In this document: positions 1-64,000 of the stretch, piece after piece
Position numbering within the stretch: the stretch's first letter is position 1
How the letters are laid out: each line of letters starts with the position of its first letter
Source: Prochlorococcus marinus str. SB
Lineage (GTDB): Bacteria; Cyanobacteriota; Cyanobacteriia; PCC-6307; Cyanobiaceae
DNA length: 64,000 bases
NCBI RefSeq assembly: GCF_000760115.1
Contig: NZ_JNAS01000002.1
Span: 1,054,001-1,118,000, forward strand
Reading direction: 5' to 3'
Translations under genes and position numbers: made by a program
The notes under the pieces: generated by a model
Database searches by the model: none
Seen by the model: the letters and a program-made list of their open reading frames with translations, nothing else
Told to the model about the DNA's origin: nothing

Positions 1-794
1 AGGCTTACATATCTATCGAAGACCCTGATATAAGAGTCGCTGGTAAAGGTATAAAGCTGCTAAAAGAAGCTGGAATACAAGTTCACTTAGGATTATGTAA
101 AAAGGAATCCCTAGATTTAAATAGGGCTTTCATTCATAGGAATATTACTAAAAAGGCATTTGGTGTTTTTAAATGGGCAATGAGTATTGATGGAAGAATA
201 GCTTTAAAAAATGGAAAAAGTAAATGGATTACTAATGAAGAATCACGGGCATTAGTACACTCTTTTAGATCAGAATTTGATGCAATAATCATTGGTGGAA
301 ACACATTAAGAAGAGATAATCCACTCTTAACTTCCAGAGGTTCCAAAAATCCTGAGCCTTTGCGGGTTGTGTTTACAAAAAGTTTAGACTTGCCAACAAA
401 ATCTAATCTTTGGGATTGTAATAAGGCAAAAACATTACTTATTTATGATTCTTCAACAGCAAATGAAAGCTACCTCTCAAGGATTCCAAAATGTGTGGAT
501 GTTGAAAAGGTATCATCAGATAATCCAGAGTTAATTTCAAAAATACTAGCTAAAAGGGGATGTAACAAAGTTTTGTGGGAATGTGGCCCTAGATTGGCTA
601 CCGCCGCTATTAAATCTAATTGTATTCAGGAATTTATAACTTTTATTGCTCCAAAAATTTTGGGCGGAGAAAATAGTATGAATCCTTTTGGTGATTTTAA
701 ATTTGAAGATATGCATGAAATTATTAAATTAAGTGATTCACAGTTTAGTTTGATTGGAAGTGATATATGTATAAAGAGCTCATTCAAAAATTAA
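1..794 (+). CDS. ribD: Riboflavin biosynthesis deaminase/reductase RibD, 5' end cut by window
   Basis: Bifunctional enzyme of riboflavin synthesis: it deaminates the pyrimidine intermediate and then reduces its ribosyl side chain. The reading frame is open from base 3 with no start in the window, so the first ~100 residues (zinc deaminase core) lie outside. The end of the deaminase domain is seen as VAGKGIKLLKEAGI. The reductase domain follows, with KWAMSIDGRIA, GGNTLRRDNPLLTSR and WECGPRLA. An internal ATG at 180 begins in the middle of the conserved KWAMS motif and is not the real start. The family assignment is clear; only the missing 5' part limits it. Confidence 0.9.
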   Translation, partial: AYISIEDPDIRVAGKGIKLLKEAGIQVHLGLCKKESLDLNRAFIHRNITKKAFGVFKWAMSIDGRIALKNGKSKWITNEESRALVHSFRSEFDAIIIGGNTLRRDNPLLTSRGSKNPEPLRVVFTKSLDLPTKSNLWDCNKAKTLLIYDSSTANESYLSRIPKCVDVEKVSSDNPELISKILAKRGCNKVLWECGPRLATAAIKSNCIQEFITFIAPKILGGENSMNPFGDFKFEDMHEIIKLSDSQFSLIGSDICIKSSFKN

Positions 795-907
795 TTTTTA
801 CAATAATTTCTATGCGTCAAAGTACCGTACGGTTCTTACCCCAAAAAAAAATACAGATACGGAAATTCATCGTTTAGTTTATAATAAAAGCAAATTTGTT
901 AACAACT

Positions 908-2770
908 ATGCCAATAAGACAGGATGATAATCAACCTAATAGAAGATTTGGAATTGTAAATATTATTTTGATAGGAGTTGGAGCATTACTTCTTTTTAGT
1001 AGCCTGTTCCCTAACCAAAATATGCAAATACCAAGAGTCCCTTACTCATTATTTATTGATCAGGTTAATGATGGGGAGGTTAAGCGTGCCTATATCACTC
1101 AAGAACAAATTAGATATGAGTTAAATGGAGCTGAAGAAGGTGCACCCTCTGTTTTAGCAACAACCCCAATTTTTGATATGGACCTTCCACAAAGGTTAGA
1201 GAGTAAAGGGGTGGAATTCGCTGCCGCACCTCCCAAAAAACCTAATTTTTTCTCAACCATATTGAGTTGGGTTGTTCCTCCTTTAATTTTTATTCTTGTT
1301 TTACAATTCTTCGCCAGAAGAAGTATGGGTGGAGGAGGTGCTCAGGGTGCTCTTAGTTTTACTAAAAGTAAAGCAAAAGTTTACGTGCCTGATGATGAAT
1401 CAAAAGTGACATTTGCTGATGTAGCTGGGGTTGATGAAGCTAAGGATGAATTAACGGAAATAGTTGATTTTCTAAAAAAACCTGAGAGATACACAGATAT
1501 CGGTGCGCGAATACCAAAAGGGGTACTTCTTGTGGGACCTCCAGGAACAGGTAAAACTCTTCTTTCGAAAGCTGTTGCGGGAGAAGCAGAAGTTCCTTTC
1601 TTTATAATTTCAGGTTCTGAATTTGTCGAGCTTTTTGTTGGTGCAGGTGCTGCAAGAGTAAGAGATTTATTCGAACAAGCAAAGAAAAAAGCTCCATGTA
1701 TTATCTTTATTGATGAATTGGATGCTATTGGTAAAAGTCGTTCTGGATCTATGGGGGTCGTTGGCGGTAATGATGAAAGAGAACAAACTTTAAATCAGCT
1801 TCTTACTGAAATGGATGGATTTGCTTCAGCTGATAAGCCAGTTATAGTACTTGCTGCTACTAACCAGCCTGAAGTCCTCGATGCTGCACTTCTTAGACCA
1901 GGAAGATTTGACAGACAAGTTTTAGTTGATAGACCAGATTTGTCTGGTAGAAAAACTATATTGGAGATATATACCAAAAAGGTTAAACTAGCTGATTCAA
2001 TTGACTTGGACTCTATTGCACAAGCTACTAGCGGGTTCGCTGGAGCCGATTTAGCCAACATGGTAAATGAGGCTGCTTTACTTGCGGCTAGAGCTAAAAG
2101 GAAAAGTGTAGAACAACAAGACCTTAGCGAAGCTATTGAAAGAGTTGTGGCGGGATTGGAAAAGAAGAGTCGTGTTTTGCAAGATGATGAAAAGAAAGTT
2201 GTTGCCTATCACGAAGTCGGTCATGCAATAGTTGGTCATCTAATGCCAGGAGGTTCAAAAGTTGCCAAGATTTCAATTGTACCAAGAGGTATGAGTGCAC
2301 TTGGTTATACTCTTCAATTGCCAACAGAAGAAAGATTTTTGAATTCTAAAGAGGAATTAAAAGGACAAATAGCTACACTTCTTGGAGGAAGATCAGCTGA
2401 AGAGGTTGTTTTTGGAAAGATTACTACTGGAGCCTCAAATGACTTACAAAGAGCAACTGACATAGCAGAACAAATGGTTGGTACATTCGGAATGAGTGAT
2501 ATTCTTGGACCCCTTGCTTATGACAAACAAGGTGGAGGTCAGTTTTTAGGGAATGGAAACAACCCAAGAAGATCTGTAAGTGATGCTACTGCTCAAGCAA
2601 TAGACAAAGAGGTTAGAGATTTAGTTGATGATGCACACGAAACAGCACTTAATATTTTGAGGAATAATTTATCTCTTCTTGAATCGATTTCTCAAAAAAT
2701 TCTTCAAGAAGAAGTCATAGAAGGGGATGAACTCAAAACTCTTTTGGCAGAAAGTAAAATGCCTGCATAG
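908..2770 (+). CDS. ftsH: ATP-dependent zinc metalloprotease FtsH
   Basis: Membrane-anchored AAA+ protease. In cyanobacteria FtsH complexes degrade damaged membrane proteins, including photosystem II D1; which paralogue this is cannot be settled here. From the ATG at 908 it has 620 residues. Two membrane segments (about 16-34 and 114-134) flank a luminal/periplasmic domain. The AAA module carries Walker A GPPGTGKT near residue 210, Walker [10 protein letters not shown] and the arginine-finger region RPGRFDRQV. The zinc site HEVGH is near residue 435. The frame can be extended to a TTG at 896, but ATG 908 (MPIRQDDN) is the more natural start. It lies 28 bases upstream of argF on the same strand. 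Confidence 0.96.
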
Positions 2771-2798
2771 TAGAATTTACGTTTTCATGGAAAGTTAG

Positions 2799-3725
2799 AT
2801 GCTAAAGCCAATCAAGCTTGCTAACAAAAATTTTTTATCAAGCTTGGATACTTCAAGTGAGGAATTTTTACATATTTTAGAAATCGCTAATAACTTTAAA
2901 AATAAAGATTTAAATATCGAATTAAAAAATAAAGTTTTAGGACTGATTTTTGATAAGGCCTCTACTCGTACAAGGGTTAGTTTTCAAGTGGCAATGTCAA
3001 GGCTTGGTGGCACTACAGTTGATCTGAATCCCACTACTTCCCAAATTGGGAGGGGAGAGCCAATTAAAGATACAGCAAGAGTTTTAAGTAGATATTGTGA
3101 TGTTCTTGCGATTAGAACTTATAAACAATCTGATTTGGAGGAGTATGCAAAATGGTCTTCAAAACCAGTTATTAACGCCCTTACAGATTTGGAACATCCC
3201 TGCCAAGCTTTAGCGGACTTTCTAACTATTAAAGAAGAGTTTATTGATATTAAGAATGTAGTTTTGACATTTATTGGAGATGGGAATAACGTCGCTAATT
3301 CTCTTATTCTTTGTGGAGCTTTATTAGGTGTTGAAATTAGGATTGCATGTCCTAAAGGTTATGAACCTAACTCGTTGTTGATAGACAAAGCATATGAAAT
3401 ATATAAAAATAAGAATTTATTGACGATTACTGATGATCCCAATACTGCTGTTTCAGGAGCAAATGTTCTTTATACAGATGTTTGGTCATCTATGGGAGAA
3501 GAAAATCAAAAAGATGAAAAAGAAAAAGTTTTTAATGGTTTTACTATTGACAGTGATTTAGTTAGTAAGGCTGATAAAGATGCAATTATTCTTCATTGCC
3601 TTCCTGCGTATAGATCCAAAGAGATAACTGATGAAATATTCGAAAGTCATAAAAGTAGAATTTTTGATCAAGCTGAAAATAGATTGCATGCTCAACAAGC
3701 TCTTTTATCTTGCATTCTCCAGTAG
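2799..3725 (+). CDS. argF: Ornithine carbamoyltransferase
   Basis: Transfers the carbamoyl group from carbamoyl phosphate to ornithine, giving citrulline in cytosolic arginine synthesis. The 308-residue length is normal. The carbamoyl-phosphate site is seen as STRTR (about residue 52). HPCQALADF and the C-terminal HCLPAYR, which carries the catalytic cysteine of OTCases, follow. The ornithine loop appears as SMGEE. It follows ftsH by 28 bases and precedes lexA by 57 bases, but lexA has its own operator, so the two are probably separate transcripts. Confidence 0.96.
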   Translation: MLKPIKLANKNFLSSLDTSSEEFLHILEIANNFKNKDLNIELKNKVLGLIFDKASTRTRVSFQVAMSRLGGTTVDLNPTTSQIGRGEPIKDTARVLSRYCDVLAIRTYKQSDLEEYAKWSSKPVINALTDLEHPCQALADFLTIKEEFIDIKNVVLTFIGDGNNVANSLILCGALLGVEIRIACPKGYEPNSLLIDKAYEIYKNKNLLTITDDPNTAVSGANVLYTDVWSSMGEENQKDEKEKVFNGFTIDSDLVSKADKDAIILHCLPAYRSKEITDEIFESHKSRIFDQAENRLHAQQALLSCILQ

Positions 3726-3752
3726 GAATACTTGCGAACAAATTAATAAAAG

Positions 3753-3766
3753 GGTACAAATGTATT
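3753..3766. promoter_or_regulatory. Upstream LexA-type operator of lexA
   Basis: GGTACAAATGTATT fits the cyanobacterial LexA box RGTACNNNDGTWCB at all constrained positions but one (T in place of the next-to-last C). It sits 16 bases upstream of the lexA start codon and is one of two tandem boxes, so negative autoregulation of lexA is likely. No binding data; the call rests on consensus match and position. Confidence 0.7.
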
Positions 3767-3768
3767 AG

Positions 3769-3782
3769 AGTACATTTGTTTT
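3769..3782. promoter_or_regulatory. Second LexA-type operator, abutting the lexA start codon
   Basis: AGTACATTTGTTTT is a second match to RGTACNNNDGTWCB with the same single mismatch. It starts 16 bases after the first box, about one and a half helical turns, and ends at the base before the ATG. A repressor bound here would cover the translation start region, implying that the promoter lies immediately upstream and the 5' leader is very short. Confidence 0.68.
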
Positions 3783-4400
3783 ATGGAAACTTGTTCAGAG
3801 GACGATCTTACCCAAGCTCAGAATGAGCTCTATGGATGGATAAAAGATTATATGAAAAACTTTCAACATAGCCCATCCATTAGGCAGATGATGCAAGCTA
3901 TGGGATTAAAATCTCCTGCTCCAATTCAAAGTCGCTTAAAACATTTGCAGGAAAAGGGATATATCTCTTGGCAAGAGGGTAAAGCAAGAACTATGCAGAT
4001 AGTAGATGAAATTATAGAAGGAGTACCAATTATGGGTTCTGTGGCAGCAGGAGGACTAATTGAAACTTATTCTGATGTTCAAGATAATTTGGATATTTCT
4101 GATGTTTTAAAAAAGAAAAATGTTTTTGCACTTACCGTTAATGGAGATTCTATGATAGATGCATATATTGCAGATGGAGATATGGTTTTGATGGAGCCTA
4201 TTAAAGATTCATATTCTCTTAGGAATGGAACTATTGTTAGTGCAATGGTTCCAGGATTAGGTACAACTTTAAAGTATTTTGTTAAGAGAGGAGGAAAAAT
4301 ATTTCTTGAAGCAGCAAATCCAGAGTATGAACCAATCGAGTTAAATTTAGATGAAGTTGTTTTTCAAGGAAAATTATTAGCTGTCTGGCGAAAAGTTTAA
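3783..4400 (+). CDS. lexA: LexA repressor
   Basis: SOS-type repressor with autocleavage. The 205 residues split into an N-terminal winged helix-turn-helix (about 10-70; SPSIRQMMQAMGLKS as recognition region) and a C-terminal S24 peptidase-like domain. The cleavage site Ala89-Gly90 is intact in SVAAGG. The catalytic pair is present as Ser123 in GDSMID and Lys164 in TTLKYF, so self-cleavage should be possible. Two LexA-type boxes directly precede the start codon. In some cyanobacteria LexA has roles beyond SOS; the sequence cannot decide this. Confidence 0.95.
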   Translation: METCSEDDLTQAQNELYGWIKDYMKNFQHSPSIRQMMQAMGLKSPAPIQSRLKHLQEKGYISWQEGKARTMQIVDEIIEGVPIMGSVAAGGLIETYSDVQDNLDISDVLKKKNVFALTVNGDSMIDAYIADGDMVLMEPIKDSYSLRNGTIVSAMVPGLGTTLKYFVKRGGKIFLEAANPEYEPIELNLDEVVFQGKLLAVWRKV

Positions 4401-4465
4401 TTTTAGGTAAATTCATATTTTGAAAATATAAATATCAAAGTTTAAATTGGTATATTTGAAGTCGT

Positions 4466-4538
4466 GGGGCCATAGCTCAGTTGGTAGAGCACCTGCATGG
4501 CATGCAGGGTGTCAGCGGTTCGAGTCCGCTTGGCTCCA
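4466..4538 (+). tRNA. tRNA-Ala (GGC)
   Basis: A 73-base cloverleaf. The acceptor arms GGGGCCA and TGGCTCC pair except for tolerated ends, with discriminator A. D-arm region TAGCTCAGTTGGTAGAGC. Anticodon stem CCTGC/GCAGG encloses loop ATGGCAT, anticodon GGC. T-arm AGCGGTTCGAGTCCGCT. CCA is not encoded. It marks the left edge of the surface-polysaccharide island, a common position for tRNA genes in Prochlorococcus islands. Confidence 0.96.
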
Positions 4539-4959
4539 TTAGGATTTACGCTAGCTATGTCAATTTGTTTCTATGAAAATAAACAAGAATACAATATTTA
4601 TCTTAGTGCCTAAATATGTATCAATATGTGTTCTCTGCGAGGAACTCTGTGAGCTTTAACCCTTGCGTATAGGTAAAAGGGGTATTTAGTATTTTAATTC
4701 TTACGGTCTATACAAAGCTAATTTAGAAAAAGAAATTGCGAGAAGATATAAAGCACGAATAACTCCTTGCTTGTTCCATTACTGAAATAAAGGTTAAGTT
4801 TTTGAACAATATTTTAAAAAAATCTATAGGTCAATATCTATCCAACTTTTTTCTAATTTCTAAAAGAAAAGAACAACTATAAAAATATTAGTAAGATTTT
4901 TCATTGTGCAAAATTAAGATGTATCTATAATAATTTATAGTCTCTATAAAGTTTAAGTT
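4539..4959. other. Gene-free stretch after tRNA-Ala
   Basis: About 420 bases without a convincing gene. A short plus-strand open run at about 4698-4784 encodes a peptide ending in KARITPCLFHY before a stop, but it has no start codon after the preceding in-frame stop and I cannot assign it. It may be the tail of a decayed gene. No hairpin followed by a T-run and no second copy of the tRNA 3' end were found. Confidence 0.4.
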
Positions 4960-5691
4960 ATGAAGATCCTTAATTTAGGTTGTGGAGCTAAAACTTCAGA
5001 TTCAGAAGATATAGTTAATATAGACTGGTCTATTTTATTAAGATTGAGAAAAAATAATCTTATGAGATTTGCATCATTTTTTTTAGGAGAAAATCGTATA
5101 AAAAGGCTTAAAGAATTACCTAATAATATTCAAGTCCATGATTTAAGAAAAGGCATCCCTTTCAAGGAATTCAGTGTTGACGCTGTTTATTCTTCCCACG
5201 TTTTAGAACATATAGACAGGCAAGATGTACCTCGTTTTTTAAACGAAATTTTTAGGGTTCTAAAACCTCAGGGTATAATCAGGATTGTGGTACCGAACTT
5301 TTCTTATTTATGTTCTGAATATATCAAAAATTATAATAAATGTTTTGAATGCAACAACTCAAGAATATTGCATGATAATTTTGTAGCAGACATAATAGAG
5401 CAATCAGTTAGGAGAGAGTGTTCAGGCACCTCAAAACAGAAAAAATTTCCAAGAAAAATTGAAAATTTATTTTTTGGAGATGCAAGAAAGAGAGGAGAAA
5501 CTCATCAATGGATGTACGATCAATTTAATTTAAAAAATCTTTTGTTAGATGCTAGTTTTCAGGAAATTAAAGTTCATTCCTTCCTAACAAGTGATATTGC
5601 TGATTGGGGAAGATATGGTTTGGACCTAAATAATCAAGGTGAGGAATATAAGCCAAATTCACTTTATATGGAGGCCAGAAAAATTTTTTAA
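4960..5691 (+). CDS. SAM-dependent methyltransferase (class I, Methyltransf_11-like)
   Basis: A 243-residue Rossmann-fold methyltransferase of unknown substrate. The SAM-binding motif I is at the very N-terminus (LNLGCGAK, residues 4-11), followed by an acidic position (VNID). VDAVYSSHVLEHID (about 74-87) and LKPQGIIRIVVPNF form the later core motifs. Its position in a glycan island suggests methylation of a sugar or carrier. It is the only intact gene in the first 4.5 kb of the island. A decayed copy of its first ~25 codons lies at 9742-9835. Confidence 0.85.
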   Translation: MKILNLGCGAKTSDSEDIVNIDWSILLRLRKNNLMRFASFFLGENRIKRLKELPNNIQVHDLRKGIPFKEFSVDAVYSSHVLEHIDRQDVPRFLNEIFRVLKPQGIIRIVVPNFSYLCSEYIKNYNKCFECNNSRILHDNFVADIIEQSVRRECSGTSKQKKFPRKIENLFFGDARKRGETHQWMYDQFNLKNLLLDASFQEIKVHSFLTSDIADWGRYGLDLNNQGEEYKPNSLYMEARKIF

Positions 5692-5909
5692 ATATAATAT
5701 TATTTTTAATAACTTGAATAAAATAAATTAGTAAATAAGTAGTATAAACAAAGATGAACTAGATAAAGTTGAGTTAGAATTGAAAATGAATCATAAGCAA
5801 AAAGGAAATTAATAAACTTAATTCATTAGATAATAATTGATAAAGTTTTAAAAGAAATCAGAGTAGAAAAATAAAAATTAAAAGAAAAGGATCCCATGGA
5901 ACAATCTAA
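5692..5909. other. Non-coding gap before the first FkbM relic
   Basis: No open frame of note and no clear hairpin or promoter. It is very AT-rich and may include the unrecognisable 5' part of the FkbM-type gene whose remains follow. Confidence 0.35.
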
Positions 5910-6449
5910 AGTTTTGAAAAATATCTAATGCCTACAAACTCCTAAAACAAAATTCAAAAATTGACAAATTACGGACTATTTTCCAAGGACGACAGTTGGA
6001 GCTTTTGAGGGAACTATTGAAATAAACGTTTCAGAAAACTTATATTCTTCTTTAGTTTTCCTTATCATACTGGCCCACATTAAAGCAGCTTAAGAATCAT
6101 CAAATGTTGATAAGGAAAAAGTAAAGATAAATAGATTAAAAAATTTTTTGAGACTTAAATTTAAAGGATAACTTTATTGTCAAAATAGATACTCAAGGGT
6201 AAGAATGGGATATCCTTGGGGTGAAGATTCAGTAATAAGTCTGCCAATTTGTAAGAGAATTTAATGCGAATTATTGATTGAAGAACTTTATAATGCCCAA
6301 AAAATTAGATTGAAATCAAAAATTTTTTTTAAAATAAAGGATTTAAAATTTGGTTATTTTATCCAGGGTTAACTGGTAACATTAAAGGAAAACTTCTTCA
6401 AATTGACACTTTATTTTTTAAAGAAAAACCAATTTATAAATATTATTAA
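5910..6449 (+). pseudogene. Broken FkbM-family methyltransferase, first copy
   Basis: The remains spread over all three frames. Residues NAYKLLKQNSKIDKLRTIF (from 5927) resemble the early part of FkbM domains. A shift near 5985 leads to TVGAFEGTIEINVSENLYSS. A stop at 6091 interrupts AHIKAA/ESSNVDKEKVKINRLKNFF. The hallmark KIDTQG is followed by a stop at 6200 and then EWDIL. A further shift leads to YPGLTGNIKGKLLQIDTLFFK, ending at 6447-6449. FkbM proteins are SAM-dependent O-methyltransferases often acting on sugars. The 5' third is missing and several independent lesions rule out a working gene. Confidence 0.82.
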
Positions 6450-6533
6450 ATAAATATTTCATAAATTAATTTGTTTCGCTGAATTAGATACAGTAATTAA
6501 AATTAATGGTAAAGTTATTAAAAATTAAATAAG

Positions 6534-8375
6534 TTGACAAGAATTAAACATATTGATGGTCTTCGTGCAATTGCAATAATAGCAGTAGTGTTTTATCATG
6601 CCTTTCCAAAAACATTCCCAAATGGATACTTAGGAGTTGATTACTTTCTTGCCATTAGTGGTTTTGTAATATCAAAAAAATATTTTTTAGACGAAGATAA
6701 ATTTTCTTTCAAGGAATTTTGGTCTAAAAGAATAACTAGACTATACCCTCAAATGCTAGCTTGAGTTGGGGTTTGCCTACCAGTAGCATGGATGACTATG
6801 CATCCTGATCATCTCAAAATTTTAGCCAGAGTTCTATTGCAACATTAATTGGAGCTAATAATTTCTTACTTTACTTGGCAGGTGGATATTGGAATTTCTC
6901 CAACGAATTTAAGCCATTATTTAATACATGGAGTTTAGGACTTGAAGAACAATTTTATTTTCTAATAGCTATAACTTTTTCTTTTTTTCAACGCTTCAAA
7001 ATATCTAAAGAATTTATAAAAAAAGTTTTTTTATTATCTTTTTTTATAAGTTTAATTGCAAGTGGTTTTGGTGCAATATATTTCCAAAGTGCTAATTATC
7101 TACTTCTCATAGGTAGATTTTGGGAATTTGCAATTGGTATATATGCTGCTTATCTAGCAAAGAAAAATTTAAAGTGGATTACAAATTCAATTACTAATAT
7201 TTGCTTTTTATTGATAGTAATTATTCCAATAGCAATACCAATAGAAACTTCTAGATATGCACCTAATCCTTTTTTATTAATTCCACTGATTGGGGTCTTA
7301 GTTATTTGCGCTAGTGAAAACAAATCAGTATCTACATACTTACTCTCTTCAAAAGTATTTGTTTATATTGGTTTATCAAGTTATGCGATATATCTTTATC
7401 ATCAACCATTGCTTGCATTTACAAGGCTAAACTCCTTCAATGGTCTAAATACTTTAGAAACCTTCTACTTGGTTCTTGGATCATTTTTAATAGGATTTTA
7501 GATGTATGAGCTCATAGAGAAAGGAAGGATATTTTATACTTTAAAAAAAGGAAAAATTTTTATATTTAACCCTAAAATTCTTCTTTTAATATCAGGAATA
7601 ATTTTACTAATAAATGTACCAATTTTTTTTAACAAAGGTTATTTTGTTTTGAGATTTCCTTATATGCTGTTGGATGGAAAACCTCCAGCTGGATTTCTGG
7701 GGGGGAAAGGATATACAGATCATCCATATATTTATCTTGAAAAAAAGTTTCCAAAATTTAATAATGACGAACAAATTAAAAATGAAGTTCATCAAGTAAA
7801 TATTTTGTTATTTGGGAATAGCATAACTAGAGATTTGATTAACTCATTAGAAATAATAGATTCTAGGAATGATGAAATAAACTTTAATTATTCTTATCAT
7901 CGTTCATTAATTGAAGAAAAAGAGATTTTAAATGAAGCAGATATAATTATCATTCAATTAGAAAATAAAGGTAATTTAGATTTCAAAGTTGATGAGCAGC
8001 TTTTGGGTAAATACAAAAACTTTTCAAATAAAATAATATGGTATAAGACTAGGGAATTATTTGCTAAGAATATAACTCCAGTAATTTTTAAAAAGCAATT
8101 GAGTGAAAGAGCTAACTTTAAAATAGAAAATATAGATTCTTATTATTGCAAAGAAAATGATGTCCTAACAACTAAATTTAAATCAAACAATAATCCATTA
8201 GTTTTTATTGATTCTCAATGTGCATTTAATGATGAAAATGGAATGAAAAATTCTAACATCTCAGGATGGCCAAGTCTATACATTTGATGGGATGCATCTT
8301 AGTTATGCTGGCGCTGAAAGACTTGCCAATATTTTGACAAAATCAAATATATTCAATAAGATTTTTGGTCTATAA
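6534..8375 (+). pseudogene. Broken acyltransferase-3 / SGNH O-acyltransferase (OafA-like)
   Basis: When the lesions are bridged this is one gene of about 610 codons: an integral membrane acyltransferase-3 domain (KHIDGLRAIAIIAVVFYH at the start, GYLGVDYFLAISGFVIS, then TWSLGLEEQFYFL) followed by a C-terminal SGNH domain (GNSITRD near 7815; FDGMHLSYAGAERLAN at the end). Lesions: TGA at 6762, loss of one base in the A4T4 run near 6816-6823, TAG at 7499, and a frameshift near 8270-8280. The first codon is TTG with no ATG upstream. Such enzymes O-acetylate lipopolysaccharide or other surface glycans and are classic antigen-switching genes. Confidence 0.85.
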
Positions 8376-8419
8376 AAAGATCATTTATTTTTAAATGTAA
8401 TTTATTAATGGGTAGAAAA

Positions 8420-8903
8420 TCCAAAAAATCAATTATCCTTGAGGCAAATCCTGCAAATACTTCTTTTTTAGAAATATTTAAAAAAGAAAATTAATATCTT
8501 AAAAAAGCTTACTGCTTAGCTTCCAAAAGTAACTTTTTTCATTCCAGAATACCAAAATAATAAATATGGAAACCACGAAAATAGTCATGGCTCACATCAT
8601 AAAAATATATTCAAAACCACAAATAATTTTTGTAAAGTAGAATCTATAAGAATGGAAAGTTTTATATCTTTATATAAACAAAATGTAAATGCATTAATCA
8701 AAGTGGATATAGAAGGTAATTGAAAAGAGTATGCTTAAAAATCTTTTATAAAAATTTTATTAAAGTATAATTATTTTGCTAGAAATAAATATATAAAAGG
8801 ACTGTATCTAACAATAAATTTTTTTGGAAGCTGGATTAAAAAAATTTAAAGAGGATGTATTGAGAAAATCTACAAACTATATGTAATAATTAAAATTTCG
8901 TAA
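8420..8903 (+). pseudogene. Broken FkbM-family methyltransferase, second copy
   Basis: A separate FkbM relic, different in sequence from the first. IILEANPANTSFLEIFKKE (8432 onward) is in one frame. After a shift near 8490-8505 the frame continues with VTFFIPEYQNNKYGNHENS, then CKVESIRMESFISLYKQ and the family hallmark ALIKVDIEGN. Stops occur at 8517, 8721 and 8736, and more follow. It lies 45 bases behind the broken acyltransferase, so three consecutive glycan-modifying genes on this strand are all dead. Confidence 0.75.
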
Positions 8904-9028
8904 ATAATATTTATTTTTTTAATAAAAATTAGGGTTAATTTAAAGATCCTAATAGACCTTCAATTAACTGATTTTGGATATCTTCTTATTTAATAAGATT
9001 ATCAGCAAGAGACTTTAAATTAATTAGA

Positions 9029-9469
9029 TTAGTTACTTGAACTACTTCCTGATCCACCTCCAGATCCTCCAATAGCAATACCTGCCCCTATAACTAATAG
9101 AGGTAAGATACCAACTGGACAATCTCCATCTGTAATAACTTTACCTTCAGATAACAGATTATCTGTCTTGATACTATCACCCTTTGTTTTGGACAAATTT
9201 GTATTTTTCCAAACTATTTTTTTTCTTTTAATTACATCAGCATCTGAAATTAAGAATTTTTGATTTTGAACTTCTACGTATCCAGAATAATCAGTTAAGG
9301 AATTACAAAATTTAATTACTAAACTACCTCTTTTGTTAACTTTTTTTACTTTAACTTCTTCAATTGTGTCATCACCATTTGCTAATAATAATTCCGAAGC
9401 ATAAATTGATACTTGTTGGAATGGTATTAAGGAAAGAAATGAAGCAAAAATAATTTTATTTAGGTTCAT
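9029..9469 (-). CDS. Secreted or membrane-anchored hypothetical protein with Gly/Ser tail
   Basis: Not recognised. The 146 residues begin with a signal peptide-like segment (NKIIFASFLSLIPFQQVSIYAS). A small lysine-rich, beta-prone middle region follows (KVKKVNKRGSLVIKF, SGYVEVQNQKFLISDADVI). Near the end is a short hydrophobic stretch (ILPLLVIGAGIAIGG, 121-135), then a tail made only of Gly, Ser and Asn. The tail lacks the basic cluster of a PEP-CTERM signal, so it is probably not an exosortase substrate. It stands alone between a pseudogene and a decayed duplicate. Confidence 0.6.
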   Translation of the reverse strand: MNLNKIIFASFLSLIPFQQVSIYASELLLANGDDTIEEVKVKKVNKRGSLVIKFCNSLTDYSGYVEVQNQKFLISDADVIKRKKIVWKNTNLSKTKGDSIKTDNLLSEGKVITDGDCPVGILPLLVIGAGIAIGGSGGGSGSSSSN

Positions 9470-9924
9470 TATTGTAATTTTGTAATTAAAGAAATATTAA
9501 CACAAAATATAAAATAAGAAAATTTTATTTTTTTTAAAACTAATTAAGTATTCTATTTTACAAATTTCTAGATAACTATAAAATTTTTGCTTTTATTTAA
9601 AATTTGAAAATAATAATCCCTCTAGCATTTTTTAAAACTTATAGATTTTTTTTAAATCAAATTTCTATTAATCCAATTGTTTGAAATTAAATGTATAAAA
9701 GTAACTTTCAAATTGTTTTTTTAAACATATTTTTCTTATCTATGCTTGAAATTTTTAAATTTAGGTTATGGATCTAAGACCTCTGATTCAAATGATGTAA
9801 TTAATATTACTGGTCTATTTTTTAATTGTTTATAAAAATGTAGTAAAAATAATTTATTATTATTTTAATGAAATTTAATTTAAGTTATTAACAATATAAA
9901 AGATAGATATTGAAGTTTTTTTTC
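9470..9924. other. Gene-free stretch holding a decayed methyltransferase fragment
   Basis: About 455 bases between two minus-strand genes. Apart from the duplicate fragment at 9742-9835 nothing coding is visible. The rest is AT-rich with long T and A runs. Confidence 0.5.
9742..9835 (+). pseudogene. Decayed copy of the 5' end of the methyltransferase at 4960
   Basis: Reads NLGYGSKTSDSNDVINI against NLGCGAKTSDSEDIVNI of the intact gene at 4960, and the DNA also aligns. One base is missing after the matching part (ATTACTGG against ATAGACTGG), and the frame ends at 9833-9835 after about 26 codons. The similarity starts at the ATG. It is the remnant of a duplication or of a second related methyltransferase. 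Confidence 0.75.
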
Positions 9925-10965
9925 TTAAAAAGAAATACTTAAGCTGCTATATAAACGCGTATCACAACTGTTATCTATGCATGATTTCTGATTATAGTCT
10001 GGAAATCCAGGAATAAAATCAGTGGCATAAATAGAAATTGAAACGCTTGAATCTTTAAAAGGTCTTATTCCTAGGCCTATCCCATAACCGTATCCAAACC
10101 ATTCAGAATTTACTGAGATTCTATCGTTAAAAGCAAGACTAATAGAGCTAATTGGACCCCACTGACATTTATTTGTCTCATTACCAGTTAAAGTATTACT
10201 ACCAAGGCAACTACTTCTTCCCAAAAAACCATTACCTCTGTATCCGTAGAAATCAGATCCAAATCCTGAATTAAAAAATAATATAGATGGAGTTTGAGAA
10301 TCATTTAATTCTCTATAAGTACTAAAAATTAAGTAGTAATTTCTGCCTAAATCTGTCTTTTTATCAAAATGAATGACATTTTCTCCCCCAATTGCAAAAG
10401 ACCAATTTTGATTTAGTTTCCAAGCAGATTTAAATCCAAGACTTTGAGCTTCGCCAAATTTTGTTCCTTTATCATTTTCTATTCCTCTACTTGATAAGCT
10501 TTGTGTTGTATGTTTAAAACCTAAACTATAATTCTCTTTTTTAATAGGGAAGTAATCAATATTTAAAATTGCGTCCGCACAATGGCTCAGGTCACCATGA
10601 CATCCTCTTGTTTTATTCAATGTACGAATGCTAATAGTAGATGATTTAAAATTATCCTCAACAAAACCATGTGGCACATAATTAGAAATTTCTGGGTAAG
10701 GATAATTATTCACAGTTATACCCTGTCCAATTCCCTTAATAACAGAATATTTGTGTGTTTTTTTAGATAAATTTTTTTTATTGATGGTTTTATCAAAATT
10801 ATCTTCAGAATATTTCCATTTTAATACTGGCTGTTTTAAATTTTCCATATTATATTCCCACTTATTTTTTGATTTTAATTCAACCAAAGTAGATAGAGTA
10901 AATAAAAAAAATACAAAGAATATTTTAAAATTTTTTAAAAGTTTAAAAAATAAATTTTGATTCAT
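9925..10965 (-). CDS. Putative outer-membrane beta-barrel protein of the export locus
   Basis: No family recognised with certainty. A signal peptide-like N-terminus (about 1-31) precedes 346 residues rich in alternating strands with many Tyr, Phe, Gly and Asn. The protein ends in a phenylalanine (SSLSISF), as outer-membrane barrels usually do. Cysteine pairs occur (CHGDLSHC, CIDNSC). It is the last gene of the wzc-phosphatase-small ORF run, 9 bases behind the small ORF. That suggests a role at the outer membrane in polymer export or retention. A barrel is inferred from pattern, not from homology. Confidence 0.6.
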   Translation of the reverse strand: MNQNLFFKLLKNFKIFFVFFLFTLSTLVELKSKNKWEYNMENLKQPVLKWKYSEDNFDKTINKKNLSKKTHKYSVIKGIGQGITVNNYPYPEISNYVPHGFVEDNFKSSTISIRTLNKTRGCHGDLSHCADAILNIDYFPIKKENYSLGFKHTTQSLSSRGIENDKGTKFGEAQSLGFKSAWKLNQNWSFAIGGENVIHFDKKTDLGRNYYLIFSTYRELNDSQTPSILFFNSGFGSDFYGYRGNGFLGRSSCLGSNTLTGNETNKCQWGPISSISLAFNDRISVNSEWFGYGYGIGLGIRPFKDSSVSISIYATDFIPGFPDYNQKSCIDNSCDTRLYSSLSISF

Positions 10966-10974
10966 TGATCTGAT

Positions 10975-11124
10975 TTAAATTAAATATCTATTCGATGTAA
11001 AGACTTCTGAATTTAATTCAGATGAAAAAAGGTCTTCAATATTTGATTTAAAGAATATGTAATCAGTAATTGTAACAACTAATTTATTTGCTGAAGCTTC
11101 AGTATGTTTTATTTTTTTCTGCAT
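10975..11124 (-). CDS. Small hypothetical protein, 49 residues, coupled to the phosphatase gene
   Basis: Begins MQKKIKHTEASANKLVVTI and ends TSNRYLI. Its ATG overlaps the stop of the upstream phosphatase gene as TGATG, and it ends 9 bases before the next start. It therefore fills the whole gap in an otherwise close-packed operon, the main reason to regard it as real. It has no signal peptide or membrane segment: a basic N-terminus and an acidic middle (SNIEDLFSSELNSE). Function unknown. Confidence 0.55.
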   Translation of the reverse strand: MQKKIKHTEASANKLVVTITDYIFFKSNIEDLFSSELNSEVFTSNRYLI

Positions 11125-11597
11125 CAAATTTTATTGTTTAATGATATTTCTCTAAGCAATAGTAATTGTTCGTTGGTTGGATTTGTTGTTTTATGTATTC
11201 TCATTAAATACTCTAAAGCATTATCTAAAGGTAATTTCTTTTCGCAAATAAGCCATGCCATGCAAATCAAAGGAGATCTTTCTATAGATTGCATACAGTG
11301 TATAAAGGTAGGCCCTTTTTTTTTTATTTCTTTTATTATTTCAATCGATTCAAAAATTTGTTTTTTTGAAATTTTATGACTTGATCTATGATCAGGTAAT
11401 TCTAAATGCTTATATTCAAAATCCACAAAAATATCTGTTGGATGTACATATTCAATCGAATAACATAAATTCAAGATTGCTTTTATACCTTTTTCTTTAA
11501 GGAAATCTATATTTTTTTTATTAAGTGGAGCATTACCCAAAGCTATCTCATTTTGTAAAAGCCAATTGAATATAAACTCTCTTTTAATAGTTTCCAT
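11124..11597 (-). CDS. Dual-specificity-type protein phosphatase
   Basis: A 157-residue cysteine phosphatase. The P-loop is complete as H100-C101-x5-R107 (HCMQSIERS), and D69 in ELPDHRS is a plausible general acid. This is the DSP fold pattern, not the low-molecular-weight phosphatase (Wzb) that usually partners Wzc. Its ATG overlaps the wzc stop as TAATG, so the two are translationally coupled. The likely substrate is the tyrosine cluster of that kinase (inference). Confidence 0.85.
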   Translation of the reverse strand: METIKREFIFNWLLQNEIALGNAPLNKKNIDFLKEKGIKAILNLCYSIEYVHPTDIFVDFEYKHLELPDHRSSHKISKKQIFESIEIIKEIKKKGPTFIHCMQSIERSPLICMAWLICEKKLPLDNALEYLMRIHKTTNPTNEQLLLLREISLNNKI

Positions 11598-13999
11598 TAT
11601 CTATCAAGCCAAGAAATGAAATCTAAAACTTTATTACGAAACTTTTTAATTTTTGAGATTAAAAAATTATCTTTACTATTTTCAAAAGTTAAATTTCTTT
11701 TAGTAAATTTATCTCTGATTTTATTGTCAGCGTAGTAGGAAATGTAGTTTGAATTATATCCATAATTATTTGAATAATTAGAATAACCGTAATACCTATT
11801 TTTAGAAAATGTTTTTGGTTTTTTGATTTGATTAGAAACGAAACCAATAAGTGGTCTGTTAGTTTTCTTTAGCTTGTTTTTTGCAAGTAATGGTAAGTCC
11901 ATGTCAACATTATTTAAACTTACAACCATTAATAATGAATCACAATATTGAGCAATAAGAGTTGAATCTGAAATGCTTAGGATGGGGGAGGTATCTAAAA
12001 TTACATAATCATATTTATTTTCTGATCTAATTGTCTCAATAAATTTTTTCATTGAATCAGAACCTAGAAGCCTTGTAGGATCAGGAGGAATTGAACCTGA
12101 AGTTATGACATCAAAATTATCTTGAGTTGGAACAGATTGTATATATTTTTTATAGTTATCTGAGGAATCAATTAATAAATTAGAAAAGCCAATTAAATTA
12201 TCAAGACCCAATCTAGCGTGAACTTGAGGTTTCCTAAGATCAGTATCAATTAATAACACGCTTAATCCTAATTCAGATATGGTTTTAGCAAACATAGTAC
12301 TTATAAGTGATTTACCCTCAGAAGGTATACAACTTGATATAGATAAAATTTTTAATGAGTTTTGAGTATTTATAAACTTAATAGAGGTATACATTCCTCT
12401 GAATGCTTCTTGATAAAAAAATCGTTGATATCCTAAATATGATTCAGATGATTTCTCATTTTTAGTTGCATTTAATTTATCTTCAACGTTAAATATAGAT
12501 TCATTATTTTCCCTTAGATTAACAAATGATTCAATATAAGGTAGTTCAGCTAGAAGCGGTAAATTTAGATTTTCCTTTACTTCATCTGGTGAATGATAAA
12601 CATGATCAACTTTATCTCTGATTAAACCTACTATTAGGCCGAGAACGGGACCAAAGATTAAGCTAAGAGATAGGTTTAAAGGTATATCTGGAGAAACTGG
12701 GACTGGATAAACTTTTGGAGGAGCAATAATTGACCATGGTACGGATCGTTGAGCAATTTCAAGTTGAAACTTTTCTTTTGCAGATGACAAACCCTCTAAA
12801 TTCTTTGCTGCCAACAAAGCCTTTTGCTGCAGTGTTTTGTATTCACTTATTAACTTAGGTTGTTTTTCAAATTTTTCTTTTAAGGATTTGATTTTTATTT
12901 TTGCATTTTGTATGTTTTTATCTATTATTTCTCGTGCCGAAATAAGTGCAGATATTTGGTTAGATTTTAAAGTTGGCTCTATTTGTTCAACTCTGTATTT
13001 TAAACCTTTAACTATTTCGGAATCTTCTAAATATTTTGTTCTAGCAATTGCAAGTTTTTGTTTCACAAGTATATATTGATCCAATAACTCTAAATCAAGG
13101 TTAATGAATGATACTCCCTCCGTGGGTATCCTTTCGTTTAAATTTAAGTCTGTTGTAATTGCTTGTTTAAATCCATAAGCTGTAAGTGATCCATTTTCAA
13201 TGCTATTTAAAAGATTATTTAATTTAACCCTTTCGTTTTTAATATTATCTAATTCATTTTCTAAATAATCTAATCTTGTTTTCAGTTCTTGTCCTTCTAC
13301 AGTGGGTTCTATAAGTTGATTTCTTTCTCGAAAATCAGAGAGTTCTTTTTGAACTTGTTTGTTCTTTCCTTCTAGTTTAGGAGATTGATTGTTAAGAAAA
13401 ATTAGTCCATCAGATAATCTTTGTTGCTTTTGGTCTAGAGCTGATTTTAAATATGCTTTACTGATACTGACTAACATACTATTAACAATCCTTGGATTTT
13501 CGCCTTTAAAACTTATTCTTAATACTCCTTGAGCCATAGATTGCGTTCTTAATCCTCCAGGAGTGGAAATTTTTAAACTTTTTGAAAACTTGTTGAAAGG
13601 TATTCCATAATCTTTAGATATAGGATTTAATAATATTGGACTTTTTAGTAATTCTATGAGAGTTGGAAGATCGTTGTCTGTAGAATTTAAAGCTAGTTGC
13701 TCAAAAACACCACCAATTGAATTAGCACTATTATTTTTATTATTGTTTAAGGGATCAGATATCAACATAGAAAAGTCACCTATATAAATAGGAAAAAAAA
13801 TTCTTTGAAATATACTAATTGATAATGTTGACGTAAAAACTGCTATTGAAATACTAATAACTATTTTTTTTCGTCTATTAATAGCCTTTAGAAAATCTTT
13901 AAATTCGTATTCCTTATTTCTTATAGAGTTATCGTAATCGTTACCATATGAATTTTTTGATTTTGTATATTTAGAATAGTTATTATTTATATTTTCCAA
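11597..13999 (-). CDS. Wzc-like polysaccharide co-polymerase / BY-kinase
   Basis: An 800-residue inner-membrane protein controlling chain length and export of capsule-type polymers. The Wzz domain begins after residue 30 with a membrane segment (KKIVISISIAVFTSTLSIS). A long periplasmic coiled-coil region (about 190-400) follows, then a proline-rich second membrane segment (PVPVSPDIPLNLSLSL). The cytoplasmic kinase has Walker A SSCIPSEGKS, Walker A' VLLIDTDLRKP and Walker B DYVILDTSP. Nine tyrosines crowd residues about 734-756, followed by an unusual 44-residue basic tail. It diverges from wza-like 14090 across 90 bases. Confidence 0.93.
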   Translation of the reverse strand: MENINNNYSKYTKSKNSYGNDYDNSIRNKEYEFKDFLKAINRRKKIVISISIAVFTSTLSISIFQRIFFPIYIGDFSMLISDPLNNNKNNSANSIGGVFEQLALNSTDNDLPTLIELLKSPILLNPISKDYGIPFNKFSKSLKISTPGGLRTQSMAQGVLRISFKGENPRIVNSMLVSISKAYLKSALDQKQQRLSDGLIFLNNQSPKLEGKNKQVQKELSDFRERNQLIEPTVEGQELKTRLDYLENELDNIKNERVKLNNLLNSIENGSLTAYGFKQAITTDLNLNERIPTEGVSFINLDLELLDQYILVKQKLAIARTKYLEDSEIVKGLKYRVEQIEPTLKSNQISALISAREIIDKNIQNAKIKIKSLKEKFEKQPKLISEYKTLQQKALLAAKNLEGLSSAKEKFQLEIAQRSVPWSIIAPPKVYPVPVSPDIPLNLSLSLIFGPVLGLIVGLIRDKVDHVYHSPDEVKENLNLPLLAELPYIESFVNLRENNESIFNVEDKLNATKNEKSSESYLGYQRFFYQEAFRGMYTSIKFINTQNSLKILSISSCIPSEGKSLISTMFAKTISELGLSVLLIDTDLRKPQVHARLGLDNLIGFSNLLIDSSDNYKKYIQSVPTQDNFDVITSGSIPPDPTRLLGSDSMKKFIETIRSENKYDYVILDTSPILSISDSTLIAQYCDSLLMVVSLNNVDMDLPLLAKNKLKKTNRPLIGFVSNQIKKPKTFSKNRYYGYSNYSNNYGYNSNYISYYADNKIRDKFTKRNLTFENSKDNFLISKIKKFRNKVLDFISWLDR

Positions 14000-14089
14000 A
14001 ATTCAACTTCTATCATGTTATTCTAATCATACTGTCAAATTTTACTCATCTTAAAGATTTATTATTATTGATTTACGATTCATAACATA
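14000..14089. promoter_or_regulatory. Shared divergent control region of wzc-like and wza-like genes
   Basis: The 90 bases between the two divergent start codons must hold the promoters of both export operons. It is AT-rich with several TATTAT/TAATCAT-like hexamers, but no single promoter or operator can be chosen by eye. Confidence 0.4.
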
Positions 14090-15193
14090 ATGATTAACTT
14101 TTTTAATTATAAAATAAAGTTTATAAAAATATTTCTTTTTAGCATCTTTTTCATAATAATTAATGGCTCTATTGCTTCTGAAATTAATACTCTAAATAAA
14201 AAAAATATTGATCTTGAAGAGGTAAGAAAAGATATCTCAATTCTCCAAGAAAGTTACTATATACTTGGTCCAGGAGATCAAATTCAATTGACTTATATTG
14301 ATACACCTGAGGATAATTTGATTACTCAAATTCTTAATGATGGTAATATTTATATTCCAATTATTGGAAAAATTAAATTAGAAGGGCTCACAATTCCTGA
14401 GGCAAGAAACTTAATTACTGAATCTCTCAAAAATCAATTAATAAACCCTTTGGTTGACTTGATGTTAATTCAAAAAAGACCAATTAAAGTAACATTAATT
14501 GGTGAAGTTGATAATCCTGGCCTATATACTTTGACGGGCAATTTAATTAATAAAAGTAATAGTCAATCCTCATTACTACCTACAGTCGTTGATGCAATAA
14601 GAGTGTCTGGGGGGATCACAGATTCTGCAAACATAACAAATGTAAAAATAAGGCGAAAATTGCCTCACAATATAGGAGGATTTAAAGAAACTGAAGTTAA
14701 TTTATACGACTTAATTTTTAATGGAAATCAAGAAAATAATCCTCTTTTATTTGACGGAGATTCTATTTTAATTAGTAAAGCAAAAGTAATTGATAGTGAA
14801 TCTCTAGAAATTGCTTCTGTTAATCTTTCTTCTCCATTTATAAAAGTTACATTTGTTGGTGAATTTAATAATACTGGTCAAATAGAACTAAAAAGAGGAA
14901 CTCCTCTTGCTCAAGGAATATTGAATGCAGGTGGGTTAAAAGATTTTAGATCTAATAAAGGAGGTATTGAAATTGTACGAGTTAACAGGAACGGTACTGT
15001 CAGTAAAAATAGATATAAATTTAACTACTCTAATGGATTATCTTTAAAACAAAATCCATCTCTTCAAAATGGAGATGTAGTAATGGTATCTAAAAATCTT
15101 TTAGCAAAAACAACTGATTCAATTACAGAAATAACAAAACCAGCGACAGGAATAATTTCTTTATGGTCTCTGATTAAGTTAACGACAAATTAA
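14090..15193 (+). CDS. Wza-like outer-membrane polysaccharide export protein
   Basis: Exports polysaccharide across the outer membrane together with the divergent Wzc. A signal peptide-like N-terminus covers residues 1-29 (ending NGSIAS). The Poly_export domain starts at YYILGPGDQIQLTY (about 56-69), including the family's GPGD. Two SLBB-type repeats follow (KVTLIGEVDNPGLYTL near 138; KVTFVGEFNNTGQIEL near 260). At 367 residues it matches the family. No lipobox cysteine is evident, unlike E. coli Wza. It heads a plus-strand run; the next gene begins 1 base after its stop. Confidence 0.92.
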   Translation: MINFFNYKIKFIKIFLFSIFFIIINGSIASEINTLNKKNIDLEEVRKDISILQESYYILGPGDQIQLTYIDTPEDNLITQILNDGNIYIPIIGKIKLEGLTIPEARNLITESLKNQLINPLVDLMLIQKRPIKVTLIGEVDNPGLYTLTGNLINKSNSQSSLLPTVVDAIRVSGGITDSANITNVKIRRKLPHNIGGFKETEVNLYDLIFNGNQENNPLLFDGDSILISKAKVIDSESLEIASVNLSSPFIKVTFVGEFNNTGQIELKRGTPLAQGILNAGGLKDFRSNKGGIEIVRVNRNGTVSKNRYKFNYSNGLSLKQNPSLQNGDVVMVSKNLLAKTTDSITEITKPATGIISLWSLIKLTTN

Positions 15194-15194
15194 A

Positions 15195-16301
15195 ATGAAT
15201 ATAGCGATGTTATTTCATATTGAGGCTGGATCTTTTAATGGTGTTGGAGGAACAGATGCATTTATTAGAAGAATATCCTATGAGTTTGAGAGAATGGGCC
15301 ATAAAGTCTATTTATTAAGTTATGGAAGCAAGTATAATTTTAGTAAATATCTCTCAGAAAAAATTGTAAATTATGGTTTCTGTGATTTTGGAGAAACCAT
15401 AGACTTTCTTTCTAGTAATAATATAAAACATTGCTTATGTATCTATTTAAAAAAAAGAGATAGAGTTAGCCTACTAATAAAAAAAAATTTAAAATTTTTA
15501 AAGACGTACTATCATTTGGTACAGTTCAATTACATCACAAGTGATGTAAAAAGATTTCTAACTTTTGTAAGTAATCGCTTTTTTTTTAATGGGTTGTGTT
15601 TTTGTGTATCAAAAAGGATAAGAAAATCCTTCCCAAAAGAATTTTCAAGAGCAATAGAAATAAATCTACCAGTTGATGATTCTTTTTATTCTTCAATTTC
15701 AAAGAAAAAAAAATCAAATAAAAAAAGAATCGCTTATTTAGGAAGACTTGATTACTCAAAAGGTGCAGATATTGCATACAAATTATTTAAAGAAATAAAC
15801 ACTTCTCCGGACTTCAAAAATATTGAGACTTTTATGTATTCTTATCCATGGGAAAATGATAATTTTTCACTACAGCTAGAGGAGGAATTAAAAAAAGATG
15901 AATATATTAAATATATAAGGGCAAATATTCATAATCAGAATGTTGAAGAAATAGATAATGATTTGAAGATTTTAATTGACTCGGTAGATTTGTTTATTTT
16001 GCCATACAGAAGTTTAGAAAATACTGTTGATTGTCCATTAGTTCCTTTGGAGATTAATGCTCGCAAAAAATTTATCTTAACTTCTAATCTTGAATGCATA
16101 AAAGATCTCAAATTGGAAAATATTTATTACAATGATTTTTTTCGCAATGAATTTATAATTTCTTTAAATTTAATAAAAAAAATTTTATTTAACATTAATC
16201 AAAGCAATTCTATTTTAGAAGTTGGAAATAAATATAGAACTTCAATAATATCTGAAAAAATTATTTATTCATTTAATAACTTTAATAAAAATTGTTTATG
16301 A
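15195..16301 (+). CDS. Glycosyltransferase, GT4-like
   Basis: A 368-residue GT-B-type enzyme. The N-terminus has the donor-family start (MLFHIEAGSFNGVGGTDAFIRR) followed by a helix and beta strand typical of GT4. The C-terminal domain begins KKRIAYLGRLDYSKGADIA (about 177-195). The usual EX7E motif is weak: PLVPLEINARKK is the best candidate. Donor and acceptor unknown. It overlaps the next gene by ATGA. Confidence 0.78.
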   Translation: MNIAMLFHIEAGSFNGVGGTDAFIRRISYEFERMGHKVYLLSYGSKYNFSKYLSEKIVNYGFCDFGETIDFLSSNNIKHCLCIYLKKRDRVSLLIKKNLKFLKTYYHLVQFNYITSDVKRFLTFVSNRFFFNGLCFCVSKRIRKSFPKEFSRAIEINLPVDDSFYSSISKKKKSNKKRIAYLGRLDYSKGADIAYKLFKEINTSPDFKNIETFMYSYPWENDNFSLQLEEELKKDEYIKYIRANIHNQNVEEIDNDLKILIDSVDLFILPYRSLENTVDCPLVPLEINARKKFILTSNLECIKDLKLENIYYNDFFRNEFIISLNLIKKILFNINQSNSILEVGNKYRTSIISEKIIYSFNNFNKNCL

Positions 16302-17644
16302 AAACAAAATATAAGTTTAGAGAATTATCTGGGGAAGGGAAATTATTTGTAAATAATATTTTTTCCTCTTTCAACCAAAAAAAAATAGGATATGTTGTTC
16401 TAAGAGGATATGAACAATTACCAAATGCAATAAGTAATGATATTGATTTAGGAATTGTAAAGAGAGATAAAAATATATCTTTGGATCAAATTTATAAGGC
16501 TGCTAATAATTCTAATTTTAAACTAATTCAATTTAATGAAAAATATAATTTTTTACAGTTAATTTTTACTTCTAATGCAATTATTGACGTAATTAAGATT
16601 GATATATGGACAGAACTTGATTATAAGGGCCTAAGATTTGCTCATTTAGAAAAAATAATTAATAATTTTATTGAGTATAGAGGAATAAAAATTGCGAAAC
16701 CTTTACATGAGTTAGAGGTGACCTTAACAAAAGAATTATTGCACAATGGGATTTTGAAAAAGGATAAATTTTCATTATTCAGAGAAAAATTAAAAAATGT
16801 TGATATTAACATTACCCAATCATGTTTGATAAGTCATATATCCAATATGATTCAAGAAATTTTAAAGACAAGAAGTTATCAAAGTTTAAATTCAAATAAG
16901 TTAATAAGATTATTTTTCTTTTTTTATTTAAAGAAAAATGTCTTTAATACTATAATTTTGTTTTCTAAGTATCTTTTTTACCAAATTAAATTTTCAATTT
17001 CAAAGAAGGGAAAGTTTATAGTTTTTATTGGACCTGATGGTTCTGGTAAAACCACTATTTCAGAATATTTACTTGATAAATCATTCTTTATTGAAACTAT
17101 TTACAAAAAAAAGAAGTATTTTCATGGAAGATACTCTTTCTTGCCAGATCTTAAGGTTTTTCTTAAAAGAAATAACAATATTTTTAAAGATGAAAAATAT
17201 GATTTCACTTTAAAGATAAATGATCATTTAAAAAAGAATAAAATTGGAAAATTAAGGACTAATATTTATCTTTTATATTATTTATTTGATTTCTTATTAG
17301 GAAATTTCTTTCTCTTTTTTGTGAGAAGAACAAATACAATTCTTATTGCTGACAGGTTTTGGTATGACTTTTTCATACAAAAATATTATTTAAAGCATTT
17401 TAAAATTTTTAAGTTTTTATATAAAAATTTATTATCTAAACCGGATTATTTATTTTTTCTAAAATCAAATCCTGAAGTCATAAAATCAAGAAAAAATGAG
17501 CTATCTTTTGAAGAAATAAAATATCAGCAACAAAGTATAGAAAAATTAATTATTCAAAATTATCTTTGCGAGAATGTATATATTATTAGTTCTAGTGAAG
17601 AAATTGAGAATACTATAAAAAAAGTATTAGATTTAATTTTTTAA
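16298..17644 (+). CDS. Nucleotidyltransferase-like / thymidylate-kinase-like fusion protein
   Basis: A 448-residue two-part protein. The N-terminal half (about 20-170) resembles nucleotidyltransferase folds (YVVLRGYEQLPNAISNDIDLGI, with an acidic pair). The C-terminal half (about 235-448) is a P-loop kinase of the thymidylate kinase superfamily, with GPDGSGKTT near residue 245 and ADRFWYDFF near 350. The ATG at 16298 overlaps the previous stop as ATGA; a TTG at 16292 is less likely. Proteins of this type recur in polysaccharide loci, but the substrate is not known; true dTMP kinase function is unlikely. Confidence 0.72.
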   Translation: MKTKYKFRELSGEGKLFVNNIFSSFNQKKIGYVVLRGYEQLPNAISNDIDLGIVKRDKNISLDQIYKAANNSNFKLIQFNEKYNFLQLIFTSNAIIDVIKIDIWTELDYKGLRFAHLEKIINNFIEYRGIKIAKPLHELEVTLTKELLHNGILKKDKFSLFREKLKNVDINITQSCLISHISNMIQEILKTRSYQSLNSNKLIRLFFFFYLKKNVFNTIILFSKYLFYQIKFSISKKGKFIVFIGPDGSGKTTISEYLLDKSFFIETIYKKKKYFHGRYSFLPDLKVFLKRNNNIFKDEKYDFTLKINDHLKKNKIGKLRTNIYLLYYLFDFLLGNFFLFFVRRTNTILIADRFWYDFFIQKYYLKHFKIFKFLYKNLLSKPDYLFFLKSNPEVIKSRKNELSFEEIKYQQQSIEKLIIQNYLCENVYIISSSEEIENTIKKVLDLIF

Positions 17645-18846
17645 TGAATATTTTGTTTATTACGCCTTGTTTTGAACCTGCATGGTCAGCAGGGGGTGTT
17701 GTTACATCAACAAAAAATTTATGTATTGAGTTAGCAAGGCAAGGAAGTAAAATAACAATTTATACTACAAATTTTGATGGAAATAAAGGTTGTACAGATG
17801 TTGATTTAAAAAGATTAATTTCAAAGGATGGCATAAATATTATGTACTTCAAAAACTCAATTTTAAATAGAAAAGCATTTTATTCTAGTGATCTTATAGA
17901 GCAATTAGAAATTTCAATTTCTGAGTTTGACATTGTAAATATTTCAGCTTGTTGGCAGTTGACGGGTTATATAGCTTCCAGAGTATGTAAAAAGAATTCT
18001 ATTCCCTATATTATTACTCCTCATTCAAGTTTGATGGCCGATTCTCTAAGGTTAGTAGGTAATAAATTAGTTAAGATTTTTTTCTATTATACTTTTTTAA
18101 AAAATAGTATAAAGAATGCCACTAAGATTCATTACTTATCAGAGGGAGAAAAAATAGAATCTGATAAAATTAAGAAATGGGATAGTTTTGTAATATCAAA
18201 TGGAACAACTAGTTGTTTTAGTTATAAAGATCCTAAAAGAAAAATTGAAATTGAAAACTTTAAGTCAAATTATAAACTTCTTAATGATGAGTTGATTCTG
18301 CTTTATTTAGGAAGAATTCATCCTAAGAAAAATCTAGACATAACAGTTAAAACACTTGCCTTATTAATAAAAAAGAAACTAAAAGTTAAACTCTTAATTG
18401 TAGGTAATATTGAAGATTCTGAATATGCTACAAGAGTTAAGATTTTAATAAAAAAATTTAATTTGAATTCAAATATAATTTGGCTAGAGGGTGTTCCTCA
18501 CCATAATGTTTATTTTTACTATAACTTGGCTGATATTTTAATTTTAAACAGTTCTACCGAGGGTGTAAGTATGAGTGTTATTGAAGCGTTATCTGAAAGG
18601 CTTCCAATATTAGGTTCATACGGGTTAGCTAATTTCAGAGAAATAATTGCTTATAGAGCTGGTATTATTTGCGAATTGGATCCACCTTCAATTGCAAAGA
18701 AATTGGAAGAATATATATTAAATAGAGAATTACTTCAAGAATTGAGTGTTAATAGTATAAAACTGTTCAAAGATCTTTATGAAATAAAAAACGTAGCAAA
18801 AAAAACTATTATCATGTATCAGCAAATTAAAAAAAATTATTTATGA
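17644..18846 (+). CDS. Glycosyltransferase, GT4 family
   Basis: A 400-residue GT-B retaining-type enzyme. The N-terminal domain has CFEPAWSAGGVVTSTKNLC and the C-terminal domain starts with LLYLGRIHPKKNLDITVKTL. The EX7E region is complete (NSSTEGVSMSVIEALSERLPIL). Its start overlaps the preceding stop by one base (TAATG) and its end overlaps the next start (ATGA), so it belongs to one translationally coupled run. Sugar specificity unknown. Confidence 0.88.
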   Translation: MNILFITPCFEPAWSAGGVVTSTKNLCIELARQGSKITIYTTNFDGNKGCTDVDLKRLISKDGINIMYFKNSILNRKAFYSSDLIEQLEISISEFDIVNISACWQLTGYIASRVCKKNSIPYIITPHSSLMADSLRLVGNKLVKIFFYYTFLKNSIKNATKIHYLSEGEKIESDKIKKWDSFVISNGTTSCFSYKDPKRKIEIENFKSNYKLLNDELILLYLGRIHPKKNLDITVKTLALLIKKKLKVKLLIVGNIEDSEYATRVKILIKKFNLNSNIIWLEGVPHHNVYFYYNLADILILNSSTEGVSMSVIEALSERLPILGSYGLANFREIIAYRAGIICELDPPSIAKKLEEYILNRELLQELSVNSIKLFKDLYEIKNVAKKTIIMYQQIKKNYL

Positions 18847-19955
18847 AAAGAATTTTTATTTGTTCCTTAAAATATAGCCCAGGATTAGAAAAAGAGTTTA
18901 CTTTAATTGGAAGAGAATTTAAAAAAAAGAATTTTAATGTAACATTTTTAATTTCAAAATTTTTTGATCTTTCTTATTTAAGAAATTTTCCTATTTTCAG
19001 ATTAACAAATGGTAATAGTAAACTCAGAATAATTTTTGAATTTTTACTTCCAGCAAAATTGTTTTTATTTATTATAAAAAATGAGATTAATAACAAGTAT
19101 GCAAATTCTATTTATCTTATTTATAACTGTCATCCAGTGAATGTGCCCTTATTATTGTTTGTGAAATATTTTTGCAGTTCTAAAACCGCAGTTGTTTTGC
19201 ATGAACCTTGCAAAACCCTCTCTGAACTAAAGAATTATGGCTTTTTAGGGTTCTTTTATTATGGAATTTCTAATATTATTCAATTTCTAAACATCTATAT
19301 AAGTGACCAATTAATAACTGTATCTCCTAATGGAACAAAGATACTTAGGAAAAATTTTAAGAAACATTTAAAAAAAAATATCGAGGCAAACATACTACTG
19401 GAAGATAAACTTGAAAATGTAAAATCTTCTGAAAGAAAATATTTAACTTTTGTTGGTAATATTAATGAAGATAAAAATCCTAATGAAATAATAAGGTATG
19501 TTAACGCCTCTATTAATGGATTAGTAAGGCCAATTCAGTTTTGCATAATTACAAGATCTCCAATTAAAAGATATATTGATTTACTTGAGGAAGGTTGGGA
19601 AGATTATTTGTTGATAATTAAAAAAAATAATTTGAATGAGATGCATATTAAGTCTGCAATTCTTAAAAGTAAAGCAATATTAATTCTTCACAAAACTTCT
19701 AGCCAATCAGGAGTATTACCGTTGGCTTATTCTTATAGAACCCCTGTCATAGCTAGAAGAATTGAAGCCTTTTCTCAATTCATTGATAATGAAGAACTTT
19801 TGTTGCCTTATGATTTTGATAATAATGCCCTAAGTTCTGCAGCTAGATACCTTGATCAGAATTTTGAAAATTGTAGCGAAAATGCCTATTTAATATTTAA
19901 AAAACTTTTTTCAATAAGAAATTTTGAAAAATACTACAAAAATTTAATTGATTAA
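18843..19955 (+). CDS. Probable glycosyltransferase (GT-B fold)
   Basis: A 370-residue protein, more divergent than its neighbours. A GT-B pattern is suggested by the N-terminal KRIFICSLKYSPGLEKEF and the middle RKYLTFVGNINEDKNPNEII, which resembles the start of a donor-binding domain. LILHKTSSQSGVLPLAYSY near 285 corresponds to the usual acceptor-loop and donor region; the EX7E motif is not evident. It lies in the overlapping glycan run. Confidence 0.65.
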   Translation: MKRIFICSLKYSPGLEKEFTLIGREFKKKNFNVTFLISKFFDLSYLRNFPIFRLTNGNSKLRIIFEFLLPAKLFLFIIKNEINNKYANSIYLIYNCHPVNVPLLLFVKYFCSSKTAVVLHEPCKTLSELKNYGFLGFFYYGISNIIQFLNIYISDQLITVSPNGTKILRKNFKKHLKKNIEANILLEDKLENVKSSERKYLTFVGNINEDKNPNEIIRYVNASINGLVRPIQFCIITRSPIKRYIDLLEEGWEDYLLIIKKNNLNEMHIKSAILKSKAILILHKTSSQSGVLPLAYSYRTPVIARRIEAFSQFIDNEELLLPYDFDNNALSSAARYLDQNFENCSENAYLIFKKLFSIRNFEKYYKNLID

Positions 19956-19956
19956 A

Positions 19957-21363
19957 ATGATAATTATTGCTTATCTCGGAATATTCTTTTTTTCTTTATT
20001 GAGTACAGTAAGATTGCAAATAGCTTTATCTTTAGGTCCTCATATTTATGCAATTTTAATTTTATCAGTTTTTACTTTATCTATATGGAGAGAAAAATCT
20101 TTAAATCGTCTTAAATTATGGTCTTTCCCTCTAATATCAGGATTATTGTTCATTTACACATCGATTTTTGGGCCATATTTCCAGTCTTTTATATTGAATA
20201 AGCAGGTTTTCTATGTAAGAAACATTCAATACTTAATCCCCGTAGCATTAGCATACAGCTTACTTTGTTATGTATCACTTAATTTGGGTTTATTTATTTC
20301 AAGATATTTTCGTAAATCATATTACAGGCTTGAGTATTTAAAGTTTTCAAAATATAGTTTTGGTAGATGGATATTCTATGCGGTTTTTGTAATATGGATT
20401 TTCTCGTATATTTATTATCTGGGTGGCCCTGTTGCAATTTTATATAGTGATACAAGCAGATTTGCCAATCAATTTGCTCTTGATTATATTCAAGTAAATC
20501 TTATATTAATTTCCAGATTTGCAGGTATAGGAAGTGGATTCTTATCAATTGCTATTTTTTATAAGAGAAATAATCTTAAATTACCTGTTCAATCCAAGAT
20601 AATATTAATAATTTCCTACATAGGTAATTTACTTTATTTTGACAGGGGAAAGTTTATAGAAATTGCTGTGATAATCTTTTTATCATTTATTCTTTCGTCA
20701 AATTTTTCTATTAGAAAATCTTTAAAGTTATTAATACTTCCTATGATTTTAATATTTTTCTTAAATATTAACTCTAGTGGAAGAATTTATAATAAAACAG
20801 GCTTATTAAATATTCCTTCCGCCGTAAGTTATGGAATAAAAAACAAAATGAAAAATCCATATTCTTTGACAATGGAAACTGGAGGACCAATGCCTATGAC
20901 TACTCAGGTTATAAATTTGAAATTTAAAGGAGTAAAAAGACCAATCTCTGATTATTTATATCAAATAAATCCAATACCATCATTTTTGCTCCCAAAAACT
21001 TTCAAACCCAATTTCTTCTTTGAAAATTACTTCAATACAATTGGATATTCAGGCATTCCTGTTCCATTAGTTCCTTTTTCTTATGATTGTTTTGGTTCAT
21101 TTGGATTTTTTATTTTTATTTTTGCTGGGATCTTTTTTGGATTGATTTATAATCGTATTATTGCAAGCCAAAAGATAAATAAAAATTTGCTTTTTATTGT
21201 GCCGAGTATAATTTATCCTATAGCTATAGCCGGGTTTGCTTACACAATGATGCACGGGGAACCTAGGGGAGCAATAAGAATGATGTTATATGTTTCTTTA
21301 TTTTTTTGGTTAATAAAATTTTTTAATAGAAAGATTATTCATAAATTAAGGGATAATAATTAA
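19957..21363 (+). CDS. Wzy-like O-antigen/polysaccharide polymerase
   Basis: An integral membrane protein of 468 residues with about 11-12 predicted segments and a large external loop near 270-340 (GGPMPMTTQ, NYFNTIGYSGIPVPLVPF). This architecture and the neighbouring Wzx flippase support a role in polymerising repeat units in the periplasm; Wzy proteins share little sequence. I place the start at ATG 19957, one base after the previous stop; the frame also allows TTG at 19948. Confidence 0.72.
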   Translation: MIIIAYLGIFFFSLLSTVRLQIALSLGPHIYAILILSVFTLSIWREKSLNRLKLWSFPLISGLLFIYTSIFGPYFQSFILNKQVFYVRNIQYLIPVALAYSLLCYVSLNLGLFISRYFRKSYYRLEYLKFSKYSFGRWIFYAVFVIWIFSYIYYLGGPVAILYSDTSRFANQFALDYIQVNLILISRFAGIGSGFLSIAIFYKRNNLKLPVQSKIILIISYIGNLLYFDRGKFIEIAVIIFLSFILSSNFSIRKSLKLLILPMILIFFLNINSSGRIYNKTGLLNIPSAVSYGIKNKMKNPYSLTMETGGPMPMTTQVINLKFKGVKRPISDYLYQINPIPSFLLPKTFKPNFFFENYFNTIGYSGIPVPLVPFSYDCFGSFGFFIFIFAGIFFGLIYNRIIASQKINKNLLFIVPSIIYPIAIAGFAYTMMHGEPRGAIRMMLYVSLFFWLIKFFNRKIIHKLRDNN

Positions 21364-21418
21364 ATTAATGGTTAATAATTTAATATATTTTATGATTGTA
21401 AAAGTATATATCGAATAA

Positions 21419-22681
21419 TTGAAATTATTAAAAAATACAATACTTTTATATATCTTTCGTCTTTTATTGGGTTTTGTAAGGGTTCTTAGTACTAAGGTTT
21501 TTACTACTATTTTAAAACCAATTGAATACGGTAAATTTTCTTTAATAATGGTAGTTATTTCATTATTAACAAATTTATTTTTAAACCCTCTTTATCAATC
21601 AAGCCTAAGCTTGATACCTCAACAGGTTAATAATGCTAAAAAGAACGTCCTGAAATCGACTTTATATACTCTTAAAAAAGAATCAAATATTAAAGCATTT
21701 TTCATAATATTAGCTTTTCTTTTAGTTTTAGATTTCGCTAATATATTGGAATTTAGAATTCATCTCTTTTTCTTTTCATTTATTCTTTACAAATTAACTG
21801 CTGATAGAGGTTTAGAATTGACAGTAATAGATTCAGAAGAAAATTTTATTCTTTCATCGGAATTAAGACTTTTAGAAGAGGTTCTTAAATTTTCGTTTGC
21901 GGGATTACTATTTTTTATTTTTGCTAAATCTGTTGAATCAATTCTTATTGGTTATACTCTAGGTTTTTTGTTGATTATTGTAATATTACAGAAATTAAGG
22001 AAGGGTTATACTAAAACAAAAAATTCTTTGAATGTAAAATTTAACAGTGATATTAAAAACTTCATAAAGCCCTTATACATCTCTGGTTTTATGCTTTGGA
22101 TAATAAATATTAGTGATAGAATTATTCTCGGTTTATATTCAGACACTGCAATTGTCGGCAAATATTCTGCAAACTATGCGATATGCAGTTTCCCTATTTT
22201 GGTTTTGGCTGGGACATTAACTACAATTCTCTACCCTAAATTTTTTAAGTCAAAAAATAATACATATATTTCATATTTTAAAAAAAATATAAAATATATT
22301 CTCCCAATTTACATTTTTTCTTTAATTGGAATTAGTATTTTTATTAATTTTTACGGTTCAACCATAACAAGGATTTTTTTAGGTTCTAATTTCCAAGGCG
22401 GATCTGAATATATTATCTGGCTAATACTGGGATATATTTTTTATGGAACAAGTTTAATCTTCGAATCATTTTTGTTAAAGAGTAATAAAACAAATTATAT
22501 TTCTAAAATTTATTCAATTATATCAGTTCTAAATATTTTACTAACTTTTATTTTATGTTCATTTTTATATGCGGAAGGAGCGGCGATTGCAACTTTTATA
22601 ACTTTTTTGGTTCAATTATTGCTTAATATATTAATAAACTTATCCTTAGGAATTGCAAAAGATACTGCATTAGCAAGTTGA
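21419..22681 (+). CDS. Wzx-type polysaccharide flippase
   Basis: A 420-residue multi-pass membrane protein with 12 or so hydrophobic segments, of the MOP/polysaccharide-transport family. It is expected to flip lipid-linked repeat units to the periplasm for the polymerase upstream. The N-terminus KNTILLYIFRLLLGFVRVLS and the later ISDRIILGLYSDTAIVGKYS fit the family. The only start that keeps the first helix is TTG at 21419; an upstream ATG at 21392 hits an in-frame stop after 8 codons. Confidence 0.85.
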   Translation: MKLLKNTILLYIFRLLLGFVRVLSTKVFTTILKPIEYGKFSLIMVVISLLTNLFLNPLYQSSLSLIPQQVNNAKKNVLKSTLYTLKKESNIKAFFIILAFLLVLDFANILEFRIHLFFFSFILYKLTADRGLELTVIDSEENFILSSELRLLEEVLKFSFAGLLFFIFAKSVESILIGYTLGFLLIIVILQKLRKGYTKTKNSLNVKFNSDIKNFIKPLYISGFMLWIINISDRIILGLYSDTAIVGKYSANYAICSFPILVLAGTLTTILYPKFFKSKNNTYISYFKKNIKYILPIYIFSLIGISIFINFYGSTITRIFLGSNFQGGSEYIIWLILGYIFYGTSLIFESFLLKSNKTNYISKIYSIISVLNILLTFILCSFLYAEGAAIATFITFLVQLLLNILINLSLGIAKDTALAS

Positions 22682-22710
22682 AAAAATTTATTTAATTTCA
22701 GGTATGTAGT

Positions 22711-23571
22711 TTAGCTTTTAGAAAGCTGTCTTTCTAAAAAAAACATATATGTTGTTAAAGATAAAATTATGGAAATTATATGAAAAATTTGACTTCCATA
22801 AGATATATGAAAGAATTCAAAAGCCTTTGAACCTAAATTTGAATCTAAGTTATTAAAAAAAGCTAATAAGCAAATTCTGATTACATTTATAAAAAATGAA
22901 AGAATTGCTCCAAAACCAAAAATTAAAATATTAATCTTTGGTTTTGGAAAAGGATATATTATTGAACAAACAATCAAAATACTCAAAGTGAATACTATCA
23001 TATCAACTCCGCTGCATCCGTTATAGATTTTTACTCCGCTTGTTTTTAGAATTATTTCATTTGAATTATTTAAAAAAACCCCCTTAAATCCAACCATATT
23101 TAATCCTATCCAACTAGACCATGAAGTCATGTTTACAAAAATAGGATCAAATAATTTTAGAATTACTGGCCTTAATGCATATAGAAAAGTAAAAATAAAA
23201 GATGGGATAAAGATTCTTAAATTGTTAATTTTTTTATTAAGAAAAGCCATCATAAAACTTATTTCCAAAGGTAGCAAATATAGATAATTGTTATTTTCTA
23301 TACTTATAGAATTCAACTGAAAAATAATTATGACTAAAAAAAACAGTGAAATTGCAAAATTGATTTTAGAAATATCTGGATAAAGATTACGTTTTTGATC
23401 TTCTAATGATAAAAAAATGCTAATCCAAATTAATAAGTTAAATAATTGGGTATCACCTGTTGTTTTGAGTTTATAATTTATTAAAATGTTCACCCCTACA
23501 AGAAAAGCGTATAAAAGAAACCAAGCAATAAAATAGGTTTCAATTTTTTTTAAGAAAATATTTAATTTCAT
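22711..23571 (-). CDS. Cyanoexosortase (exosortase family transpeptidase-like protease)
   Basis: A 286-residue membrane protein with about 8 segments. It has the exosortase triad: Cys186 in YNGCSGVD, Arg232 in NVIRICLL, and His255 in FFHISYGS (His264 is an alternative). Exosortases process C-terminal PEP-CTERM signals, probably coupling proteins to extracellular glycan. Its start overlaps the HpsJ-like gene stop as ATGA. The next gene upstream encodes a protein with a PGPLP sorting tail, so enzyme and substrate are in one operon. Subtype (cyanoexosortase A) is inferred from the HpsJ-like partner. Confidence 0.85.
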   Translation of the reverse strand: MKLNIFLKKIETYFIAWFLLYAFLVGVNILINYKLKTTGDTQLFNLLIWISIFLSLEDQKRNLYPDISKINFAISLFFLVIIIFQLNSISIENNNYLYLLPLEISFMMAFLNKKINNLRIFIPSFIFTFLYALRPVILKLFDPIFVNMTSWSSWIGLNMVGFKGVFLNNSNEIILKTSGVKIYNGCSGVDMIVFTLSILIVCSIIYPFPKPKINILIFGFGAILSFFINVIRICLLAFFNNLDSNLGSKAFEFFHISYGSQIFHIISIILSLTTYMFFLERQLSKS

Positions 23572-24224
23572 TCATAACTATTTAATTTCCTATATGTTAA
23601 GAAGAAAGCGGTACTCCATAAAATAGATAAAATTATATTTCTTATGGTTATCTGAAAAAGTTTTATTTTCGCTTCATTACTTTTAATAGATAACATCCTA
23701 TTAGCTTTTATTCGTGCAATCTCTATTTTTTCCGGTACTGTTTCAATTTCAAATGAATAGGTTTCATAATCAGGATTAAGAGAATTTGTTTCATTGTTCT
23801 GCTTTGCTTTCTCAGACATATTGTCAATTTGAGAATTGATTTCTTTTATAGCTTGATTATTTTGATAATCAATAAATGTAATACCCCTAAAGATGTTTAG
23901 TGCTTGTATTAGACATATAGTTAAACTCAAAATAAAAAATATAATTAATTTATTAATAATTTTTCTAATCTTTAAGTAATAAATTTCACTAGAATCAGAA
24001 TCAGTTTTTCCTTCTGCATCGAGTTGTTTTTTTTGATTTATGGTGAAAAAAACCTTAATGATTAAACCTAGGAATGGTAAAGAAGCAGTATCAACAAAAT
24101 TACTTGTTATTTTATTTATCCATATTGGATTAAAAATGTTTATGGGAAAAAAATTAAAGAAATTGACTATTATAAAAGCTAAAATTAAAGTCTTGTAGGT
24201 TAAATCAACTAAATAACTTCTCAA
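23568..24224 (-). CDS. HpsJ-like membrane protein associated with cyanoexosortase
   Basis: A 218-residue protein with four membrane segments (about 8-28, 45-62, 91-111, 192-210) and a charged, helix-rich loop between the third and fourth (DNMSEKAKQNNET, EIARIKANRMLS). The layout matches HpsJ-type proteins found beside cyanoexosortase A; HpsJ takes its name from hormogonium polysaccharide loci. It lies 3 bases downstream of the PEP-CTERM gene and overlaps the exosortase gene by 4. Function not established; a partner of sorting or secretion is the likely role. Confidence 0.72.
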   Translation of the reverse strand: MRSYLVDLTYKTLILAFIIVNFFNFFPINIFNPIWINKITSNFVDTASLPFLGLIIKVFFTINQKKQLDAEGKTDSDSSEIYYLKIRKIINKLIIFFILSLTICLIQALNIFRGITFIDYQNNQAIKEINSQIDNMSEKAKQNNETNSLNPDYETYSFEIETVPEKIEIARIKANRMLSIKSNEAKIKLFQITIRNIILSILWSTAFFLTYRKLNSYE

Positions 24225-24227
24225 ATC

Positions 24228-24791
24228 TTAAATTGTTGCAGTAATTTCTTTATGAAATTGTATTTTACGTTTAATTTTGCGTGAGTAAGTTATGAAAGGT
24301 ATAAAACCAAGTATCGGTAGAGGTCCAGGTGTAGATTGTAATGTAAATTCGCCGGTAGTCATATTCATTTCGTTAGGAGTACCTGAGTCATCAGGAGTTG
24401 TATCACTGTCGATAGCAATAAAGTTTATGTTAGTAAACTGAGGAAGTAAATCTGCTGAGTAATTAACATTATTAGGATTATTGGGTACCCATCTGATAGC
24501 AGCGTAATCACTTTTTGAAAAGTTAGTGGTACTACTTCCATCAAAGAAACTAATTGTTAAAGATGTAACCCATGAAGGCATAACTAAAAATGTATTAGAT
24601 TGTTGTGCCTCCGGATTAGTTTCATCAATTGTTATTGAGCCAGAAAGTGTCATAGATCCACTGTCAGAATATTGTAGAGGATAAGTAACTAACGCCCTTG
24701 CAGGACTATTACTAGTCAGATATAAACAACTTCCTAAAAAAATTAATTTTTGCCAAAATTTACTTGACACTGGATAAAATAAGAATTTCAC
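24228..24791 (-). CDS. PEP-CTERM-like secreted protein, probable exosortase substrate
   Basis: A 187-residue protein with an N-terminal signal peptide (about 1-33, ending SPARA) and a tripartite C-terminal sorting signal: PGPLP at 155-159, a short hydrophobic stretch (ILGFIPFITYS) and a basic cluster (RKIKRK, 171-176). PGPLP is the usual cyanobacterial form of the PEP motif. The mature part is Ser/Thr/Asn-rich with acidic patches, as typical of PEP-CTERM proteins, which are often glycosylated. The basic cluster is followed by 11 more residues, slightly longer than usual. It is the first gene of the three-gene set. Confidence 0.82.
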   Translation of the reverse strand: MKFLFYPVSSKFWQKLIFLGSCLYLTSNSPARALVTYPLQYSDSGSMTLSGSITIDETNPEAQQSNTFLVMPSWVTSLTISFFDGSSTTNFSKSDYAAIRWVPNNPNNVNYSADLLPQFTNINFIAIDSDTTPDDSGTPNEMNMTTGEFTLQSTPGPLPILGFIPFITYSRKIKRKIQFHKEITATI

Positions 24792-24928
24792 ATTATAATA
24801 TCACACTTTATATAAGTTTTGTAAATTTGTATTGGTTTAATAATTAAAGGCTTTATTTACTTATTACATTTTATGGATTATATAGATTTATTAATGTTTT
24901 AAAAGGAATTATTTTATTCATTCAAAGT

Positions 24929-26290
24929 ATGATCTATACAAATTTAAAATCAATAAAACCTACTTATCGAAAAGTTGTTTTCTTTTTGATATTTCTATTC
25001 CTAGATTTATTTTTATTTAAGTACTTTATTTGGATCTGTAAAGACATCGGTAATGTTGTTTTTGAAATTCCAATCTTGTTATATATTTATTCTTCTTGGA
25101 TTTTGTTTAGTTATCTTTTTAAAAGGTATGATCAGTTATCAACAAAAGGCTTCTTTTCGACATGTCTTGCAGAAATTAAGTTTTCGTCTTTTTCATTACT
25201 ATTTATTCTAATTTCTTTTATACCTTTTTCCTTTGATTCATCCATCCTTGCTTCTCCAGATTATTTTTATTTAATTTCATCATTGTTGAAACTTACTTTA
25301 GTGATGTCACTCGTAAAAACGGTTTCTTTTGGAATTTATAAAAAATTTTTTATTGATAAGTTTTATTGGGTTTTTTGGGGCAATAGGGATGAAGTTGAAT
25401 ATCTCAAGAACTTATTAAGTCTTTTAAAAAGGAAAATAAAAATTAAATACATATATTCAAGCGACGAAATAAACAAAATAGACTATCGTTTATGTCTGGG
25501 TATAATTAAAAGCGATGGTGTGAACTATAAAAACTACTCTATTCAAAAAAATACTATAAATAGATATTGGAATACCTTAAATTTAGAAGAGTGGCTAGAA
25601 AAGGAAATTAAAATATTACCTCATGATATTTATATTAATGGAATCAATGAATTTAAATTAACTCTTAATTTATCAGAAAAAAATTCTCTTTTTAATAAAA
25701 TAAACGTTTCAGTTAAAAGGATATTTGATATTGCATTTAGCGTTTTATTATTCGTTACTATATTTCCAATTTTTATAATTATCAATTTCTTAGTTTTGAT
25801 TAATGATGGTTTCCCAACTATTTATAAACAAATAAGGGTTGGCAAGCATGGTTCCCTTTTTAATATTTATAAAATAAGAACAATGATTAAAAAGGCTGAG
25901 AAAAACGGGGCTCAATGGTCAACAAAAAATGATAAACGAGTTCTTTTTATTGGAAAATATTTAAGAAAAATGAGACTGGATGAAATCCCCCAATTAATTT
26001 CTGTTATTCAAGGCAAAATGAGTTTAATAGGACCAAGGCCTGAGAGGCCTGAGATAGAAGAAGATTTAAAATTAAAAATTCATTTTTATAATTTAAAACA
26101 TCTTATAAAACCTGGTATCAGTGGACATGCACAAGTCAGTTATAGATATGGAGCATCTGTATCTGACTCATCTATAAAACTTGGATATGACTTGTTTTAC
26201 ATCAAACATCAATCTTTGTTTTTAGATTTTTTAATATTTTTTAAAACAGTTAAAAGTGTCATTAATATGGCAGGCTCAGAATCTATATAA
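24929..26290 (+). CDS. Polyprenyl glycosylphosphotransferase (initiating sugar transferase)
   Basis: Starts repeat-unit synthesis by moving a sugar phosphate onto undecaprenyl phosphate. The 453 residues comprise four N-terminal membrane segments, a soluble middle region, then the Bac_transf catalytic domain: VKRIFDIAFSVLLF (from about 264), IYKIRTMIKKAE, RKMRLDEIPQLI, GKMSLIGPRPERPE and KPGISGHAQVSYRYG. This WbaP/WcaJ-like type usually transfers glucose-1-P or galactose-1-P; which one cannot be told. Confidence 0.92.
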   Translation: MIYTNLKSIKPTYRKVVFFLIFLFLDLFLFKYFIWICKDIGNVVFEIPILLYIYSSWILFSYLFKRYDQLSTKGFFSTCLAEIKFSSFSLLFILISFIPFSFDSSILASPDYFYLISSLLKLTLVMSLVKTVSFGIYKKFFIDKFYWVFWGNRDEVEYLKNLLSLLKRKIKIKYIYSSDEINKIDYRLCLGIIKSDGVNYKNYSIQKNTINRYWNTLNLEEWLEKEIKILPHDIYINGINEFKLTLNLSEKNSLFNKINVSVKRIFDIAFSVLLFVTIFPIFIIINFLVLINDGFPTIYKQIRVGKHGSLFNIYKIRTMIKKAEKNGAQWSTKNDKRVLFIGKYLRKMRLDEIPQLISVIQGKMSLIGPRPERPEIEEDLKLKIHFYNLKHLIKPGISGHAQVSYRYGASVSDSSIKLGYDLFYIKHQSLFLDFLIFFKTVKSVINMAGSESI

Positions 26291-26322
26291 TAAAAAAATT
26301 TTAAAAAATAAAGACATTCTTT

Positions 26323-27135
26323 TTAATAAAAATCCATAAGTTTTTTTTGCTTTATTAGCGGAATAATATGTTGAATTAAATTTCTAATGTATCTTAAAGC
26401 TATATTTTCACTAAATTTGATTTTTTTATTAATTTGATTAATTTCTTTTTTAGACTTGATTATAGATCTAATTCTATTAGATTCTCCATTCATAGCCATC
26501 GCTACAATTGGTCTTTCTAAATATTTTCTTTTTACAGAACTATCTTTAAGGATAGAGTTCATCTGCAAATAATCAGAAGCTATATTATATTTTAAATTGA
26601 ATTTATATTTTGAAAGGATTTTTCTTTTGCAAATAAATCCAGGATGAGGAGGATAAGGAGAATAAATTAGCGAAGAAATAAAATTTAAATTTCCTTCCTT
26701 TACTAACCAATAACGCAAAATTCTTTTTGAGGGCCTTTTAAAAAACATAACGGGTGCTATTAAACAATCAAAATCACTTTTAAAAATATCCACATATGAT
26801 TTCTTTAAGAAATTATTTAATAAAATATCATCAGAATTCAAGAATAATATAAACTCACCTTTTGCTTTATCTAAAGCTTTATTCATAGCATCATATATAC
26901 CTTTATCTGTCTCTCTATAAATTTTGACTTTATTATTATCCTTGGTTAGTTCTTTTATTATTTGATTAGTGTCGTCTCTTGATTTGCCATCCTGAATAAT
27001 ATATTCTATTCCTTCTGCTATGTTTAAAATATCTAATACAGATTTTACTGCATCACTAATTGTTTTTTCAGAGTTTTTGCATATGGTAATTATGGTTAAC
27101 TTAGGACGAGATTTGTATTTATTTGAATTAGACAC
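26323..27135 (-). CDS. Glycosyltransferase family 2
   Basis: A 270-residue GT-A enzyme. It opens with KLTIITICKNSEKTISDAV and has YIIQDGKSRDDT and the metal-binding acidic motif in FILFLNSDDIL (about 95-105); DKGIYDAMNKAL just before it is typical of the WcaA-like branch. The gene stands alone on the minus strand, convergent with the sugar transferase gene and 110 bases downstream of the fucose synthase gene. Sugar specificity unknown. Confidence 0.88.
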   Translation of the reverse strand: MSNSNKYKSRPKLTIITICKNSEKTISDAVKSVLDILNIAEGIEYIIQDGKSRDDTNQIIKELTKDNNKVKIYRETDKGIYDAMNKALDKAKGEFILFLNSDDILLNNFLKKSYVDIFKSDFDCLIAPVMFFKRPSKRILRYWLVKEGNLNFISSLIYSPYPPHPGFICKRKILSKYKFNLKYNIASDYLQMNSILKDSSVKRKYLERPIVAMAMNGESNRIRSIIKSKKEINQINKKIKFSENIALRYIRNLIQHIIPLIKQKKLMDFY

Positions 27136-27245
27136 TTTAAAAGAATTAATAAATTCTTTTGATATTATAGTTAACCCTTTACCTTAGATAAGGTTTATTT
27201 TTTCTTGAAACTTTAAAAGTAAATTATTAATAAGAATGAAATTAA

Positions 27246-28262
27246 TTAATTTAACCTAAGTTCATTTGAATCATATTTATCAATAAAATCCTTAATTGTT
27301 TGCCTTATCCCCTCATCAAGCTTAATTTTTGGATACCAACCAAGGCTTTTAATTCTATCAATATTAAGTAATTTTCTTGGAGTACCATCGGGTTTAGAGT
27401 GATCCCATATAATTCGGCCAGTATAATTCAGCTCATTTTTTATTAAATAAGCTAAATCTTTTATTGATATTTCTTTACCAGTTCCAATATTTAGGAAAAA
27501 TAGTTTCTCACCATTTTTATCTCTTGGACTATTAAGGGAATCTGGATCCCAATTATTTAAAGCGAAAACAACAGCTTCTCCCAAGTCATCTACATGAAGA
27601 AATTCTCTTAGAGGTGAGCCAGTTCCCCAACATATGACTTCTTTTTTTTTATTAATTCTTGCCTCATAAAACCTTCTTATAAATGCTGCTAAAACATGAC
27701 TATTGGAATTATGATAATTGTCTCCTGGGCCATAAAGATTTGTAGGCATCAAGGAAATAGCATCAATATTATGTTCTAATCTTAGGGCTTCGCAAGATTT
27801 TATGCCTGCAATTTTTGCTAGCGCGTACCATTGATTTGATGGCTCGAGGAATCCACTTAATAAATATTCTTCCTTAATAGGTTGTTGAGCAAATTTGGGA
27901 TATATGCAGCTACTACCTAAAAATAAAACTTTTTTAATTTTAAATTCTCTGCATGCCTCGAATAAATTTAATTGGATTTTTAAATTTTCTAGTAAGAAAG
28001 TAGCTGGAAAATTTGAATTCGCAATTATTCCTCCTACTTTTGCTGCCGCTATTATTAAAACAGTAGGTTTATGTAGTTTGAACCAAGCTTTAATAGCATT
28101 TAAATCGAATAGATCAAGTTCTTCTCTTGTAGGTGAAAGAATTTTACCTTTATTAGTTTTGCCATAATTATATTTATATAAAGCTCTACAAATGGCACTC
28201 CCCGCCATACCTCCGCTCCCAGCAACAAATATTCTTTCATTTATGTTTAATTCTTTTGTCAT
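27246..28262 (-). CDS. fcl: GDP-L-fucose synthase
   Basis: Epimerises and reduces GDP-4-keto-6-deoxymannose to GDP-L-fucose. The 338 residues have the NAD(P) loop GSGGMAGSAI, the catalytic serine region FLGSSCIYP and the YxxxK pair in WYALAK. PTNLYGPGDNYH and GSPLREFLHVDDL are signatures of the fcl/wcaG family. It works downstream of the GDP-mannose dehydratase (30892) and the GDP-mannose pyrophosphorylase (32007), both on the other strand in this island. Confidence 0.92.
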   Translation of the reverse strand: MTKELNINERIFVAGSGGMAGSAICRALYKYNYGKTNKGKILSPTREELDLFDLNAIKAWFKLHKPTVLIIAAAKVGGIIANSNFPATFLLENLKIQLNLFEACREFKIKKVLFLGSSCIYPKFAQQPIKEEYLLSGFLEPSNQWYALAKIAGIKSCEALRLEHNIDAISLMPTNLYGPGDNYHNSNSHVLAAFIRRFYEARINKKKEVICWGTGSPLREFLHVDDLGEAVVFALNNWDPDSLNSPRDKNGEKLFFLNIGTGKEISIKDLAYLIKNELNYTGRIIWDHSKPDGTPRKLLNIDRIKSLGWYPKIKLDEGIRQTIKDFIDKYDSNELRLN

Positions 28263-28663
28263 ATTATTTACTTCAAGAAAGGGGGAAATTTAAAAAAACA
28301 TCAAATAATAAAATAAATCTGAATTTATTTGATAATAAATCATATATTCAAATTATTAAAAGTATTTAAACAAAGTTTAAGAACACTCTAAATTCTTTTA
28401 AGATGGATTTTCTAAATTGCAAGAATATTGGTAAGTAGACTAAATTTGTCTCTGTTATTAATTTTATAGTATTAAACTTTGTTATCTATAAATAAATAAT
28501 TCGCACTTTCAAACATTCTTTTGGAATTAATAAAAACCGAAAAAAAACTTACCAAAGTAGAGTTTTTCAAGTAGAACTTTGTTGACTTTTAAATTTTAAT
28601 AATTTAAAATTTTGAAAAATTTCGCAACCAAATCCTGTATACATAAAAGTTAATTGATAAAAA
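28263..28663. other. Divergent intergenic region without a visible gene
   Basis: The 401 bases separate the start codons of fcl (minus) and galE (plus) and must carry both promoters. It is AT-rich; no open frame with family resemblance, no tRNA-like fold and no clear hairpin with a T-run was seen. GAACTTTGTTGAC around 28573 recalls a -35 element, but the region is too AT-rich to choose a promoter. Confidence 0.4.
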
Positions 28664-29719
28664 ATGAGTACGATAATTGTGACTGGTGGGGCTGGTTTTA
28701 TAGGATCACATACATGCCTTTTACTTTTAGAAAGAGGATATGAAATTTTTGTAATAGATTCATTTTGTAATTCTTCTGCAAAATCATTAGAGAAAGTTTT
28801 AATGATTTTATTGAGATTTAATAATGATTTAAAAGATAAACTACACTTGATAAAGGGGGACTTAAAAAATATAAGTGACATTGAAAAAATTTTTAAAAAT
28901 TGCCTTAAACAATTTAAAAAAGTTGAAGGTGTTATTCATTTTGCAGGTTTGAAATCAGTTTTTGATTCAGTTATGGACCCTCTTAGTTATTGGGAAAATA
29001 ATGTTATTGGAACAATAAATCTTTTAAAAGTAATGGAGAAATATGATTGCAGAACTATTGTTTTTAGTAGTAGTGCGACTGTTTATAAGGCGAAATCAGA
29101 TAAATTACTTACGGAGGGTGATTTTTGCGAACCAGTTAATCCATATGGATTTACAAAATTAACTATTGAAAGGATTTTAAGTGATCTAAATAAAAATAAT
29201 GATCAATGGAGGATTGCTTCTTTAAGGTACTTTAATCCTGTTGGAGCGCATGAATCTGGACTAATAGGGGAAGACCCCACGGGCAAACCAAATAATATAT
29301 ATCCTCAAATAACGCGAGTAGCTATAGGTAAATTACCTGAAATTAAAATCTTTGGCTCAGACTGGCCGACTCATGATGGAACAGGCATAAGAGATTATAT
29401 ACATGTTATTGATCTTGCAGAGGGTCACCTTTGTGCACTGGAATATCTTTCTAATCAAAAACCTCAAATGTTGACTATTAATCTTGGAACTGGCAAAGGG
29501 ACGAGTGTTTTAGAATTTATAAAGATTTTTGAGAATACTAATAAAGTGAAAGTCCCCTTTAGTTTTCATGAAAGGAGACAAGGGGATAATGCATTTGTTG
29601 TGGCAGATAATTCTTTAGCTAAATCAATTTTAGATTGGAAGCCAAAAAGAAATATTGAGGATATTTGTAGAGATGGATGGAAATGGCAATTGCAAAATCC
29701 TAATGGTTATTCTGAATAA
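28664..29719 (+). CDS. galE: UDP-glucose 4-epimerase
   Basis: Interconverts UDP-glucose and UDP-galactose. The 351-residue extended SDR has the NAD loop TGGAGFIGSHT at the N-terminus, FSSSATVYK with the catalytic serine/threonine, and the YxxxK pair in PYGFTKL. RYFNPVGAHESGLIGEDP and GTGIRDYIHVIDLAEGH are GalE-specific. The gene heads the plus-strand nucleotide-sugar run. Confidence 0.94.
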   Translation: MSTIIVTGGAGFIGSHTCLLLLERGYEIFVIDSFCNSSAKSLEKVLMILLRFNNDLKDKLHLIKGDLKNISDIEKIFKNCLKQFKKVEGVIHFAGLKSVFDSVMDPLSYWENNVIGTINLLKVMEKYDCRTIVFSSSATVYKAKSDKLLTEGDFCEPVNPYGFTKLTIERILSDLNKNNDQWRIASLRYFNPVGAHESGLIGEDPTGKPNNIYPQITRVAIGKLPEIKIFGSDWPTHDGTGIRDYIHVIDLAEGHLCALEYLSNQKPQMLTINLGTGKGTSVLEFIKIFENTNKVKVPFSFHERRQGDNAFVVADNSLAKSILDWKPKRNIEDICRDGWKWQLQNPNGYSE

Positions 29720-29814
29720 AAAAAATTATGCATTTTCTTGAAGAAATATTTAATTAAATACAGCAATTTATTTAACTAATTATTAGTAAGATTAAAAAGT
29801 TAAGTTTTTTCAAT

Positions 29815-30834
29815 ATGAAAAAAATTATTATTACGGGCGCAGCTGGCTTTATTGGATTTCATGCTTGCCAAAATTTATTAAAAAAAGGCTATAGAGTTAT
29901 AGGAATCGATAATATAAATGATTATTATGATGTTAATTTGAAATATAAAAGGTTAGAGATATTAAAAGAATTAATTCCAAATTCAAGTAATTGGGAATTT
30001 ATTAAAGCTGATTTAATTAATAAGACTAATCTGACGTCTATATTTAATCAACATAAACCAGAAATTGTAATTAATCTTGCTGCACAAGCAGGGGTCCGTT
30101 ATTCACTTATAAACCCCTGCGAATATATAAATTCGAATATTGTTGGTTTTACTAATCTTATGGAGTGTTGTAAGGAATTGGAAGTGAAAAATTTTTTATA
30201 TGGAAGTAGTAGCTCTGTTTATGGAGGAAATACTAAAATCCCTTTTTCCGAAGAAGATAGAGTAGATCATCCAGTAAGTATTTACGGAGCTACAAAAAAA
30301 ACAAATGAACTTATTGCTCATACTTATAGCCATCTTTACAATATTCCAACTACGGGGTTGCGATTTTTTACAGTATATGGCCCATGGGGCAGACCAGATA
30401 TGGCTCCGATGATATTTGCTGATGCGATTATTAATGAAAAACCAATAAAAATATTCAATTTTGGTGAGATGTCTAGAAGCTTTACTTATATTGATGATGT
30501 AATTAAAGCATTAGAAAAATTAATTGAGAAACCTGCCTCAATTAATAAAGATTTTAAAAAGGACGATCCAAAACCTTCTACAAGTTGGAGTCCTTATAGA
30601 GTTTTTAACATAGGTAATCAAAAATCTATTAATCTAATGGACTTTATTTTATCTCTCGAAAAAGAGTTAAATAAAAAGGCAATTAAAGAGTTTGCAGAAA
30701 TGCAGCAAGGGGATGTAAAGGATACTTCAGCGGATAATTCTAAAATAATTAATTGGTTGGGAGATATCCAAGAAACACCATTAGATATTGGGGTAAAGAA
30801 ATTTGTTAAGTGGTATAAAAGTTTTTATAAGTAA
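29815..30834 (+). CDS. UDP-glucuronate 4-epimerase-like NAD-dependent epimerase
   Basis: A 339-residue extended SDR. It has TGAAGFIGFHACQ, NINDYYDVNLKYKRL (typical of UDP-glucuronate 4-epimerases of the CapI/LpsL group), YGSSSSVYGGN, the YGATK catalytic pair and TVYGPWGRPDMAPM. The likely product is UDP-galacturonate from UDP-glucuronate, which ugd at 33481 in this island can supply. Closely related epimerases accept other UDP sugars. Confidence 0.85.
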   Translation: MKKIIITGAAGFIGFHACQNLLKKGYRVIGIDNINDYYDVNLKYKRLEILKELIPNSSNWEFIKADLINKTNLTSIFNQHKPEIVINLAAQAGVRYSLINPCEYINSNIVGFTNLMECCKELEVKNFLYGSSSSVYGGNTKIPFSEEDRVDHPVSIYGATKKTNELIAHTYSHLYNIPTTGLRFFTVYGPWGRPDMAPMIFADAIINEKPIKIFNFGEMSRSFTYIDDVIKALEKLIEKPASINKDFKKDDPKPSTSWSPYRVFNIGNQKSINLMDFILSLEKELNKKAIKEFAEMQQGDVKDTSADNSKIINWLGDIQETPLDIGVKKFVKWYKSFYK

Positions 30835-30891
30835 TTTTAAAATTGATAATAACCAGTTTTAATATAAAATTTAAGGATGATAACAGAATAA

Positions 30892-32010
30892 ATGACTATA
30901 AATGAAAAAGTAGCCCTTATAACAGGCATTACAGGACAAGATGGAAGTTATTTAGCTGAAATGCTATTAGATAAAGGTTATATTGTGCATGGTCTAAAAA
31001 GACGCTCAAGTTCTTTTAATACTTCTAGGATTGACTATTTATACCAAGACCCTCATGAAAAAGATGCAAGGTTTTTTCTACATTATGGGGATTTGATTGA
31101 TAGTTCAAATATAATCAAATTAATACAAAAAATTCAGCCCGATGAAATTTATAACTTGGGAGCTCAAAGTCACGTTGCAGTGAGTTTTGAGACTCCAGAA
31201 TACACAGCAAATTGTGATGCATTAGGAATTCTTAGGATCCTTGAGGCTGTAAAAAATCTAAATTTAACAAAAAAAACAAAAATATACCAAGCTAGTACAA
31301 GTGAATTGTATGGGCTCGTACAAGAAGTCCCACAAAAAGAAACAACTCCTTTCTATCCTAGAAGTCCATATGCGGTAGCAAAATTATATGCATATTGGAT
31401 AATAGTTAACTACAGAGAAGCATATGATATTTTTGCATGTAATGGAATCCTTTTTAACCACGAAAGTCCTAGAAGAGGAGAAACTTTCGTAACAAGAAAA
31501 ATTACGAGAGGACTATCGAGAGTAAACTATGGATTAGAAAAATGTATTTATATGGGTAATCTTGATGCAAAAAGGGATTGGGGACATGCAAAAGATTATG
31601 TATATATTCAATGGCTTATGCTTCAGCAAGAAAAACCAGAAGATTTTGTCATAGCGTCTGGGCAAATGAAAAGTGTTCGTGAATTTATAGAGATGTGTGC
31701 GTTGGAGCTAGGTTGGAATAAAGAAAACGGAGAAAAAGGGATCATTTGGAAAAATAGTGGTTTAGATGAAGTAGGAATAAGAGCAGACACTGATGATGTA
31801 GTTGTCAGAATTGATCCCAGATATTTTAGACCAACCGAAGTTGAGCAGTTATTAGGAGATGCATCAAAAGCTAGAAAAAAATTAGGTTGGGAACCTAAGA
31901 CTTCTTTAAATGAATTAATCTCTGAAATGATTAAAGAAGATTCTAAAGAAGCAAAAAAAGAATATTTGCTAAAAAGTAAAGGTTTTTCAATACATTCTGC
32001 TAAAGAATGA
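30892..32010 (+). CDS. gmd: GDP-mannose 4,6-dehydratase
   Basis: Makes GDP-4-keto-6-deoxy-D-mannose, the precursor of GDP-fucose. The 372 residues contain the signature [56 protein letters not shown] with the catalytic Thr/Glu region, YAVAK and [15 protein letters not shown]. The stop overlaps the manC start as ATGA, so the GDP-mannose supplier and user are coupled. Confidence 0.96.
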
Positions 32011-33464
32011 TGAGCAAAAAAAGTACCAATATTATCGTTCCAATTATTCTTGCAGGTGGATCTGGTACAAGACTTTGGCCTTTATCTAGAAGAAGTTTCC
32101 CTAAACAATTTTTAAATTTATTAAATGATGAAGAATATACGATGTTGCAAAAAACTTATAAAAGAATTGAGAATCTTGATGGTATGAGTAAGCCAATCAT
32201 CATATGTAATGAAGAGCATAGATTTATAGTTGGGGAACAAATGAAAAAAATAAGTGTTGTTCCATCTGAGATTATCTTGGAACCTGAGGGTAGAAATACT
32301 GCCCCAGCTATTACAATTGCTGCATTAAAAGCATTAGAAATATTTAGTGACAAAAATATAGATCCTATTCTTTTAATTCTCTCAGCAGATCATCAGATTA
32401 AAGAAATTAACAAGTTTCATAATGCTATTAAAAATAGTATTGAGATCGCTATAAATGGTGATCTAGTTATTTTTGGAGTAACCCCAAAATATCCAGCGAC
32501 TGGTTACGGATACATTAAATCTGCAGAGAATAATAATTCTAATAAAAATCTTACAAGTAGAGTTGATCGTTTTATAGAGAAACCCGATTTTTCAACTGCC
32601 TCAAAATTGATTAAAGATAAAAAATACTCCTGGAATAGTGGTATGTTTTTATTCAAAGCATCCTCCATCTTAAATGAAGTAAGTGATTTTCATCCAGATA
32701 TATTGAAAGATTGTGAAAAATGTCTTAAAAATAGTACTAGAGATTTAGATTTTTTAAGACTAGATAAAAATTCATTTTTTAATTGTGAAAATATCTCAAT
32801 AGATATCGCAGTATTTGAGAAAACAAAAAAAGCATTTGTAATGCCCCTAGATTGCGGCTGGGAAGATATTGGCACTTGGGAATCTCTCTGGAAAATTTCT
32901 AAAAAAGATCAGGATGGAAATTGTAAGAAGGGTAGAGTATTGATTCAAGATACTAAAGATTCTTTAATAAGAAGTGAAGAAAAATTAATTGTAAGCATTG
33001 GTTTAGAAAATTTGATTGTTATAGAAACAAAAGATGCTGTTTTAGTAGCTAAGAAGGATTCTTCTGAAGCTCTTAAAAATGCGCTATCAATAATGAAAAA
33101 AAACAGACTTAATGAGGCTGAGAATCATAAACTAGTTTATAGACCTTGGGGCTCTTTTTTATCTATAGAACAAGGCAATACTTGGCAAATAAAGAAGATT
33201 GAGGTTAATCCAGGAGCATCATTATCTCTTCAAATGCATTTTCATAGATCTGAACATTGGGTCGTTGTAAGTGGTACAGCTAAGACAGAAATAGGGGGTT
33301 TTGAAAAAGTTATTGGACCTAATGAAAGTGTATATATACCTTTAGGAGTAAAACATAGATTATCTAATCCAACAAAATTTCCTTTGACATTAATAGAGGT
33401 TCAGAGCGGTAATTATCTTGGAGAAGATGATATTAAAAGATTCGAAGACAAATATGGGAGATAA
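32007..33464 (+). CDS. manC: Mannose-1-phosphate guanylyltransferase / mannose-6-phosphate isomerase
   Basis: Bifunctional type II enzyme giving GDP-mannose. The 485 residues comprise an N-terminal nucleotidyltransferase ([51 protein letters not shown]) and a C-terminal cupin isomerase ([33 protein letters not shown]). The frame has two ATGs in tandem (32007 and 32010); either may be used, and the first overlaps the gmd stop. It ends 16 bases from the convergent ugd gene. Confidence 0.94.
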
Positions 33465-33480
33465 TTTTATTAGTAATTTC

Positions 33481-34920
33481 TCATTTCTTTGTTTTACTAC
33501 CATCTCCTAATCTCCACAATTTTAAACCTGATTTAATAACCTCTTCTGCATTGACAATTGATCTTGAATCAAAAACCCAAGATGGTTTGACCATTTTTTT
33601 TGATGCTTTTTGCCATTCTATATGTTTGTATTCTTCCCATTCTGTTAAAACTAAAATTGCATGAGCATCATCAAAAATGTCGATATTTTTACTAAATTTC
33701 CATTGGCCAATTTGACTTTTGAGGAGACTGTCTGGATTAGTATTTGTTTCCGAAATTTGCTTAATTTTTAAGTCTTTTTCAATTTGATCAGGACTTACTT
33801 TAGGGTCATGAATTATCAGGTCTGCACCTTCCTCAATTAAATCCTGGCAAATTCTTATAGCTGCAGATTCTCTTGTATCATTTGTATTAGCTTTAAAAGC
33901 AAATCCTAGAACTATAATTTTTTTCCCTGTAATTGTTCCAAAAAGTTTTCTTATCACAATTTCTGCAATTCGTCTTTGATGCCAATTATTAATATTTACT
34001 ACTCCTTCCCAAAATGAAGCGACATCATGGAGATCAAAATATTCAGCTAAATATACAAGATTTAATATGTCTTTTTTAAAGCAGCTCCCGCCAAACCCTG
34101 GTCCTGAATCTAAAAATTTCGAACCAATTCTAGTGTCTTTACCAATTGCTCTTGAAACTTCTCTTACATCTGCTCCAGTGACTTCACAAATAGCACTTAT
34201 GGAATTTATAGAACTAATACGCTGAGCTAAAAAGGCATTCGAAGTTAATTTAGCAAGCTCACTACTCCATATATTGGTGAAAAGAATTTTTTCTTCTGGA
34301 ACCCATGCTTTATATATGTCACTTAATGCAATCATTGCCTTTTTATTATCCCCCCCTATTAAAACTCTATCAGGACTATCTAGATCTTTTATTGCGGTTC
34401 CTTCTGCCAAAAACTCTGGATTAGATAATACGTCAAAACTTATTTCCTCTCTTTTAGAATTTGATTCTGATGAATTCAATATATTTTTTATTACCTCAGC
34501 AGTTCTTACAGGTAAGGTACTTTTTTCAACGACTATTGTATATCCTTTAGAGTATCTAGCAACTTCTCTAGCACAGGCCTCAACATACTTTAAATCACTT
34601 AACTTACCTGCTCCAAGTCCTTTGTTTTTAGTGGGAGTATTTACAGATATGAAAATAATTTCAGATGATTCAATAGCTTCTTTAATATTTGTTGAAAAAA
34701 ATAAGTTTTTATTTCTTGTCTTTGCAATTAATTCTTCTAAACCAGGTTCGAAAATTGGTAATTTTGATAGATCTTTATTATTCCAAGATTCTATCCTTTT
34801 TTTATTGATATCAACAACATGAAAAATTAAATCGGGACATTTGCTTGCCATCATAGTCATAGTTGGTCCTCCAACGTAACCAGCGCCAATGCAACAAATG
34901 TTTTTAATAGGAATATTCAT
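33481..34920 (-). CDS. ugd: UDP-glucose 6-dehydrogenase, long type
   Basis: Oxidises UDP-glucose to UDP-glucuronate. At 479 residues it is longer than the usual bacterial form and resembles the animal/plant-type branch: GAGYVGGPTMTMMASKCP at the N-terminus, KGLGAGKLSDLKYVEACARE and VEKSTLPVRTAE. The catalytic cysteine is in GPGFGGSCFKKDI. It supplies UDP-glucuronate for polymer synthesis and for the epimerase at 29815. It stands alone on the minus strand with its own upstream region. Confidence 0.93.
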   Translation of the reverse strand: MNIPIKNICCIGAGYVGGPTMTMMASKCPDLIFHVVDINKKRIESWNNKDLSKLPIFEPGLEELIAKTRNKNLFFSTNIKEAIESSEIIFISVNTPTKNKGLGAGKLSDLKYVEACAREVARYSKGYTIVVEKSTLPVRTAEVIKNILNSSESNSKREEISFDVLSNPEFLAEGTAIKDLDSPDRVLIGGDNKKAMIALSDIYKAWVPEEKILFTNIWSSELAKLTSNAFLAQRISSINSISAICEVTGADVREVSRAIGKDTRIGSKFLDSGPGFGGSCFKKDILNLVYLAEYFDLHDVASFWEGVVNINNWHQRRIAEIVIRKLFGTITGKKIIVLGFAFKANTNDTRESAAIRICQDLIEEGADLIIHDPKVSPDQIEKDLKIKQISETNTNPDSLLKSQIGQWKFSKNIDIFDDAHAILVLTEWEEYKHIEWQKASKKMVKPSWVFDSRSIVNAEEVIKSGLKLWRLGDGSKTKK

Positions 34921-35138
34921 TTATTAATTTTAAACTACAAACTTCATCAACTAAATAAAGTTAAATGTAAATAAATAAAAAAGATTCTTACTCCAGATAA
35001 ATAACAATTAAGTATTTATAATACTTCTTGAATTTATAATATAAGATTCATATCAAGTTACGTATTTTTGAGTTTATAAAAATAGTAAAATTTATAACTA
35101 TATTTTTATAAAAAATTACTCTCAGCATTAATTTTTTC

Positions 35139-35969
35139 TTAAAGAGTTATTTTTTTACTTTGGCTAATACTTTTAATGCTATTCAGCATATTATTTTGAA
35201 ATATTCTTACTAGAAAGATAAATATTATTGAGATTGATGAATTTGATCTTAGATAAATTAAAGCCATTATTGAGAACATAATTATTGAACTTGCTATCGG
35301 CTTTACTAAATTATAATTAATTTTTGTCTTTTTAAAATTTGAATTTGCTGATTGATTCTTAAGAATTGAATGCTCCGATAGATTATTTTTTTTGTTAATT
35401 TTTTCTCCATATACAATCTTGGAATTTAAAGTGTTTATGAATTTTATATAAAGTAAACACCCGAAAAGGATTATTAGAGCTATTTGAAAATCATATATAA
35501 ATATAAATATGCTAAGTATTAAACAAAAAAATATATTTTCAGAGTTTTTTATAAAATTATCAATTTTTTTATTTGCATTTAATTTATTAGAAAATTCTTT
35601 ATTATTTAACAGGTTTTTATCAGATTCTTTTTGGGGAAAATGAATTGATTTAATTTTTATTGTGTATTTGATTTTGAGTTTATCTAATATGAGAAGCGAA
35701 ATTACAGATAATAAAATTATTAAAGAAAATGCAAAAAATACACCATCCCCATTTACAACTGGCAAATGAAAAGTTTTAAATACTTCTTGCATTTGTTTTG
35801 ATAACCTACCCTTTGATACAGACTGAATTGCCTGAATAGGGACGATAAAAAGGATAATTGTATTAAGCTTGTAAAGTACTCCTATTAGTACTGGTATAAA
35901 GAAAGGTAATGATTCCTTTTTGCAGTAAAAATTTATTAATGCATTTATATTCTTAATAAAATTGTTCAC
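35139..35969 (-). CDS. Membrane protein of unknown function, ABC-exporter-like N-terminus
   Basis: Not assigned. The 276 residues have about five to six hydrophobic segments. The beginning (IPVLIGVLYKLNTIILFIVPIQAIQSVSKGRLS) and the helix pairs near 75-95, 145-175 and 220-255 recall the membrane domain of ABC exporters, but no nucleotide-binding domain follows here or in the neighbouring frames. A basic, Asn-rich loop (190-215) separates the halves. It may be an orphan transport subunit or a degenerate exporter. Confidence 0.5.
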   Translation of the reverse strand: MNNFIKNINALINFYCKKESLPFFIPVLIGVLYKLNTIILFIVPIQAIQSVSKGRLSKQMQEVFKTFHLPVVNGDGVFFAFSLIILLSVISLLILDKLKIKYTIKIKSIHFPQKESDKNLLNNKEFSNKLNANKKIDNFIKNSENIFFCLILSIFIFIYDFQIALIILFGCLLYIKFINTLNSKIVYGEKINKKNNLSEHSILKNQSANSNFKKTKINYNLVKPIASSIIMFSIMALIYLRSNSSISIIFIFLVRIFQNNMLNSIKSISQSKKITL

Positions 35970-36115
35970 TATAATAAACCTTATTTAAATTGATTTAGTT
36001 TTAAAAATAAATATTTCGTGATTGTATAGCTTTTTGAAAAATCTTATTTCCACTATATCAAATCATGAATTCAAAAAATATATACATCTAGGATAGTTTT
36101 TACTAGAAAACAAGT

Positions 36116-37048
36116 TTGGTAATATATATTAATGAAAGTACTTTTAAGGAAATGGGAATTAGAAATATTAAAAATTTTTCTCAATTTAAATCTTTAGTTT
36201 TCCCTCCAGAAAAATTATTAATTGATCCATATTTAAGTAGGTTCTATAGACCTTTTTCACTTAGATTAAGTTGGTTTCTTTATAGAACAAAAATAACTCC
36301 TAATTTCGTAACCATATTGCAAATAATCATAGGGTTATTAAGTTGTCTATTTATCTCAGTAAATTTATCTAAAGAAGCTATGCTGATTGGCGTTTTAGTT
36401 TTACATTTTGCTTATTTACTTGATTGCGTAGATGGCGAGATTGCAAGAGCAAAGCAGATGGATAGTTTAGAAGGTCTATTTCTTGATAAGTTTGCTCATG
36501 CAATAACCATGCCTTCTATTTTTATGGCGGTAACTTTGCACTATTCTGAATTTGCAATGAATTTAAGTTTCCCACTTTTAGTTGTTTCATTTTTTTCCAG
36601 TCTCTGTACTTTTAATCCTGTTAATAGACTCATAACAACTATTGTTCAGCAATTAATGACAAAGAAAGAATTTAAACAATATGATCTTGAAAAATATCAA
36701 AAAAATAAGAGTTCTCAAAATGAAATTGATGAAATTGAATTTGTTGAAGATGAGTTTTTCATCCCTAACAAAAAGAAAAAAATAAAGAAAATTATCAAAT
36801 CAAGTTTATTTAAATTTGGCAAACAATTTTTTCGACATGTCACCTACCTTTTTTATATTACTATTCTTGTATTTCTGGAATTCATTAATATACCTCCAAT
36901 TATTTTGATATTTTTATGGTTAATTTTGGTTTTATTAGTTATTTCTAAAGAGATCTTAGGCCTTTATCTTGTTCTGTTTAGAAATATTATATTGAAGAGA
37001 TATTTAAAGACCATTTCTAAAACTCAATTTATTTATGACAGTAATTAA
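36116..37048 (+). CDS. CDP-alcohol phosphatidyltransferase family protein with altered active site
   Basis: An integral membrane protein of up to 310 residues with about six segments. The CDP-alcohol phosphotransferase motif D-x2-DG-x2-AR-x8-G-x3-D-x3-D is nearly complete at residues 103-128: D103, D106-G107, A110-R111, G120, D124, but the last aspartate, thought to be the catalytic base, is His128. A charged insertion (about 205-235) precedes the last helices. It precedes the LicD and phosphonate genes on the same strand, so a nucleotide-activated head group is a likely substrate. The start is uncertain: TTG 36116 or ATG 36152. Confidence 0.78.
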   Translation: MVIYINESTFKEMGIRNIKNFSQFKSLVFPPEKLLIDPYLSRFYRPFSLRLSWFLYRTKITPNFVTILQIIIGLLSCLFISVNLSKEAMLIGVLVLHFAYLLDCVDGEIARAKQMDSLEGLFLDKFAHAITMPSIFMAVTLHYSEFAMNLSFPLLVVSFFSSLCTFNPVNRLITTIVQQLMTKKEFKQYDLEKYQKNKSSQNEIDEIEFVEDEFFIPNKKKKIKKIIKSSLFKFGKQFFRHVTYLFYITILVFLEFINIPPIILIFLWLILVLLVISKEILGLYLVLFRNIILKRYLKTISKTQFIYDSN

Positions 37049-37079
37049 TAAAATAAATTCCCGAATTTAGAATATATAA

Positions 37080-38246
37080 ATGAAAAATTATTTTAAAAAA
37101 TTAGGTTTATTCCATTGGTTACTCAATAGGCCCTACAGCAAATTTAGTCGATTTTTCATAGGTTTATTATTTTTTATTATTTGTATAATTATATTTTTTG
37201 ATTTTAGATTAGGGAATCTTTTTTTTATAAGAGTTTTAATCAATAATGATCTGAAAAGTGAATCAAGAAGACTAATTTGGTGCTTAAAGAAGAGTTATTT
37301 ACCGATCTCACTAAAAACAGATATTATGTTTGATTTTTGTAGCGGGCTAAATTTAAATGAATTAAACAAGATAAAGAATGTTTTAAAAAGACTTAAAAAT
37401 TCTAAAAAAGATATTTTTTATGAAATTGATTTATTAAAAATATTAGCTTATGAATGCGATTTTTTAATAGAAAATAAAGATAATATATCCATATCAAAGC
37501 TCTCTAAAAAATTTACTTCACAATATTTAAAAGTAAAAAATTACTTAGAAAAAATGCCAGCTAAAAAAATATTAAAGCCCCACAATAAATTATCTAAGAA
37601 AAACATTGGCATTGATTCATTGAAGGCAAAAAAAGTGCTTTTAGATCTGGCATGTTTGTTTGAATTAAATAAGATTAAGTGGTTTGTATTGGCAGGCACT
37701 TTTTTAGGTTTTATTAGAGAAAAGTCTTTTCTAAGGCATGATCTAGATATAGATATTGGCTTAATGAGTGAGGATGTATCTCTTGCACAAATTAAAGAAG
37801 TTTTGAGAAAAAGCCCCCTTTTTGAAATCTCTAAGATTGAATATCAAAAATACTTTTTAAGTGCTAACAACTTTTTAAATAAACCAACATTTGCCAGAAT
37901 TATTCATAAAAATGGTATTACTCTAGATATTTTTTGGCACTTTTTAGAGGGAAATAAAATTTATCATGGAACATCTAGTATTTTGTGGAAAAATACTCCT
38001 TTTGAATTAAACGAATATGAGGTTTATGGATTAAAAGTGAAAGGACCTAAAAATGCAAATCTTTATTTAAAAGAAACTTATGGTAATTGGCGTAAAGAAA
38101 AATTAAATTATAACTTTCATCGAGATATGATTTCTTTAACCGGGACAAATAACTTTTTAGGGCTTGAATATTTGTTAAGAAGAAAACTATATTGTGGCAA
38201 ATATAATCAAGAAGAATTAACAAAAATAGAAAAATTATTGATTTAG
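37080..38246 (+). CDS. LicD-family phosphotransferase-like protein
   Basis: A 388-residue protein with one N-terminal membrane anchor (about 24-41), a linker, and a LicD-type catalytic domain: GTFLGFIREKSF at 206-217 and the metal-binding HDLDIDIG at 220-227. LicD proteins move phosphocholine or similar groups from a CDP-linked donor to glycans. The gene sits 31 bases behind the CDP-alcohol transferase homologue and 115 bases before the cytidylyltransferase-PEP mutase fusion gene, so transfer of a CMP-activated phosphonate to the surface polymer is the natural inference. Confidence 0.8.
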   Translation: MKNYFKKLGLFHWLLNRPYSKFSRFFIGLLFFIICIIIFFDFRLGNLFFIRVLINNDLKSESRRLIWCLKKSYLPISLKTDIMFDFCSGLNLNELNKIKNVLKRLKNSKKDIFYEIDLLKILAYECDFLIENKDNISISKLSKKFTSQYLKVKNYLEKMPAKKILKPHNKLSKKNIGIDSLKAKKVLLDLACLFELNKIKWFVLAGTFLGFIREKSFLRHDLDIDIGLMSEDVSLAQIKEVLRKSPLFEISKIEYQKYFLSANNFLNKPTFARIIHKNGITLDIFWHFLEGNKIYHGTSSILWKNTPFELNEYEVYGLKVKGPKNANLYLKETYGNWRKEKLNYNFHRDMISLTGTNNFLGLEYLLRRKLYCGKYNQEELTKIEKLLI

Positions 38247-38361
38247 TTTAAGTTGTTTACTTTAGGATTAAATTAAATCAATTTGATTACTGTACTAAAC
38301 AATTTCATTTAAAGCTAAATATGTAATATATTCTTTAATTAATTGGGTACTGATCAAATTT

Positions 38362-39672
38362 ATGTCTGAAAAAATAGTATATGTTGGTATAAGTGCCGAT
38401 ATTATGCATCCGGGTCATATCAATATATTAAAGCAAGCTTCTAAACATGGGAGAGTAATAGTAGGTTTACTAACTGATAAGGCTATTGCCTCCTACAAAA
38501 GGCTTCCTTTCCTTACATATGAACAAAGAAAAGATGTAATAGAAAATATGAAGCAGGTTTATAAGGTTGTGCCACAAGAAACACTCGATTATAGACCAAA
38601 TTTAGAAAAAATTAGACCTGACATAGTTGTACATGGAGATGATTGGAAAGAAGGTGTTCAAAAAAAAGTAAGGCAACAAGTTCTTGAAACATTGTCAAAT
38701 TGGGATGGTGAACTTATAGAGGTAGCTTATACCCCTGGCATTTCTTCTACTCAACTAATTAATGCTCATAAAGATCTTGGAACGACTCCAGATAGAAGAA
38801 GGTCTCAACTTCGTAGATTATTAAACGCTAAACCATTAATTCGGATAATCGAAACTCATAATGGACTTTCCAGTTTAATAGCAGAGGATATTGAAATAGA
38901 AGATGAAAAAGGAAAACATAGTTTTGATGGAGTATGGTCTAGTAGTCTTACAGACTCTACAGCTAAGGGGATGCCAGATATTGAAGCTGTTGACCCAAGT
39001 AGTAGAGCCAATTCAGTAGATCAGATATTTAACGTCACAACTAAACCTATGATCTACGATAGCGATACTGGAGGTAAACCAGAACACTTTTCTTATACAG
39101 TTAAAAACTTGGAGAGATTAGGAGTTTCCGCTGTAGTTATTGAAGATAAAATTGGATTAAAAAAGAATTCATTATTTGGTACAGATGTAGCACAACAACA
39201 AGATTCTATAGAAGATTTCTGCAATAAAATAAGAGTTGGTAAGAATGCACAAGTGAGTGATGATTTTATGATAATTTCACGTTGTGAAAGTTTGATTTTG
39301 GAACAAGGTATGAATGATGCCTTAACAAGATGTAGAGCATATTTAGAGGCTGGCTCTGATGGAATAATGATTCACTCAAGAAAATCAGATGGCAAAGAAA
39401 TTCTTGAATTTTGCAGTCACTATAGAGAATTTGGAGCTGGTAGACCTCTTATAGTAGTTCCTTCATCATTTGATAAAATAACTGAAAAAGAATTTGAAGA
39501 TGCTGGGGTTAATATAGTAATTTATGCAAATCATATGCTGAGGGCAGCATATCCTGCAATGTATAAAACCGCAAAATCAATTTTAGAAAATAAAAGGGCT
39601 TTTGAAGCAAGAGAATTTTGTATGTCTATTAAAGATATTCTAGAAATTATTCCAGGTACAAAAAATGCTTAG
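38362..39672 (+). CDS. pepM: Cytidylyltransferase-phosphoenolpyruvate mutase fusion
   Basis: Two enzymes in one 436-residue chain. Residues 1-135 are a cytidylyltransferase-family nucleotidyltransferase (HPGH at 16-19; TPGISSTQL at 124-132), expected to activate a phosphonate as its CMP ester. Residues about 155-436 are PEP mutase, which converts phosphoenolpyruvate to phosphonopyruvate. The mutase hallmark [10 protein letters not shown] lies at 261-270, with DSDTGG at 233-238. Such fusions are known in phosphonate clusters. The downstream decarboxylase gene starts 8 bases inside this one, so the two are coupled. Confidence 0.93.
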
Positions 39673-40810
39673 CCCAAAGGTCCTAGTAGATTTTCTTTTA
39701 CAAAATAATATTAGTTTTTTTTCTGGAGTACCTGATTCCTTATTAAAGGATTTTTGTGCTTATGTGGATGACGAATTCCCAGAATCGCGTCATATAATCG
39801 CAGCAAACGAAGGAGCAGCAGTTGGACTTGGGATAGGACATCATTTATCTACCGGCGAAATACCTTTAATTTATTTGCAAAATTCTGGTCTTGGTAATAC
39901 TGTTAATCCCTTATTATCTTTAGCAAGTGAAGAGGTATACTCAATTCCTATGCTCTTAGTAATTGGGTGGAGAGGCGAACCAGGTGTTAAAGATGAGCCT
40001 CAGCATATACATCAAGGAAGGATTACTCCTGATTTGTTGGATGTGATGGGTATTCCATATTCAATTATTGACAAAAATTTAAGTCAAAATCAAATTTTAG
40101 AATTGATAAAAAATCAAATTGAAGATTCTTTTGATAATAAAAAACCCGTATGTATTTTAGTTAGAAAAGGCACTTTCGAGACTTATAAAAAGAAGAATAA
40201 TGAATCTATTAACTCTAATTATGAATTAGAGAGAGAAGAAGCAGTAGAAATTGCTACTAAAGAGTGCGAAACAAATTCAGTTATTGTATGTACAACTGGA
40301 ATGCTTTCAAGAGAGCTTTTTGAATTTAGGGCTAATAATCAATTAGGCCATGGCAAGGATTTCTTATGTGTAGGTGGAATGGGTCATGCTTCTCAAATTG
40401 CTACTGGGATCGCAATTAATCAACCCCATAGACCTGTTTATTGTTTTGATGGAGATGGGGCATCATTAATGCATATGGGATCAATGGCTATTACTGGAAC
40501 TAAAAATTTATCTAATCTGATACATCTTGTTTTTAATAATGGTTGTCATGAATCGGTTGGAGGGCAGCCAACAGTTGCTAGCAAATTTAGATTAAGTAAT
40601 ATTGCTAAATCTATTGGATATAAGTTTTCAGAAACTGTATCTGATAAGAAGAATCTTAAGAAAATTATTAGAGAAGCCCAATCAAGAAAGACTTCTTCTT
40701 TTATCGAAATTTTAGTTCGTCCCGGTCATAGATCTAATATTGGCAGGCCAACTACAACCCCAAATCAAAATAAAATTTCTTTAATGAAAACACTAAAACA
40801 AGATCTATAA
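39665..40810 (+). CDS. ppd: Phosphonopyruvate decarboxylase
   Basis: Thiamine-diphosphate enzyme that decarboxylates phosphonopyruvate to phosphonoacetaldehyde, the step that pulls the unfavourable PEP mutase reaction forward. The 381 residues contain the N-terminal [11 protein letters not shown] and [13 protein letters not shown] with the conserved glutamate, [18 protein letters not shown], and the TDP/Mg motif from GDG at 263-265 to NNG at 291-293. It overlaps the mutase gene by 8 bases and touches the next gene. Confidence 0.95.
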
Positions 40811-41941
40811 ATGTCTCAGCATGTAATTTCAGGTTTAGGCTCGATTTCCAAATTGATGAAAATCTTAGAAGATGAGCATGCTAAAAATATTTTAGTAGTA
40901 ACTGGAAAAAAATCTTATTTTAAATCAGGTTCTGCAGAAGCTCTAAAACCCATATTTGATAAGTTTAATGTTTTTAAATTCAATGATTTTGAAATAAATC
41001 CAAAAATTGAGGATGCTATCAAAGGAACTAAAATAGCTAGGACTAACAATATAGACACCATTATTTCTATTGGTGGTGGAAGTGTGATTGATATTGCAAA
41101 GTTAATTTTGGCATTTTTTGCTTATGATCAGGATTTTAAAAAAATTATTAATGGGATTGAAAAACCAAAATTTTCACAGATAAACCATATATCTATACCA
41201 ACAACTGCAGGGACTGGAAGCGAATCAACAAAATTCGCTGTAGTTTATCTTGATAAAATTAAATATTCAGTCGCTGCTGATTTCTTGATTCCAAAAACAG
41301 TAATACTAGATGGAACACTTTGTTTAAGTAATTCTCCTAGCCAAAAGGCATTCAATGGGTTAGATGCTTTGGCTCAAGCAATTGAAAGCCATTGGGCTTG
41401 CGGTAGTACAAAAGAAAGCAAATTTTTTTCGCGAAAAGCAATACCAATTTTATTTAAAGAATTGCCTAAGATTGTTTCTGGTAAAGCAAAAAACAATGAA
41501 TTTCAGGATTTTTTCGAAGCATCTAATATGGCAGGTAGAGCTATAAATATTTCTAAAACTACCTCTCCTCATGCATTCTCTTATGCATTTACCAGTAAAT
41601 ACTTTATACCTCATGGTCAAGCTGTATGGTTGACTTTACCTAAAATTTTTGAAATTCACAAAAATGCTTTGTCTCTCGAGAAAGAAAAAATTGTTAATTA
41701 TGATGATTTACAAACTTCGATAAGTGAAATAATTGATTTGTTAGGCATAAGTCAAAATGATATTGCTAATAATCTAAAAAAGTTTGTTTGTGCACTTGGT
41801 CTAGAACCTAGTATGGAAAAACTTGGAATATCTACAAGAGAGAAAAGGCAGGAAATTGCAAAAAATGTAAATCTAGAAAGACTTAAAAATAATCCAGTTT
41901 TATTTTCAAAGAAAGATATATGCGATGTTTTTAACCTATAA
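40811..41941 (+). CDS. Iron-type alcohol dehydrogenase, probable phosphonoacetaldehyde reductase
   Basis: A 376-residue group III alcohol dehydrogenase. The nucleotide motif is GGGSVIDIAKL (about 92-102), and the metal region includes NGLDALAQAIESHW, SPHAFSYAF and PHGQAVWL. Next to pepM and ppd it most probably reduces phosphonoacetaldehyde to 2-hydroxyethylphosphonate, as the PhpC-type enzymes do. No transaminase for aminoethylphosphonate is nearby, which favours the hydroxyethyl branch. It starts directly after the decarboxylase stop and is convergent with the ligase gene 8 bases away. Confidence 0.85.
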   Translation: MSQHVISGLGSISKLMKILEDEHAKNILVVTGKKSYFKSGSAEALKPIFDKFNVFKFNDFEINPKIEDAIKGTKIARTNNIDTIISIGGGSVIDIAKLILAFFAYDQDFKKIINGIEKPKFSQINHISIPTTAGTGSESTKFAVVYLDKIKYSVAADFLIPKTVILDGTLCLSNSPSQKAFNGLDALAQAIESHWACGSTKESKFFSRKAIPILFKELPKIVSGKAKNNEFQDFFEASNMAGRAINISKTTSPHAFSYAFTSKYFIPHGQAVWLTLPKIFEIHKNALSLEKEKIVNYDDLQTSISEIIDLLGISQNDIANNLKKFVCALGLEPSMEKLGISTREKRQEIAKNVNLERLKNNPVLFSKKDICDVFNL

Positions 41942-41949
41942 ATTTTTAT

Positions 41950-43257
41950 TCAGTTTTCCCATTCAACATGATTTGTTTTCTTTTTAGTATTTTCATCTAA
42001 TATTAATTTAAGGCCACATAATAATATCCAAGAGGCGATACTTAATCTCGCATCAAAATATTGAATGTCAAATAATTGTGTAAAACAAAAAGTAAAAAAT
42101 GATGTCCACCAAGCTTTTTCAAAATTATTAAATTCACTAGATTGGTTTTTTTTATCAAAAACTTTTTTGTATGACATAATCAATAACGCAACGATAGTAG
42201 AAATAAATAATAGGGCGACAGGATATCCATAACTTATTGCCAACTCAAGAATTATATTGTGCGGGTGTCCTTTCCATAAGTTTTGTTGTAATTCATAAAT
42301 AATTGGAAAAGCTCCTGCACCTATACCAAATATTGGATTTATTAGACTTATATCAAAAGCACTTAAAAGGATTTCAAATCTTGTAACTTTAAGATTTCCA
42401 ATCCCTTGACTTGCAAATTCCAACCAAATTTTAGTTGGAATTATTTCCCTGAGTATATCTTGAACATTACCAGAAAAAGTTTGGTAAACGGTTATTACTA
42501 ATATTAATCCCACAAATAGAGCTAAAGGTAAAAGCCATGAAAGGCTACTTGTTCCAACAACTAAAGGGATAGAAATCAATATACATGCCCATGCATTCCT
42601 TGAGTTGGTTAATAATGTCGCAATCCCAACTGTAATTAAAAAAGATATGGAGAAAAACTTACTCAAAAAGGATTTTGATTTTTCGATAACGATTGCTATG
42701 CAAAATGGCCAAATTAAACTTAACCAAGCTCCAGCATAATTCTGGTTATTGAAAAGACCTGTTAATCCATGCTTAGTAATTGGACGCTGATACCACACTA
42801 TTAAACCATTTAATGTCTCGAATGGTCCTGTCCAGTCAAAAAAATATTGACCAAAACCGCTGAAAATCACAGGAAAAGTAGCTGCAATTAATATAATTGC
42901 TGATTTTTTTCTTTTTTGTTCTGAATTTAAGTAAGGCTGCAAACTCCAAAACAACCAAAAAAATGGAAGCCAATTGAAAGTCCCAATAAATGAAAGTTTT
43001 GGATCTAATAAATCTTTGAAACTAGGATTTAAGTTTAAGGAATGTGTAAAGCTACTAAAGATAATCAGTAGACCACATATAAAAAATGATTTGTTCCAAT
43101 TGCATTTAAAATAATTTTTTTCACAAATAAAACAACCTATAAAAGAAGAAATAAGAAGCAAAATTGAGCTAAAAAAAAGTGCACTTGGCAATAAAAATAG
43201 ACCGGCTGAGAAGCAAAAATTACCAACTTTTTTTAATTGCAATTTATTATTATTCAT
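41950..43257 (-). CDS. O-antigen ligase (WaaL-like) family membrane protein
   Basis: A 435-residue protein with about 12 membrane segments. The Wzy_C/O-antigen ligase domain is recognised by LLTNSRNAWACILIS (about 210-225) and the external loop with GIGAGAFPIIYE and GHPHNIILELAISYG. Such proteins ligate polymer to a lipid A-core acceptor or to protein, or polymerise repeat units. I start at ATG 43257 because the open frame to 43302 runs into the tRNA-Arg gene. It is the last island gene on the right. Confidence 0.88.
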   Translation of the reverse strand: MNNNKLQLKKVGNFCFSAGLFLLPSALFFSSILLLISSFIGCFICEKNYFKCNWNKSFFICGLLIIFSSFTHSLNLNPSFKDLLDPKLSFIGTFNWLPFFWLFWSLQPYLNSEQKRKKSAIILIAATFPVIFSGFGQYFFDWTGPFETLNGLIVWYQRPITKHGLTGLFNNQNYAGAWLSLIWPFCIAIVIEKSKSFLSKFFSISFLITVGIATLLTNSRNAWACILISIPLVVGTSSLSWLLPLALFVGLILVITVYQTFSGNVQDILREIIPTKIWLEFASQGIGNLKVTRFEILLSAFDISLINPIFGIGAGAFPIIYELQQNLWKGHPHNIILELAISYGYPVALLFISTIVALLIMSYKKVFDKKNQSSEFNNFEKAWWTSFFTFCFTQLFDIQYFDARLSIASWILLCGLKLILDENTKKKTNHVEWEN

Positions 43258-43270
43258 AAAACTTTCTAAA

Positions 43271-43344
<74 letters not shown>

Positions 43345-43583
43345 TAGAATTGTCATTTGGTTTTAGCCCAAAACTAGACTGTAACAATAACTTTTCTATT
43401 TTATATCAGTACTGTGCACCTAACCAATAAATTTAAAAACTTTCTCTACAATTTTACCTGATTTATTTATTCATAAAGCTATTTTTTTGTTGTTATTTCT
43501 TATCAATATTTTTAAGACTTAATTTTTTAATTGAGATTAACAATTTTTTTTTCTACAATAAAAAATGTACATTAATTAGATTA

Positions 43584-44210
43584 TTGGCAAGACGTCTTTC
43601 AGTCCAAATTAAAAAAGAAATCTCAAATTTGTTCATTCATGAAAAATTAAGTGTTGAGCAATTATCTAAGAAATTTGAATGTACAAATGCAACCATCACT
43701 AGGAATTTAAAAAAAGAACTAGGTGATGAAAAGTATCAAGAAATTATTGGTTCGAGAATATCTAAAAGGAATTCAATAAACTCCAACAATGATATTAAAT
43801 TCGACCAAGATAAAACGTTATCTTTAAATTCTGAAAAGCAAGAATTCAATTTTGTTGAATTACCTCCTATAGATTATGAAATAGAGAATTTCTCAAGAAA
43901 GGAACTTTCATCTGTCCCAATTCAAGAAATTGAATTCCCTAATGTTGTCTATATGATCGTTAGTAAAAATATTGAATTAGAAATAAAATTATTAAAAGAT
44001 TATCCTGATTGGGAATTCCTCCCAGAAGAAGACTTAAAAAGAAAAGCAATAGAAATACATTTTGATTCAAAATCAGCTAAACGAGCTTGTAGTAAGGAAC
44101 AAAAGGTTATTAAAGTGCCTAATACAGATGTATTTAGAATTGTATCTCCTATCCTTATTTCAAGAGGGATATCAAGAATTGTAAGTGCTGAGAAATTAAT
44201 AGCTCTTTAA
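43584..44210 (+). CDS. Conserved HTH-containing hypothetical protein
   Basis: A 208-residue protein with an N-terminal helix-turn-helix (about 5-50: KKEISNLFIHEKLSVEQLSKKF, CTNATITRNLKKEL), resembling resolvase-like or sigma-like DNA-binding helices. A variable linker follows, then a C-terminal domain (about 85-208) with many charged residues (DYPDWEFLPEEDLKRKAIE). The start is TTG (MARRLSVQ); no ATG precedes it in frame. It is core-like in location and probably a regulator or DNA-associated protein, but the function is unknown. Confidence 0.72.
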   Translation: MARRLSVQIKKEISNLFIHEKLSVEQLSKKFECTNATITRNLKKELGDEKYQEIIGSRISKRNSINSNNDIKFDQDKTLSLNSEKQEFNFVELPPIDYEIENFSRKELSSVPIQEIEFPNVVYMIVSKNIELEIKLLKDYPDWEFLPEEDLKRKAIEIHFDSKSAKRACSKEQKVIKVPNTDVFRIVSPILISRGISRIVSAEKLIAL

Positions 44211-44211
44211 T

Positions 44212-44436
44212 TTATAAATTTCTCTTATTTATATTAATTTTAAGAAAAGTACCTATTAAAGATCCGCAAATAAAATTGGTACCAATGATAAAACTTATTG
44301 GTAATTTAATTGTCTCATTTTTTAAAAAGTTAATTTTACTTTTATTAGAACTATTTTGTATGCCAATCATCAACAAAAAAAATAAACAGGAATTGAACGT
44401 TATTGCAAAAAATATTTTTTTCAATGTAAGGGACAT
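44212..44436 (-). CDS. Small membrane hypothetical protein
   Basis: 74 residues with two hydrophobic segments (about 7-24 and 47-64) separated by a Lys/Asn-rich loop. No family recognised. Convergent with the HTH gene (1-base gap) and 19 bases downstream of rsmI on the same strand, so probably co-transcribed with it. Confidence 0.6.
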   Translation of the reverse strand: MSLTLKKIFFAITFNSCLFFLLMIGIQNSSNKSKINFLKNETIKLPISFIIGTNFICGSLIGTFLKININKRNL

Positions 44437-44455
44437 TTATTTTTATAAATAATCA

Positions 44456-45319
44456 TTAATTTAAATTATAAATTATGCTTTTTTTTATGCCATTTTTTTT
44501 AGCCAAATACTTTGAAGCAGCTGATAGACTTAACCCCGCCTTCATTAACTCTTTGAGATCTCTTTTTAAATCAGCTTTGTCAAGTTCTTGTTGTTGTTCT
44601 TTTTTTCTACCTTTAATAACAAGAGTTATTTCACCTTTTACTTCTTTATCTTGAAAGTACATTATTGCATTATTAATATTGTCCCCAATATGTTCTTCGA
44701 ATTTTTTAGTTAATTCTCTAGCTACCATGATTTCTCTTTCTCCTTCACAAAACTCTAATAAATCAAGTAATAATTTTTTGAGTCGATGGGGGGATTCGTA
44801 AATTATAGTAGTTTTTTCACTTTTACTAATTTCAAAAAGAATTTTCTCTCTATCAATATTTTTCTTTGGAAGAAAACCTTCAAATATAAATTTAGAAGAT
44901 GGTATGCCACTAGAGACTAGTGCGGTAATTGCAGCGCATGCTCCAGGTATGCAAATAACCCCTATTCCTTCTGATTTGACTTCACTTACTAAATTTTCTC
45001 CAGGATCGCAAATTCCTGGCATACCCGCATCACTCACAAGTGCAATTGATTTTCCTGTTTTTAACTCCTCAATTAATTTTGAAATTTTATTTAGAGAATT
45101 TTCTTTATTAAAACTTATTAAATTATTAGAAATACTAAATTTATTCATTAATTTTTTTGTTTGTCGTGTATCCTCACAAATAACTAAAGAAACGTTTTTA
45201 AGAATATTTAATGCTCTTTGTGATATATCGTTTAAATTACCTATTGGCGTACCTACTATATATAAAGTACCGTTTTCAGGTTCTTCTTTTCTGTGGGATA
45301 ATGAGGAATTATTTTTCAT
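44456..45319 (-). CDS. rsmI: 16S rRNA (cytidine1402-2'-O)-methyltransferase RsmI
   Basis: Methylates C1402 of 16S rRNA at the ribose. The 287 residues show the tetrapyrrole-methylase fold: LYIVGTPIGNLNDISQRAL, CEDTRQTKKL, VSDAGMPGICDPGE and FEGFLPKK. The start codon is separated from that of the divergent cysQ gene by only 3 bases, so each promoter must lie inside the other gene. Only one start fits well. Confidence 0.95.
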   Translation of the reverse strand: MKNNSSLSHRKEEPENGTLYIVGTPIGNLNDISQRALNILKNVSLVICEDTRQTKKLMNKFSISNNLISFNKENSLNKISKLIEELKTGKSIALVSDAGMPGICDPGENLVSEVKSEGIGVICIPGACAAITALVSSGIPSSKFIFEGFLPKKNIDREKILFEISKSEKTTIIYESPHRLKKLLLDLLEFCEGEREIMVARELTKKFEEHIGDNINNAIMYFQDKEVKGEITLVIKGRKKEQQQELDKADLKRDLKELMKAGLSLSAASKYLAKKNGIKKSIIYNLN

Positions 45320-45322
45320 TTT

Positions 45323-46222
45323 ATGGTTAACTTACCTTCTGGTGTAGATATTAATAATCTTATCGATGATCTGAGGATTTTCAGCTGGGAGGCGGCAGAT
45401 ATTTTGCTTTATTATTCTAAATTGTTAGAAGATTCACAGGCAAAAAGAAATATTCTCCAAAATAATAATGAAAATGATCCTGTTACATTAGCTGATTTGA
45501 AAGTCAATGAATTGATTATCAAGAGAATAAATGAAAAATATAAAAATATTAACTGGGATATTTTGAGTGAAGAAAATGTTAAAACTTCAAATAACTTTGT
45601 TACCAAAAATGATTGGATATGGGTTTTTGATCCTCTTGATGGAACGAAAGATTTTATCCAGGGAACAGGTAACTATGCAATGCATTTGGCATTGAACTTT
45701 AAACAAAAACCATATTTAGGATTTGTTTTGATTCCAGAAAAAAATCAATTATGGATTACAGATGGGGAAAAAACATGGTGCGAAAAAAGAGATGGTTCAA
45801 AACATAAACCAAATCTTCTTAATAATAAGAATCTTAAAGACATGACTTTAGTTACAAGTAAAAATCATAGAAATGAAATCCTGAGAAAATTAATTCAAAA
45901 AATTAATTTTTGCAAAGTGGAAATAATGGGAAGCATTGGCTGCAAAATAGCATCTATAGTTAATGGAGAAAGTGATATTTATATTTGTCTAAGTTTACTT
46001 GGGAAAAGCTCTCCAAAAGATTGGGATTTTGCTGCACCAGAATCTATTCTGAAAGCAGCTGGTGGCGCAATTACAAATTTAAATAATCAAGAACTTACTT
46101 ATGGGCAAAAAAGTTTCCATCAAGGGGGCGTTATAGTCGCAACAGGTAATAGGAATACCCACGAGAGTATCTGTCTCGAAATAAAGAAAATTATCGACGA
46201 TAACGGAATTTATCCTCTTTAG
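45323..46222 (+). CDS. cysQ: 3'(2'),5'-bisphosphate nucleotidase CysQ-like
   Basis: Inositol-monophosphatase-fold enzyme that removes phosphate from 3'-phosphoadenosine 5'-phosphate in sulfate metabolism. The 299 residues have the metal motifs LSEEN, FDPLDGTKDFIQG (about 103-115) and DWDFAAPE near the C-terminus. The related inositol-phosphatase activity cannot be excluded. It ends 3 bases from the convergent pnp stop. Confidence 0.85.
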   Translation: MVNLPSGVDINNLIDDLRIFSWEAADILLYYSKLLEDSQAKRNILQNNNENDPVTLADLKVNELIIKRINEKYKNINWDILSEENVKTSNNFVTKNDWIWVFDPLDGTKDFIQGTGNYAMHLALNFKQKPYLGFVLIPEKNQLWITDGEKTWCEKRDGSKHKPNLLNNKNLKDMTLVTSKNHRNEILRKLIQKINFCKVEIMGSIGCKIASIVNGESDIYICLSLLGKSSPKDWDFAAPESILKAAGGAITNLNNQELTYGQKSFHQGGVIVATGNRNTHESICLEIKKIIDDNGIYPL

Positions 46223-46225
46223 TTT

Positions 46226-48391
46226 TTAATTGAGCGGAGCAACTGGAGTAGGGGTTGGTTCTGGATAAGACATTCCATTATTTTGTCCTACACCTCTTAA
46301 GGTAAGATTAATTCTTCCTCTGCTATCAATTTCTCTAACTCTTACGGTCACCTCATCTCCTTGTCTAACTACATCTTCGACTCTCTCAACTCTTGCTTCG
46401 GATAGTTGGGATATGTGAACCATTCCTTCCTTACCTGGCAATATTTCCACGAAAGCACCTATAGGTATTATTCTTGTTACAACTCCAGAGAAGATCTCAC
46501 CTTCATGTACCTTGCGGGTTAATCCTTCTATTATCTTTTGAGCTTCTTCTGCAGCAGCTCCGTCATGAGAAGCAATAGTAACAATCCCACCATCTTCTAT
46601 ATCTATTTTTGTATTAGTTCTTTCAGTGATTCCTTTAATAGTTCTTCCCCCTGGTCCAATAACTGTTCCTATAAGCTCAGGGTCAATTCTAAAGCTTAAT
46701 AGTCTTGGAGCATGAGGAGAAAGTGATTCTTGAGGCTTGTCTATTGCTGCTTGCATCTTTTCTAAAATGTGTAATCTTGCAGGACGTGCTTTTTTAATCG
46801 CATCAGAAATAATAGAGACTGGTAAACCTGTAATTTTCATATCCATTTGTAAAGCAGTTATACCCTTATCAGTTCCTGCAACTTTAAAGTCCATATCTCC
46901 AAGAAAGTCTTCAATGCCTTGAATATCTGTAAGAATTCGTACTTCTTTACCTTCCTTGATTAAGCCCATGGCAGTACCACTTACAAGTGCTTTGAGAGGA
47001 ACGCCTGCATCCAATAATGAAAGCGTGCTCCCACATACGGAACCCATTGAAGTTGATCCGTTGGAACTTAAAACTTCGCTAACTACCCTAAGCACATAAG
47101 GAAATGTTTCTTTGCCAGGCAATACAGGTATTATTGCTCTCTCAGCTAATGCTCCATGGCCAATTTCTCTCCTTCCAGGAGTTCTCATCGGCCTTGTTTC
47201 TCCTACTGAATATGGAGGGAAATTATAGTGATGAAGATAAGTTTTTTCTGTGCTTGGATTGAGGTCGTCCATTTCTTGAGCATCACTCGGAGTACCTAAT
47301 GTAGTTGTAGATAAAACTTGGGTTAAACCTCTTTGAAATAAAGCCGATCCATGCACTCTTTTGGGAAGAATTCCGGCTGAAGCAGATATTTTTCTTACTT
47401 CATCGAGATCTCTTCCATCAACTCTTTTCCCATTATTAATGATTTGCGACCTCATTAATTTCTTGGTAAGTTTTTTAAAGTCAACACTTAATGACTTATC
47501 ATTTTCTGATAAAAGAACTTTTAATTGATTGTCCTCTTTCAAAGATTCGATTTTGGCTTGCGTCTCTACTTTTATTTTTTCGAGTTCAAGATCTCTCTCT
47601 TCCTTTGAAAGATCAAATTTCTTTAAAATTAACTCAATCGGTTTTGTACAATTTTTCTCTAAATAAGAGGGCAATGTTTTATCTTCTTCAGGAGCAGATG
47701 GCTTAATTTGTTTTATTCCTAAGTCTTTTAATAAATCTTCTTGAGATTTAATAAGTTCAGTAACTGCTTCATAACCAAAATCTATAGCTTCAATAGTATC
47801 TTGCTCCGATAATTGGTTAGCACCTGCCTCAATCATCACAATGCCTTCAGGTGAACCTGCAACAACAATATCTAAATCTCCTTTTTCTATTTCTCTATAA
47901 CTTGGATTTAAGATAAAGTCATCTCCTATTAGGCCAACTCTAACCGCAGCCATTGGCCCATAAAATGGAATCTCTCCAACTAAAGTTGCTATTGAAGCCC
48001 CAGTAACAGCTAAAACATCTGCTGGAACTCTTTCATCAAGAGAAAGACAAGAGGCAACAATTTGTATCTCGTCTCTCATCCATGACGGGAAAAGTGGCCT
48101 CATTGGTCTGTCAATTAATCTTGCTATTAAAGTCGCTCTTTCTGGAGGGCGGCCTTCTCTCCTCATAAAACCACCAGGAATTCTTCCAGCAGCATATAGT
48201 TTCTCCTCATAGTCACAAATTAGAGGTAGAAAGTCTGAAGGATCTTTTTTTATATTTTTTGTTGCTGTAACTAATAGAGAGGTGTCACCGCACTCAATCA
48301 TTACTGATCCATTTGCTTGAGGAGCATATAGTCCTGTAGTTAGTCGTATCTCTCGTCCGTCAAACGTGATCGACTTATTTTGTCCTTCCAC
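46226..48391 (-). CDS. pnp: Polyribonucleotide nucleotidyltransferase
   Basis: Phosphorolytic 3'-5' exoribonuclease and RNA-tailing enzyme of RNA turnover. The 721 residues contain two RNase PH domains ([21 protein letters not shown] in the first; [12 protein letters not shown] and [12 protein letters not shown] in the second), a KH domain ([14 protein letters not shown], about 570) and an S1 domain ([20 protein letters not shown], about 635-700). A 170-base leader separates it from rpsN and holds a perfect inverted repeat. Confidence 0.97.
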
Positions 48392-48514
48392 TTTTTAAAT
48401 TATTAATCTATACATGACTTATTCTTACATTTTATAGGGACATATTGAGTAAATTATTTAGATAAGCTATAAAAATTCTTAAATTTGTTCCAAAATGAAT
48501 TTTAATTGGGCAGA

Positions 48515-48549
48515 TTTTGTATCTTACGGTAGATAATAAAGATACAAAA
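48515..48549. repeat. Perfect 11-bp inverted repeat between rpsN and pnp
   Basis: TTTTGTATCTT (48515-48525) and AAGATACAAAA (48539-48549) are exact reverse complements around a 13-base loop. In the minus-strand RNA it lies 13 bases after the rpsN stop codon and about 125 bases before the pnp start. There is no T-run behind it, so it is not a classic terminator. It could stabilise the rpsN end or act as a processing site in the pnp leader, as known from E. coli. Confidence 0.6.
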
Positions 48550-48561
48550 ATATTACTTGTA

Positions 48562-48864
48562 CTACCAACTTGATTTAACTACCCCAGGAAGCTCACCATT
48601 GTGAGCTCTTTGTCTTAACTGATTCCTACAAAGACCAAAGTCTCTGTAGACTCCTCTTGGTTTGCCAGTTGCCCAACATCTATTTCTAACTCTGTTTGGG
48701 GCAGAGTTTCTTGGCAGACCCTGTATCTTTCTATGTATTTCTAATCTTTCCATTGGGTCTTTTGCAGCATTGAATTCATCTAATAATGATTTTCTTTTTG
48801 CAGCATATTTCTTTACAAGCTTTTTGCGTTTGACTTCTCTCGCAATCATGGACTTTTTAGCCAT
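48562..48864 (-). CDS. rpsN: 30S ribosomal protein S14
   Basis: The 100-residue long form without the zinc cysteines. It starts [16 protein letters not shown] and ends [31 protein letters not shown] is the conserved core. Basic throughout. It lies 62 bases downstream of rseP on the same strand. Confidence 0.97.
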
Positions 48865-48926
48865 TTAATAGAATTTTTTAACTAAATCTTATTTTAACAG
48901 CCTGGATAACAATTTTAAAAATTTAT

Positions 48927-50006
48927 TTATTGGTTTAATAATCTTTGTACAATTAAAAGTTGACTAGTATCCCTTATGATAAGTAGAACACTTAGCCCAA
49001 CTAAAAGAAAGAAACTTGATTGAGTAACTACCATTTGTACCTTAACTGGAACTGGTTTTCCTCTAAAGCCCTCAATCAAAGTGAAAACAAGTTGTCCCCC
49101 ATCCAATAGTGGTAAAGGTAAAGAATTTAGAACTGCTAAGTTTATAGAAATAAGTGCTGCAAATAATAATATTCCAGTTCCTCCTTGTTGTGATAGTTGA
49201 GCACCAATTTCAACAATTTTTACGGGCCCACTTAATTGTTGAGCTGTAGAGGAGAAATTTGTAATTAATCCTTTATAACCTTGTATTGTTTTTATCAAAA
49301 GTGATGAAAACTCATTATTGGTGTATTTAAAAAGTTCAAATATGTTTTTTGTCTTTTTAGTCCCTTTTTTTATATTAGGTTGTAATTGAGCACCTATTGT
49401 ACCCTTTCCATTTATGTTTTTTGGGAACAAAGTTAAATCTTTCAGAACTCCATCTCTATCAATTGTTATAGAAATAGGGCGCTCAGATGCATTTTGAATC
49501 TCCTTTACTAAAGCAGTAACTGCTTGATCTCCAACTCCTAAAGTATTGCTTTCAATTTTTAAGATTTTATCTCCTGCTTGTAATCCAGCAAGAGAAGCAG
49601 CCTTCTCGGGCTGAGTAGCCAAAACTAAAATACCAGGCTCGGGATCAAATGGAATTCCAATAGTAGTTAAATTTACGATCAGAATAGTATAGGCAAGAAT
49701 TAAGTTAGCAATTACCCCAGCGGATATAACAATCACTCTTTGAACAACTGGTCTATTTTTTAAAAGATTTGGATCTTTAGGGTCAATATTATTTATTTCT
49801 TCATCAGGGAAGGAAACAAATCCCCCTAATGGAAAGGCTCTAAGTGAATAGGTTATGTTTTTATATCTTTTCTGGATTATTGATGGTCCAAAACCAATTG
49901 AAAATCCATCAACATATATACCTTGCAATATTGCCGCAAGAAAATGTCCCATCTCATGAAAAAATATGAGAAATCCCAGAACTGTAATTGAGGTTAAAAC
50001 GTTCAT
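48927..50006 (-). CDS. rseP: Site-2 (RIP) intramembrane metalloprotease RseP-like
   Basis: Cleaves membrane-bound regulators within the bilayer. The 359 residues contain the zinc motif FHEMGHF (about 16-22), a PDZ domain in the middle (AASLAGLQAGDKILKIES) and the C-terminal LDGGQLVF with the third zinc ligand. Four membrane segments. It starts 9 bases after serS. Its substrate is unknown; in cyanobacteria anti-sigma factors are candidates. Confidence 0.93.
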   Translation of the reverse strand: MNVLTSITVLGFLIFFHEMGHFLAAILQGIYVDGFSIGFGPSIIQKRYKNITYSLRAFPLGGFVSFPDEEINNIDPKDPNLLKNRPVVQRVIVISAGVIANLILAYTILIVNLTTIGIPFDPEPGILVLATQPEKAASLAGLQAGDKILKIESNTLGVGDQAVTALVKEIQNASERPISITIDRDGVLKDLTLFPKNINGKGTIGAQLQPNIKKGTKKTKNIFELFKYTNNEFSSLLIKTIQGYKGLITNFSSTAQQLSGPVKIVEIGAQLSQQGGTGILLFAALISINLAVLNSLPLPLLDGGQLVFTLIEGFRGKPVPVKVQMVVTQSSFFLLVGLSVLLIIRDTSQLLIVQRLLNQ

Positions 50007-50015
50007 TTAAATATC

Positions 50016-51293
50016 TTAAGCAGTTTTTAAAATATTTGATCCAAAATATGGAACTAGAGCATCTGGAATTTTAACGCTCCCATCTGTTTGTTGGCCATTC
50101 TCTAGAATAGCAGCCATAGTTCTTCCAATAGCAAGCCCACTACCATTTAAAGTGTGCAGATATGTATTTTTCTTATCAATTTTTGCTCTTATTGAGGATC
50201 TGCGAGCTTGAAAGTCTAAACAGTTGCTACAACTTGAAATTTCCCTGTAGCATTTACTACTTGGTAGCCAGACTTCAAGATCAAAAGTTCTGCTTGAAGA
50301 AAAACCTAAGTCTCCAGTACAAATATCAACTAGTCTGTAAGGTAGATTGAGCTTTTTTAAAATACTTTCTGCATCAGAGGTGATCTTTTTATGAGCTTCT
50401 ATAGATTTACTTGGATCGCAAAACCAATATAGTTCAACTTTATTAAATTGATGAAGTCTTATTAAACCTTTTGTATCCTTTCCATAACTACCAGCTTCTC
50501 TCCTAAAACATGGGCTATATGCAACATACTTAAGGGGTAATTTCTTGAGATCAATAATATCATTTCTATGAAAAGCAGTTAGTGGAACTTCAGCAGTGGG
50601 AGAAAGCCATAGGTCGTCGTTAGAACACTTAAAACTTTCATTTGAAAATTTAGGTAATTGACCAGATCCGGTAAGACTTTCTGAATTCACTAAAGCTGGA
50701 GGCATTAACTCTAAATAACCATTGCTAGTATGCATATCGAGCATAAAATTTATTAATGCTCTCTCTAATCTGGCCCCATTCCCAATAAGTGTAATAAAAC
50801 GACTTTTTGATATTTTAGTTGATTTGACAGAGTCAAAAAGATTAAGACTTTCGCCTATTTCCCAGTGAGATTTAAGATTTTCTGTTTTTAACGGATCTCC
50901 CCAAGTTTTTATTTGGACATTATGACTCTCATCTTTTCCAATAGGAGCATCTTTGCTAGGTAAATTTGGTAAATTGCAAATTTCAATATGTATATTTTTA
51001 TCTAAGGTTCTTTTTTTCTCTTCAAATTCTGAAATTTTGGTTCTGTATGCATTTCCTTTCTTCTTTAAAGTATTTACTTCTGGAGAATCATTATTTTTAG
51101 ATTTGCTGATTTCTTGACCGATCAATTTACTTAACTTTTTACTCTCAGATTGGAGACTTGATATTTCTATATCAATTTCTTTTTTTTGAAGAGTTAATTC
51201 TTGTATATGGGAAATATTAAAAACTTTTCCTCTTAGGGATAAACTTTTTTCAACTAAAGTTGGATTTTCTCTTATTAATTTTTGATCTAACAC
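50016..51293 (-). CDS. serS: Seryl-tRNA synthetase
   Basis: Class II synthetase of 425 residues. An N-terminal coiled-coil arm (about 25-105, rich in Lys, Glu and Leu) binds tRNA-Ser. The catalytic domain has [10 protein letters not shown], motif 2 as [17 protein letters not shown](I)R-like sequence, [13 protein letters not shown] and motif 3 [15 protein letters not shown]. Normal length. Confidence 0.97.
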
Positions 51294-51415
51294 TATTTTT
51301 TTTTATACCTTAATTAAAATAGTTAATCTAAATTCAATATTAGGGATTTTTGACTAAAAATTAACTAAATTAATGATTTCTAACTTACAAAGTATTTTTA
51401 GATAAGATTTTTTAA

Positions 51416-52882
51416 CTATGATGCAGATCGAGCTCTCCCTGTAGTTGACCATTCTTTTAGTAAATTAATTTGCTCCTTAGCTGTTCTAGATAAGGGAACT
51501 AATTCAGAAACCGCCTTTATTAAATCTTTCTCCATAAGTTCTCTATTTTCAGAAAATGAAATATGCATCCCCTCTATCACTGCTTGTTCAAGTTCTGCAC
51601 CTGAGAATCCATCTGTTCTGTCTATAATAGTGGAAAGAGGAAAACTGTAACTTGGTCTTCTTTTTTTTAAGTGCAAATCCAGAATACTTAATCTTTCTTT
51701 AGAGTTTGGTAAATCAAGAAAAAATATCTCATCAAATCTACCTTTTCTTAATAATTCAGCAGGAAGTTTATCTATAGCATTAGCGGTAGCAATGACAAAT
51801 ACAGCTGATTCTTTTTCAGCCATCCACGTTAGCAAACTTGCCAAAACCCTTTGACTTGTTCCTCCATCACTTCTGGCATCGCCACCAAAGCCCTTGTCAA
51901 TTTCATCGATCCAAAGGATACAAGGAGACATGGCCTCTGCTCTTAATATTGCTTCCCTTGTTCTTGCTTCGCTTGAACCAACTAGGCTAGAAAATAGTCT
52001 TCCAACATCTAGCCTAAGCAGCGGCATCGACCAACTCTTAGAAATTGATTTTGCGGTTAGCGATTTCCCTGTTCCTTGAGCTCCAATGAGTAAGACTCCC
52101 TTGGGAATAGGTAATCCATAGTCTCTAGCTTCTTTAGAAAAGGCCCTGTATCTTTGATTAAGCCAAAATTTTAGAACATTTAAACCACCAATATCATCTT
52201 GACTTGATTTAGCTTCGAAAAATTCTAAAATTTCACTTCTGGCGATTACTTGTTTTTTCTCTTCCAGAATATCTTTAATATCTTCTTTACTTATTTTCCC
52301 TCTTTGAGCAAGGGCCTTTGCAGTGATTTGCTTTACTTTTATTTCGGTAAGTCCACTTGAAGCTATAGAAAGTTCGTTTAAGTCTTGTTCTTCTAAATTT
52401 GAATTGGTATTGATAGCAATTTGTTTGATTAGATTTTTCAATTCTCCTTGATCAGGTAAAGGTAAATTCACTATTGCCATTAATTCGTCCAACTCTTCTG
52501 ATGATGGAAATAAATGAGAACTAATAATTAAACTATGACAAGTTTTTTTAAGCACTAGTGATAGTTCTTTAATAGTTCTAATGATAGATGGGTCATCATA
52601 AAATTTATGAAAATCCTTAACTAATAAAGCTGTTGAAACTTCAGAATTTAGTTCTTTAAGCCAATTAAGTACTCCTAACGGATTGTTAGGAAATTTACCT
52701 TCTTCATTTATTAATCCTTTTATACCGCTAACACAATCCCAGGAAACGAATCTTTTTATATTTAGTCTTTCACAAGATAAATTAACTAATTTTTCTAATC
52801 TTTCCTCTTCTTTAGTCCTGATCCAAATTAATGAGTTTCTTGATTTTATGAGTAATTCTAAATTTCTGCACCAAGAATTCAT
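51416..52882 (-). CDS. AAA-family ATPase, Ycf46-like
   Basis: A 488-residue protein of the Ycf46 group, known from cyanobacteria and some plastids. An N-terminal domain (about 1-230) lacks the P-loop. The single AAA module has Walker A LIGAQGTGKSLTAKS (about 265), Walker B CILWIDEIDKGF, the arginine-finger region LLRKGRFDEIFFLDLP and a C-terminal helical lid (DGFSGAELEQAVIEG). A role in controlling CO2 use and photosynthesis was proposed for Synechocystis Ycf46. It follows yidC by 14 bases. Confidence 0.88.
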   Translation of the reverse strand: MNSWCRNLELLIKSRNSLIWIRTKEEERLEKLVNLSCERLNIKRFVSWDCVSGIKGLINEEGKFPNNPLGVLNWLKELNSEVSTALLVKDFHKFYDDPSIIRTIKELSLVLKKTCHSLIISSHLFPSSEELDELMAIVNLPLPDQGELKNLIKQIAINTNSNLEEQDLNELSIASSGLTEIKVKQITAKALAQRGKISKEDIKDILEEKKQVIARSEILEFFEAKSSQDDIGGLNVLKFWLNQRYRAFSKEARDYGLPIPKGVLLIGAQGTGKSLTAKSISKSWSMPLLRLDVGRLFSSLVGSSEARTREAILRAEAMSPCILWIDEIDKGFGGDARSDGGTSQRVLASLLTWMAEKESAVFVIATANAIDKLPAELLRKGRFDEIFFLDLPNSKERLSILDLHLKKRRPSYSFPLSTIIDRTDGFSGAELEQAVIEGMHISFSENRELMEKDLIKAVSELVPLSRTAKEQINLLKEWSTTGRARSAS

Positions 52883-52896
52883 TATTTAGATTAAGA

Positions 52897-54039
52897 CTAT
52901 TTTTTACTGTTAGGTTCGAAAGGTAATCTTTTATCTGAGATAGTTGAAGCAGAAGTTGTTATTACTTCATTTTTTGCTAATAATTGTTGATCCAAAATTT
53001 TCTGTAAATTCTCAGGAAGAGCTTCTTTATTAAGAAGAAAAGTCTGAAATGCTTGGAAAATATTAGCAACAACCATGTAGAGTAAGACTCCGGCAGGTAG
53101 TGGGAAAAACAGAAACATTCCAGTTATCATAACTGGTGTAATTTTATTTGCTGTTGATTGCTGTGGATTCGCAGGCATCCCTTGACTTGATAAAACTTGC
53201 GAAAGAAGTAAGGTTAATCCAAAGGCACCTACTAATGCAGCAATATCCCAATTAATTGCTCCATCTACATAAAAACCAACTTGACCAAGAGCTTTAATAA
53301 ATAAAAAACCACTTTTAGCAGCTAGACCGGGGATTTTAGCCTCGATTGTTGCATCTCCAGGTTTAATTGCTGTTACTGTACCGTCTTGAGAAACTTTAAG
53401 ATTTTCGGAACCTTTAGAAACCTTCCAACTGGGGAGGAATTTTGATCCATTTTCGTATTTAGATAAAACTTCCGAATAGCTATTGCCATTTGTTGTTTGT
53501 AAATTTACTTTTATGGATTCTTCTGTTCCTAATTTTGTTCCACTAGGGATTTCGGCTACTACAGGAAAATGTGATTTTTCTGTAATAAAAATAGAATGTC
53601 TTGGGGATTTGTAAGGTTTTGGATCAATTGCTGCTACTTGCTCCTGTGGGACGACTTTGAGATTTATGCTGTAGGGGACATCAGCGAATGGAGAGCCTCT
53701 TAGGGTTGCAAACAATGCAAATAGCACGGGCATTTGGACAATCAAGGGAAGGCAACCTGCGAGGGGGCTGCCAAATTCATTCATTAATTTTCCAAGTTCT
53801 TCTTGCTGTTTCTTTGGATCACCAGAAAACTTAGATTTTATTTCTGCTTGCCTCTTTTGCATTACTGGTTGAGCGATCTTCATCCGCCTTGCGCTTCTAA
53901 TAGACCCAGCGCTTAGAGGGAAAAGTGCAATTCTAATTACAACTGTTAATGCAACAATAGCTAAACCATAACTAGGGACTAAACCGTAGAAAAAATCTAG
54001 AATCGGGATAAGTAGTTTTTCAGAAATGAACCCTATCAC
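52897..54039 (-). CDS. yidC: Membrane protein insertase YidC/Oxa1
   Basis: Inserts proteins, including thylakoid ones, into membranes. The 380 residues have an N-terminal helix, a conserved cytosolic loop region ([20 protein letters not shown]), a family segment [20 protein letters not shown], a periplasmic insertion of about 130 residues between the second and third segments, and the last helices ([20 protein letters not shown]). The insertion contains an Ig-like (BIG2-like) beta-repeat ([20 protein letters not shown]), as in other cyanobacterial YidC. Confidence 0.95.
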
Positions 54040-54101
54040 GATATTAAAGAGAGTGTAATTTTATTAAACATTTATTTTACAGGAAAAAAAGATTTTTGTA
54101 A

Positions 54102-54524
54102 TTAATTTATTTGGGATTTAGTAGCAAATCCTTCTACCTCGTTGAGGTTTGGTATTTGAGATCTTTTATTTATATTCTCTTCAATAAATTTTTGCTTTTC
54201 TCTGAATAAAGGTAATGATTTCATTTCAACCTTTGAACCATCGTTAAGGATAAGCACCATGTCACCATATGAACCGAATCCCCTTGGTATAGATCTGATT
54301 TCTTCAATGTTACTTAATGAGACTTGTGTTTTGTTTTTGCCAAACCAGCCCCCATCGATTGTAATTCTTTTGTTTGTAATTTTATATCTCAACCACAATG
54401 CTCTAACTATTGCGGCAAAGGTAAATGGCAAACCAAGTATAGTTATTGCTGCTAGTAGATTTATTATTAAATCACTTTTAGCAGGTCCACCTTCATAAAA
54501 GGTTTCTTCATTCATGTTAATCAT
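54102..54524 (-). CDS. PH-domain (YdbS-like) membrane protein
   Basis: A 140-residue protein with two hydrophobic segments (about 21-45) followed by a bacterial PH domain (YKITNKRITIDGGWFGKNKTQVSL, IRSIPRGFGSYGDMVLIL). Its ATG overlaps the rnpA stop as ATGA, and it lies between rnpA and yidC, a place where such proteins are found in cyanobacteria. A role next to YidC in membrane protein assembly is guessed from position only. A second ATG at 54515 is possible. Confidence 0.8.
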   Translation of the reverse strand: MINMNEETFYEGGPAKSDLIINLLAAITILGLPFTFAAIVRALWLRYKITNKRITIDGGWFGKNKTQVSLSNIEEIRSIPRGFGSYGDMVLILNDGSKVEMKSLPLFREKQKFIEENINKRSQIPNLNEVEGFATKSQIN

Positions 54525-54907
54525 TTGATTAGACGAGATTTGAACATTAAGTTTTGAAATTCCTCCAAAAGTCTACTCTTATCATTGCAGAAATCCCCAA
54601 ATTTAAGGTTAACAAGTAACCAATAAGGTTTGTGGTTATTAATTTTTTGGATGTTTGTTAATAACCACTCTTGAAGAATTCTTCTTAATTTATTTCTTTC
54701 TACAGCTTTTTTTGAAACTTTTTTGCTTATAGCAATTGCAACCCTAAAATTGTTTGAGTTAATTTTGAACTTATGGGTTAAAAGTATTGATGGATTTGAT
54801 CTTGCAACTTTAAACGTCATTAATTTCCCATGATATGTTATGGAATTTTTGTGAATATAATTAAAAGTCCTATGACCTTTTAAACGCATATCCTTAGGTA
54901 AGGCCAT
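54521..54907 (-). CDS. rnpA: Ribonuclease P protein component
   Basis: The 128-residue protein subunit of RNase P, which matures tRNA 5' ends. The family motif is seen as KAVERNKLRRILQEWL (about 72-87), with MRLKGHRTFNYIHKNS at the N-terminus. It follows rpmH by 12 bases, the classic rpmH-rnpA pair, here not linked to dnaA. Confidence 0.94.
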   Translation of the reverse strand: MALPKDMRLKGHRTFNYIHKNSITYHGKLMTFKVARSNPSILLTHKFKINSNNFRVAIAISKKVSKKAVERNKLRRILQEWLLTNIQKINNHKPYWLLVNLKFGDFCNDKSRLLEEFQNLMFKSRLIK

Positions 54908-54919
54908 TTAAATTAAAAT

Positions 54920-55057
54920 TTATACAGCTATTTTTTCTCTACCTTTTTGTCTTCTGCTTTTAATAACTCTTCTGCCTGTATGAGAACGCATTCTTACTCT
55001 AAAACCAGATACACGTTTTCTTTTTCTTGAAGTTCCGCCAAAAGTTCTTTTAGTCAT
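54920..55057 (-). CDS. rpmH: 50S ribosomal protein L34
   Basis: A 45-residue, strongly basic protein: [19 protein letters not shown] at the start, then [15 protein letters not shown] and a short tail ending EKIAV. The length and motif are exactly those of bacterial L34. Too short to appear in ordinary long-ORF lists. Confidence 0.97.
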
Positions 55058-55087
55058 TTGTTTATTTATCCTTATTTAATTTATCAT

Positions 55088-55666
55088 TTAATCGATCACT
55101 ATAGTCCAGCTTCCTAAATAACTTGAAAATGATTTTTCTTTAGGTTGCCCATATGAATGAAATTGATATAAACCTGATCTTTTTGGATTAAAGGTTTTAA
55201 GGACTATCGCATAACTGTCTTTGTTATAGGGAATTGGGCTGTAGGGATAAATATCTAGTGAACGTAAACCTGATTCATTAGTCTTAATTTCGAAATCAGC
55301 TGGAATGTCTTCTAAACATTTAGTTCTACTCTCAAAACCACCAATTTTTACTTTGCAAAAGCTAATTTTTTCATTTTTTAGCGTGGATTTAAAGGTCTTA
55401 GGAATTGCTAGATTAATTTTTAAGAGATCAGTTCTTCTATCAGATGGCCTTAAGAAAAAATAAATTGTATTTCTAAATTTCCTTTTATCTTCTTTTTGAA
55501 ACCACTTTAATCGTCTAAAACTATCGTCTTGGTTCCATTGAAATTCCAAACCCGCTTTAGCATCTTGAATATTATTAAAAAAAGGAGTTGAGACTAAGAT
55601 TGTGGGTAGAATAAAAAACCTTAAAATTTTAAGATTTAAAGTGATTTTCTTTGTAATTTTAAACAT
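55088..55666 (-). CDS. DUF2808 family secreted protein
   Basis: A 192-residue cyanobacterial conserved protein of unknown function. A long signal peptide (about 1-38, ending DAKA) precedes a beta-rich domain beginning GLEFQWN. The family features NTIYFFLRPSDRR, KINLAIPKTFKS, SLDIYPYSPIPYNKDSY and FNPKRSGLYQFHSYG are visible. A periplasmic or outer-surface location is expected. Confidence 0.87.
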   Translation of the reverse strand: MFKITKKITLNLKILRFFILPTILVSTPFFNNIQDAKAGLEFQWNQDDSFRRLKWFQKEDKRKFRNTIYFFLRPSDRRTDLLKINLAIPKTFKSTLKNEKISFCKVKIGGFESRTKCLEDIPADFEIKTNESGLRSLDIYPYSPIPYNKDSYAIVLKTFNPKRSGLYQFHSYGQPKEKSFSSYLGSWTIVID

Positions 55667-55733
55667 TTAGAGGATGGAAATTAAAAGGTTGGTTCTTGCT
55701 GTAGTTTAAAGCGGAAAATATTTTTCACTCAGG

Positions 55734-56117
55734 TTAACATCTATCTGTCCTTAATTTTGCAGCTCCTTTTAAATAAGGGTGCTTTATTACATGATTTGGT
55801 GGCAATAAAACTTGAGCCATTATTCTTATACAAAAATCAACATCATTAGATACGTGCATTTGTTGGCAGTCTAAAAACGCAACTGAATCAAGACCATTAA
55901 ATTTCCTTGCAATTGAAGCGGGGAAACATGCATTTAAATCTTTTGTCGCTGTGAATGTAATGGATAATATGTTCGTCTTAATTAGTTTGTTGCGTGAAAT
56001 TAATTCATCAATTAATTCCACTACGGCAACTTCTATTTCACTAATAGTATTCCCAGATGCTGTTGTAGCACCACGAATAAATGTAATTTTATAATCATCT
56101 TCCATTTTTTTATACAT
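55734..56117 (-). CDS. aroH: Chorismate mutase, AroH type
   Basis: Converts chorismate to prephenate for phenylalanine and tyrosine. The 127 residues have the AroH pattern: FIRGATTASGNT with the active-site arginine, FTATKDLNACFPASIARK, DCQQMHV, CIRIMAQVLLP with the second arginine, and HPYLKGAAKLR with the tyrosine. The place of Glu78 of B. subtilis AroH seems to be Gln here, apparently normal for the cyanobacterial form. It starts 6 bases after sppA. A second ATG (MEDDYK) at 56105 may be the true start. Confidence 0.9.
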   Translation of the reverse strand: MYKKMEDDYKITFIRGATTASGNTISEIEVAVVELIDELISRNKLIKTNILSITFTATKDLNACFPASIARKFNGLDSVAFLDCQQMHVSNDVDFCIRIMAQVLLPPNHVIKHPYLKGAAKLRTDRC

Positions 56118-56123
56118 ATATGT

Positions 56124-56933
56124 TTAAGGCTTGTATAACCAAAGTACTTTATTAGATGAGTCAAACTCAAAAAAGATAATATTGATAATTTTCTCAATCA
56201 TTCTACTTCCAGGAATAAGTCCAAGTATTTTCTTCTTCTTCTTCCCAAATGTTAAGGGCTGAATTTTAGGATCAATATTAACCATTTCTGCAGCTAGTTC
56301 CCTTGCAACAAATTCATCTCCAACCTTATCAACAAGACCAAGTTCGAGTGCTTGTGTTCCAGTGAAAATTCTTCCATCAGCAAATTTTCTTACTTCTTCA
56401 ACAGGTAAATTTCTTCCTTCAGCAACAGCTTCAGTAAATTGTTTGTAACTTTCATCTATAAGCCCTTGTAGTAGAGCTCTACCTTCCTCACTTAAAGGTT
56501 TATCTGGAGAAAGTATGTCTTTAAATACACCACTTTTAACAGTCTCAAATTTAATGCCGATTTTATCTAATAATTCAGATAAATTATTTCCTCTTATAAT
56601 CACACCAATAGACCCTGTAATTGTGCCTGGATTAGCAACTATTTTGTCAGATGCAACACCAATGTAAACACCTCCTGATGCTGAGATGTTCCCAAAACTA
56701 GCAATGACTTTACATCCTTTATCTTTTAGTCTTTTAATAGCAGAGTATATTTCTTGGCTATCCCCAACAGTACCCCCAGGAGAATCAATTCTCACGATTA
56801 AAGCAGGAAATTCTCTATCCTCAATTTGTTTAAGAGCTTTAAGGACTGAAACTCTTGTTGAACTTGTAATAGGCTCATCAATTACTATACGAGCTATTCT
56901 TTTTTTTGACTTTCGTCTAAAAGGCCAAATCAT
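56124..56933 (-). CDS. sppA: Signal peptide peptidase SppA
   Basis: Degrades cleaved signal peptides. The 269-residue short form has the oxyanion region VRIDSPGGTVGDSQEIY, ISASGGVYIGVASDKIVANP, the nucleophile serine in TGSIGVI (about 106-112) and the lysine region KSGVFKDILSPD. It appears to lack a clear N-terminal anchor (MIWPFRRKSKKR), though the C-terminal end (IEKIINIIFFEF) is hydrophobic. It starts the minus-strand run and is divergent from the DMT exporter gene. Confidence 0.92.
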   Translation of the reverse strand: MIWPFRRKSKKRIARIVIDEPITSSTRVSVLKALKQIEDREFPALIVRIDSPGGTVGDSQEIYSAIKRLKDKGCKVIASFGNISASGGVYIGVASDKIVANPGTITGSIGVIIRGNNLSELLDKIGIKFETVKSGVFKDILSPDKPLSEEGRALLQGLIDESYKQFTEAVAEGRNLPVEEVRKFADGRIFTGTQALELGLVDKVGDEFVARELAAEMVNIDPKIQPLTFGKKKKKILGLIPGSRMIEKIINIIFFEFDSSNKVLWLYKP

Positions 56934-56985
56934 TCTTTTAAGGTAAATTCATAAAACTACTTTAAAAAGACTATCAGCAGACCTA

Positions 56986-57927
56986 ATGAATTCAATCCTA
57001 AATTGGTTTTTAATGATACTCCCTTTTGCACTTTGGGGTACTTCAATGGCGGCTATGACTCCCTTAGTGTCTAGTGCTGGGCCAGATTTTGTAGCTTCTT
57101 TAAGATTACTTCCTGCAGGGATTCTTGTTCTAATAACAACATATTTGTTTAAAAGAGATTTAAAAATTTATAAGTGCGATTTGAAGTGGTTTTTAGTTTT
57201 TACGATTGTAGATGCCACTTTTTTTCAGTTGTTTTTAACTTATGGTATCGAAAAAACTGGAGCAGGTTTAGGTTCTGTCTTAATTGATTCTCAACCGCTT
57301 TTGGTAGCTATTTTAGCGAGGGCAATTTTTGGGAATTTAATTAATCCAATAGGATGGTTAGGACTACTTTTTGGGTTGGGAGGAATAGTATTTTTAGGAG
57401 TTCCACAAGAATTTTTAGGGAATTGGTGGTTGATGTCTGATAAGTCTATAAATGATGTTGCTTTTAATTTTGGAGAACTTTGGATGCTTGCAGCTTCTTT
57501 AGCAATGGCATTAGGAACAATTTTAATTAGATTCACTTGCACTAAAAGTGATCCAGTGGCAGTTACAGGTTGGCATATGGTTTTAGGTAGTTTGCCCTTA
57601 ATTATTAAGCACTGCTTACAATCAAATTTCAAAATAATTCCAGATTGGTCGTTATTTGATTGGGGACTTATGTCATTTGCAAGTATTTTTGGAGGAGCAA
57701 TAGCGTATGGATTATTTTTCTACTTTGCTAATAATAAAGAAATAACTGGATTTAGCACACTTGCATTTTTAACCCCTGTATTTGCTCTTCTCAGTGGAGG
57801 TGTTTGGTTAGATGAAAGACTCACTATTGTGCAGTGGATAGGAGTGGTGTTTGTTCTTATCTCAGTATTTTTTGTTAGCCAGAGAAAGAGTTTATGGGAA
57901 AAAAATTTTTCTGATACTACTATTTAA
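56986..57927 (+). CDS. EamA/DMT-family transporter
   Basis: A 313-residue protein with ten membrane segments in two EamA repeats (about 1-140 and 160-305). FALWGTSMAAMTPLV and EKTGAGLGSVLIDSQPLLVAIL in the first, FFYFANNKEITGFSTLAFLTPVFALL in the second are typical. A drug/metabolite exporter of unknown substrate. The two glycosyltransferase genes follow at 28 and 6 bases. Confidence 0.87.
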   Translation: MNSILNWFLMILPFALWGTSMAAMTPLVSSAGPDFVASLRLLPAGILVLITTYLFKRDLKIYKCDLKWFLVFTIVDATFFQLFLTYGIEKTGAGLGSVLIDSQPLLVAILARAIFGNLINPIGWLGLLFGLGGIVFLGVPQEFLGNWWLMSDKSINDVAFNFGELWMLAASLAMALGTILIRFTCTKSDPVAVTGWHMVLGSLPLIIKHCLQSNFKIIPDWSLFDWGLMSFASIFGGAIAYGLFFYFANNKEITGFSTLAFLTPVFALLSGGVWLDERLTIVQWIGVVFVLISVFFVSQRKSLWEKNFSDTTI

Positions 57928-57955
57928 TTAGTTTCTTTTTGTAAAAAGTCTAATA

Positions 57956-59032
57956 ATGCGAATAGTTTTGATTAGTACTCCAATAGGATTCCTAGGGAGT
58001 GGCAAAGGTGGTGGAGTAGAATTAACGTTAAATTCTTTAGTTTCAGGTTTAATTTCTTTAGGTCATTCTGTTGAGGTTGTAGCTCCAAAAAATTCTAAGT
58101 TACATCAAAGTAATGTAGAGGTAAAATTACATTTTGTGGAAGGTGAAGATCAAATTAGTTGGCAGCATCAAAATTATAATTCTCCAGTGAGTATCCCAGA
58201 CAATTCTCTTTTAGCAGGAATGCTTGAAAAGGGATTAGATATCGCTAAACATGCAGATGTATTGTTGAACATGTCCTATGATTGGCTGCCTATCTGGATG
58301 ACTCTAAATTTAGAGATCCCAATTGCACATATTATTAGTATGGGTTCTGAAAGTTCAGTTATTAGTAATTTAATCTCTAAGGTATATGATAAATATCCAA
58401 ATAATTTTGCTTTTCATTCAAAAATGCAAGCTAATGATTATCCATTCATAAAAAAACCAACAATTATTGGGAATGGGTTTAATTTAGATAATTATATTTT
58501 TCAAGATTCAGTTAAGGGACCCTTGGCATGGGTTGGAAGAGTGGCTCCTGAGAAAGGTTTGGAGGATGCAGTTTATGTAGCAAATCAACTTGGTGAAAAA
58601 TTAAAAGTTTGGGGATTTATAGAAGATGAGAATTATGCCTCAAAGATAGAAAAATCATTTCCTCAAGGAGCTATAGATTGGATGGGGTTTTTATCAACTG
58701 ATGAATTACAAAAAGAACTTGGTAAATGCAGAGGATTGCTAAATACTCCTAAATGGAATGAGGCATATGGGAACGTTATTGTTGAAGCTTTAGCCTGTGG
58801 GGTGCCTGTTGTAGCTTATAAAAGGGGAGGACCTAGTGAAATTATTCAGCATGGCCAAACTGGTTATCTTGCTGACCCTGATGACAAAAAAAATATGCTT
58901 TCTTATGTAGAGATTATTGAAAAAATAAAGCGTCAGAAATGTAGAGAATGGGTAGAAAAAAATGCCTCCGCAGATATATTTGCTTACAAGGTTGTGAACT
59001 GGCTTAATAAGGTAATGCATGAATATAAATAA
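57956..59032 (+). CDS. Glycosyltransferase, GT4 family
   Basis: A 358-residue GT-B enzyme. The N-terminus has STPIGFLGSGKGGGVELTL, the donor domain begins GPLAWVGRVAPEKGLEDA, and NTPKWNEAYGNVIVEALACGVPVVAYKRGG holds the EX7E signature. The start follows the exporter by 28 bases. It pairs with the membrane glycosyltransferase behind it, 6 bases away. Substrate unknown. Confidence 0.9.
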   Translation: MRIVLISTPIGFLGSGKGGGVELTLNSLVSGLISLGHSVEVVAPKNSKLHQSNVEVKLHFVEGEDQISWQHQNYNSPVSIPDNSLLAGMLEKGLDIAKHADVLLNMSYDWLPIWMTLNLEIPIAHIISMGSESSVISNLISKVYDKYPNNFAFHSKMQANDYPFIKKPTIIGNGFNLDNYIFQDSVKGPLAWVGRVAPEKGLEDAVYVANQLGEKLKVWGFIEDENYASKIEKSFPQGAIDWMGFLSTDELQKELGKCRGLLNTPKWNEAYGNVIVEALACGVPVVAYKRGGPSEIIQHGQTGYLADPDDKKNMLSYVEIIEKIKRQKCREWVEKNASADIFAYKVVNWLNKVMHEYK

Positions 59033-59038
59033 TATTAA

Positions 59039-60844
59039 ATGATTCTTCTTAACTCAAAAAAAAGGCTTTTAACCTTATTGATAGTTTTAATTAGTGGGAT
59101 CATTATATTTATCTTAGGCTTAGGCACTACAGGTTTGGTAGATGAAACTCCCCCTTTATTTGCCGCTGCAGCACGGGCAATGAGTGAATCTGGTGATTGG
59201 TTAACTCCAAAAGTTAATGGAATATTCCGCTTTGATAAGCCTCCACTGATATATTGGCTAATGGGTTTTTTTTACTCATTACCGAAAAACGAGATTTGGG
59301 ATAGTTTAGGGACTCTTTCAGCAAGACTCCCTTCAGCTTTGGCATCATTATTCTTAATGTTGATGATTGGAGATACGTTGTTTTGTTGGCCACAAAATAG
59401 TGATAGAAAATTCCTCACTCCAATAGTTGCATCATTAGGCTTTGCTTTGTCTCCATTAATTATTATTTGGAGCAGAACAGCCGTGAGTGATGCCCTTTTA
59501 ACTGGAACCTTAGGGATAAGCCTTCTTTTATTTTGGAGAAGAATGGCAAGTGAAAATAATCATCAATGTATTTCAGCATGGGTATTTTTAGGTTTTGCAA
59601 TCTTAACTAAAGGACCTGTTGCATTTGTTTTGGCATTATTGACTATTACATCTTTCTTGTTTAGTCAGAAGAATTGGAAAACGTTGCTATGTAAGATAAA
59701 CCCAAAGAAAGGTTTTTTAATAACAGTACTTATAAGTCTTCCATGGTACATATTAGAACTCATAAAAGAGGGAAAGCCTTTTTGGGAAAATTTTTTTGGT
59801 TACCATAATTTCCAAAGATATACCTCAGTTGTAAATAACCATGCCGAACCATTCTGGTTTTTTCTTTACATAATGATATTGGCTTCATTACCATTCACGC
59901 CTTTTTTGTACCATGGGATATTCAAAACCTTTAAGGATTTCTTGAAAAGTTCAAAACAAAATTGCGATGTCACTGAGACCCTTTATACCTATTCTCTTTG
60001 TTGGTTAACATCAGTTTTAATTTTCTTCAGCCTTTCTGCTACGAAACTGCCAAGCTATTGGTTGCCAGCAATTCCAGCAGCGGCAATTTTAAATAGTAAT
60101 AGCTTTATCAACTTAAAAAATTCAAGTAAAAGTTATCCATATTTATGGATTTTAAATATTTTAATTTTGTTTGGTATTTCAATAGCATTCTTTTTCTCAA
60201 ATAATTGGTTAAGTTCAATAAATGATCCTGAAATGCCTAATCTTGCATCTGAATTAATAAGCTCTGGGATAATTTTTAAAGCAAAATTATTCTTCTCTTC
60301 ATTCACACTTCTTGCAATAATTTTATTTTCTTTAAAGTCCAAAAATATCCTTCTTTATCTTCAAATTTTACTTTTAATTGGACAATCTTTTTTGATGTCC
60401 CCAATAAGGAAATTAGCAGATACCTCTAGACAATTACCTTTAAGGAATATCTCAAAATTAATTGTAGATATTCGCGAGGGGAGGGAAACTTTGGCAATGA
60501 TCGGGATAAGAAAACCTTCATTACACTATTATTCTAGGCAAATAGTTCTTTATGAACCAAACACTGAAGAGGGATTAATTAATCTTTCAGAAAGGCTAAA
60601 TACTGATAGAAGAGAAAATTATAAGGATAAACCCGATTATGAGTATAAATCTCTATTGGTTGTGATAGATGAATTCTCTTCTCGCCGAAAGGAATGGTCA
60701 AAAATTAATCATCAAAAATTGGGTAAATTTGGGATTTATAATTTATGGCGAATTCAAAAAAGTGATTTGAACAAATATTCGGAAATCCTTGTGAATAGCG
60801 GTTATAAATCTGACTGGGAAAATAGAAAAGTTGAAAAATTTTAA
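59039..60844 (+). CDS. ArnT/PMT-like integral membrane glycosyltransferase
   Basis: A 601-residue GT-C enzyme with about 12 membrane segments. The first periplasmic loop has LVDETPPLFAAAARAM with the acidic catalytic pair, and GIFRFDKPPLIYWLMG is the family motif. Such enzymes transfer sugars from polyprenyl-phosphate donors to lipid A or proteins. A C-terminal periplasmic domain (from about 450) has the strand pattern LAMIGIRKPSLHYYS. It overlaps the convergent small gene by 4 bases. Confidence 0.88.
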   Translation: MILLNSKKRLLTLLIVLISGIIIFILGLGTTGLVDETPPLFAAAARAMSESGDWLTPKVNGIFRFDKPPLIYWLMGFFYSLPKNEIWDSLGTLSARLPSALASLFLMLMIGDTLFCWPQNSDRKFLTPIVASLGFALSPLIIIWSRTAVSDALLTGTLGISLLLFWRRMASENNHQCISAWVFLGFAILTKGPVAFVLALLTITSFLFSQKNWKTLLCKINPKKGFLITVLISLPWYILELIKEGKPFWENFFGYHNFQRYTSVVNNHAEPFWFFLYIMILASLPFTPFLYHGIFKTFKDFLKSSKQNCDVTETLYTYSLCWLTSVLIFFSLSATKLPSYWLPAIPAAAILNSNSFINLKNSSKSYPYLWILNILILFGISIAFFFSNNWLSSINDPEMPNLASELISSGIIFKAKLFFSSFTLLAIILFSLKSKNILLYLQILLLIGQSFLMSPIRKLADTSRQLPLRNISKLIVDIREGRETLAMIGIRKPSLHYYSRQIVLYEPNTEEGLINLSERLNTDRRENYKDKPDYEYKSLLVVIDEFSSRRKEWSKINHQKLGKFGIYNLWRIQKSDLNKYSEILVNSGYKSDWENRKVEKF

Positions 60845-61092
60845 CAAAGTCTTTTTTTAAGAAGAGCATTTTTTAAATCATCAATGCTGCACTTGCTTGG
60901 GATATCGATTTTATTTAAATCTTCCATTAATTCGAGATCGATGACAGAATCTTCGGCTAAAAAACTAAAAACATCATTAATGCTTATTCCCATATCTTGA
61001 GCCATTTCTGAGATAAGCCTTAGAGTATCTCTCCTCACAGAAATCCTTAGCTCTAAAGGGATATATTCATTTTCAGGGTTTGCTGACTTCAT
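60841..61092 (-). CDS. Small conserved hypothetical, possible ribbon-helix-helix protein
   Basis: 83 residues. The segment ELRISVRRDTLRLISEMAQDMGISINDVFSFLAED (residues about 19-53) has a strand followed by two helices as in CopG/Arc regulators, but no confident family. The second half is acidic (DLELMEDLNKIDIP). The 3' end overlaps the neighbouring glycosyltransferase gene by 4 bases, convergent. Confidence 0.6.
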   Translation of the reverse strand: MKSANPENEYIPLELRISVRRDTLRLISEMAQDMGISINDVFSFLAEDSVIDLELMEDLNKIDIPSKCSIDDLKNALLKKRLC

Positions 61093-61173
61093 GCCCTAAA
61101 TCTTAAGACATTATTTAGTTATCAGGATATAATCTTTACAATATTCATCAATTATGCGTTTTGTAGGCTTCAT

Positions 61174-62061
61174 TTAAGTTGTTTGAATAAATAAACTCAT
61201 AAATATTTTTAATAGAGGAATTGTAATTAATGAAATTAAAGTTGTAGTAAAAAGAATTTTTGAAGCTATTTGTTGTTTTACGCCATAAGCTTCTGCCATT
61301 AGTATTGTTGATATTGCTGTTGGGGTTCCTGCCTGAAGAATTACTGCTGATGATTGATAGAAATTAAAATTTAAAGTTTTGCACATTAAAAAAACAATAA
61401 AAGGGAAAATAAATAATTTTAACAAAATTGAAAATTTAATTTCTTTATTTATATCCAAAATCCCTCCCTTTTGATTTGTTATTATTCCAAGTCTTGTTCC
61501 CACAATTATTATTGCTAATGCAATAACTATTCTTGCAGGAATCCAAAGATAATTTCCTAAGATTTCATTTATTTGGAAAAGATATGCAAGAAGTACTCCA
61601 ATAATCCCTCTCGATGCAGGACTATTTATCAATGCATTAATTAGTCCGTTGATGTTCGGGATGTTATCGTTGTTTGATTTTTCTTTAAGAAAAAAAGGTC
61701 CAAATATCCAAGCGAAAAGTGTTGTTCCTAAATCAAATCCAATAGTGAAATTTATAGTTGTTGAAGGTAGAAGAGCTATCGCAATTGGTATCCCAAGAAA
61801 TGATGTATTACCTATTAGACCAGCTAGCTGCAATGTATAGTTAGGAAGCCTCTTTTTAAATATTGGAACTATATTTATTAACGTTATTAAAAATCCAATT
61901 ACAGAGAATGCTAAAAACGCACTCTTAATTAGGTTTATATCTATACCTTCTTTTAATAGGAGACCCATTACACTTAATGGAATGCCAAATCTTATTAGAG
62001 GTCTTGCAATATATTTTGAATTCTTTGGATTCTTTTTTCCGAAAAGAAAACCAAGGATCAA
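61174..62061 (-). CDS. AEC-family transporter (auxin efflux carrier type), start uncertain
   Basis: A 295-residue multi-pass protein of the AEC family: GIPLSVMGLLLKEGIDINL, QLAGLIGNTSFLGIPI and AVILQAGTPTAISTILMAEAYG are typical. The only canonical start in frame is TTG at 62061, which cuts off most of the first helix. In the same frame upstream the codons read YLINTIYSLFINIIPF, like the missing half-helix, back to a stop, with no ATG, GTG or TTG. Either a rare ATT/ATA start is used or the gene is slightly truncated. Confidence 0.78.
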   Translation of the reverse strand: MILGFLFGKKNPKNSKYIARPLIRFGIPLSVMGLLLKEGIDINLIKSAFLAFSVIGFLITLINIVPIFKKRLPNYTLQLAGLIGNTSFLGIPIAIALLPSTTINFTIGFDLGTTLFAWIFGPFFLKEKSNNDNIPNINGLINALINSPASRGIIGVLLAYLFQINEILGNYLWIPARIVIALAIIIVGTRLGIITNQKGGILDINKEIKFSILLKLFIFPFIVFLMCKTLNFNFYQSSAVILQAGTPTAISTILMAEAYGVKQQIASKILFTTTLISLITIPLLKIFMSLFIQTT

Positions 62062-62173
62062 GAAGGGGATAATATTTATGAAAAGAGAATAAATGGTATT
62101 AATTAAATATTTATTAAAGCAATATTAACTTGCCGAAGTGCAATGAAAAAGTTTTTTCTAATTCATTTAGAAT

Positions 62174-62398
62174 TTAAATTATTTTCCAAATTGCTTTGTC
62201 AGGAATTAAAGGAGATTTATATAAATTTTCTGGTTCTTTAGTCAAAACTCTCCATGTAGGAACCCGACAAGTTACATAAGCAGGGCTTTCTATTAAAACT
62301 CCTGGTTTCTCATCAAAAGTACAAGTAAAACCTTCTTTCCAATATCCACCATTATTAAAGCTACCTTTAAACCAAACCCAGCATTTTGAAGTTTTCAA
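62174..62398 (-). CDS. Small conserved hypothetical protein
   Basis: 74 residues with three cysteines and five tryptophans (KCWVWFKGSFNNGGYWKEGF, YVTCRVPTWRVL). No signal peptide or membrane segment, and no family recognised. It has clean start and stop and looks like one of the many short conserved genes of marine picocyanobacteria. Confidence 0.6.
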   Translation of the reverse strand: MKTSKCWVWFKGSFNNGGYWKEGFTCTFDEKPGVLIESPAYVTCRVPTWRVLTKEPENLYKSPLIPDKAIWKII

Positions 62399-62479
62399 AT
62401 TTAAAAATTTTTTATTCTATTTTAATAAAGATTTAAAAAAATCAAAAATTTATTACTTTGAAAATTTTTTTATTTATTT

Positions 62480-62737
62480 TTATTTTTTTGAAAAATATAT
62501 TTTAGAAATTAATATCAATAGATTTAAGATCAGGGTAATTAAATTTGCTATCAATATTGGTGTAGACGAAATTTTAAAACCATAAATAATCCAAGACAAA
62601 ACACCGATAATAAACATTATTAATGTTGTCAAGGAAACATCTTCTGCTTTTTTGGTTTTTAAAGTTTTTATCAATTGAGGTAGAAATGCCGATGTTGTTA
62701 AAATCGCTGCAAAATATCCAAATATATCTACATCCAT
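62480..62737 (-). CDS. SemiSWEET/PQ-loop sugar transporter-like protein
   Basis: 85 residues with three membrane segments, the size of a bacterial SemiSWEET half-transporter. The PQ-type motif is seen as AFLPQLIKTLKTKKAEDVS (about 18-36), and GVLSWIIYGFKIS follows. It would act as a homodimer in sugar movement; substrate unknown. It ends 17 bases after the start-side neighbour. Confidence 0.85.
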   Translation of the reverse strand: MDVDIFGYFAAILTTSAFLPQLIKTLKTKKAEDVSLTTLIMFIIGVLSWIIYGFKISSTPILIANLITLILNLLILISKIYFSKK

Positions 62738-62754
62738 AAAAATATTTTTAAGAA

Positions 62755-63489
62755 CTATTCTTTAATTAAATCAGATAAAAATCCTAAGGGATCTCTCATG
62801 TTTGATGAATATCCAAGAACATCACTTGAAAAAAATTTATAAATTACTTGATTTTGATCATTTAATAAGAATGAAGCGCCTCTTTGTGGAAGGTATTCTT
62901 CATTAAATATGTAATCACTCCAATTTTGGATTATTTCATTCATATTGTTTAATCTAAATGTTGCCAATTCAAATGGTCTCAAATAACCATCCCCAAAAAC
63001 CTTTTTAAAGGAATTACCTGAAAATTTTAGAAATTTCAAAACTACAATTTTGTCAAATTCTGAATAGATTTGCTTTGCTTTGCGGTCTCCGAGATATCCT
63101 CTAATAACTTCTTTGATTGTTTTAAAAGAATTTATTCCTGATAACATCAAAAGCATATTGATCCAACCTCCTAAACCAATATCTAATCCTCTTGAGACTT
63201 TGAGATTGTTATGAATTTGGTTATTAGAAACGACTGTTAAGTTTTCTTTACGAAAGCCAGTAAATTTACAAAATTTTTCTTTCCCATTTTGGTTCCCAAT
63301 AGCAATTGCAAAAATATCTAAATTTATATCTTGATTATTATCGATATAATTTTTCAAATTTAATGCATATTCAAAGCTATCAAAATCTCCCAATAAACCA
63401 AATAAAACAATTAATTTAAATTTTTTATGCCCATTAAAGTTGAATTCTTCTATAAGATTTTTAATATCATTTTGGAATTTGTCAGTCAC
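62755..63489 (-). CDS. AhpC/TSA-type peroxiredoxin-like family protein
   Basis: A 244-residue soluble protein resembling the peroxiredoxin-like (AhpC/TSA_2) proteins of cyanobacteria: LIVLFGLLGDFDSFEYAL, DIFAIAIGNQNGKEKFCKFTGF, GWINMLLMLSGI and GDGYLRPFELATFRLNNM. No canonical CxxC or peroxidatic TxxC motif is visible in the first strand-helix unit, so redox activity is doubtful. Confidence 0.72.
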   Translation of the reverse strand: MTDKFQNDIKNLIEEFNFNGHKKFKLIVLFGLLGDFDSFEYALNLKNYIDNNQDINLDIFAIAIGNQNGKEKFCKFTGFRKENLTVVSNNQIHNNLKVSRGLDIGLGGWINMLLMLSGINSFKTIKEVIRGYLGDRKAKQIYSEFDKIVVLKFLKFSGNSFKKVFGDGYLRPFELATFRLNNMNEIIQNWSDYIFNEEYLPQRGASFLLNDQNQVIYKFFSSDVLGYSSNMRDPLGFLSDLIKE

Positions 63490-63630
63490 GATCGTTTAAA
63501 TGTTTTATAAATTATTCTAAAAAAAATTTTTCTTACGTTGATCAGTATAAAATTTTACACGAAAAAGTTTTTAAAGAAATTAATTTAACGTTTTTAGATT
63601 TTATTATTTTAATGTAAACATTTTGAAGTT

Positions 63631-64000
63631 ATGACTGTAGGAATTTATTACGCAACTACAACTGGAAAAACTGAAGACGTAGCTGATCGTCTTCACAACT
63701 TTATTTCTTCCGCAGAAGCACCTAAAGATGTATCTGATGTGGATGATCTTTCAGAATTTGAAGGTCTTGATGGAATTATCTGCGGGATACCTACTTGGAA
63801 TACTGGTGCCGATGAAGAAAGATCGGGGACTGCATGGGATTCAATCTTAGAGGATATTGGTGAACTAAGTTTATCGGGAAAGAAAGTTGCAATTTTCGGT
63901 TTAGGAGATTCTTCTACATATACAGAAAACTATTGTGATGCGATGGAAGAACTTCATAGCTACTTCACAAAAGCAGGAGCCGAAATGGTCGGTTACGTAG
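63631..64000 (+). CDS. isiB: Flavodoxin, 3' end cut by window
   Basis: FMN electron carrier that replaces ferredoxin under iron limitation. The ATG at 63631 starts MTVGIYYATTTGKTEDVAD, where the phosphate-binding loop TTTGKTED takes the place of the usual TxTGxTE. GIPTWNTGADEERSG (50s loop, with Trp stacking on the flavin) and GLGDSSTYTENYCDAM (90s loop) are intact. The first 123 codons are seen and the end is outside. No clear Fur box was recognised upstream. Confidence 0.94.
   Translation, partial: MTVGIYYATTTGKTEDVADRLHNFISSAEAPKDVSDVDDLSEFEGLDGIICGIPTWNTGADEERSGTAWDSILEDIGELSLSGKKVAIFGLGDSSTYTENYCDAMEELHSYFTKAGAEMVGYV

Follow-up and report, generated by a model that had tools for sequence, protein, structure and literature searches.

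Phosphonates make up 20 to 25% of marine high-molecular-weight dissolved organic phosphorus and are a source of methane (PMC8931226). In cultures of Prochlorococcus SB, NMR assigned about 40% of cell phosphorus to phosphonate in the high-molecular-weight protein fraction; on fractionation, the signal stayed with the methanol/acetone-insoluble protein fraction and was absent from the TCA-soluble polysaccharide fraction, which the authors explain by a glycan bound to protein (PMC8931226). Acker et al. (2022) set the SB phosphonate cluster among glycan genes and give SB as the only cultured isolate that satisfies their criteria (PMC8931226). Among better-described systems, the Pnt pathway has the cell surface as its target, and fusions of cytidylyltransferase to PEP mutase with LicD-like neighbors were described by Rice (2019), while the cytidylyltransferase of Fom1 is fused to PepM and makes CMP-2-hydroxyethylphosphonate (CMP-HEP) (PMC6697681). 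A 2022 survey in ISME J names lipopolysaccharide choline phosphotransferase in pepM neighborhoods. No enzyme that attaches HEP to polymers is named in the portions of the literature examined.

We analyzed a window of 64,000 nucleotides of the SB genome, in which five open and intact reading frames, all on the forward strand, lie within positions 36116 to 41941. In order, they encode a CDP-alcohol phosphotransferase homologue (CDP-AP; 36116 to 37048; PF01066 CDP-OH_P_transf, E = 2.7e-12), a LicD-family transferase (37080 to 38246; PF04991, 5.9e-5), a fused cytidylyltransferase-PEP mutase (PepM; 38362 to 39672; TIGR02320, 2.7e-122, and PF01467, 4.2e-15), the phosphonopyruvate decarboxylase Ppd (39665 to 40810; TIGR03297, 6.7e-141, over cut-off), and an iron-type alcohol dehydrogenase (Fe-ADH; 40811 to 41941; PF00465, 4.2e-37), a putative phosphonoacetaldehyde reductase. 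The pepM and ppd frames share 8 bases, ppd and adh abut, and 115 bases separate LicD from pepM. The TTG at 36116 is probably not used as the start of CDP-AP, the likely start being an in-frame ATG at 36152, close to where relatives start. Promoter-like and terminator-like sites were not in excess and were fewer than in shuffled sequence. The identical five-gene order was found in two further Prochlorococcus genomes, and a third has the first three genes on a contig whose end falls inside pepM; the grouping is therefore not a product of chance. With frames open, families matched, and order kept in other Prochlorococcus, the run of five consecutive phosphonate and transferase genes recognized in a sequence-only reading of this DNA is confirmed. 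We consider it likely that these genes form a phosphonyl-tailoring cassette for HEP, which would make CMP-HEP and use LicD to put HEP on a surface glycan.

In this pathway, PepM would convert phosphoenolpyruvate to phosphonopyruvate, Ppd would convert the latter to phosphonoacetaldehyde, the dehydrogenase would yield HEP, and the cytidylyltransferase domain would combine HEP with CTP to give CMP-HEP. The mutase part of PepM (residues 150 to 433; PEP_mutase, 6.1e-53) keeps the EDKxxxxxNS catalytic motif at residue 261, and the protein scores 407.2 bits against the TIGR02320 cut-off of 319.55; Ppd similarly scores 469.5 bits against the TIGR03297 cut-off of 312.5. The cytidylyltransferase domain is the N terminus of PepM (residues 1 to 138; 38362 to 38775), where the CTP_transf_like match falls. 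Its match to PDB 5x3d, annotated as phosphoenolpyruvate phosphomutase and taken here to be the Fom1 domain of fosfomycin biosynthesis, has an E value of 3.6e-56, with 84 of 135 aligned residues identical (62%), and across 81 sequences D13, H16, G18, H19, S128, and S129 are each conserved in 95% or more. This identity supports the earlier proposal that the fused domain would make CMP-HEP.

The dehydrogenase is less clearly placed by its sequence. It scored 144 of 424 bits against TIGR03405, the phosphonate-named Fe-ADH model, far under the cut-off, and its substrate is therefore inferred from gene position. At the metal-ligand positions, presumably equivalent to those of FucO, from which we assigned them, it has D185, Q189, H254, and H268; the glutamine where a histidine is usual counts against our reading of the cassette. 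At position 189, the 66 aligned sequences divide into 48 with Q and 18 with H. Among the fused-pepM loci compared (the best 80 of 211 relatives, many on short contigs), 65 of 80, across many phyla, carry an Fe-ADH of more than 250 amino acids 1.0 to 3.2 kb past the start of pepM, as do 63 of the 71 loci with at least 3.7 kb of sequence beyond that start. No aminotransferase was found in these 80 loci of the best-scoring relatives, a weak negative given that the query was a 99-residue fragment.

HEP may not be the final attached group. For marine high-molecular-weight matter, the two phosphonates that have been named are methylphosphonate and HEP (PMC9381506, PMC8931226), and PMC8931226 does not appear to settle the structure of the SB phosphonate; the group attached could thus be methylphosphonate or another derivative, with HEP an intermediate converted by a synthase encoded elsewhere in the genome. 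However, the five-gene block holds no further tailoring gene, and the fused cytidylyltransferase resembles the Fom1 domain, which is reported to act on HEP (PMC6697681). We regard such a conversion as unlikely and retain HEP as the predicted cargo.

LicD would transfer HEP from CMP-HEP to a sugar hydroxyl of the glycan that the island genes around the cassette would make, donor and acceptor both being predictions. The protein scored 23.7 bits against the PF04991 cut-off of 22.6, barely over it, and carries GTFLGFIRE...HDLDID, corresponding to the family GTxLG..R and D-x-D-x-D motifs, and the conserved D283. Residues G206, R213, D221, D223, D225, and D283 are invariant in a 12-row alignment. 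An extra N-terminal region includes a hydrophobic segment, seen by eye, that is probably a membrane segment. In Foldseek searches, the best PDB matches of the LicD model were to FKRP, including its complexes with CMP and with CDP-ribitol, at a low TM-score of 0.31. Matches were also obtained to the nucleotidyltransferase-fold proteins LnuA and MenT1 (E < 0.001), so the FKRP match in part reflects the general fold, and phmmer with LicD returned no PDB chain at E values up to 1. The marginal Pfam score and the low TM-score both weigh against LicD as the HEP transferase. Together with the co-occurrence described below, the FKRP fold match nevertheless lends support to the earlier suggestion that LicD could use a CMP-phosphonate.

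We asked how LicD and CDP-AP are distributed relative to pepM. In 266 Prochlorococcus genomes, LicD was found in six, five of them with pepM, and in five of the nine genomes with a PepM domain (Fisher test, 7e-8, for genomes that are not independent). It was not detected in the other four, two of which are less than 90% complete, and this lack of universality among pepM genomes and loci is a further point against our reading. Close CDP-AP homologues occurred in four of the 266 genomes, many of which are incomplete, always with both pepM and LicD; seven further genomes had weak matches only. Neither transferase is thus common without pepM in these 266 genomes, a distribution that had been named as one that would refute the earlier proposal. 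In the sixth LicD genome (G075), which lacks pepM, the neighbors of the same-family LicD within its island include a stand-alone CTP_transf_like protein and a CDP-glycerol glycerophosphotransferase.

Outside Prochlorococcus, within the best 80 of 211 relatives, LicD lies near pepM in 27 of 77 fused-pepM loci and in 15 of the 37 with full 8-kb flanks; none was seen in the sequence around the other 50, in a set with many short contigs. CDP-AP near pepM is rare in the same set (4 of 77: L065, from SAR11, and L066, L067, and L092); a further hit, L121, was discarded as spurious. A whole-genome search covering 50 of the 80 loci in 48 genomes (L122 left out) recovered LicD in 29 and CDP-AP in 46 of 48 fused-pepM genomes; CDP-AP was also present in 35 of 35 SAR11 genomes. 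Since nearly every genome has a CDP-AP, mere presence of one is uninformative. Matches on viral contigs were also obtained.

For SAR11, a label taken from L065 (Pelagibacteraceae), we used 297 genomes drawn from a larger group and fetched 35 pepM regions from the matches listed, plus L065. Among the matches listed, 10 of the 35 genomes carried LicD, and in eight of these it lay no more than 8 kb from pepM, where 0.16 would be expected. Divergent CDP-APs likewise crowd around pepM, with divergent (17) and other (62) CDP-APs split by score post hoc, after the list had been seen. Proximity of LicD to pepM may in part be due to both gene types living in variable glycan islands.

That possibility raises the question of whether LicD and CDP-AP are unrelated passengers of a hypervariable island that happen to lie beside phosphonate genes. 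Glycan islands concentrate such transferase genes, the 115-base gap sets LicD apart from pepM, and across Prochlorococcus copies LicD and CDP-AP have diverged faster (46 to 62% protein identity) than pepM (90 to 92%). These unequal identities prompted us to ask whether pepM had recently been inserted next to an older pair of transferase genes, an idea that we rejected: dS among the Prochlorococcus copies is 1.2 to 3.2 in all five genes, near saturation at synonymous sites, and the inequality therefore looks like constraint. Because all five genes are near saturation, the block appears to be an old unit. Of two flanking genes compared, the open reading frame at 43584 is much closer in L046 (dS 0.31). 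Furthermore, the gene order is the same in all four genomes with a close CDP-AP, this CDP-AP never occurs without pepM in the 266 genomes, many of them incomplete, LicD and CDP-AP recur near pepM in SAR11, among the matches listed, and LicD does so in other phyla, among the best 80 of 211 loci. We therefore consider a passenger origin quite unlikely and favor a transferase pair that belongs to the cassette.

The CDP-AP would be a second enzyme, probably one that also uses CMP-HEP. It scores 47.8 bits against the PF01066 cut-off of 22, and its AlphaFold model (mean pLDDT 72.5) matches AF2299 (Z 16.6, rmsd 4.1, 213 aligned residues) and IPCT-DIPPS (Z 15.0). The family signature is D1xxD2GxxAR...GxxxD3xxxD4, with D4 as the likely base, and replacing D4 by Asn in a relative nearly abolished activity (PMC4634129). 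In the cassette protein, DCVDGEIAR...GLFLDKFAH retains the first three aspartates, both glycines, the alanine, and the arginine, with the fourth aspartate replaced by His128 (numbering from 36116). His128 might itself serve as base. Histidine occupies this position in all four Prochlorococcus members of this lineage and in five of five Prochlorococcus homologues without pepM. Of 17 pepM-linked CDP-APs, 14 lack the fourth aspartate, two have it (L066 and L212), and one is ambiguous (L067). Among other CDP-APs of fused-pepM genomes, it is kept in all 20 high-scoring sequences (L227 read by eye), and in 20 low-scoring ones, 19 of them readable, it is absent in eight and kept in 11. A phosphonate-specific loss was accordingly rejected, as low-scoring CDP-APs and Prochlorococcus homologues away from pepM lack the residue as well; its loss therefore marks divergent CDP-APs and not phosphonate use.

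It had also been suggested that CDP-AP makes a phosphonolipid. In the strongest form of this idea, CDP-AP and not LicD would be the main transferase, with CMP-HEP as donor and diacylglycerol or another lipid as acceptor of HEP, and LicD would act on another CDP-linked group. CDP-AP is a same-strand neighbor of the phosphonate genes, no other CDP-alcohol enzyme was found in this genome apart from one that is PgsA-like (so labeled from score and motif), the solved structures nearest to CDP-AP use soluble CDP-alcohols, and a Nostoc phosphonolipid cluster is drawn with a CDP-alcohol transferase and pepM (PMC5987646). However, the likely base is replaced by His128 where an Asp-to-Asn change nearly abolished a relative's activity (PMC4634129), close copies are accompanied by LicD in all four of the 266 genomes that have one, and in SB it was the protein fraction that yielded phosphonate (PMC8931226). 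The phosphonolipid proposal is thus unsupported, and we judge a leading role for CDP-AP improbable; a phosphonolipid is possible as a minor product. Still more speculatively, and with very little confidence, pepM-linked CDP-APs could use CMP-HEP to load HEP onto an anionic acceptor, polyprenyl phosphate for example, a reaction that would need no base and might hence have allowed its loss. If so, a lipid-linked phosphonate carrier would supply the surface glycan alongside LicD, giving Prochlorococcus and SAR11 a second, carrier-based route to surface phosphonate that the transferase pair would mark.

Under the reading we prefer, with LicD as the HEP transferase, a flippase and a Wzy_C-type protein would then export and place the HEP-bearing glycan. 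To the same glycan island belong a Wzx-type flippase (21419 to 22681, forward strand; PF01943, 3.3e-10) and an initiating sugar-phosphate transferase (Bac_transf; 24929 to 26290, forward; PF02397, 2.9e-58). The window also encodes a membrane protein of the Wzy_C O-antigen ligase/polymerase family (41950 to 43257, reverse; PF04932, 2.3e-13); read from the GTG listed as its start, at 43302, this frame would overlap a tRNA, and an ATG lies at 43257. Beyond it, the fourth open reading frame downstream of pepM (43584 to 44210, forward) is conserved, with an N terminus that looks by eye like a helix-turn-helix and no Pfam match; its relatives lie to the right of the cassette or of the Wzy_C gene in L046, L047, and L057. 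The absence of SB phosphonate from the TCA-soluble polysaccharide fraction (PMC8931226) remains a point against attachment to a glycan.

How this locus compares with described systems bears on what is new in it. The activation and transfer branch within a glycan island had been presented as new, which was overstated, as Acker et al. (2022), Rice (2019), and the ISME J survey foresee much of it. Besides genes for Wzx, PglC, and PglL, the published SB cluster includes a transposase as the fourth gene after pepM (PMC8931226), a place that the 43584 reading frame takes in this window; the Wzy_C gene is perhaps the PglL-like gene of that cluster. The main text of Acker et al. (2022), supplements aside, contains none of the terms CDP-alcohol, phosphatidyl, phosphotransferase, cytidyl, LicD, and choline (PMC8931226), and, with the same supplements aside, no description of a LicD and CDP-AP pair with pepM was found in the literature searched. 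As in the Pnt pathway, where PEP mutase is fused to or beside a cytidylyltransferase with LicD-like phosphotransferases or glycosyltransferases nearby (PMC6697681), pepM, nucleotidyl activation, and a LicD-like transferase lie together here among glycan genes. Pnt biochemistry, however, concerns 2-aminoethylphosphonate (AEP) and the MobA-like PntC (PMC6697681), whereas this cassette has a PF01467 Fom1-type domain and a dehydrogenase and no AEP aminotransferase. Fom1 serves fosfomycin, a small molecule, while these five genes include no further fosfomycin-type step and have glycan genes around them. The Lic phosphocholine pathway and FKRP (6kam, a CDP-ribitol complex) likewise use a LicD-fold transferase to move a CMP-linked group onto sugar, from which the cassette LicD differs in its predicted donor, CMP-HEP, and its extra N-terminal region. 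AF2299 and IPCT-DIPPS share with CDP-AP the fold, the first three aspartates, and the glycine, alanine, and arginine residues, but not the fourth aspartate. Another cyanobacterium, a lichen Nostoc, has a predicted phosphonolipid cluster in which pepM and ppd likewise accompany a CDP-alcohol phosphatidyltransferase; it is of the AEP type, with an aminotransferase and an NTP transferase, and no LicD was noted in it (PMC5987646). Against this background, three features are new: the steady pairing of LicD and CDP-AP with pepM, the occurrence in G075 of a related LicD within one island together with a different CDP-linked cassette, and the loss of the fourth aspartate in most pepM-linked CDP-APs examined, though not phosphonate specific. 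The locus thereby offers candidate activation and transfer enzymes, open to direct and cheap enzyme tests, from a producer that can probably be cultured, and points to a gene pair worth seeking in SAR11, the other large producer.

The five genes that the sequence-only reading had placed in a single run are indeed consecutive, all on the forward strand at 36116-41941. They encode a CDP-alcohol phosphotransferase homologue (CDP-AP; 36116-37048, with ATG 36152 the likelier start), LicD (37080-38246), a cytidylyltransferase-PEP mutase fusion (pepM; 38362-39672), phosphonopyruvate decarboxylase (Ppd; 39665-40810), and an iron-type dehydrogenase (40811-41941). Within the host genome (1,669,823 bases in 4 contigs), the block sits in a glycan island that also holds polysaccharide export, glycosyltransferases, a Wzx flippase, an exosortase-like protein, an initiating sugar transferase, and GDP-mannose and UDP-glucose enzymes. 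The exosortase-like protein of this Prochlorococcus island is EpsH-like (22711-23571, reverse strand). To the right of the block is a gene for a Wzy_C protein, listed at 41950-43302 with a GTG start that overlaps a tRNA-Arg gene (43271-43344); ATG 43257 is the likelier start. Such a tRNA gene at the island border would be consistent with a site of integration.

The PEP mutase motif ([10 protein letters not shown]) is intact, and the protein passes the family cut-off. The N-terminal domain of the fusion matches PDB 5x3d (3.6e-56; identical at 84 of 135 aligned residues), an entry labeled phosphoenolpyruvate phosphomutase in the database and which we take to be the Fom1 domain. Fom1 is described by Rice et al. 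as producing CMP-2-hydroxyethylphosphonate (CMP-HEP), and 23.6% of the PEP mutases that they counted have such a domain fused (PMC6697681). Ppd likewise scores above its family cut-off. The dehydrogenase carries D185, Q189, H254, and H268 at what are presumably the usual metal-ligand positions, assigned from FucO; at the position of Q189, aligned proteins have Q in 48 of 66 cases and H in 18. Among the best 80 of 211 relatives of the fusion retained from a scan of named genomes, 65 have such a dehydrogenase 1.0 to 3.2 kb past the pepM start; among the 71 with at least 3.7 kb of sequence beyond it, the count is 63. Because the dehydrogenase follows pepM in 65 of these 80 loci, pepM-ppd-dehydrogenase with a fused cytidylyltransferase is a widespread module, with HEP as its probable product. 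The proposal that the run would make and activate a phosphonate is well supported.

Relatives of the fusion are also encoded on 14 contigs from a viral collection, 11 of which match it over nearly its full length at 54 to 57% identity. In another Prochlorococcus genome, G094, the cytidylyltransferase part of the PEP mutase is degenerate and a cytidylyltransferase-aminotransferase-like fusion follows (L052:9110-12788, by eye and homology), which suggests that the activation domain shifted from one enzyme to the next.

A PepM domain is present in 9 of 266 Prochlorococcus genomes, a count that includes one cut by a contig end and one with a degenerate cytidylyltransferase part and excludes G073, which shows only a cytidylyltransferase piece at a contig end. 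LicD was detected by Pfam in 6 of the 266, 5 of them among those 9, and with the window protein as query in 5, 4 of them with a PepM domain. The exception is G075, a 67% complete genome whose LicD shares 33% identity with that of the window and by itself has a Pfam score of 20.1 bits, below the cut-off. This LicD gene adjoins genes for a member of the CDP-glycerol glycerophosphotransferase family and for a CTP_transf_like protein that stands alone. It lies in the corresponding island, with relatives of two window ORFs (35139 and 43584) on either side, but on the opposite side of the Wzy_C gene compared with the window. Given the pepM genomes and these neighbors, the few LicD genes of Prochlorococcus accompany cytidylyltransferases. 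In G014, a short LicD of another type is immediately upstream of pepM on the opposite strand. Among 35 SAR11 genomes with the fusion, LicD occurs in 10 and lies within 8 kb of pepM in 8 of these, versus 0.16 expected under random placement in 1 Mb, which ignores the gathering of such genes in islands. Outside Prochlorococcus, LicD was found in the available sequence of 27 of the 77 named loci among the best 80 of 211 relatives. The top structural match of the LicD AlphaFold model (mean pLDDT, 73) is FKRP (E 1e-5, TM 0.31); the matching FKRP structures include some bound to CMP and some bound to CDP-ribitol plus a sugar acceptor. Other nucleotidyltransferase-fold proteins follow. LicD is likely the transferase of the cassette.

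LicD-like and methyltransferase-like parts occur in one protein near pepM in Prochlorococcus AG-422-C15 (L061:12527-14233, 569 residues) and Rhizobium Root482 (L134:5314-7089, 592 residues), the LicD-like parts being detected by a custom profile and lying at or below the Pfam cut-off. At a SAR11 locus (L065, about 11189-11830), the CDP-AP and LicD genes have a separate methyltransferase gene between them. Such combinations make a methylated phosphonate ester conceivable.

Close relatives of CDP-AP (53 to 62% identity) were found in 3 of the 266 genomes besides the window's own, each with pepM and LicD; weak matches occurred in 7 further genomes, in none of which was a PepM domain found. The only other CDP-alcohol family member in the host is PgsA-like. 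In SAR11, 10 of 17 divergent CDP-APs, separated from 62 others by score after the list had been seen, lie within 8 kb of pepM versus 0.28 expected, and for all 79 listed the figures are 10 and 1.3, expectations that ignore the gathering of such genes in islands. Across 36 SAR11 loci, LicD occurs in 8, CDP-AP in 10, and both in 6. The predicted CDP-AP fold resembles that of AF2299 (Z 16.6) and DIPPS (Z 15.0), which favor soluble CDP-alcohols; the fourth Asp of the signature is the likely base and required for activity (PMC4634129). The window protein has His128 at this position, and the fourth Asp is absent from 14 of 17 pepM-linked CDP-APs. We considered this loss as a pepM-linked trait, but controls showed it to be a general feature of divergent members. 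A lipid role, as in the suggested phosphonolipid synthesis, is a guess. Three Prochlorococcus genomes that yielded no PepM domain (loci L054, L055, and L056) have three genes in a row: one for a CDP-alcohol homologue whose fourth Asp is again replaced by His, one for an asparagine-synthase-like protein, and one for a small CTP_transf_like protein. They may serve another CDP-linked decoration.

Against AG-422-C15, AG-469-F22, and AG-349-I11 (the last for the first three genes only), identities are 90 to 92% for pepM, 75 to 79% for Ppd, 64 to 73% for the dehydrogenase, 53 to 62% for CDP-AP, and 46 to 57% for LicD; synonymous distances across the five genes range from 1.2 to 3.2. The two transferases evolve fastest, as might be expected if the acceptor glycan itself varies.

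According to Acker et al. (2022; PMC8931226), phosphonate makes up ~40% of cell P in SB, the sole cultured isolate satisfying their criteria, and is located in the insoluble protein fraction, not the polysaccharide fraction; they propose membrane proteins bearing phosphonylated glycans, via PglC, Wzx, and PglL. A literature search and the main text of that paper yielded no published description of LicD consistently paired with a CDP-alcohol homologue lacking the fourth Asp, or of an arrangement like that in G075, where a LicD relative shares the corresponding island with a different CDP-linked cassette. The window surroundings agree with the account of the SB cluster by Acker et al. (PMC8931226). 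LicD-like genes near pepM appear already in Rice 2019 (PMC6697681), and a 2022 ISME J survey reports a lipopolysaccharide choline phosphotransferase near pepM as well as co-occurrence of pepM, decarboxylase, and phpC in Prochlorococcus (PMC9381506). In Nostoc, a CDP-alcohol phosphatidyltransferase is depicted together with pepM (PMC5987646). The five-gene system is a probable HEP variant of the known phosphonyl-tailoring logic.
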